Origin: Cryomorphaceae bacterium
GTDB taxonomy: Bacteria > Bacteroidota > Bacteroidia > Flavobacteriales_D > Crocinitomicaceae
Reading direction: 5' to 3'
Length of the DNA stretch: 36,715 nucleotides
Assembly: GCA_021300505.1 (NCBI GenBank)
Contig: JAJTDQ010000088.1
Coordinates: 1-36,715, forward strand
Below are positions 1 to 36,715 of this stretch, piece by piece. The position numbers and the translations under genes were made by a program. The notes under the pieces are model-generated. The model searched no databases. It worked only from the letters and a program-made list of their open reading frames with translations, and was not told where the DNA came from. Position 1 is the stretch's first letter. Each line of letters begins with the position of its first letter.

Positions 1-1851
1 GCCAACATTCAAACGTTGTGGATCAAACTGTCTCCAGCCTACAAAAAAGCTTGTTCCAACAGAAACCTTAGCCGTATCCTCAAAATAATAGGTCTCAAAA
101 TGATTTCTTTCTGAACCGTAAACGGGTGAACGTGGGAAGAAAATATCATCTTCATAGAGTACAGCGCCAGGAACACCATTGTTGTTTTCCCAAACCGTCA
201 ATAGAAATAACTTATCAGAAACGTCCGTCACAGAGGGCACAAAATGAAATTGAACCCCAATGATTGAATCGGCTACATACGCATCAAATTTGACTGCCAA
301 ACGTGCTTGAGCTCCGGTTGGACCATAAGCTGCTTCTGCCGTTCCATCGTTGTAACTGTAGTAGTTACCAAAATACTGAACTCCAAAAGTGGAATCGTTT
401 TGTGCGAGATTAGGGAATTGAGCTCCAGCTGTGGCGATGAGATCAAATGTTTGTTGGTTGCCCGGTTTTGTTATGTCGTAATTATATCCCCCAGACAAAT
501 CGTGGTAGGAAAGGTATGTTTCGCGCGGACCATAGTTGATGTTTCCCCCAGATAATGTCTGTGCATTCATGACAAAAGAACCTTCAGTTACTCCTCCATA
601 CGCGACTTTGACTTCACCATTTAAGTTGTTTTCAGAAAGCGTACTACCATTGTGCACGGTGATTGGCAGCGAATCAGTCATATGTCCTGCTGGACTTGCT
701 ACTAAATGATCCCAAGGAACGGAGGTGTAGTCTTTCAACAAGCTACCTATAGGGTATGAAAAAGCGAAATCTTTGAAAATTGTGTCTTGAAAACCCGACA
801 AAGCCCTCAAATGAACATAATCGATATGGAAATGGTCTAAGCTTCCGGATAATGCGCCGTAATTTCTAAATCTAAATTGAAATCCTTTCTTGAAATAATC
901 CACTGATGCTACCTTGATATTCGCTGCTTTAAAATCAGAAACAGGCGCGCCAGACGTACTCCATACGCGATTCCATTGATCGAGGTCTTTCGCATAAAAC
1001 TCTAACACCAATGAGTCCGATTCTTCAGGAATATCTCCAAATCCTTCCGTTTGATACAAGAAACTAAAATAAACGGAATCACCCGCATTCAACGTCGACA
1101 TATTGATAGGCTTTGACGTCAACACATCCGCGTAATTGGTAATTGCGGTATTAATGACATATGGGTACCCGCGTTCATCGAGACCATCAAAAGTAACGAC
1201 TCCAAGGGAACGAGGTTCAACAGCAAATCGATAATTGTGGTACGCGAAGTCATCCAACCATAGTTTTGAAGGGTCATTTATAGTCATGAAAAATTGTGTC
1301 GCTGAATCTTGAGCAAATTCCGGGCTGTCAATCCAAATCGTGTCCGACAAATCACCGACTAGTCCAAGCGTATCATAAATGTAATACGGTGGAAACAAAT
1401 CGGTTGAAGCATACACTACAGGATAAGCGCTAAGGTCTCCCACTTGAAATGTTGTAGAGGGAAGATTCTCGTCAACATAAGTGAGCGTTGTATTATCGAA
1501 GATACGACGAAATGTTTGCTGTGCGGTAAAGAATGATGTATTGGCTATAGGCAAGCCAGTGACATCATCTAGAATGCGGTATTTCTTTTCTGATGTTACG
1601 CCTGGTGCGGAATAATTCTGGCTGTAATTCTGAAATTTGTTTTTGCTAAACTCATCAAAAAACGGCAATGATAAAGTATCAGTTGAATAGATAAACGTAC
1701 TATCAAAGGTACTTGGGTTGGATTTTTCATTGGCGTCAACCTTACTTTTTAAATCCGGATTCCCTGTCAATGGTCCAAGTTCCTCTCCCTGAGAGAAGGC
1801 GATTGATACACTACAGATTGCACTCAGGCTGAGCAAAAAATTCTTGATCAT
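1..1851 (-). CDS. Secreted protein with N-terminal signal peptide (probable T9SS cargo), 3' end outside window
   Basis: Reading the minus strand from ATG at 1851 gives MIKNFLLSLSAICSVSIAFSQGEELGPLTGNPDLKSKV..., open to the window edge. It is missing from the ORF track because it has no stop in the window. T9SS assignment is inferred from style and context; the C-terminus is not visible. Confidence 0.8.
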   Translation of the reverse strand, partial: MIKNFLLSLSAICSVSIAFSQGEELGPLTGNPDLKSKVDANEKSNPSTFDSTFIYSTDTLSLPFFDEFSKNKFQNYSQNYSAPGVTSEKKYRILDDVTGLPIANTSFFTAQQTFRRIFDNTTLTYVDENLPSTTFQVGDLSAYPVVYASTDLFPPYYIYDTLGLVGDLSDTIWIDSPEFAQDSATQFFMTINDPSKLWLDDFAYHNYRFAVEPRSLGVVTFDGLDERGYPYVINTAITNYADVLTSKPINMSTLNAGDSVYFSFLYQTEGFGDIPEESDSLVLEFYAKDLDQWNRVWSTSGAPVSDFKAANIKVASVDYFKKGFQFRFRNYGALSGSLDHFHIDYVHLRALSGFQDTIFKDFAFSYPIGSLLKDYTSVPWDHLVASPAGHMTDSLPITVHNGSTLSENNLNGEVKVAYGGVTEGSFVMNAQTLSGGNINYGPRETYLSYHDLSGGYNYDITKPGNQQTFDLIATAGAQFPNLAQNDSTFGVQYFGNYYSYNDGTAEAAYGPTGAQARLAVKFDAYVADSIIGVQFHFVPSVTDVSDKLFLLTVWENNNGVPGAVLYEDDIFFPRSPVYGSERNHFETYYFEDTAKVSVGTSFFVGWRQFDPQRLNVG

Positions 1852-1860
1852 AGACACACA

Positions 1861-2682
1861 TTATGGATTTTGTCCGCCTCCTGAGAAATTCTTTGTGGCA
1901 TTTACCGTAAAAGGCGACCCTGTTAGAATCGTTGCACCCTCAACGTATTCAGGTGATTGTGAAATGACGCGGGCCGCGCTAGAATCCTCATAAGTCAAAC
2001 ATTCGGGGCATTGTGGATAGAACTCAAAACTTCCCAGGGCAGCTAAACGTTCTTTTGCCTCAAAAATTGTAAGACCATATAAATCTGGAATCTGTACAGG
2101 TTCACCCAATTCATTTCTTCCCACTATAAGGGTAATCGTCGAACCGATTTTAATCTTTACTCCTTCTTTAATATGTTTTCCATTATACAGCTGATCGAGG
2201 ACTGCCCCATCTGCTTCGGCTGTTGCTTTGTATTTGATACGATGTTTAAAGCCCCTGTTCTCCAATATTCCAATGGCAAAGCGCTCTGATCTACCTACAA
2301 GACTTGGCATCTCTCGGTTGTCTGTCTTTTTGCTGACTCTAAACTTAATGATTCGCCCTTCCTTTACAAAAAGTTTAGAAAAAGAAGTAGGTTTCGGATT
2401 TTGTTCAATGATCGTTCCAGGCAACTTGTCAGGTCTGTATATGGAGTCCAAAACTTCATATTGAAGTCCCAATTCTTCTATTTGAGTGCCTACACTGCTC
2501 ACATGTTTTCCAACAAAATTGGGCACTGGGATTTGTTCACCGTGGTGGGTATAGCTATCCAAATAGAAAACAGTGATGGCAATAATCACGAGATAAGCAA
2601 TCACCACCAAGCCAAGTTGCTTGAGGAAATGTTTGCTCAAAACGAACAATTTTAGCTTGCTAAAAAATTCTCTCATACCCAA
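1861..2682 (-). CDS. PASTA domain-containing membrane protein
   Basis: One N-terminal TM segment followed by repeated PASTA-like units (IPVPNFVGKHVSSVGTQIEELGLQYEV; MPSLVGRSERFAIGILENRGF; IPDLYGLTIFEAKERLAALG). Confidence 0.85.
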   Translation of the reverse strand: MGMREFFSKLKLFVLSKHFLKQLGLVVIAYLVIIAITVFYLDSYTHHGEQIPVPNFVGKHVSSVGTQIEELGLQYEVLDSIYRPDKLPGTIIEQNPKPTSFSKLFVKEGRIIKFRVSKKTDNREMPSLVGRSERFAIGILENRGFKHRIKYKATAEADGAVLDQLYNGKHIKEGVKIKIGSTITLIVGRNELGEPVQIPDLYGLTIFEAKERLAALGSFEFYPQCPECLTYEDSSAARVISQSPEYVEGATILTGSPFTVNATKNFSGGGQNP

Positions 2683-2711
2683 TTAAGTGAACAAATATAG
2701 CAAATTATGTC

Positions 2712-3395
2712 CTAGAAATTCGGGGATAATTCGTGGAACTTGTAGAATTCATCGATGTAATTATAGGCTTCCTCAGCCGTATCCACCAAAGCGAACATTT
2801 GCATGTCTGATGCAGAAATATTGTGCTCCTCATCCAACATCACTTTTTTGATCCAGTCAATCAATCCTACCCAATATTCTTTTCCAACCAAGACCACAGG
2901 ACGTTGATTGATTTTCTTCGTTTGAATCAGTGTGAGTGCTTCAAAAAGCTCGTCCAAGGTTCCAAACCCACCGGGAAGAATAACGAATGCTTGGGCATAT
3001 TTCACAAAAATTACCTTTCGTACAAAGAAGTAATCAAATTCTAAATTGTGTTCTTGGTCGATATACGGATTGTAGTTTTGCTCAAACGGCAAGTCAATAT
3101 TTAATCCAACGGATTTGCCTCCCCCCTGCTGCGCTCCTTTATTTGCTGCTTCCATGATCCCTGGTCCGCCGCCCGTAATTACCCCATATCCAGCATTTGC
3201 CAATTTTTCAGCCAGCTCCACACCAATTTTATAGTACTTATTGTCTTCATGTGTTCGTGCAGAACCAAATATAGAGATGCAGGGACCTATCTTCGCCATG
3301 CGATCGTATCCCTCAACAAATTCAGACATGATTTTAAAAATCGCCCAACTGTCGTTGATTTTAATATCGTTCCAGTCTTTTCTTACCTTATTCAT
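2712..3395 (-). CDS. LOG family / TIGR00730 Rossmann-fold protein (putative nucleoside 5'-monophosphate phosphoribohydrolase)
   Basis: Motifs GGGPGIMEAANKGA and PGGFGTLDELFE. Confidence 0.9.
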   Translation of the reverse strand: MNKVRKDWNDIKINDSWAIFKIMSEFVEGYDRMAKIGPCISIFGSARTHEDNKYYKIGVELAEKLANAGYGVITGGGPGIMEAANKGAQQGGGKSVGLNIDLPFEQNYNPYIDQEHNLEFDYFFVRKVIFVKYAQAFVILPGGFGTLDELFEALTLIQTKKINQRPVVLVGKEYWVGLIDWIKKVMLDEEHNISASDMQMFALVDTAEEAYNYIDEFYKFHELSPNF

Positions 3396-3549
3396 AATTC
3401 CTAAATTTTATCATTTGTTTAACGCTCGTTTTCACAGTTCTAAATGACATGTAAAAGTACACTTTCGGTGCTTGAACTGTCCAACCTAACAAATCTTTTT
3501 TCAACACCGAAATTGAATTATTGTCCCATTTGATATACTTTCGAGGGAC

Positions 3550-4449
3550 ATGAAGCACCTGATTGTTCTTATTACGCTCATCTCGTTTCCTTTTAACGGG
3601 AAGTCGCAAGCGAATGTATTTGCCTATTCGGACACGTCAAATAAACCTCGATCAATAGGTGTTACTTCAGTTTCTGGTGGATTATGGACTGGCAGTATGG
3701 TTGGACTTTGGCGTGTTTGGTACAAAGATGTTCCAAAATCCAAATTCCATACATTCAACGACAGTAAAAACTGGCTTCAAATGGACAAGGCAGGGCATTT
3801 TTACACTGCCAATAAAATTGCTTTATTGACAGGAAATGCCTTTCGTTGGTCTGGAATGAACGTAAAAACGGCAGCGCTTCTTGGTACTGGAATTTCCCTT
3901 GGATATCAAACAACACTTGAATTTTTAGATGCTTACAGCGCAGAATGGGGCTTCTCATGGTCTGATGTTGCGGCGAATACGCTTGGTTCTGGATTCTACC
4001 TTGGGCAAGAACTGCTTTGGCAAGAACAACGTTTCCTCCTTAAATTCTCGGCACATCCAACCGAATTTGCTGCACTTCGTCCCTCTGTACTCGGTTCAAG
4101 CTTTGCCGAACGACTTTTAAAAGATTACAACGAGCAGACCTATTGGCTTTCATTTAACCCGGCACAATTCATCCACAACAGCAAATTTCCGGCTTGGCTT
4201 TGCCTTTCTTTTGGCTATAGTGCCCATGCTAAAATCGTTGGTGATCAAGACTTCTATACCGACATAGTAGGAAAGAACTATATCGCGCAGCGTGAATTTC
4301 TTTTGTCCTTGGACATTGATTTCAGCCGACTACCAGTCAAAAGACCTTGGCTAAAAACTGTTTTGCGACAACTGAATTATGTGAAGATACCTTTCCCTGC
4401 CTTGCTCCTGCGAAATGGTCAGTTGACTGCTCTGCCAGTATATTTCTAA
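3550..4449 (+). CDS. DUF2279-like predicted outer-membrane/periplasmic protein
   Basis: Signal peptide plus MDKAGHFYTANKIA...GYQTTLEFLDAYSAEWGFSWSDVAANTLG, typical of DUF2279/YfiM-like proteins. Confidence 0.7.
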   Translation: MKHLIVLITLISFPFNGKSQANVFAYSDTSNKPRSIGVTSVSGGLWTGSMVGLWRVWYKDVPKSKFHTFNDSKNWLQMDKAGHFYTANKIALLTGNAFRWSGMNVKTAALLGTGISLGYQTTLEFLDAYSAEWGFSWSDVAANTLGSGFYLGQELLWQEQRFLLKFSAHPTEFAALRPSVLGSSFAERLLKDYNEQTYWLSFNPAQFIHNSKFPAWLCLSFGYSAHAKIVGDQDFYTDIVGKNYIAQREFLLSLDIDFSRLPVKRPWLKTVLRQLNYVKIPFPALLLRNGQLTALPVYF

Positions 4450-4453
4450 GGAA

Positions 4454-5974
4454 TTATTGCTTTAACAGCTCCGCTCTAAACTCAAAGTCAACTACATTTC
4501 CTTCTTTGGCATCAGGTTTCATTCCATATTTTGTTCGGTCAATGGTTGACCTTCCAACGATTACAGGCGCACCCGAATCGGTTTTGCCCACATACTTGAC
4601 ATCCACGTTTAATGGCAACTTTACTCCACGAAGGGTAAAAAAGCCTTGTAAAGTCAAGGCATCATTCACTACTGACAAGGATTTAGCCTCAAAACGCATG
4701 TCCGGAAATTTTGCCACATTAAAATATGCTTCCTCTACCAAAGATTCGTCGCGGTAAGCATTAAAGGTAGTGAGTTGGTTTAATGGAAGTAAAACCTCAA
4801 ACCGTGATTTTTCCAAGGTTGCTTCTACACGAACTGTTCCTGAAAATTGTTTGATTGCACCTTTGGTAATTCCACCTTTAGGTCCCAATTGAAAGGTCAC
4901 TTGAGCATGTGACACATCGATTCGATAATTCCCAACAATATCGCTCCAAGGCAATCCTTTTTGGTCAAATACACTAGGCGCTGCTTCTACATCTTTGCTT
5001 TTACCATCCGTTTTCTGAGCACCCTCAACGGGCAAAGTCGACAAGGCCAGCTCTTCTGTATTCAAGGTTACCTCAGCCACTTTCACCCCAGCAGCAATCA
5101 AAAGTGGCGCAATCAACAAGGCGTTCGCATTTTGTCCATTGGTAAAAAAGACAATCGCAAAACCAATCATCCCAGCCACATAGCTATCCATACCCCCTAA
5201 ATCTGACTTGATCGTTCCGAAAAAGCCCAATACAGCCAATATTCCAGTGAATAATACAGAAAAACCAATTCTTTGCGCTATGAAAAAAGGTCTCTCCATT
5301 GAAATTTGGGTGATCATCCTTCCCGCAAAAATCCCAACGAACAGCCCAAGAATATTTTTACCTAAAGTGACATCTACACTGATTACTTCTCCTATCGTTA
5401 GGATCAAAGGGATCGTCGCTAAAAGCAACAACGCGCTTGTCTGACCAATTGAAACTTTTTCTCTGTAAAAATCGCCTGCCGCAAATGAACATGCAATGAC
5501 AAGCAGTCCAACAGGCCCTCCCAAAAAGTACCCGCCAAAGATGACAATCCCAGCCCACAAGTAGTCAAATGATCGCTCATGGTGACTTGAATCTCCACCG
5601 AAAAACTTGGCAAAATAAATGGCTTTACCTTGAGCTAAATCGTGTAGAAAAAAGGTTAATGCCATTACGATGAGCATGGGATACTCCGTCGAAAACATGA
5701 AATTATAGCGCTCAACTTCATGAGGAATGAGCATCAATAGCGGAACAGCTACGCTGAAACCTACACATCGAATAAGAAACTGATAGGATTGAATTTTAAG
5801 ATGCGACAACCCAAAGTTTAGCAATAGCCATCCACCTAATATTAACGAAAGAGCATAGCTATCGTAACCTTGGATCAACGCAATTACAGACAATGACAAA
5901 AGTAAAATCGCTACCTTTTTCTTCAAGAAGAACGCGGATAGAAATGCAGGTAGAAATATAAGGAAGATAATCAT
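4454..5974 (-). CDS. Polytopic membrane protein fused to a C-terminal YceI-like domain
   Basis: About 300 N-terminal residues are hydrophobic multi-TM. The C-terminal ~170 aa match the YceI pattern (YRIDVSHAQVTFQLGPKG...GAIKQFSGTVRVE...YRDESLVEEAYFNVAKFPDMRFEAKSL...GFFTLRGVKLPL). Confidence 0.8.
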   Translation of the reverse strand: MIIFLIFLPAFLSAFFLKKKVAILLLSLSVIALIQGYDSYALSLILGGWLLLNFGLSHLKIQSYQFLIRCVGFSVAVPLLMLIPHEVERYNFMFSTEYPMLIVMALTFFLHDLAQGKAIYFAKFFGGDSSHHERSFDYLWAGIVIFGGYFLGGPVGLLVIACSFAAGDFYREKVSIGQTSALLLLATIPLILTIGEVISVDVTLGKNILGLFVGIFAGRMITQISMERPFFIAQRIGFSVLFTGILAVLGFFGTIKSDLGGMDSYVAGMIGFAIVFFTNGQNANALLIAPLLIAAGVKVAEVTLNTEELALSTLPVEGAQKTDGKSKDVEAAPSVFDQKGLPWSDIVGNYRIDVSHAQVTFQLGPKGGITKGAIKQFSGTVRVEATLEKSRFEVLLPLNQLTTFNAYRDESLVEEAYFNVAKFPDMRFEAKSLSVVNDALTLQGFFTLRGVKLPLNVDVKYVGKTDSGAPVIVGRSTIDRTKYGMKPDAKEGNVVDFEFRAELLKQ

Positions 5975-6060
5975 GAAGAGGTTTTAATTGCCTTCCGAAA
6001 TTACGAAAATCTAAGCAAATGTCCATTCAGCACATTGGGATACATCACACCTTATATCGT

Positions 6061-6807
6061 CTAGCCGAGTGATTGATTTTTCAATGCAAGCTGAGACAAT
6101 TTTGCAATGTAAGGTTTATTGAGATTTTCCTCCATAGTCAAAAGATGTTGCATGCGATGGCAATCAGAACCGATGAAATCAACCAAGTTTTGATCAATCA
6201 ATTTTTCGGCTTGCTTGCGTACTTCAGGACCATAGTTACCTGTTAAAGAATTGATGTTTACTTGAATTTGAGCGCCTTTATCGCGGTATTCCTTGGCCTT
6301 TTCTGTTGAACCATGGAAATAAGGGTAGCGTTCAAAATGTGCGAGCACCGGTTTATAGCGGGCCATCTGCATTTCAAAAAACAGAATGTCATCATAAACA
6401 GGTGGGGTATGAAACGAAAACTCAACAAGCACATATTGATCTCCAAAGGTCAACACCTCGCGTTTCTTCACAAGATTCACCAAGTAATCGTCGAAATAGT
6501 ATTCAGCTGCAGCCTCAATCTCTATCTTCAAACCGTGATGTTTAACTTCGGCCCTGACCTCCTCCAATCCTTTAAGAATTATTTCCGGTGTGTTGTTGTA
6601 CACCTCAGACATAATATGCGGTGTGGTAATCACTTTACGGTAGCCTAAGCGCTCGAATTTTGCCAACATGGCAATTGTTTCATCCATTGATTTTGATCCA
6701 TCATCAATTCCAGGAATTAAATGGCTGTGCATATCAACACCAATCAACGAAAGGTCGAGAGGTTCTATCTGCGATTTCTTAAATCTGGAAAAAAGTCCCA
6801 CAATCAA
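6061..6807 (-). CDS. PHP-type tyrosine-protein phosphatase, CpsB/YwqE family
   Basis: VDMHSHLIPGIDDGSKSMDETIAML...TTPHIM...AAAEYYFDD...GSDCHR. The track ORF starts at 6891 inside rfbB; a TTG (6807) or GTG (6801) start overlapping the rfbB stop is more likely. Confidence 0.85.
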   Translation of the reverse strand: MIVGLFSRFKKSQIEPLDLSLIGVDMHSHLIPGIDDGSKSMDETIAMLAKFERLGYRKVITTPHIMSEVYNNTPEIILKGLEEVRAEVKHHGLKIEIEAAAEYYFDDYLVNLVKKREVLTFGDQYVLVEFSFHTPPVYDDILFFEMQMARYKPVLAHFERYPYFHGSTEKAKEYRDKGAQIQVNINSLTGNYGPEVRKQAEKLIDQNLVDFIGSDCHRMQHLLTMEENLNKPYIAKLSQLALKNQSLG

Positions 6808-7812
6808 CGATTCTGATACATGTTCTCGTAATAGGCACGGTAGGCACCAGAAGTGATTTGTTCCACCCACTCGCTGTTGGCTAAGTACCAATCAACTGTA
6901 TTTTCCAACCCCACTTCAAACGTGATGGATGGCTTCCAACCTAACTCTCTTGCGAGTTTGGTTGCGTCAATCGCATAGCGCATATCGTGACCTTTTCGAT
7001 CGGTCACGTAGGTAATAAGTTGCTCTGATTCTCCTTCGTTTCTACCCAATTTCTTATCCATCAAACGGCAGAGAAAAAGCACTAAATCGATGTTTTTCCA
7101 TTCATTCAGACCGCCGATATTGTAAGATTCACCGAACTCGCCATTGTGAAAAATCACATCAATCGCCTTCGCATGATCTTCCACCCACAACCAATCGCGA
7201 ATATTATCCCCCTTACCGTAGACTGGAAGCGGCTTTTTTTCTCGAATATTGTTAATCATCAAAGGAATGAGCTTCTCCGGGAAATGGTGTGAACCATAAT
7301 TGTTGGAACAATTTGACAATTTAACGGGCAATCCGTAGGTATGGAAATAAGCCCTTACAAAATGGTCAGATGAGGCCTTTGATGCAGAATAAGGACTTCT
7401 CGGATCATACGAAGTTTGCTCCGTGAACAACCCTTCATCCGATAAACTGCCATACACCTCATCGGTTGACACATGATGAAAAACATGAGATTCATTGTTC
7501 TTCCATGTCTCCCTGGCGGCTTGCAAAAGATTGACTGTACCCACCACATTGGTCATCACGAATTCCATAGGACCTTCGATCGATCGATCCACATGTGATT
7601 CGGCAGCTAAATGTATGACATCAGTAATCTTAAATTCTGTAAATACCTTTTGAACATCAGATGCCGATACGATATCTCCTTTGACAAACGTGTAGTTCGC
7701 TGCATCTTGAACATCTGTTAGATTCTCAAGATTTCCAGCAAAACAACCGAACGACATGCGAGCCTATAAACCCTGCCCCACCTGTGATCAATAGTGTTTT
7801 CTCAAAAGTCAT
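6804..7812 (-). pseudogene. rfbB: dTDP-glucose 4,6-dehydratase, frame-disrupted near the N-terminus
   Basis: ATG at 7812 reads MTFEKTLLITGGAGFIGSHVVRLFCWKS* (stop 7728-7726). The family body continues in another frame as AGNLENLTDVQDAANYTFVKGDIV...YENMYQNR. Confidence 0.85.
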
Positions 7813-7821
7813 CGGTAAATC

Positions 7822-9126
7822 TTAAAGCGACCAGTATTCTAAGTCCTTAATTTTATTTTTGAAGATACCTTTCACATCCACAAAAACACCTGTACCATCT
7901 GTCAACATTCCTTTGAAGTCGGATTCAGTCATTTGTTGGTATTCTTTATGATTCACTGCAACAATAATCGCATCGTAGTCATTAGAGGCCTTTTCCACCA
8001 ATCCAACACCATATTCGTGTTTCATCTCATCAGAAGAAGCATGCGGGTCAATTAAATCTACATGAACCTGGAAGGACACCAATTCAGAAACGATATCGAT
8101 TACCTTAGAATTTCGAATATCGCTTACATCCTCTTTAAATGTAGCACCCATCACCAATACTTTTGCATCTTGAATGTGCTTGCCACGCGCGATGATTTTC
8201 TTCACGGTTTGCTTCGCAATATAAAAGCCCATGGAGTCATTCACATAGCGACCACTTGTAATCACTTTTGAATGGTAGCCTGCGAGTTGTGCTTTGTGTG
8301 TGAGGTAATAGGGATCAACACCGATGCAGTGTCCTCCAACAAGTCCTGGTGAAAATTTCAAGAAATTCCACTTCGTACCTGCTGCTTCGAGAACATCAAA
8401 AGTGTTTATTTTCAATTTATTGAAGATGATTGATAGCTCATTGATCAAGGCGATATTGACATCGCGCTGGGTATTTTCAATGATTTTAGCGGCTTCAGCC
8501 ACTTTAATTGAAGGTGCTCTGTGAACGCCAGCATCTACAACCAACTCATATACTTTTGCAATCTGATCTAGAGACACGTCACAGCATCCCGAAACGACTT
8601 TAATTACATTGCGAAGTGTATGTTCCTTGTCACCTGGATTGATGCGCTCAGGAGAATACCCGACCATAAAGTCATCTCTGAATTTCAATCCGCTTTCTGA
8701 TTCAAGTACAGGAATACAGTCTTCCTCAGTACAACCAGGGTAAACAGTCGACTCAAAAACGACATAGTCACCTTTCTTCAACACCTTTCCTACCGTTGCA
8801 CTTGCGCCAAGCAGAGGCTTGAGGTTAGGAAGATTGGCATCATCAATTGGTGTCGGAACAGCCACGACAAAGAACGTCACATCGCGTAAGTCATTCAAAT
8901 CAAACGTAAATGTAATATCACACCCCTCAAATGCCGTTGATTCAAGCTCATTGCTTGGGTCAATATTGTTTTTCATTAGGTCAACACGCTCTTGGTTGAT
9001 GTCAAATCCAACCACTTTAATTTTACGTGCAAACTCCAATGCGATAGGTAATCCAACGTAACCAAGGCCGATCACTGCGATCTTAGTCTCCTTCTGAATC
9101 AATTTGTCAAAGATTAAACTGCTCAT
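7822..9126 (-). CDS. Nucleotide-sugar (UDP-HexNAc) dehydrogenase, WbpA/TviB-like
   Basis: IAVIGLGYVGLPIALEFA, VFESTVYPGCTEEDCIPVLE, GYSPERINPGDKEHTL, GLVGGHCIGVDPYYLTHKAQ. Start probably MSSLIFDKL at 9126, overlapping the upstream gene by 20 nt. Confidence 0.9.
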   Translation of the reverse strand: MSSLIFDKLIQKETKIAVIGLGYVGLPIALEFARKIKVVGFDINQERVDLMKNNIDPSNELESTAFEGCDITFTFDLNDLRDVTFFVVAVPTPIDDANLPNLKPLLGASATVGKVLKKGDYVVFESTVYPGCTEEDCIPVLESESGLKFRDDFMVGYSPERINPGDKEHTLRNVIKVVSGCCDVSLDQIAKVYELVVDAGVHRAPSIKVAEAAKIIENTQRDVNIALINELSIIFNKLKINTFDVLEAAGTKWNFLKFSPGLVGGHCIGVDPYYLTHKAQLAGYHSKVITSGRYVNDSMGFYIAKQTVKKIIARGKHIQDAKVLVMGATFKEDVSDIRNSKVIDIVSELVSFQVHVDLIDPHASSDEMKHEYGVGLVEKASNDYDAIIVAVNHKEYQQMTESDFKGMLTDGTGVFVDVKGIFKNKIKDLEYWSL

Positions 9127-10070
9127 TTCTAACTTTATAGATTCGTTCAATAATCTCGACGACTTTTAAGCCTTCTAAAGCGTTTGTAGTAGCCGATGTT
9201 CTTCCCTTCAATGTCTCAATGACATTTCGGATGACAAAGTTATGATTTGCTGCGGAACCTTTGTACGCTCCGTAGTCATTTCCTGGATTTGTAGGTGCCA
9301 ATTCAGGCATTTCATAGCCCTCAATGTTGCAAATTTCCACCTCGTTCATGTACTGTCCGCCAATCTTCACACTCCCCTTCTTTCCGATGATAGTAATCGA
9401 ACTCTCAAGGTTTTGCGTCGCCACAGAAGTCGAATAATTGATGCATCCCATACCCCCATTTGTGAAGTCAAAACTTACAAATCCAGAATCTTCAAAATCT
9501 GTTAAAGATGAAATGCGAAAATTGGGTAAACAAAGTGCCTCCGTCAAGATCCTCTCTTCCTTTCCAACCTCCTTGCTTGTAATAGCGTTCGTCACGGTTC
9601 CAGTAACAGTTCAGTTGAACCATAAAAATTTCACCCAACACCTCGTTTTCAATCAAGTCTTTGATCCATACTGATGGCGGTGAATACCTGTTTTGCATGA
9701 CACAGAAAACCTGCTTAGACACCTGCAAAGACTTAAAAATCATTTTCTCGCAGCTGTCTTTCGTTAAGCCCATTGGCTTTTCACATACTACGTGTTTCTT
9801 CGCATTGAGGGCAGCCAAACTTTGCGCAGCATGGAATCCATTCGGTGTACACACATTCACGACATCGAAGTCCAAACCTGAGGCTAACAATTCATCAAAT
9901 GTGTGAAAAAATGGAACATCCCAATCATGGACTCCACATTCCTCTTTCGAACGCACATCCACCATGGCTACCAATTCACCCTCCTCATCACGACGAATCA
10001 TTTCTGCGTGACGCTTGCCGATGTGTCCGGCTCCGATTACTGCAAATCGTACTTTATTTTCAGCTGTCAT
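9107..10070 (-). pseudogene. Gfo/Idh/MocA-family oxidoreductase, WbpB/WlbA-like, frame-disrupted in the middle
   Basis: N-terminal part (MTAENKVRFAVIGAGHIGKRHAEMI...GGTLFTQFSHFI) and C-terminal part (LTDFEDSGFVSFDFTNGGMGCINYSTSV...VVEIIERIYKV) lie in different frames, joined around 9495-9515. Confidence 0.85.
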
Positions 10071-10093
10071 AAACTATAAAACTCTAATCAATA

Positions 10094-10666
10094 TTAATGA
10101 ATTCGATTCACTTCGCCTGCTTTCAACTCATATTCCTGTCCACTTTCATGGCATGAGGCATGACCGTTTTCGTCAAATGACAAACGATGACCATATTCAC
10201 TTACCCATCCTATTTGTCTGGCAGGATTGCCCACAACGAGTGCATAAGCAAGCACCGTTTTCGTCACCACCGCGCCTGCACCGATAAAAGCAAAAGCACC
10301 AATATCGTGACCACATACTATCGTTGCATTGGCGCCAATACTTGCACCTTTGCCCACATGTGTTTTTGCGTATTGCTCGCGACGGTTCACTGCACTGCGC
10401 GGGTTGATCACATTGGTAAAAACCATTGATGGACCCAAGAAAACGTCATCCTCACAGTTAACCCCTGTGTAGATAGACACGTTATTTTGCACCTTCACGT
10501 TATTACCCAAATGTACCTCTGGTGAGATCACCACATTCTGTCCAATGTTACAACGTTCTCCAATGATACAAGCAGGCATAATGTGTGAAAAATGCCAAAT
10601 TTTTGTCCCCTCACCGATGCTACATCCTTCATCGACTACTGCTGTTTCGTGCGCAAAATATGCCAT
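10094..10666 (-). CDS. Hexapeptide-repeat N-acetyltransferase, WbpD/WlbB-like
   Basis: Left-handed beta-helix hexapeptide pattern (IGEGTKIWHFSHIMPACIIGERCNIGQNVVI...IGANATIVCGHDIGAFAFIGAGAVVTKTV...VGNPARQIGWVSEYG). Confidence 0.85.
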   Translation of the reverse strand: MAYFAHETAVVDEGCSIGEGTKIWHFSHIMPACIIGERCNIGQNVVISPEVHLGNNVKVQNNVSIYTGVNCEDDVFLGPSMVFTNVINPRSAVNRREQYAKTHVGKGASIGANATIVCGHDIGAFAFIGAGAVVTKTVLAYALVVGNPARQIGWVSEYGHRLSFDENGHASCHESGQEYELKAGEVNRIH

Positions 10667-11661
10667 CAGCGAATAATGTATTTATCGAAGTCGTTGTGAT
10701 CTGTCTGTTCCAACTCTTCTTTGGTTAAACTTTTAAAATAATCGTAGGTAATCTTCAATCCCTCAGCGCGATTTACAGTAGGTTCCCAATTTAAAATTGC
10801 CTTTGCACGCGTAATGTCTGGTTGACGTTGTTTTGGATCATCAACAGGTAAGTCCTTGTAGATAATTTGCTGATCTGAGCCTGTAAGCTGAATAATTTCC
10901 TCTGCAAATTCACGAATCGATATTTCGTCTGGATTGCCCACATTCACTGGCATATGGTAATCGCTATGCAATAAACGAACAATACCCTCTACTAAATCGT
11001 CAATGTAGCAGAACGAACGCGTTTGTGAACCATCACCAAAAACGGTAATGTTTTCCCCACGTAAAGCCTGACCGATAAAAGCAGGTAAAGCCCGTCCATC
11101 ATTTAAACGCATTCGTGGACCGTAGGTGTTGAAAATTCGAACGATACGTGTCTCTAAACCGTGAAAATTGTGGTAAGCCATGGTAATCGCTTCCTGAAAA
11201 CGCTTTGCTTCATCGTACACGCCTCGGGGACCAACAGGATTGACATTTCCCCAATAATCTTCATTTTGCGGGTGAACCGTTGGATCGCCATAGACTTCAG
11301 AAGTTGATGCGATCAAAATACGTGAACCTTTCTGCTTTGCAAGTCCAAGGCAATTGTGAATACCCAAAGACCCCACTTTCAAGGTTTGAATTGGAATTTT
11401 TAAATAATCAATTGGACTTGCCGGCGAGGCGAAGTGCAGAATATAATCCAACTTGCCTGATACGTGTATGAATTTTGAGACATCATGATTATAGAATTCA
11501 AAATTCTCCAACTTGAAAAGGTGTTCAATATTTTTTAGGCGACCAGTAATAAGGTTGTCCATTCCGATAACATGGTAACCATCCTTCACAAAACGATCAC
11601 AGAGATGGGATCCCAAAAATCCCGCTGCTCCCGTTATCAATATCCGTTTTTGCTCTTTCAT
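10666..11661 (-). CDS. UDP-glucuronate decarboxylase (UDP-xylose synthase)-like SDR
   Basis: [74 protein letters not shown]. Confidence 0.9.
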
Positions 11662-11663
11662 GA

Positions 11664-12980
11664 TTACGATTCAATTGTCCGTCTTCCTATGGAATTGTAA
11701 TAAAATCCTTTTTCGGTCATTTCGTCCACATCGAACAAGTTACGGCCATCAAAAATCACCTTGTCGTTCATGACCTTTGCCATTCGTTCAAAATCTGGAT
11801 TTCTGAAAATTCCCCATTCGGTGCAAATTATGAGTGCATCTGCAGCGTGCAACGCGTCGTATTCTGAACCAGAGAACTCAAGTTGATCACCAAATCGCTG
11901 TTTCACATTAGGCATTGCCTCAGGGTCATAACTTGAAATCACAGCCCCTTCCTTCAGTAAGTAAGCGATAATTTCCAATGCTGGTGCTTCGCGAATATCA
12001 TCCGTATCTGGTTTAAACGCCAGTCCCCAAATCGCTATTTTTTTACCGGTTAAATTGCCACGGAAATAGTTTTTCACTTTAGGCAGCAATACCTTTTTTT
12101 GATCATTATTGATGTCGATGACCGCTTCCAAAATTCGGAAGTTGAATTCCTTTTCCTTCCCTGACTTTACAAGTGCTTGAACGTCCTTTGGAAAGCAAGA
12201 TCCTCCGTAGCCGATACCTGGAAATAAAAATCGTTTCCCAATGCGGTCGTCCGATCCAATTCCTATACGTACTTTATCTACATCAGCCCCAACCAACTCG
12301 CAGAAATTTGCCACCTCGTTCATGAAGGTAATCTTTGTTGCCAAGAACGAATTCGCAGCGTATTTGGTCAGTTCCGCAGAACGTTCATCCATGAAGATGA
12401 TTGGATTTCCTTGGCGAACGAAAGGCTTGTACAACTGTTCCATGACCTTGCGCGCTCTTTCAGAACTTGCCCCAATCACCACGCGGTCTGGCTTCATAAA
12501 GTCACTTACAGCAAAACCCTCTCGCAAAAATTCCGGATTGGATACCACATCAAATTGGCAGCGTGCATTTTTCGCAATTGCTTCTCTTACTTTGTCCGCT
12601 GTTCCTACAGGCACTGTACTCTTGTCTACAATCACAGCATAATCCGAAAGCAGATGTCCAAGTTGTTCAGCGACACCAAGGATGTAGCTCAAATCCGCAG
12701 AGCCATCTTCACCTGGAGGAGTTGGAAGTGCGAGAAAAATAATCTCAGCGTCTTTAATACCTACCTCGAGGCTTGTTGTAAAATTGAGTCGTTCTGTACG
12801 CAAATTTCGCTCAAACAAGACATCGAGATTCGGTTCGAAAATGGGAACCTCACCATTGCGCATGCGTTCAACCTTTGATTCGTCGATGTCAATGCAAACC
12901 ACTTGATTGCCTGTTTCGGCAAAGCAGGTTCCCGTCACGAGACCAACGTATCCTGTTCCTACGACTGCAATTTTTTTCAT
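11664..12980 (-). CDS. ugd: UDP-glucose 6-dehydrogenase
   Basis: [71 protein letters not shown]. Confidence 0.93.
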
Positions 12981-12986
12981 TCCAAA

Positions 12987-14077
12987 TTAAGAATGGGCTG
13001 TTATGAATTCCGCAACTGATGCGCAGATAAAATCAAGTTGTTCTTGCTCCATTTCTGTATCAATACTGTTGATGCACTTCCGAAAGCAGAAAACATCTTT
13101 TGTCGGTGTGCCGGTACTGGGTAGTAAATCATAGATGGCACCTCTTTCGTAGCAAGAAAACTCACGAGCGCATCACGATCAATACCAGTCAGTTGCATGG
13201 TATATTGATGGAACACATGGCGAGATTCTTTACCTCGAACGGGGGTTTTTATTTGAGGGTAAGCCGCAAAAAACGCATCATAATGATCCGCAACTTTTCT
13301 GCGCGCATCGATGTAAGCATCCAAACGTGGCAACTTAATGCGAAGAATGGCCGCTTGAATGGTGTCTAAACGAGAGTTACACCCAACAACATCGTGGTAA
13401 TAACGTTGACTTTGTCCGTGATTCGCAATCATGCGCATCTTCGCTGCAAGCTCGTCGTTATTGGTGCAAATCGCACCACCATCTCCGTAGCATCCTAGAT
13501 TTTTTGATGGGAAGAATGAAGTACAACCGATGTCTCCAATGGTCCCGGTCTTTGAAACCGATCCATCGTTGTGGTAATAGTCACTGCCAATCGCTTGTGC
13601 ATTGTCTTCTACGACATGTAAATTATGCTGTTTCGCAATGTGCATGATGGCATCCATATTGGCTGCTTGACCATACAAATGTACAGGAACAATTGCTTTT
13701 GTTTTTTCTGTAATAGCAGCGTGGATGGTGTTGGGGTCAATACAAAACGTATCTGTATCTACTTCAACAAAAACAGGCTTTAAGCCAAGTAGAGCCATTA
13801 CTTCTGTAGTTGCGATATAGGTAAATGAAGGAGTAATTACCTCATCCCCTGGCTTTAAATCCAAGGCCATCAATGCTATTTGAAGTGCATCTGTACCATT
13901 CGCACACGGAATGACATGTTTTACACCTAGATATTCCTCCAATTCTTTTTGGAACAGTTGAACATCTGGACCGTTGATAAACTGCGCATTTTCAATGACA
14001 TTCATCAGTGCCGTATCAACCTCTGTTTTGATCTGCTGGTACTGTGTCATCAGATCGACCATTTGAATCTTTTTCAT
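12987..14077 (-). pseudogene. DegT/DnrJ/EryC1 aminotransferase, WbpE-like, frame-disrupted near the C-terminus
   Basis: PLP-fold motifs (CANGTDALQIALMAL, VEDNAQAIGS, SFFPSKNLGCYGDGGAI). After MFSAFGSA the annotated frame becomes non-family sequence (STVLIQKWSKNN*), while another frame reads IDTEMEQEQLDFICASVAEFITAHS* and stops at 12987, 7 bp before ugd. Confidence 0.85.
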
Positions 14078-14253
14078 TCAAGAATGCAATTAATCAGTTC
14101 AAGTGGACAAAGGTACGAATTCGATAGCGATTATGAGAAAAGACATTCAAAAAATGGGGGCTTGAATATGAGAATTCAATGAATTGACACAATCAAAGTG
14201 ACATTTTCCTCGTTTTTAACATTCACATCCTAAAATGACCTTAAATTTGAGCC

Positions 14254-15018
14254 ATGCTGCGGAAAATTGTTTTACTCACTTTCATTGCCCTTTCGCTCAC
14301 CATTGTTGGTCAGCGGAATGTGACAGACTCTATTATTGGAACACCCTGGGTTGGAGTTCATTACGGAGGGAACTGGACAGGTGGAGATTTGGCCAATCGC
14401 TATGGTTACTTAAATCATGCCGGATTTATGGCTGGATACAAAACAAACAAGAATGTGTATTTGGGAATGGAAGCCAATTTCATTTTCGGCAATGACCTAG
14501 ACACCTCTTTTAATCATATTTTTGACCACTTGTTAGATTCATATGGAAACATTACTGATGTAAACGGTGATATCGCTAAGGTATTGGTTTATTCCAGAGG
14601 AATGCATGTTAACCTCTCCATCGGTAAAGTCATACCCGTTTTATCTAGCAATAAAAACTCTGGAATTTTCCTTCACGGTGGAGTTGGACTTTTACTGCAT
14701 CGCTTGCGCATTGAAACACAAGATCAAGTTATTCCACAATTGGAGCTCGACTACAAAAAAGGGTATGATCGACTGTCTATAGGTCCTAACCTGCATCAAT
14801 TTGTGGGCTATGCCTTTTTAGCCGACGGTGGATATTACAACTTTTACGGAGGATTTTATTGTCAACAAGGGTTCACTAAAAATCAACGTACAATCAATTT
14901 TGATCAACCCGATGTGCCCGTTTCACAAAAAACAATGTTTGACCTCCAATATGGATTTCGTCTAGGTTGGTTTATTCCGTTCTACAAACGTGAAGTCAAA
15001 GATTACTATTTCGACTGA
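14254..15018 (+). CDS. Predicted outer-membrane beta-barrel protein
   Basis: Signal peptide (MLRKIVLLTFIALSLTIVGQ) and alternating amphipathic strands; overlaps the downstream waaA start. Confidence 0.65.
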   Translation: MLRKIVLLTFIALSLTIVGQRNVTDSIIGTPWVGVHYGGNWTGGDLANRYGYLNHAGFMAGYKTNKNVYLGMEANFIFGNDLDTSFNHIFDHLLDSYGNITDVNGDIAKVLVYSRGMHVNLSIGKVIPVLSSNKNSGIFLHGGVGLLLHRLRIETQDQVIPQLELDYKKGYDRLSIGPNLHQFVGYAFLADGGYYNFYGGFYCQQGFTKNQRTINFDQPDVPVSQKTMFDLQYGFRLGWFIPFYKREVKDYYFD

Positions 15019-16232
15019 TGTATTTGTTGTATAACATCAGCATTCACCTTTTCGGACTTGCCATTCGTTTGGCTTCGCTTTTCAATCCCAAAGCAAAGGA
15101 ATGGGTGAAGGGCCGCAAACATTACTTTTCACATCTTCCCGAATCGACTAAACCTGTCCTTTGGTTTCATTGTGCTTCTCTTGGAGAATTTGACATGGCC
15201 ATTCCTGTGATGCACGAAATGCGCGTCTCGCATCCGAACCATACCATTCTCGTTACCTTCTTCTCCCCTTCCGGAATGCAGCATTACCACAAAAGAAATC
15301 ACCCCGCCGACCTTGTACTTTATTTACCCATCGACACACCGAAAAATGCCAAGCGCTTTGTATCGCACTTTAAGCCAGAAAAAGCATTTTTTGTGAAGTA
15401 TGAGTTTTGGGCAAATTACCTTGACGCATTAAAAAAATCGGGGACTAGCGTTTTTTCCATATGCACTTTACTCCGCCCCGAGCATCGTTTTTTTCGCTGG
15501 TATGGTGGGTTTTTTCGACGATCACTGCGCAACTTTGACCATTTCTATGTTCAAAATGAAGCGACCAAGTCATTACTTCATTCTATCGGAATTAAACATG
15601 TGAGCATTACAGGCGACACCCGCTACGACAAGGTCATTGAAACCAGGGATAAACGAGAGCGTAATCCTAGGATTGAAGAGTTTTTACAAGGACAACAAGC
15701 CGTAATCTTTGGAAGCACTTGGCCACAAGATGAGGCGATCATTCTGCCTTGGATTGAGATCAACCCAACCATAAAATGCATCATTGCTCCGCATAATATC
15801 GATGCAGCACATGTTCAATCGTTGAAAAGAGCATTAGGGGAAAGTTGCATTCGTTTCACAGAAAAGGATACAAAAGATTGTCAGGTATTGATCTTGGATA
15901 CCATCGGACATCTATCAAGTGCGTATGGATCTGCGAAAATTGCCTATGTCGGTGGTGGGTTTTCTGGTAAACTTCACAACATTTTAGAGCCCGCTGTGTA
16001 TGGAATCCCGGTGCTTTTTGGTCCAAAGTTTAACCGTTTTCCGGAAGCACAACAATTTATTGATGCGGGCATTGGATTTTCCGTCTCAGACACGAAATCA
16101 CTTTCTGCAAGGATAACTGATGTCACAAGTCGTTTGAGTGAAATAAAAAACGAGGCAGACGCACTCATTCAACAAAACGCAGGAGCCGCAGTTCGTATCG
16201 CTGAACATCAACAATTGAATTTTCCTGCATAA
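15018..16232 (+). CDS. waaA: 3-deoxy-D-manno-octulosonic acid transferase
   Basis: WFHCASLGEF, VTFFSPSG, FVKYEFWANYLDAL, FGSTWPQDE, IIAPHNID, AYVGGGFSGKLHNILEPAVYGIPVLFGP. Confidence 0.92.
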   Translation: MYLLYNISIHLFGLAIRLASLFNPKAKEWVKGRKHYFSHLPESTKPVLWFHCASLGEFDMAIPVMHEMRVSHPNHTILVTFFSPSGMQHYHKRNHPADLVLYLPIDTPKNAKRFVSHFKPEKAFFVKYEFWANYLDALKKSGTSVFSICTLLRPEHRFFRWYGGFFRRSLRNFDHFYVQNEATKSLLHSIGIKHVSITGDTRYDKVIETRDKRERNPRIEEFLQGQQAVIFGSTWPQDEAIILPWIEINPTIKCIIAPHNIDAAHVQSLKRALGESCIRFTEKDTKDCQVLILDTIGHLSSAYGSAKIAYVGGGFSGKLHNILEPAVYGIPVLFGPKFNRFPEAQQFIDAGIGFSVSDTKSLSARITDVTSRLSEIKNEADALIQQNAGAAVRIAEHQQLNFPA

Positions 16233-16233
16233 A

Positions 16234-17034
16234 CTATCCATTCCAACTGAGGACTTCCAATTGTTTGTTTGACCTTGCCCTAAAAGACAATTGAACTTCA
16301 CGAATCATGCGTTCGATGGATCCCCACTTCGTCGTTCGGTGTCCCGCCAATGCAATAATTTCGCGCGCAGGATAATTTTTGCCAGCGCCCGAACGAATGT
16401 GTTTCAGAAAATCGCGTTGATTGAAACTGACCATCTGCGTGCGTAAACAATTTCCTTTGGTCAAAAGCCATGGATGTAAATCCGTCAACTGTGCGATATC
16501 GACCTCTGAAGTTTCAATTTCCTTTGTGTAGGCCATAATTTCCTCTTGGTACAATGGAATTGTTCGAAAAGATGGATCACTCACTGGTCCAGCAAGAATT
16601 GCCAAGTCCACTTGTTTATTCATCATCGCCACCAACAAATCTGGTGTACGCATCTCTTCAATGATCAATTGAACACCAGGTAAATGCGCCTTCCATTTCG
16701 TGAACAATTCTGGAATAAGGTAAGACGCCACAGTCGGAATCACACCCATTCGAATTTCTTCCTTGTAGGTTCCATTCCATTTGGCGGTAATCGTTGATAG
16801 GCGCTGCTCCTCGTTCAGAATATCGCGCAACACGGGAATCAATTCTTGACCGAAAAGTGTTAGTTCGACCGGATTTCTGTCGCGATCAAAGACTACATGT
16901 CCGAGCAGTTGTTCTGCTTTTTTTACCTGCATCGATAGCGTTGGCTGCGTTACATGGCAAAGTTCACTTGCCCGAACGAAATTTCTGGTTTCACTGAGCA
17001 CCACCAGATAGTGCATTTGTTGGATGGAAAGCAT
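16234..17034 (-). CDS. LysR-family regulator, OxyR-like, with apparently shortened effector domain
   Basis: N-terminal HTH (MLSIQQMHYLVVLSETRNFVRASELCHVTQPTLSMQVKKAEQLLG) and OxyR-like HPWLLTKGNCLRTQMVSF. About 266 aa from this start, shorter than usual for the family (~300-315). Confidence 0.85.
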   Translation of the reverse strand: MLSIQQMHYLVVLSETRNFVRASELCHVTQPTLSMQVKKAEQLLGHVVFDRDRNPVELTLFGQELIPVLRDILNEEQRLSTITAKWNGTYKEEIRMGVIPTVASYLIPELFTKWKAHLPGVQLIIEEMRTPDLLVAMMNKQVDLAILAGPVSDPSFRTIPLYQEEIMAYTKEIETSEVDIAQLTDLHPWLLTKGNCLRTQMVSFNQRDFLKHIRSGAGKNYPAREIIALAGHRTTKWGSIERMIREVQLSFRARSNKQLEVLSWNG

Positions 17035-17132
17035 ATAGATAAATTCAATGGAAGTATAAATATAATTGAAAAATACTATACCTATCACGATATACCTTCG
17101 AACCTATGAATTAATTACTAAAACGAAAGACC

Positions 17133-17432
17133 ATGAAAAAATTAATCCGCCGTTTGAAAAGACGCATTTTCAAGAAACCGAAGCATCAACTTGTCATCGT
17201 TAAAAAGGAAGCAGAAAGCATTGCCGAATCCATGGGAGTCGATATGTTCCGCTTTTCAATGCTCGAACAGATCTGCATTGTATCGCGCCATGAAAGCACA
17301 AGTAAGGTTTCTTGTTTCCAAAAAATCGTTTCGCATTGTGAAAACACGAATGAAATCGTTTTAATGATTTACTTGTTCGATAAAATTCTAGAAAATTACT
17401 ACGAACAAGTGCGGAAGGCTCACTTGAATTGA
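17133..17432 (+). CDS. Small basic protein of unknown function in the peroxide-stress locus
   Basis: 99-aa ORF with Lys/Arg-rich N-terminus between a divergent oxyR-like gene and a thioredoxin gene. Confidence 0.6.
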   Translation: MKKLIRRLKRRIFKKPKHQLVIVKKEAESIAESMGVDMFRFSMLEQICIVSRHESTSKVSCFQKIVSHCENTNEIVLMIYLFDKILENYYEQVRKAHLN

Positions 17433-17544
17433 GTCGAATTCACAAGCAATCAACTCATCGATTCATCCTATTTAAAAATAGATTAAATCGATAAAAACTA
17501 GTTATAACAACCCACTAATTTTGTTTCACAAAAAAATTAAAAAC

Positions 17545-17868
17545 ATGTCTAAATTGATCCAAATAACCCAAGAAAATATCAATGAGATTCTGAATGAATC
17601 TGAAAAAATTGTCGTGCTTGATTTTTATTCCCCAGGATGTGGTCCATGCGAAAGCCTTAAACCTATCCTAGAAGAATTAGCAGATGAGTATTCAGAAAAG
17701 GCAATCTTTGCAAAAATAAATGCTTTAGAATTCATGAATCTTGCGACGAAGAATCTCATTCGAGCAGTACCCCATGTGCTTATTTTTAAAACTGGAGAAG
17801 TAATTCAACACATTCCAAAAAAGCAAGACAGAGAAGTCTATAAAAAACACCTCGACGCGTTGATTTAA
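17545..17868 (+). CDS. Thioredoxin family protein (CGPC active site)
   Basis: VVLDFYSPGCGPCESLKPILEELADEY...AVPHVLIFKTGE. ATG at 17545 is more likely than the track TTG at 17521. Confidence 0.9.
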   Translation: MSKLIQITQENINEILNESEKIVVLDFYSPGCGPCESLKPILEELADEYSEKAIFAKINALEFMNLATKNLIRAVPHVLIFKTGEVIQHIPKKQDREVYKKHLDALI

Positions 17869-17949
17869 TTTTTCAACTTCGTCGTATGTATTCGAACCGA
17901 AAAGCAGTAAATTTGTTAACAGTTATATAAATCAACAATTCAATTAAAA

Positions 17950-18582
17950 ATGGGAGTATTAGTAGGCAAAAAAGCACCGTCTTTCAAGGCGTCAGCAGTA
18001 GTAAATGGCGGAGAGATCGTTAGCGACTTTTCATTGGACCGGTACATTGGTAAAAATCATGTGATTTTCTTCTTTTACCCGAAAGATTTCACGTTTGTAT
18101 GTCCATCTGAGTTGCATGCATTTCAGGCGAAGTTGGCTGATTTCGAAGCACGCGGCGTAAAAGTTGTCGCATGTTCAACAGACACAGAAGAATCGCACTG
18201 GGGATGGTTGCAAGTACCTAAAAACAAAGGAGGAATCGAGGGTGTTAAATACCCAATCGTTGCCGATACATCAAAAACAATTTCAGAAGCATTTGGTGTT
18301 CTTGCCGGAGAATATGAGTACGATATGGATGGTGCGTTGGTAGCAACAGGACCAATGATCGCTTACCGTGGTTTGTTCTTGATCAACAAAGAAGGTGTGG
18401 TTATGCACCAATTGGTAAACATGTTCCCATTGGGACGTAACGTTGACGAAGCGCTCCGTATGGTTGATGCACTTCAGTTCTTCGAAGAAAACGGCGAAGT
18501 ATGTCCAGCAAACTGGCAAAAAGGTGACGAAGGAATGAAAGCGAGCTTTGATGGCGTTGCTGATTACCTTGCTGCGCATTAA
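17950..18582 (+). CDS. Peroxiredoxin (2-Cys, AhpC/Prx1-like)
   Basis: FFFYPKDFTFVCPSELHAF and ENGEVCPANWQKG. Confidence 0.93.
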   Translation: MGVLVGKKAPSFKASAVVNGGEIVSDFSLDRYIGKNHVIFFFYPKDFTFVCPSELHAFQAKLADFEARGVKVVACSTDTEESHWGWLQVPKNKGGIEGVKYPIVADTSKTISEAFGVLAGEYEYDMDGALVATGPMIAYRGLFLINKEGVVMHQLVNMFPLGRNVDEALRMVDALQFFEENGEVCPANWQKGDEGMKASFDGVADYLAAH

Positions 18583-18596
18583 GCAAATATGAGATG

Positions 18597-18628
18597 AAAA
18601 AAAAGCTGCTGAAAAGCGGCTTTTTTTT
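18597..18628 (+). terminator. Rho-independent terminator after peroxiredoxin
   Basis: AAGCTGCT-GAAA-AGCGGCTT stem-loop followed by a T-run. Confidence 0.85.
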
Positions 18629-18720
18629 GACTAGATGTTAAGATATTAAGATTTCAAGATGTTAGGCCTACTTCTTCGCTCTATGAGCTTCGAAGTTTGA
18701 AAGACAAAAGACTTCGAAGA

Positions 18721-18752
18721 AGTTACTAATTACTAATGACGAGTTACGAGTT
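18721..18752 (+). repeat. Left inverted flank of the integrase/cassette island
   Basis: AGTTACTAATTACTAATGACGAGTTACGAGTT matches the reverse complement of 21403-21434 at 26 of 32 positions by hand alignment. Confidence 0.55.
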
Positions 18753-18757
18753 GGGGG

Positions 18758-18777
18758 GATTTACTTCAAAAAGTTAC
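18758..18777 (+). repeat. 20-bp direct repeat, copy 1
   Basis: GATTTACTTCAAAAAGTTAC, identical to 21189-21208. Confidence 0.8.
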
Positions 18778-18778
18778 G

Positions 18779-18804
18779 AATGACGAGGACTAATGACGAG
18801 GACT
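18779..18804 (+). repeat. 13-bp tandem repeat x2
   Basis: AATGACGAGGACT twice in tandem, followed by partial AATGACT. Confidence 0.8.
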
Positions 18805-18822
18805 AATGACTAAAAAGGAAAG

Positions 18823-18852
18823 AGGTTCAACTAATGGGTTGGACCTTTTTTT
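18823..18852 (+). terminator. Terminator-like hairpin upstream of the integrase
   Basis: AGGTTCAAC/GTTGGACCT stem followed by a T-run. Confidence 0.65.
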
Positions 18853-18936
18853 ATGTCAACTTTTTTTCATTTTTTCAACTCAAACACTTTTTCTAAATCA
18901 ACTTTTTCAATAACTTAAGTAGAAAATTGATTTTTC

Positions 18937-20064
18937 ATGTTACCCACTTTTCACCTCAATCGCCAGGAAATTGGCTTAAAAACCTACTATTACATCACCT
19001 TTCCATTCAACCGGGATTTGTATGCTTTGTTTCGTTCATTCGAACATGTTCATTGGGATAAGTACGAAAAATCCTTCGTATTTGACGAGAACGATTTGTC
19101 CATTGATTCGCTGCTTTCCCACGTTGAAGGAAAGGCGCAGGTTGAATTTCTTGAGAAACGATTAGAAAGTGTGGAATACAAGCGATCTCATTTGCGTCCT
19201 TCCGATTTTTTGGAACCCCTGGATGACATAAAGTCGCATGAAATTGTGCGTTTCGAGCATTATTTGCAATCAAAGCGCTACAGTTCGAATACCATCAAGG
19301 TTTACGCTGAAACCTTTCGTGTCTTTCTGCGCTACTTCGCGAGCAAAGCGATTGAAGAAATTAGCAATGACGACCTCATCGCTTTCAACAACGATTATAT
19401 TTTGAAGAATAATTTTTCTTCTTCCTACCAAAACCAGCTTGTGAATGCGGTGAAGTTGTATTATTCGGTGATTCAGCACAAGCGTATCGATGTGGAATTG
19501 GTGCATCGACCACGTCGAGAGAAAACCTTACCGAATGTGCTGAGTAAAGAGGAGGTGAAAAAACTATTAAATGCTTCAACCAATCTTAAACACAGAACAA
19601 TGCTATCATTAATCTATGCCTGTGGTTTGCGGCGCAGTGAATTGTTGAACTTAACTTTTAAAGACATACAAGCTGACCGACTAATTATTACTGTTCGACA
19701 ATCGAAAGGAAAAAAAGATCGAATAGTAACTTTGAGTCCAATGTTACTAGTAGAATTAAGACAATACTACCTTCAGTTTAGGCCACTAAAATATCTCTTC
19801 GAAGGACAGGTTGTAGGGGAAAAATATTCCGCTAGAAGTTTAGAGGAGATTTTAAAAAAAGCATGTAAAACAGCAAAAATCAACAAACCAGTTACTCTGC
19901 ATTGGTTAAGACATAGCTATGCAACACATTTATTGGAACGAGGAACTGATTTACGTTACATTCAGGAATTATTAGGACATAGTTCAAGTCGCACGACAGA
20001 AATATATACCCATGTGAGTATCAAAAGTCTAAGTCAGATTTGTTCACCTTTTGATGATTTGTAA
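18937..20064 (+). CDS. Tyrosine recombinase (Xer-like core) with ~80-90 aa N-terminal extension
   Basis: Catalytic set: ACGLRRSELL (R), QSKGKKDR (K), LHWLRHSYATHLL (HxxR), LGHSS (H), TEIYTHVS (Y). SAM-like N-domain (IVRFEHYLQSKRYSSNTIKVYAETFRVFLRYF) preceded by an extra N-terminal region. No obvious IntI-specific insertion between the K and HxxR motifs. Confidence 0.92.
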   Translation: MLPTFHLNRQEIGLKTYYYITFPFNRDLYALFRSFEHVHWDKYEKSFVFDENDLSIDSLLSHVEGKAQVEFLEKRLESVEYKRSHLRPSDFLEPLDDIKSHEIVRFEHYLQSKRYSSNTIKVYAETFRVFLRYFASKAIEEISNDDLIAFNNDYILKNNFSSSYQNQLVNAVKLYYSVIQHKRIDVELVHRPRREKTLPNVLSKEEVKKLLNASTNLKHRTMLSLIYACGLRRSELLNLTFKDIQADRLIITVRQSKGKKDRIVTLSPMLLVELRQYYLQFRPLKYLFEGQVVGEKYSARSLEEILKKACKTAKINKPVTLHWLRHSYATHLLERGTDLRYIQELLGHSSSRTTEIYTHVSIKSLSQICSPFDDL

Positions 20065-20090
20065 ATAACACACAATACATTTTCAAATTT

Positions 20091-20158
20091 ATTGAGCATA
20101 GCTAGCAAAGCGCTGTTTGTAAAACTCACTTTTTATAATTATAATTGAGCATATATAG
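20091..20158 (+). promoter_or_regulatory. Candidate attI-like region with two direct repeats
   Basis: ATTGAGCATAGCTAG (20091-20105) and ATTGAGCATATATAG (20144-20158), 13/15 identical; the second copy ends 2 bp before GTTAGTGGC at 20161. Confidence 0.45.
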
Positions 20159-20161
20159 AAG

Positions 20162-21160
20162 TTAGTGGCAAGGTTTAACCTATGCAACGAATAAATACAA
20201 ATCATTATGAAACGCATAAGAACATTAGGAAAAGGGGGACTAGGCATTGTGTCACTTTACCAATCTAACAACGGTCAGAATTTCGCTCTTAAACAGATGC
20301 TTTACCAATGGGACGAGAATTACTACGAGCGTTTTAAAAGAGAGGTTGAGATAATGGCTACTCTTGTTCATAAGAATATCGTCAATGTTTTGAATTTTAA
20401 TATTCTCAACAACAATCCATGGTATTTAATGCCATATTATGAAGATGGTAGCCTGAGAGATAAATTGATGGATATAAAAAGTAAGGGACAGATATATTCG
20501 TTAAAAGGTGCAACCGGAATTATTTACCAACTAGCCGATGCATTGCATCACGCGCATGAATTTGGCGTTATACATCGAGATATAAAACCTGAAAATATAT
20601 TATTCAATGGAAAGGATCCAGTAATAGCTGATTGGGGTCTTGGAAAATTCATTCATAAAAAAAGTAAAGTACTAACTAATGTTGGCCTTGGAACAAAGTC
20701 TTATTGCTCACCTGAACAGTGGGAAAGTGGTGTTTCTGACAGCCGTTCAGATATTTATTCACTCGGTTTAGTTTACAGAGAATTATTAACGGGATCGCTA
20801 ACAGGTCAAATACAAGAAAGAAGAATTAATGATATTGTAAACAAAATGACGGCAACAAGCCCAGCTGATCGTTATCAAAGAATGAGCGAGGTAAAAGAAG
20901 CCATAAGAGCTCTAAATGAAATATCCACCAGCGACCCGATGAAAGATTTTTGGGAAGGTGTTATTGCAGCATCAGCAGTGGTTGGAATTGCAATTCTATT
21001 GGCTAAACTAATTGAAAATAAATGAAAACCCAGCCACTAACAGCACCTACCCAAAAGGCGGGGTTTCGTGTTCTAAAGACAGTTTTGTGGTTAATCAAAC
21101 ATTAGTTTTTCAAATCAAGTTTTGTGGTAAAAGTCCCGCCCTTCGGGTAGCTGCAAACCG
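20162..21160 (+). mobile_element. Putative integron-type gene cassette carrying a protein kinase gene
   Basis: Boundaries G|TTAGTGGC (20161/20162) and G|TTATGTGCC (21160/21161). The attC-like R'' end GCCACTAAC (21033-21041) is the exact reverse complement of the 5' boundary GTTAGTGGC. Confidence 0.6.
20207..21025 (+). CDS. Hanks-type Ser/Thr protein kinase with C-terminal TM segment
   Basis: LGKGGLGIVSLY, FALKQ, VIHRDIKPENILF, ADWGLGKF (DFG replaced by DWG), GTKSYCSPEQW; C-terminal hydrophobic GVIAASAVVGIAILLAKLI. Confidence 0.92.
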   Translation: MKRIRTLGKGGLGIVSLYQSNNGQNFALKQMLYQWDENYYERFKREVEIMATLVHKNIVNVLNFNILNNNPWYLMPYYEDGSLRDKLMDIKSKGQIYSLKGATGIIYQLADALHHAHEFGVIHRDIKPENILFNGKDPVIADWGLGKFIHKKSKVLTNVGLGTKSYCSPEQWESGVSDSRSDIYSLGLVYRELLTGSLTGQIQERRINDIVNKMTATSPADRYQRMSEVKEAIRALNEISTSDPMKDFWEGVIAASAVVGIAILLAKLIENK

Positions 21161-21169
21161 TTATGTGCC
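21033..21169 (+). repeat. attC-like imperfect palindrome (cassette recombination site)
   Basis: Left arm GCCACTAAC-A-GCACCTACCCAAAAGGCGGG; reverse complement of right arm GGCACATAAC-GGTTT-GCAGCTACCCGAAGGGCGGG. The inner 20-bp arms match at 17/20 by hand; total ~137 bp. Confidence 0.6.
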
Positions 21170-21188
21170 AATTATTGCACTTCACAGA

Positions 21189-21208
21189 GATTTACTTCAA
21201 AAAGTTAC
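21189..21208 (+). repeat. 20-bp direct repeat, copy 2
   Basis: GATTTACTTCAAAAAGTTAC, identical to 18758-18777. Confidence 0.8.
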
Positions 21209-21236
21209 AAGTTACTAAGACGAGTTAGGAGTTAGC

Positions 21237-21393
21237 AATTCCCGAAGGGATCCCGCCACAGCGGACTTGACAGCAAATTGACGCAGCATTCAGCCGCGGC
21301 TGACAAGCATTACAAATTCCCGAAGGAGTCAAATTCTAAATTCCCGAAGGGATCAAATTGCGAAGCATCAAATTTTTAATTCCCGAAGGGATC
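21237..21393 (+). repeat. Cluster of four AATTCCCGAAGGGATC units
   Basis: Copies at 21237-21252, 21315-21330 (one variant), 21339-21354, 21378-21393. Each contains a TCCC-GAA-GGGA mini-hairpin. Confidence 0.85.
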
Positions 21394-21402
21394 AAATTTG
21401 CA

Positions 21403-21434
21403 AACTCGTAATTCGTAATTCGTAACTTATAACT
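21403..21434 (-). repeat. Right inverted flank of the integrase/cassette island
   Basis: AACTCGTAATTCGTAATTCGTAACTTATAACT; reverse complement resembles 18721-18752. Confidence 0.55.
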
Positions 21435-22728
21435 ATTGCCCCTCCAAATAATCCAAGTCCTTCCCAAAAGTTTCCTTCAATCGCGAAATACTGTAAAACG
21501 CAATCGCAATAAAGAGCAAGCCAACCAACAGCGCTGCAAGTCCATCGGAGAGGTGAAAGGACAACAACAAACCGAAAAGCAAGACAATGATATTCACAGA
21601 GCCACGCACGAAGTTAGGGATGGTATTGGCTGCGGTTGAGCGAATATTGGTACCGAACTGTTCTGCAGCGATGGTCACGAAAATGGCCCAATAGCCCGTT
21701 CCTGTTCCCAAAAGAAAACACATGAGGTAGTACATATTGACGCTGATGTCCTTCAACACAAAGAGGAAAATAACGGTGGTCAGCAAAGTGAAGCATAGAT
21801 AAAGGTAGACAACGAACTTTCTGCTTTTAAACACTTGACTGAGTAGCCCAGAAAGTAAATCACCAAAGGAAAGTCCAATGTAAGCATACATCACGGCAAG
21901 TCCATTTTCCACATTTTCCACACCCAGCCAAGGTCCGAAGTGGTCTTTGGAGTTCATGATCAATAAGCCTATGACATACCAAATGGGGATGCCAATTAAG
22001 ATGCAATGCAGGTATTTGATTCGGTTGGAGGCGTTGCCAAAGATCAATCTCAAATCGCCTTTTTTCACCCCACCTTCCTGCTTGATCCCTTTGAAAAAAG
22101 CGGACTCGATGGTGCCCACCCGCATGAGTAAAAGTACCAAGCCCATGGTTCCTCCAAGTACATAAGCTACTTGCCAATTTGCGAGATGAGAACCAGTTAA
22201 TCCTTTGATAAAATGTCCAATCGCATCGCCATTCATTCCCACCAAAGAAGCGACTACAGCGCCCAAAGCACCGAAAGTCACAATAATCATGGTGCCGTAT
22301 CCCCGTTTTTCTTTGGACATCATTTCTGACACCAGCGTAATTCCAGCACCTAGCTCTCCTGCCAATCCAATCCCCGCAATGATGCGCACCACCGCATATG
22401 TACTTGTATCAGTCACAAACGCATTGGCAATATTGGCCACGGAATACAACAAAATGGAACCGAATAACACCTTTAATCGTCCTTTCTTGTCACCTAATAT
22501 TCCCCAGAGTAATCCACCGATGAGCATACCGAGCATCTGCATGTTGAAGAGAAATTTCCCCATGGCTGCCTTTGCATCTGGACTAGCATTGGTCATGATT
22601 TGATCCAAGCTTTCTGCCTTCACCACTCCGAACAAGACTAAATCATAGATGTCGACAAAATAGCCGAGCGCAGCAACGATGATGAGTAGTGCAATCTGGC
22701 GGTTCTTTTTATTTTCTGCAGGTATCAT
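21433..22728 (-). CDS. MFS transporter (metabolite:H+ symporter-like)
   Basis: Multiple TM helices, GILGDKKGRLKVL MFS signature. Start at MIPAENKKNRQIALL (22728) more likely than the track start. Confidence 0.85.
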   Translation of the reverse strand: MIPAENKKNRQIALLIIVAALGYFVDIYDLVLFGVVKAESLDQIMTNASPDAKAAMGKFLFNMQMLGMLIGGLLWGILGDKKGRLKVLFGSILLYSVANIANAFVTDTSTYAVVRIIAGIGLAGELGAGITLVSEMMSKEKRGYGTMIIVTFGALGAVVASLVGMNGDAIGHFIKGLTGSHLANWQVAYVLGGTMGLVLLLMRVGTIESAFFKGIKQEGGVKKGDLRLIFGNASNRIKYLHCILIGIPIWYVIGLLIMNSKDHFGPWLGVENVENGLAVMYAYIGLSFGDLLSGLLSQVFKSRKFVVYLYLCFTLLTTVIFLFVLKDISVNMYYLMCFLLGTGTGYWAIFVTIAAEQFGTNIRSTAANTIPNFVRGSVNIIVLLFGLLLSFHLSDGLAALLVGLLFIAIAFYSISRLKETFGKDLDYLEGQ

Positions 22729-22804
22729 GGCTACGAAAATAGAATATTCTTGAATGCCAAGCACCATCCCTCCAAATGTCATCAGCACTTTGTATCTTCG
22801 TGCC

Positions 22805-23664
22805 ATGCTTTCCGATGAAACATACATGCAACGTTGCATCGATCTTGCCCGCATGGGACAAGGCTTTGTTTCACCCAATCCAATGGTTGGTGCTGTGGTT
22901 GTGCATGAGGGAAAAATTGTAGGTGAAGGTTACCATCGTAAATTCGGTGAGCCCCATGCAGAAGTCAATGCTATTGCGGACGTTAAAGACCAATCGATTT
23001 TATCTCAATGCACACTTTATGTCAATTTAGAACCTTGCGCTCACCATGGGAAAACACCACCTTGTGCAAATTTATTGGTAGAAAAGAAGCTCAAACGGGT
23101 GGTGATCGGTTGTTCTGATCCACACAGTAAAGTAAGTGGTAAGGGTGTTGATTTGTTGAAGAAAGCAGGCATTGATGTGCGATTGGGCGTTTTACAGCAG
23201 GAATGCCGTGAATTGAACCGCCGTTTCATCACTTTTCACGAACGTCAACGACCTTATGTGATTTTGAAATGGGCACAGACCAAAGATGGATTCCTTGACC
23301 GCATTCGCCACGACGAAGAAACGGGCATCAATTGGATCACCTCACCAGAGACGAAATCCTTGGTTCATAAGTGGCGTTCGCAGTACGCGGAAACATTGAA
23401 TGGATTCGCATTCCTGAAACGAATACCAAGCACATCTTAGACGAATTGTACAAACGCAACATCTTATCCGTTTTCGTAGAAGGAGGAAGCCGCACCTTAC
23501 AGTATTTCATCATTGATAACCACTGGGATGAAGCCCGTGTGATTGTTGGAAACACCACATTTGGCGAGGGAGTCAAAGCGCCTGCCATCGGGAAAGTTCC
23601 ATCGCGCAGTTATTCCTTTTCCACGGATACTGTCCACCATTATTTTCGAAGATGGCCCCTTTAA
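22805..23664 (+). pseudogene. ribD: Riboflavin biosynthesis deaminase/reductase RibD, frame-disrupted between domains
   Basis: Deaminase half intact (VSPNPMVGAVVVHEGK, GEPHAEVNAI, EPCAHHGKTPPCANLL). The frame changes after HKWRSQ (~23383-23395) to NIEWIRIPETNTKHILDELYKRNILSVFVEGGSRTLQYFI...ARVIVGNTTFGEGVKAP. Confidence 0.85.
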
Positions 23665-24527
23665 TTCTCTCGATCCTTTGCTCCAGCATCATCTTTGTGC
23701 TGTTTAAATTGTTTCCTCGCTTTGGCGTAGACACCTTTCAAGCCATAGTATTCAATTACTTCACTGCCTTTTTGTGTGGTATTCTATTCTTCGGTAAAGA
23801 GTGGAATCCACATGCCTTGGAATCGGGGAATTGGCCCATTTTTGTGTTGCTTGCAGCAGCATTGTTCATCTCGCTCTTCATTTTAATGGGACTCAGCTCA
23901 CAGAAGAATGGTGTTGCCATGACTTCCATTGCCGTGAAAATGAGCATGGCCATCTCATTGATTTTAATGATTGTTTTGTACAATGAGGATTTAGGTTGGA
24001 TGAAAGTTGCCGGAATAGCTCTCGCATTTACAGGCGTATTCCTGGTTTCCTATACGGGGAAATCTGACAATAGCGCTGCGAAAAGTGAAGTATGGATGCT
24101 GGCCACCCTATTTATCGGAAGTGGAATTCTTGATTTCATCTTGAACTATGTCCAAAAGCATCACCTCGATCACCTCACTCCTTCCCTATTTTCAGCCTTC
24201 GGGTTTGGTGGGGCCGGGCTAATTGGATTTGCCATCTTAATGACACAGGTACTTAGAAAACAAGCAAGTCTATCCGTGAAGAATGTTGTTGCGGGTGTTG
24301 CGCTAGGTATACCGAATTACTTTTCGATTTACCTTTTAATGGAATCGTATCGCTCCACCGGATGGAATGATTCAACCGTTTTGGCCGTGATAAACGTATC
24401 GATCGTAATGATTTCCTCCGTCATCGGATTTATCGCCTTCAAAGAAAATGTCACCATTAAAAAAATAATTGGTCTTGTCGCGGCAATCGCAGCCATTGTT
24501 GTCCTTTACCTCGCAAGTCAATCTTAA
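23652..24527 (+). CDS. EamA/DMT-family transporter
   Basis: About ten TM helices in a repeated arrangement (SLFILMGLSSQKNGVAMTSIAVKMSMAISLI; VLAVINVSIVMISSVIGFIAFKENVTIKKIIGL). Confidence 0.75.
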   Translation: MAPLILSILCSSIIFVLFKLFPRFGVDTFQAIVFNYFTAFLCGILFFGKEWNPHALESGNWPIFVLLAAALFISLFILMGLSSQKNGVAMTSIAVKMSMAISLILMIVLYNEDLGWMKVAGIALAFTGVFLVSYTGKSDNSAAKSEVWMLATLFIGSGILDFILNYVQKHHLDHLTPSLFSAFGFGGAGLIGFAILMTQVLRKQASLSVKNVVAGVALGIPNYFSIYLLMESYRSTGWNDSTVLAVINVSIVMISSVIGFIAFKENVTIKKIIGLVAAIAAIVVLYLASQS

Positions 24528-24537
24528 TCATATTCCT

Positions 24538-25395
24538 ATGAAAATTCACCCACTCAACACTGGAGATTTTAAACTCGATGGGGGCGCCATGTTTGGGGTC
24601 GTTCCAAAAACTATGTGGTCTAAAACCAATCCCGCTGATGAAAACAACATGTGCAATTGGTCGATGCGCTGTCTTTTGATTGAAGACGGTAACCGGTTGA
24701 TGTTGATTGATGCGGGAATTGGTGACAAGCAATCGGAAAAATTCTTTTCGCACTATTACTTGCATGGAACAGATAGTTTAGAAGGAAACCTCAAGGCACT
24801 TGGGTTTGGCAAAGATGACATTACAGATGTATTCTTGACGCATTTGCACTTTGATCACTGCGGTGGTGCCATTCAATGGAACAAGGAACACACAGGATTT
24901 GAACCCGTTTTCAAAAACGCGCATTTTTGGAGTACAGAAAATCATTGGAAATGGGCGACGGAACCCAATGCCCGTGAAAAAGCATCCTTTCTGACGGAGA
25001 ACATTCAACCCATTCAAGAAAGTGGTCAATTGAAATTCATTGAACGAACAGGGAATTACACGGCCAATGCTTTTTCAGACATGGATGTCTTGTTTGTTGA
25101 TGGTCACACCGAAAGCATGATGATTCCACACATCCGTTACCAAGGAAAAACCATCGTCTTCATGGCGGATCTTTTACCTAGTGTGGGACACATTCCACTT
25201 CCTTACGTGATGGGGTACGATACACGACCATTGATTACACTTGATGAAAAATCGAAGTTCTTGAATACAGCGTGTGACAACGAGTATATCTTATTTCTGG
25301 AGCACGATAGCATAAACGAGTGTTGCACCTTGGAGCGCACTGAGAAAGGCATTCGATTGAAAGAAACGATGCGTTTTAGCGAGTTGTTTTCTTAA
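24538..25395 (+). CDS. MBL-fold metallo-hydrolase
   Basis: LTHLHFDHCGG and MLIDAGIGDK; start at MKIHPLNTGDF (24538). Confidence 0.9.
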   Translation: MKIHPLNTGDFKLDGGAMFGVVPKTMWSKTNPADENNMCNWSMRCLLIEDGNRLMLIDAGIGDKQSEKFFSHYYLHGTDSLEGNLKALGFGKDDITDVFLTHLHFDHCGGAIQWNKEHTGFEPVFKNAHFWSTENHWKWATEPNAREKASFLTENIQPIQESGQLKFIERTGNYTANAFSDMDVLFVDGHTESMMIPHIRYQGKTIVFMADLLPSVGHIPLPYVMGYDTRPLITLDEKSKFLNTACDNEYILFLEHDSINECCTLERTEKGIRLKETMRFSELFS

Positions 25396-26390
25396 GACTG
25401 ACCCAACTTACGAACGAGGTCAATCAAGCGGTTGGAATACCCTGCTTCGTTGTCGTACCAACCAACCACCTTGACCATGGAGTGAACCACGGAGGTGAGT
25501 TGCGCATCAAACAGACAACTATTAGGATTTCCAATGACATCCACCGAAACGATTGGGTCTTCGGTATAGGCTAGTATTCCTTTAAGTGATGATTCCGCAG
25601 CGCGCTTCATGGCAGCATTAATCACCTCAACACTTGGAGGATTTTTCACCACCATAGTCAAATCCGTAAAGGAACCATCTGGAACGGGTACACGCACCCC
25701 ACATCCACCGATGCAACCTTCCAAATCAGGAAAAATACGCGTCAATGCTTTTGCAGCACCTGTTGTCGTCGGAACGATAGAAGTCGCAGCTGCTCGAGCA
25801 CGACGTAAATCGCGGTGTGGCGCATCGTGCAGGCGTTGGTCTGTCGTGTAACTATGTACCGTTGTGATGTACGCACTTTCGATCTCACACAATTCACGCA
25901 TGACCTTTAGCATAGGTGCTGCGTTGTTGGTTGTGCATGAGGCATTTGAAATGATGCTTTCAGAGAAATCAACAGAATCCTCATTGACTCCAAGAACAAT
26001 GGTTTGAATGTCATCTCCAATTGCTGGCGCTGAAATGATCACCCGCTTCGCACCTCCTGTTAAATGTGCTGATGCCAACTCCTTTGTCAAAAACTGACCT
26101 GTGGATTCAATGACCGTTTCCACACCGAATTTACCCCATAGAATACTCGCAGGATTTGATTCTTGAGTGAAAACAATGCGCTTTCCATTTTCGAAGATTG
26201 CAGTATTTCCTTCAATTGCAAATCCGAGTGGAAATCCTCTGTGAATGCTGTCGTATTTCAACAAGTGCATCAGTGTTTGGATATCCGAGACATCATTCAC
26301 GACTGCGACTTGAATATCATCCGATAATAACGCCAAGCGGGTAAAATACCTGCCTATTCGTCCAAAACCATTTACACCGATGTTTATCAT
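25392..26390 (-). CDS. gap: Type I glyceraldehyde-3-phosphate dehydrogenase
   Basis: INIGVNGFGRIGRYFTRLAL, ISNASCTTNNAAPML, WYDNEAGYSNRLIDLV. Confidence 0.95.
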   Translation of the reverse strand: MINIGVNGFGRIGRYFTRLALLSDDIQVAVVNDVSDIQTLMHLLKYDSIHRGFPLGFAIEGNTAIFENGKRIVFTQESNPASILWGKFGVETVIESTGQFLTKELASAHLTGGAKRVIISAPAIGDDIQTIVLGVNEDSVDFSESIISNASCTTNNAAPMLKVMRELCEIESAYITTVHSYTTDQRLHDAPHRDLRRARAAATSIVPTTTGAAKALTRIFPDLEGCIGGCGVRVPVPDGSFTDLTMVVKNPPSVEVINAAMKRAAESSLKGILAYTEDPIVSVDVIGNPNSCLFDAQLTSVVHSMVKVVGWYDNEAGYSNRLIDLVRKLGQS

Positions 26391-26475
26391 GTTGCTAATT
26401 TACGTATTCTCCAAAAAAAACATGGGACATAGATTTTATCCATGCCCCATGCGCTATTTTGAATGTGTATTATCT

Positions 26476-29379
26476 TTAATACTTCACTTGAACCATTCCC
26501 TGCTTGACCACATCATTTCCACCCTCAAAAGTTGCTTTGATGATGTAGAAGTAAGTCCCTTCCTCCACAGGTGTTCCACCGGTGGTTTTACCGTCCCATT
26601 TACCTAGTGGGTCATTGTACTCGTAGATTTTGTTACCCCAACGGTTCAGAATCACACAATTAAAATCTGCGACTCCATCGAAAGTGACATAGAATGCTTC
26701 GTTACCAGCCAATGAAGACAATACAATAATGTTTGGCACCTCGATATCACAAATTTTCACACCGATTGTTGCTGTATCAGAGTATGTATGGCAAATATTC
26801 GATCCAGTTACAATGTATTCACCCGGCTGGTTAATCGTGATACTTGGTCCTGTCTCACCCGTACTCCAAACAAAGTTATCAATCGTAAAGTTTTCCTGTG
26901 CATTTATCGTGTAGGTCGAGCCTTGACAAATAATTGTATCCAACACATCGGTATAGGCATTTGGTGGGAAGGTAACCAAGGCCGTCAATGTAATGTTACA
27001 CAGATTGTCTGTATAAGTCAGCTGGTAAGTTCCCGGTGTTGACGTGTAGATCAAAGGGTTGTCGATCGTATTTACTGGATTAAAACGAATCGCAGTATCT
27101 GAAGCGGACCAAACTCCACCATCAAAAGAGACCGTATTTTCAATTTGATAAATTCCATAACAACCGATATCATCCGTAAAAATGGATGGAGGAACGATGG
27201 TCGTTAAGTTCGCAGAAACCGAATTATTGCACACATTATCTGTAAACGTAATAATATAGTTTCCTGAGCTCGACGCGGTGATTAGTGGGTTTAAGGTACT
27301 TGTTGATGGACTGAAAGATACATTGGGTGAGGATGCCGACCATACTCCGCCTGTTGAGTATACTTGCGTTCCAGCCGCCTGATAGGTTAAACTACAAAAC
27401 AATGTATCGTCAAACATCACAGGATAAGGTGGATAAATGATGTCCGAGGTCACTGTTTGGTTGCAGGAGTTATCTGTAAAACTGACAGTGTAAGTTCCTG
27501 GCGTCGAGGCGACGAAGGTAGGATTATTGGCGTTCGCATTCGGCAAGATCGTTACCTCTGGATTTGTTGTTGTCCATACACCTCCTGAAACGGAAACAGT
27601 TCCTGAAGCTGTAAATGTTAAGTCACACCCAATCGTATCAGGGAAAATTGTTGGCAATGCCAATGCAAATAGCGTTACAGTTGTATCGTATTCACATCCG
27701 AAGTTGTCGGTTACATGGTACACATAGTTGTGTGCACCCGGCGTGTTCGGTTGAACTACAATTGACGTATCGTTTTGACCTGAAATAATCGTTGGATCAT
27801 TTTCCCAATAGTCAGAAGAAATCGTATTTTGGTATCCACCCAAACCAGGGAAGAAAGAGCCGTCGAAGAACAAGCCCCACTCAAAGATGTATCCATCATC
27901 AATTGTCAAGTTATCTTGAACGTAAATTGTCCAGTTTCCGTTGATCGGACAACCTATCAAACTTGCGAACGATGTATTTGGCGCGTATACATCAGAAGGA
28001 TCCATTGAATTCCCTGTTCCGTTATTACCAGCAGCAATGGAAACAGGAACCGTATTCGTCCAGTTTGCATTCATGGCGCCAATTGTATTGAACACAGAGC
28101 TGAAGCAATATTCCCAGCCATCCCCTGGTCCACCACCTCCACTGTCATCGATTGGGTCACCAATATAGGTACCACCACCGCTTGTTCCTCCTGGCAAGAA
28201 ACCGGGAGAATAGGAGTTCATCAATTGAACAATTTGTCCTGTTGGACATTGAAGCCAAATTTCTAAGTCACCTGCATAAGAGTGTTCCATTGTGATACAC
28301 ACTTGGTTCAAGTCTTGCGCATTTGTAATTGTCGCTGTTGGCGGGAAGCCACTCATTGGAATGGATGTTTGGTATTGAATACCCGAACCATCAGGCAAAT
28401 AAGTTGTACCTGCGTATGCCCCACCCAATTGGAATGTTCCACCGGGGATATTTACACCTACAGTATCTGTAGCTGTTACCCCACCAATTAATTCGGTATT
28501 TTGCCCCATACACACTGTATCTTCAAGCGGACCAGTGCCAGCAAATATTGGCAACTGAGAAACCCTTACTTTACACAGCATACGCTCAAATTGAGGGAAC
28601 TGATCCGTAATTTTGACATCTACAAGGTAACCAGATCGTGCTGGAGGAGTAAACCAAATCGAGTCATTTGCTGGATATACACCACCGTCCGTGACATTCC
28701 AATCAAATGTTACTGTTGAGTTTACATTTTGCGAATATCCATAACCTGTTGTTTCAAGACTGTATGGGAATATAGGTTTAGCAACAAAAAGAATTGAATC
28801 ACCGAAACAAACGTCCACAAATCCTGTGTCAATAGGATTCAATGCGTTTGGACCGACACCATTCACAAATGCTTCGATGTGTGGTTCGAAAGGTTGAAAC
28901 TGATACCCACACTGCACATTTCCTAACCATCCTGTACCTTCAGCAGTTCCATTCGAAATAAATACAATGGTCAAACATCCACTTGGGTTATTCCAAGTCG
29001 CTTGATGCGTAAATCCATTAGGATTTGAAACAGAATTGTGTACACCTAAAAGTGGTGAGGCTGTACTCGGTCCGTCATAGACATAAACGAAGTCTGAGCC
29101 ATCAACGTTCCAGGTATAACCCGCATTGATACCCATGGAAATAGACATTTTCGTACCTGTAGTCAAATCTGGACAAAATACGATAGTGTCGTTATAGTTA
29201 GGCGGGTAGTTTCCCGCGCCTCCTGGATCTTGAAAGTTGGTAGAGGTGGTCCCGAAGGTATTACAGTTTGCGGTATTGGTCAATGGATAACCTGCATCAC
29301 CCATGTTAATCATTTGCGAGAATGCACCTGACACAGCAAGCATCAAGGCAGAAAATGAAAGTAGTATTCTATTCTTCAT
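26476..29379 (-). CDS. Large secreted protein with CUB-like, P-domain-like and tandem Ig-like repeats plus gliding-type C-terminal domain
   Basis: Signal peptide; CUB-like YTWNVDGSDFVYVYDGPSTASPLLG; P-domain-like segment (QVCITMEHSYAGDLEIWLQCPTG...NGNWTIYVQDNLTIDDGYIFEWGLFF); three tandem ~75-aa repeats; C-terminus CVILNRWGNKIYEYNDPLGKWDGKTTGGTPVEEGTYFYIIKA. Confidence 0.85.
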   Translation of the reverse strand: MKNRILLSFSALMLAVSGAFSQMINMGDAGYPLTNTANCNTFGTTSTNFQDPGGAGNYPPNYNDTIVFCPDLTTGTKMSISMGINAGYTWNVDGSDFVYVYDGPSTASPLLGVHNSVSNPNGFTHQATWNNPSGCLTIVFISNGTAEGTGWLGNVQCGYQFQPFEPHIEAFVNGVGPNALNPIDTGFVDVCFGDSILFVAKPIFPYSLETTGYGYSQNVNSTVTFDWNVTDGGVYPANDSIWFTPPARSGYLVDVKITDQFPQFERMLCKVRVSQLPIFAGTGPLEDTVCMGQNTELIGGVTATDTVGVNIPGGTFQLGGAYAGTTYLPDGSGIQYQTSIPMSGFPPTATITNAQDLNQVCITMEHSYAGDLEIWLQCPTGQIVQLMNSYSPGFLPGGTSGGGTYIGDPIDDSGGGGPGDGWEYCFSSVFNTIGAMNANWTNTVPVSIAAGNNGTGNSMDPSDVYAPNTSFASLIGCPINGNWTIYVQDNLTIDDGYIFEWGLFFDGSFFPGLGGYQNTISSDYWENDPTIISGQNDTSIVVQPNTPGAHNYVYHVTDNFGCEYDTTVTLFALALPTIFPDTIGCDLTFTASGTVSVSGGVWTTTNPEVTILPNANANNPTFVASTPGTYTVSFTDNSCNQTVTSDIIYPPYPVMFDDTLFCSLTYQAAGTQVYSTGGVWSASSPNVSFSPSTSTLNPLITASSSGNYIITFTDNVCNNSVSANLTTIVPPSIFTDDIGCYGIYQIENTVSFDGGVWSASDTAIRFNPVNTIDNPLIYTSTPGTYQLTYTDNLCNITLTALVTFPPNAYTDVLDTIICQGSTYTINAQENFTIDNFVWSTGETGPSITINQPGEYIVTGSNICHTYSDTATIGVKICDIEVPNIIVLSSLAGNEAFYVTFDGVADFNCVILNRWGNKIYEYNDPLGKWDGKTTGGTPVEEGTYFYIIKATFEGGNDVVKQGMVQVKY

Positions 29380-29381
29380 GG

Positions 29382-29715
29382 TTACTGTTTATTTTGCATT
29401 TCGTTTGTCAATACCCATTCTGATTTCACAACTAGCACTTTATCAGTTCCTTTGATGCGCAAATATTGGTTTGTCTTCTGAATTTCTAAGCCCAAAGCGA
29501 TAAAATCGACTGGTTGATTTATGTTCATTTCAATCACCCCATTCAATCCATTTTCCTTCCCTTTTGGAACGTCTGCAATGTAGCAGGCATGGTCCAATGC
29601 ATAATTGAGTAAAGTCAATTTAGCAGGGCTTGGTAAGACGCGCATCGATTTCTTGCGAAAACGCAAAAGAAGATGCGCCAAAGAAGATCGTAAACAGCAG
29701 TATTTGTTTCATCAT
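29382..29715 (-). pseudogene. Small secreted protein with signal peptide and body in different frames
   Basis: ATG at 29715 reads MMKQILLFTIFFGASSFAFSQEIDARLTKPC* (stop 29622-29620). The rest (LLNYALDHACYIADVPKGKENGLNGVIEMNINQPVDFIALGLEI...) is in the frame of track ORF 29382-29681. Confidence 0.65.
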
Positions 29716-29850
29716 TTTAGTGTTGTGAACTTTAAGACCTCAAATGTTGAAAAATGGTTGCATTTGGGGATAAAGTTCCTTTTAGAGCGCCTCGAAAGTA
29801 AATAAATAAGGCTAATTTTGCAACAACTAAACAATCCTTTCTAAATTCGG

Positions 29851-30693
29851 ATGGAAACAACAGCATTGCAGCACATAGCATCTCAAGTGAGAAGAGACAT
29901 CGTTCGCATGGTAGCGGGCGTAAATTCAGGTCATCCAGGCGGATCTTTGGGATGTGCCGACTTTCTAACACTTCTGTATTTTGACCAAATGAATCACAAT
30001 GCGGAAACCTACACTATGGATGGCATTGGTCAAGATTTATTTTTTCTCTCCAACGGACATATATCTCCAGTTTGGTATAGCGTGCTAGCCCGAGCTGGAT
30101 ACTTTCCTGTGAATGAATTGGGAACTTTTAGAAAATTATCAACTCGTCTGCAAGGCCACCCTTCAACCGATAAAAAATTACCCGGCATTCGCATGGCCTC
30201 GGGTTCTCTTGGACAAGGACTTTCTGTTGCGGTCGGAGCAGCCCAAGTGAAACGTCTGAATAAAGACAACAGCATTGTGTATTGTTTGCATGGCGATGGT
30301 GAACTTCAAGAAGGACAAATTTGGGAAGCAGCAATGTATGCTTCAGCCCACAAGGTGGATAACGTCATTGCGACAATCGACTGGAACGGCCGTCAAATTG
30401 ACGGAGATGTAGAGAATGTCATATCATTGGGAGACCTTCATGCGAAATGGGCAGCATTCGGATGGGAAGTATTAACCATGGATGGTCACAACTTCACCGA
30501 CATGAAAAACACGCTAATGAAAGCAAAATCGTTATGTGGACATGGGAAACCTGTGGTGATTCTCATGAAAACGGAAATGGGGCAAGGTGTTGATTTCATG
30601 ATGGGATCTCATAAATGGCACGGAGTCGCTCCAAACCCAAGTCAACTTGAAGATGCACTCGGTCAATTGGAAGAAACTCTTGGTGACTACTAA
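29851..30693 (+). CDS. Transketolase N-terminal subunit
   Basis: NSGHPGGSLGCADFLTLLYF, SNGHISPVWYSVLARAGYF, HGDGELQEGQIWEAAMYASAHKVDNVIATIDWNGRQIDG. Confidence 0.93.
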   Translation: METTALQHIASQVRRDIVRMVAGVNSGHPGGSLGCADFLTLLYFDQMNHNAETYTMDGIGQDLFFLSNGHISPVWYSVLARAGYFPVNELGTFRKLSTRLQGHPSTDKKLPGIRMASGSLGQGLSVAVGAAQVKRLNKDNSIVYCLHGDGELQEGQIWEAAMYASAHKVDNVIATIDWNGRQIDGDVENVISLGDLHAKWAAFGWEVLTMDGHNFTDMKNTLMKAKSLCGHGKPVVILMKTEMGQGVDFMMGSHKWHGVAPNPSQLEDALGQLEETLGDY

Positions 30694-32049
30694 TTGAAAC
30701 GGTTACTATTCATAGCATTGGTTTTCATTTCCACTCAAAGTTTTGGGCAGGAAAAGTTGACGAGAATTCTCTTTATTCTCGATGCTTCGAATAGTATGAA
30801 CGCTGTGTGGGGTGCTAATGAAACACGGATAGAGGCGGCAAAGGATTTACTCGCAAAGGCTGTGGATAGTTTGCGGGGAACCGCCAATCTTGAAATTGCG
30901 CTCCGCGTATATGGTCATCAATCGCCAATTACAGCAACATATCAAGATTGTAACGATACGAAGCTAGAAGTTCCCTTTGGTGCGAATAATTTCGATAACG
31001 TAAAGAATAGAATTCGCTCAATAGAGGCAAAAGGTACAACTCCAATTGCACGGTCTTTAGAGGCTGCAGCTAGCGATTTCCCGGATCAGAATTCGAGAAA
31101 CATCATCATCCTGATTACAGACGGGCAAGAAGCGTGCGACAACGACCCTTGTGTGATTGCAAAAAAACTATACGATAAAGGAGTAAAAGTAACCCCCTTT
31201 GTAATCGGATTAGGGCTTGATTTGTCTTACCTAGAAAAATTCAATTGCATTGGTTCCTATACCGAAGCAGAAACAAAAGATGCCTTTAGAAATGTGTTGA
31301 AAAATGTTGTTTCAAAGGCATTGTCGAACACCACCGTTCAGATTAATTTGAACGACACAAACAAACAACCGAAAGAAACTGAAGTGACCATGTTCCTTTA
31401 TGAAGCGGGGACGAAGAATTTAAAATATACGTTTGTTCATACAATTAATCGTTATGGCAACCCTGACACCTTGGTGCTTGACCCAAACATCAAATACGAC
31501 CTGGTGGTAAACACCATTCCAAAGGTCGAAAAAAAGAACATTAGCATCACTAAAAACACACACAACACAATAGTGGTTGATGCCCCTCAAGGCTTTATAA
31601 AGGTGCGTTTTGTGAATGCAACAAAACCTTATCAAATCGATTCACGCATCATGCTGAAAGGCAATCCAAGCACCTTGAATGTTCAAAAGTTGAATGTTTC
31701 CGACAAGTACATAACTGGAAAATATGATGTCGAGGTATTGACATTGCCGAGGACTTATGCCACAGTAGATGTTACACAAAGTTCTACTTCTTATATTGAC
31801 ATTCCTGCACCCGGCACCTTGAACTGTAAATCAATAAACACTATAGTGGCGCAAGTTTTTGTTCTCCGAGAGGGTGGTGTGATCGAATGGGTTTGCAATT
31901 TAGACGAAGCAACAAAAAACTCGTTAACTCAACTTCAGCCCGGCGCGTATCGAGTGGTTTACCGCCAAAAGAACTTGCGTTCATCGACCTATACTATTCA
32001 AAAAGATTTTCGAATAAATTCCAATAAAACAACAACTTTAAACCTTTGA
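30694..32049 (+). CDS. Secreted VWA-domain protein lying between the transketolase subunit genes
   Basis: TTG start directly after the transketolase TAA; signal peptide [23 protein letters not shown]-like DASNS, T at [15 protein letters not shown]. Confidence 0.85.
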
Positions 32050-32051
32050 TC

Positions 32052-33011
32052 ATGACTGAATTTGAAATTCTCGGTAATAAAGACACCCGCTCAGGGTTTG
32101 GTGAAGGACTCGCTGAACTAGGGCGCACGAACGAGAATGTAGTAGCCTTGTGTGCGGACTTAACTGGATCATTGAAAATGGATGCCTTTCAAAAGGAAAA
32201 TCCAGAACGCTTTTTCCAAGTAGGAATCGCTGAAGCAAACATGATTAGCCTTGCTGCAGGAATGACCATTGGGGGAAAAATTCCTTACACAGGAACATTT
32301 GCCAATTTCTCTACAGGTCGTGTTTACGATCAAATTCGTCAGTCTGTAGCCTATTCCAAAAAAAATGTCAAAATCTGTGCTTCACATGCTGGATTAACAC
32401 TTGGTGAGGATGGTGCAACGCATCAAATTCTGGAGGACATCGGAATGATGAAGATGCTTCCTAACATGACAGTAATCGTACCTGCAGATCACAATCAAAC
32501 AAAACAAGCGACAATTGCGATTGCGGCTCATGAAGGTCCAGTTTACTTACGTTTTGGTCGTCCGGTAATGCCTATTTTCGTTAAACCAGATGCAAACTTC
32601 GTCATCGGTAAAGCAGATCTATTAACTGAAGGTACCGATGTCACCATCATCGCGTGTGGTCACTTGGTTTGGAAATCTATCGAAGCATTGAAGGCACTGG
32701 AAGAAGCTGGTATTTCAGTGGAATTGATCAACATGCACACGATCAAGCCACTCGATACAGACGCGATCATGAAATCAATTGCGAAGACAGGTTGCGTTGT
32801 AACTGCTGAAGAACATATGATGCATGGTGGACTTGGTGATTCTGTTGCACAATTCCTTTCTCGCACAAACCCTGTTCCTCAAGAATATGTCGCTGTGAAC
32901 GACACATTTGGAGAAAGTGGAACACCGATGGAGTTGATGACGAAATATAGCATTGACACGCAAGATGTCATCAACGCTGTTCACAAGGTACTGGCGCGCA
33001 AAAACGCATAA
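32052..33011 (+). CDS. Transketolase C-terminal subunit
   Basis: [93 protein letters not shown]. Confidence 0.93.
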
Positions 33012-33037
33012 CTCTACTCGTCTAAATTCAAGGTTCA

Positions 33038-34228
33038 ATGTCTCGCGAAGATGATTTTATTCAGTTGCTTGGACAAACAAACCAGCATCCCTTTTTGATC
33101 GATGTAGATCGAGCTGAAGGAATATACATTTACGATAAGTCAGGGAAGTCTTACATGGATATGATTTCTGGTGTTGCCGTGAATAACATTGGACACCGAC
33201 ATCCAAAGGTTGTACAAGCCATTCATCGGCAAGTCGATCAATACCTGCACGTGATGGTCTATGGCGAATACATTCAAGATGCACCATTGCACTTGGCGAA
33301 ACGCCTTGTCGACATTTTACCAGAAAAATTGAATGCTGTTTATATGGTTAATTCCGGAACGGAAGCCAATGAAGCAGCTCTCAAATTAGCAAAGCGCGTA
33401 ACGGGACGAACAGAGCTTGTTTCCTTTCGAGGTTCTTACCACGGAAGTACACACGGGTCATTGAGCGTTTCCGGCAACGAGGTGAAAAAACAAAAATTCA
33501 GACCCCTACTACCTGACGTTCGTTTTTTGAGATTCAATGAAATCGAAGACCTTGAATACATCACCGAGCGAACAGCAGGCGTAATTATCGAAACCATTCA
33601 AGGAGATGCGGGTGTTCGTATTCCTTCAAAAGAGTTTTTACACGCCCTTAGGCAACGCTGCTCTGCGGTTGGTGCTCAACTTATATTTGACGAAATTCAA
33701 TGTGGACTTGGACGCACCGGAAGAAACTTTGCCTTTGAACATTTCAACGTTCATCCAGATATTTTGACACTAGGGAAAGCCCTTGGGGGAGGAATGCCCG
33801 TTGGCGCTTTAGTTTCTTCTCGTGAAAATCTTTGGGAATTCACTTATGCTCCAATGCTTGGTCATATCACTACCTTTGGAGGTCATCCTGTTATTTGCGC
33901 GGCATCAGATGCCTTCATAGATGTTTTGACGAGTGAAATTGATTACGCTGAAGTTGAACGGTTAGGAGGCCTATTGGAAGCGCTCATCGGGCAGCAAAAA
34001 GAAATTCATGCGATTCGTCGCATTGGGATGATGTTCGCCTTTGACATGGTATCGAGCGAAAGAGTGCAGCGTGTTGTCGATCGATGCCTGGACCAAGGAT
34101 TGATCAGTTTTTGGTTCTTGTCTCACCCCTACAGCTTCAGACTTTCACCACCTTTAACAATTACAGAGGAAGAGATTCGGAAGGCAGCAAGTATCATTTG
34201 CGAAGCCATTGAATCAACAAAAGAATGA
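33038..34228 (+). CDS. Class III PLP-dependent aminotransferase (acetylornithine/ornithine type)
   Basis: MVNSGTEANEAALKLAKRVTGR, SYHGSTHGSLSVSG, IFDEIQCGLGRTGRNFAFEH, TLGKALGGGMPVGALV. Confidence 0.9.
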   Translation: MSREDDFIQLLGQTNQHPFLIDVDRAEGIYIYDKSGKSYMDMISGVAVNNIGHRHPKVVQAIHRQVDQYLHVMVYGEYIQDAPLHLAKRLVDILPEKLNAVYMVNSGTEANEAALKLAKRVTGRTELVSFRGSYHGSTHGSLSVSGNEVKKQKFRPLLPDVRFLRFNEIEDLEYITERTAGVIIETIQGDAGVRIPSKEFLHALRQRCSAVGAQLIFDEIQCGLGRTGRNFAFEHFNVHPDILTLGKALGGGMPVGALVSSRENLWEFTYAPMLGHITTFGGHPVICAASDAFIDVLTSEIDYAEVERLGGLLEALIGQQKEIHAIRRIGMMFAFDMVSSERVQRVVDRCLDQGLISFWFLSHPYSFRLSPPLTITEEEIRKAASIICEAIESTKE

Positions 34229-34730
34229 TTTGTAATCATCGATGGTGGTTAAAATTCTCGATTGTTGCGCTTGCATTCATCGGATGGACTTGTAGTTGTC
34301 AAGAATATGGCAGAAGCCACACACAAAAAACCAAGTCGAAAAAAACACAGAACTCTAGGGTGAATCACGTCGATAAAACAACAAACGACGACACCTCATG
34401 TTTCCAATCGAATCAAGATCAACCGAAAGTAGAACGATTTTCCTATCCTCAAATGTCCTTTTGCGGGGGAGGGCTTGAAGGAATTTACTCCAATGACGAA
34501 CTCATCCGCATAGAATCGACCTATGGCTATGAGAACGGGTTTTCTGAAAAAAATATTGATTTCATGTGGACACGCTCTATATTTTAAAGTTTGAACCGAT
34601 ACGTCATTTCACCATCTATTCAGGTAAGAAAAGAGTCCAGCAGCAAGTTTCAAAAGAACTAATAGACCGATTATTGGAATGCACTGCTACCATGCAGAAA
34701 GAATTAGCTACTGAACGAGCTAAGAGATAA
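34225..34730 (+). pseudogene. Small lipoprotein-like gene, frame-disrupted
   Basis: MICNHRWWLKFSIVALAFIGWTCSCQ...GGLEGIYSNDELIRIESTYGYENG in one frame. Another frame continues from ~34570 as DTLYILKFEPIRHFTIYSGKKRVQQQVSKELIDRLLECTATMQKELATERAKR* (stop ends 34730). Confidence 0.55.
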
Positions 34731-34949
34731 CCTCATTTTATCTTAAGTCCCCAGCCTTTTGGGTTAGCAATCAGAAAAAATCAAGCTCACTTGCGTAGAA
34801 ATACTTAGAGACTACTGAGCGGAAGCGCTGAAATTGATATGCTTACACCTTTAAATACTTTCATAGCCTTTGGAATGTGTGAACCTTTGTTTCGTCGAAA
34901 GACAGAAAACATGAAAACAAAAAAACAAAACACACACAAAAACACAATT

Positions 34950-35600
34950 ATGAAAACAAAACAAATTTTAATTGCTCTTGGTCTGTTCGCCTTCACCTTG
35001 TTGATTTCAGCGTTCAATTCTAGTGCACAAAGTACGGGAAGCAAAACCCCGCTTTCATTGCAACTTGCAGCTGGTAACCCCTCGTGTTATGCCAGCAATG
35101 ATGGATCAATCGTTCTTGACATACTTGGTGGTTTTCCACCCTATTATGTGAACGGAATTGAAGTATCTGGAAGTCAAGTGATTTTTTCAAATCTTTCTGC
35201 AGGTCCTTACAGCATTTATGTGTCTGACACTTTGCTTTCAAGCGCCCAAGTTGAGGTAATTCTTATATCACCGTTGGAACTTGAGATGTCTGCAGTAGTT
35301 TCTAACGTAAGCATATTCGGCGGAAACGATGGTGCTATTGATTTGACAGTAAACAATCAAGCTGTTACGTATACTTGGATGACACCAGATGGTTCTGGAC
35401 TGGTGGAAAGTCTTGAGGATCAGAGCGGATTGAGCGCGGGAACATATGCCGTGACCGTTACAGAAGCGAATGGATGTCAAACGTATAAACGATTTACTGT
35501 TGAGCAAGCACCTCAAGGATTTGGTACTGGTTCACCATCACCGAATGTGAATCCTAACACGATTGGATCAAGCAGTTCAAATGGTTCTGCCATCTTCTAA
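34950..35600 (+). CDS. Secreted SprB-repeat-like protein without a visible C-terminal sorting domain
   Basis: Signal peptide from MKTKQILIALG (34950); SprB-like unit CYASNDGSIVLDILGGFPPYYVNG...NLSAGPYSIYVSDT; low-complexity Ser/Asn/Pro tail. Confidence 0.75.
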   Translation: MKTKQILIALGLFAFTLLISAFNSSAQSTGSKTPLSLQLAAGNPSCYASNDGSIVLDILGGFPPYYVNGIEVSGSQVIFSNLSAGPYSIYVSDTLLSSAQVEVILISPLELEMSAVVSNVSIFGGNDGAIDLTVNNQAVTYTWMTPDGSGLVESLEDQSGLSAGTYAVTVTEANGCQTYKRFTVEQAPQGFGTGSPSPNVNPNTIGSSSSNGSAIF

Positions 35601-35651
35601 TCCTACACTAAAATAAAGAGTCAACATATACATCATATAAAACACACTATC

Positions 35652-36500
35652 ATGAAAACAAAAAACATATTTTTCTTAGCTGGACTTCTTGCCACAGCAT
35701 TTCAATCTAGCGCTCAGGTATCTACAGTAATTGGAACAACTAAAGTTCCGTTAAAACTTCAAATCACCCAACACTCACCCTTTTGCCATGGCGACCAAAA
35801 CGGTACAATCCTCATTAACATCATTGGAGGTCAAGCGCCTTATTTTGTGAATGAGCAGATGATCAATGGATCAACATTCGAAATGGCCAATCTCGCTGCG
35901 GGATCCTACCGCATTGAGGTCGCTGATAATGCTGTTTCCTATGCAGCAGCAGATGTTGTACTTATCGATCCTGCTGCACTTTCAGTATCGTCTATTGTGA
36001 ACAATGTATCCACCTATCACGGAAGCAACGGAAGCATCAACCTCATTGTCAATGAACCGAACGCCTCTTATGTGTGGGAAGGAAAAAGCAACAACCTTGT
36101 TATCGGTCAGGAAGATCAAACAGGTTTGAGCGCAGGTATTTACGGCGTTACGATCACAAATGCAAAGGGATGCAGCACTTATCGTAAGTTTGAGTTGACA
36201 CAGCCAAATGCACCTGTTGTAAACGGAGTGAACAACCCACAGGTACTTGCAGGTACAGGAGCACCATCCGTGAGCAATATCAATGTGTATCCGAATCCAT
36301 CATCTGGTCATGTGACGCTTAGTGCAGACGCAACAGTTCGCAGTGCGGTAATTACAAACGACCTTGGTATTGTCCTCAAAACAGTAGACTTCAAGAACGA
36401 TGGGGCTATGGCAGGATTGGATTTAAATCCTGGAGTGTATACACTTATTTCCATCGATGAGCTTGGAAATCGCGCAACGGAGCGCATTGTAATCCGATAA
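35652..36500 (+). CDS. Secreted SprB-repeat-like protein with T9SS type A sorting domain; paralogue of the upstream gene
   Basis: FCHGDQNGTILINIIGGQAPYFVN...NLAAGSYRIEVADN; C-terminus VYPNPSSGHVTLSADATVRSAVITNDLGIVLKTV...GVYTLISIDELGNRATERIVIR. Confidence 0.85.
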   Translation: MKTKNIFFLAGLLATAFQSSAQVSTVIGTTKVPLKLQITQHSPFCHGDQNGTILINIIGGQAPYFVNEQMINGSTFEMANLAAGSYRIEVADNAVSYAAADVVLIDPAALSVSSIVNNVSTYHGSNGSINLIVNEPNASYVWEGKSNNLVIGQEDQTGLSAGIYGVTITNAKGCSTYRKFELTQPNAPVVNGVNNPQVLAGTGAPSVSNINVYPNPSSGHVTLSADATVRSAVITNDLGIVLKTVDFKNDGAMAGLDLNPGVYTLISIDELGNRATERIVIR

Positions 36501-36533
36501 ATTGTCATTTTTTTCAGACCCAGAATAAATGAG

Positions 36534-36560
36534 CCGGCGGGAATTCCCGTCGGTTTTTTT
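36534..36560 (+). terminator. Rho-independent terminator
   Basis: CCGGCGGG-AATT-CCCGTCGG stem (one G:T wobble) followed by TTTTTTT. Confidence 0.88.
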
Positions 36561-36649
36561 GTTTTGTAATTGAATCATTCTTTGAGTGGGGACTTTGTTG
36601 TTATTTCTAATAAATCTTAAGTACATTTATTCGCCTTAAAAACTGAGCT

Positions 36650-36715
36650 ATGCGTTTACTTCAAACCCAGAACTATCCAATCCTACTTGGACTTTTTCTA
36701 CTCTCATCTTTTGTA
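36650..36715 (+). CDS. N-terminus of a probable secreted protein, truncated by the window
   Basis: ATG at 36650 reads MRLLQTQNYPILLGLFLLSSFV to the window end. Confidence 0.5.
   Translation, partial: MRLLQTQNYPILLGLFLLSSFV

Follow-up and report, generated by a model that had tools for sequence, protein, structure and literature searches.

The window, by which we mean the whole stretch of 36,715 nt analysed here (Cryomorphaceae bacterium, contig JAJTDQ010000088.1), very probably carries a chromosomal island, with a single cassette, that belongs to an integron-type system for gene capture in Bacteroidota. Judged from sequence evidence, this island would work in the manner of an integron. It is not a canonical integron, as its recombinase fails the I2 test and its cassette ends fail the GTTRRRY test. 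Comparison of related sequences shows that the cassettes of this system are mobile units with GTT at both ends and a 3′ hairpin whose left arm is complementary to their own 5′ end, and that, downstream of a particular tyrosine recombinase, an attI-like motif comes first and the co-oriented cassettes after it. That they recombine, which enzyme acts on them and what the HARP-like domain of this enzyme does are inferences.

All features of the locus lie on the + strand. The integrase gene (18937–20064; Phage_integrase E 5.6e-38) encodes a 375-aa tyrosine recombinase without the IntI-specific I2 region, in the same orientation as the cassette, and its residues 1–72 (18937–19152) form a HARP-like N-terminal domain recognized by profile and fold search. 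An attI-like site, TATATAGAA followed by GTT (20152–20163), lies 96 bp past the integrase stop codon. The R′ box GTTAGTGGCAAGGTT (20161–20175) is the 5′ boundary of the kinase cassette, with the crossover in GTT being inferred. The cassette gene (20207–21025; Pkinase E 1.2e-40) encodes a Ser/Thr protein kinase of 272 aa, and is followed by the R″ (left) box AACCCAGCCACTAAC (21027–21041), complementary to the 5′ box at the other end of the same cassette, and by a 124-bp attC-like site running from AAC to GTT (21039–21162; 115.1 bits with the covariance model R1). Within this site, covariation supports the L″ (21043–21062) and L′ (21135–21154) arms of a 20-bp helix. The R′ (right) end GTTATGTGCCAATTA occupies 21160–21174. 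The earlier note, made from the letters alone, had placed the recombinase reading frame, the cassette boundary GTTAGTGGC at 20161 and a kinase gene behind it, and all three are present where it put them. The palindrome of about 137 bp that it described at 21033–21169 exists too, but is better delimited as the 124-bp site. Its left end GCCACTAAC (21033–21041) is the exact reverse complement of GTTAGTGGC, as claimed, although the real match extends beyond those 9 bp, and its right end GTTATGTGCC (21160–21169) is indeed unlike the boundary. The right end GTTATGTGCCAATTA appears, by its sequence, to derive from whatever followed the cassette, and not from the kinase cassette itself.

The site of a free circular cassette takes its R′ half from the cassette's own 5′ end. 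With the crossover in GTT, integron biology therefore predicts that the left arm of a hairpin pairs with the 5′ end of its own cassette, and this is what is found in the window. When GTTAGTGGCAAGGTT (20161–20175) is compared with GTTAGTGGCTGGGTT, the reverse complement of 21027–21041, 13 of 15 positions agree, or 13 of 14 without the systematically mismatched position. None of 2000 base shuffles of 20065–20900 reached 13/14 (maximum 12), the best other + strand place in the window scored no more than 11 against the left box, and the hairpin's adjacent right end matched it at only 7/14 positions.

The same rule holds in the arrays of relatives, where the sites were located by the inner complementarity between AAC and GTT and by spacer asymmetry alone, so that the outer bases remained free for the pairing test. 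Over 52 consecutive pairs from the family, the left arm matched the 5′ end of its own cassette at 5.31 of 8 positions and the adjacent right end at 2.85 (2000 permutations: mean 2.69, sd 0.17, maximum 3.40). In 82 consecutive pairs from 20 stretches of other families of the phylum, the values were 5.20 and 2.94 (permutations 2.65, maximum 3.17). Thus, R″ shows complementarity to the 5′ end of the cassette that carries it, and not to the adjacent cassette, as in a canonical integron and as the earlier note had proposed for this locus. Many of the pairs that break the rule bridge long gaps, where a site has probably been missed.

The extent of the pairing could be read from 84 verified cassettes that had been selected on positions 1–6 after GTT only. 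Positions 9, 10, 11 and 12 matched in 85, 89, 77 and 63% of them, respectively, position 8 in 1% (unmatched in 83/84) and position 13 in 7%. This sharp fall at position 13 and the mismatch at position 8 define a box of GTT plus 12 nt (15 nt in total) with one obligatory mismatch. The GTTRRRY core is not met, since the first base after GTT is always A or G, while 52/84 cassettes have T or C as the second base, and 47/84 have A or G as the fourth.

A chance inverted repeat is rejected by the shuffles together with the array rule. The hairpin could also be an ordinary dispersed palindrome (a REP- or terminator-like sequence or a miniature element) that happens to follow the kinase gene, with the 9-bp match being due to chance. 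Near-identical copies do occur in many genera, the homologues of the window site in other genera being 90–98% identical, and a diverged copy sits between genes elsewhere in the same genome. Such a palindrome would not, however, keep complementarity to the far rather than the adjacent end in two sets of arrays, nor would it account for 0/2000 shuffles in the window or for the replacement of cassettes between the same kinds of points (described below), and we consider this explanation scarcely credible.

Consistent with an integron-type site, the hairpin has a conserved inner structure. In the window, the 20-bp inner helix (21043–21062 with 21135–21154) is set off by a 1-nt left and a 5-nt right spacer. 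Across 38 sites, the register of the 20-bp helix is kept and a double change is seen at all 20 pairs, with 212 double-change cells in the helix compared with 66.7 in shuffles. The covariation score of 0.609 is well above that of the shuffles (0.152, sd 0.015) and of slid structures (0.086–0.117). At alignment columns 19/132, an A·C mismatch is fixed in the top strand of 34/38 sites, which becomes a G·T wobble in the bottom strand. As regards the extrahelical bases of a folded attC, no constant bulge was observed in the inner helix, but instead fixed mismatches and the 1/5-nt asymmetry of the spacers. Besides the class of about 124 bp, there is a short-loop class of about 68 bp. No tRNA- or Rfam-type structure was found in the window.

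Folding calculations favour the bottom strand. With its ends as in the array, the window site gave −23.4 kcal/mol (z −3.26) for the bottom strand and −13.8 kcal/mol (z 0.06) for the top strand; with its ends as in the reconstructed free circle, the values were −31.9 kcal/mol (z −5.63) and −22.6 kcal/mol. The bottom strand was the more stable one in 80/84 reconstructed circles, but in only 23/38 sites when the inner part was folded alone, a weak bias, so that inclusion of the cassette's own 5′ box is needed for a clear strand preference. The direct comparison of circle form with array form gave 83/84; this figure is partly built in, because the cassettes were selected on matching ends. Through the covarying helix and the 15-nt box, the sites therefore qualify as attC-like in the usual sense, that is, as imperfect palindromes with R and L boxes and bottom-strand folding.

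These features also bear on an alternative of the pdif-module type, in which the host XerC/XerD, or this recombinase, would act on double-stranded cassettes at dif-like sites and the hairpin would serve some other role. The integrase is Xer-like in the length of its catalytic part and lacks I2, and the AAC/GTT core is short. Against this stand the 20-bp helices with compensatory changes and constant unequal spacers, which do not resemble 28-bp dif/pdif sites, and the bottom-strand bias in 80/84 reconstructed circles; moreover, recombination between double strands offers no evident use for a left arm that pairs with the 5′ end of its own cassette. Flanking dif-like sites of about 28 bp are not what is present here, as the sites measure about 124 bp (about 68 bp in the short class) and contain an inner helix. 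We thus hold double-stranded movement to be very improbable, and retain an integron-type site.

Cassette replacement can be seen in a metagenome contig, L006, which over 1462 bp, comprising the integrase region and the next ∼100 bp, shares 98.2% identity with the window. The two sequences agree up to the GTTA of the boundary, save for 2–3 bases just before it, and differ beyond. In L006, the cassette gene (191 aa) bears no relation to the kinase. The cassette also has a hairpin of its own, and the left arm of this hairpin matches the 5′ boundary of L006 itself at 14/14 scored positions. The genes flanking the integrase segment are only 83–90% identical between L006 and the window, so conservation is higher in this segment than around it. 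In a second case, one cassette is common to a genome of the window's family (G077) and to a genome of another family of the same class (G332), with 97% identity over 1316 bp that starts and stops at CGTT; a wider comparison found no similarity outside. As there is only one cassette in the window, array behaviour is inferred from the relatives, in which exchangeable cassette arrays are indeed present (84 verified cassettes and the cassette common to two families). The earlier note had named two outcomes that would refute it, namely the absence of cassette replacement or arrays in relatives and the absence of an attC-like bottom-strand fold. Neither came about, given the replacement in L006, the arrays in many families, the strong covariation and the better folding of the bottom strand.

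The cargo is varied. The median cassette length is 1.1 kb, with the main ORF co-oriented in 78/84, and the 83 cassette proteins scanned are diverse, each Pfam family being matched by no more than three. Defence-like proteins are among them, including AbiU (E 8e-129), Drt3b (E 1e-211), TmtA (E 0) and methyltransferases; these were hand-picked for their defensive look and do not represent a frequency. For the window kinase, the best PADLOC matches were defence profiles of the kinase type, PD-T4-6 (E 1.9e-44) among them, a resemblance that is not diagnostic, as many Ser/Thr kinases would score likewise. The kinase cassette was absent from the other 143 family genomes searched.

The point of insertion is conserved as well. 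Half of the examined loci have an attI-like motif, TATANNNAA followed by GTT, about 100 bp past the integrase. When the first hairpin's left arm was used to predict the first boundary in 28 loci, the best match (10–14 of 14 positions) fell 71–119 bp past the integrase stop codon in 14 of them, belonging to several families. In four loci (L007, L008, L087 and L088), the best match is ∼920–940 bp away with an extra gene in between, and in the remaining ones it lies farther off, falls on an intermediate site or is not convincing. Alignment of 14 loci revealed TATA, three variable bases and AAGTT before the crossover, TATA and AGTT being invariant. An attI site as in a canonical integron is thus supported by sequence evidence only, that is, by the conserved distance, the motif and the replacement point of L006. 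A 17-bp direct repeat that flanks the locus is unexplained; a search of the same genome with a pattern longer than this repeat matched the upstream copy only. The downstream transporter gene is found on other contigs in relatives, and is uninformative as an empty-site comparison.

Sites of this kind are widespread in Bacteroidota. The covariance model R1, at E 1e-5 or better, detected them in 186/396 Bacteroidota genomes (104/172 genera) and in 0/143 Gammaproteobacteria. Where a locus has both sites and integrase (about 28 loci), the sites lie downstream of and co-oriented with the integrase, with G117, where they are divergent, as the sole exception. The integrase was found in 48/64 site-bearing family genomes, a moderate association (Fisher p 0.009), and several arrays, for example in G523, have no integrase in the stretch examined. 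This moderate association and the arrays without a nearby integrase leave room for another view, in which the sites are integron-like but owe their movement to a canonical IntI, located elsewhere or on a vector, and not to the integrase beside them. However, no IntI-type match at E 1e-60 was obtained in 144 family genomes, whereas the same search found one in 95/229 Gammaproteobacteria (these were run as a positive control after TIGR02249 had initially given no match anywhere), and the distance from the integrase stop codon to the first boundary is conserved in several families. A different enzyme is therefore improbable in our view, and the adjacent integrase remains the favoured one. Other recombinases of 289–300 aa occur inside some arrays and might act on some sites.

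The integrase itself scores 224.5 bits with NF040815, 'site-specific tyrosine recombinase/integron integrase' (cut-off 220), and 202.6 with TIGR02249, under its cut-off of 265. Residues R232, K257, H322, R325, H348 and Y357 are invariant across 16 relatives. The gap from KxxxR to LRH is 61 residues in the window integrase and 60–62 in all array-head integrases, as compared with 102 in 16 gammaproteobacterial IntI and 64–68 in Xer, meaning that the segment of about 40 residues with I2 is missing. Alignment to IntI 2a3v agrees, since residues 181–244 of the latter are skipped, and the best solved-structure matches are of the archaeal XerA/Xer type (4a8e and 5hxy). The suspicion in the earlier note that the recombinase lacks the IntI insertion, and that this is a cassette system with a non-canonical integrase, was therefore well founded. 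In a tree, three groups are seen, namely IntI, Xer, and the Bacteroidota integrases together with cassette-borne recombinases. With three groups only and the root assumed on Xer, the tree gives no ground for or against a sister relationship between the Bacteroidota enzymes and IntI.

The first ∼72 residues of the integrase form a separate domain (model pLDDT 89). With a domain profile built from 14 relatives, the HARP domain of SMARCAL1 (4o66) was the best of 177,635 PDB sequences (E 8.3e-4). Foldseek with the domain model also ranked 4o66 at the top (probability 0.94), but with E 0.036, TM 0.44–0.49 and rmsd 7.8; XPB entries followed with lower probability. Pfam HARP gave no match to this domain. 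At E < 1e-6, the domain profile matched 23/26 array-head integrases, members of families f6 and f25 included, a count that contains three integrases in or very near the building set of the profile; no IntI or Xer scanned was matched. The PDB entry of the HARP domain (4o66) is titled as a substrate recognition domain. A role of the domain in reading folded or junction DNA, as a substitute for I2, is a less certain inference without activity data behind it.

Taken together, the following mode of action may be proposed. The adjacent recombinase would recognize the folded bottom strand of the site of a circular cassette and join it to attI at GTT, and the resulting junction would be resolved as in integrons, while excision and shuffling would proceed via pairs of attC-like sites. 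With less certainty, the HARP-like domain might recognize the folded or junction DNA and take the role of the missing I2 helix. The kinase would be merely the current cargo. A broader proposal, that Bacteroidota have their own widespread integron lineage, in which an I2-less integrase acts on folded single-stranded sites with HARP-like recognition and a 15-nt box that pairs better in the circle's site than in the array's, is tentative, and we put it forward as a possibility falling somewhat short of even chances.

The I2 helix has been reported from no protein other than integron integrases, its deletion abolishes IntI1 activity, and these integrases are described as having gained single-stranded hairpin recombination through I2 (PMC4792948, PMC7790495). 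If true, an I2-less natural cassette system would represent either another route to such recombination or a state that preceded I2, and it makes the question of whether I2 is necessary a testable one. Although a review names Bacteroidota among the integron-bearing phyla (PMC8618304), a large survey lists one complete integron in Bacteroidetes proper (PMC9024848), and in the literature searched only sporadic integrons are reported for Bacteroidota. If our reading holds, this phylum has many integrons, whose cargo includes anti-phage genes among others, and searches in which I2 is a requirement have probably overlooked them. Our search of the open literature found no description of the system, but preprints and most subscription papers were outside its scope, so that a prior description is possible.

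Among the known systems, integrons with IntI, attI and attC (class 1 and sedentary chromosomal) are the closest parallel. They likewise have an integrase gene, an adjacent attI-like site, an imperfect palindrome at the 3′ end of each cassette, the GTT crossover triplet, a left arm complementary to the 5′ end of the same cassette, a bottom-strand fold and varied, mostly co-oriented cargo that includes defence genes. In contrast to IntI, the Bacteroidota integrase has no I2 segment and usually carries a HARP-like N-terminal domain; it is mostly co-oriented with the cassettes, whereas in integrons it is divergent from them. The Bacteroidota box comprises 15 nt, of which position 8 after GTT is obligatorily mismatched, its R′ departs from GTTRRRY, and the spacers are unequal (1 and 5 nt). 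A published set of simple tyrosine recombinases close to IntI, in which the insertion is not fully conserved, may include the same proteins; in the portion of that paper accessible to us, the insertion is called essential for integron function and no I2-less member is linked to cassettes. Archaeal XerA and Xer show a similar KxxxR–LRH spacing (64–68 as against 60–62 here), but Xer enzymes resolve dimers at dif, while the Bacteroidota integrase gene heads cassette arrays. The closest match to the integrase N terminus in both sequence profile and fold, the SMARCAL1 HARP domain (4o66), sits in a helicase-type protein, whereas here a domain resembling it is joined to a tyrosine recombinase; we have met no description of such a fusion, though the literature was not specifically searched for one. 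Finally, Acinetobacter plasmids have Xer-pdif modules (PMC7399989), in which Xer-type recombinases move genes enclosed by short recombination sites, but pdif sites are short and double-stranded, while the Bacteroidota system has long hairpins, own-end pairing and a dedicated integrase.

When the window is compared with L006, a metagenome contig carrying a different cassette at the same insertion point (compared stretches 13061-18628 and 18703-20164), the integrase and attI segment is 98% identical, whereas the flanking genes are only 83-90% identical. From these sequence identities alone, this difference suggests that the integrase segment was exchanged recently. The contigs of L006 and of a second locus, L007, are both titled Chitinophaga pinensis and are syntenic with the window; given this synteny and the Crocinitomicaceae title of the near relative L008, those two titles look mislabelled. 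The island itself is bracketed by a 17-bp perfect direct repeat, TTACTTCAAAAAGTTAC (18761-18777 and 21192-21208), with no further copy within the window, and the upstream copy is also present in L006.

Directly 3′ of the integrase and ahead of the first cassette, five related loci (L007, L008, L084, L086 and L087) encode a protein beginning MNTIKLFESKNIRSVWNEAEDKWYFSV, judged by eye to be antirepressor/Bro-N-like, and the cassette boundary then lies ~930 bp from the integrase stop. Immediately 5′ of some attI-like sites there is a short near-perfect hairpin, for example GGATGCATTATGCATCC in L009 (6892-6959), with others in L011 (6867-6934) and L013 (6894-6961).

Recombinases of 289-300 aa are also found within arrays (L093 at 13325 and 16963, L094 at 4934, L100 at 2530), each close to its own 119-133 bp hairpin, and may be self-mobile cassettes; G077, a genome in the window's family, holds a dozen near-identical copies.

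The window's own genome contains a second, diverged attC-like site (L002, G000:C57:448-481). The gene after it begins MEKKTLSNILEGKIFQIPDYQRGYAWEAKQW, nearly equal to the start of a GmrSD/DUF262-like cassette protein in L169, a locus from another family.
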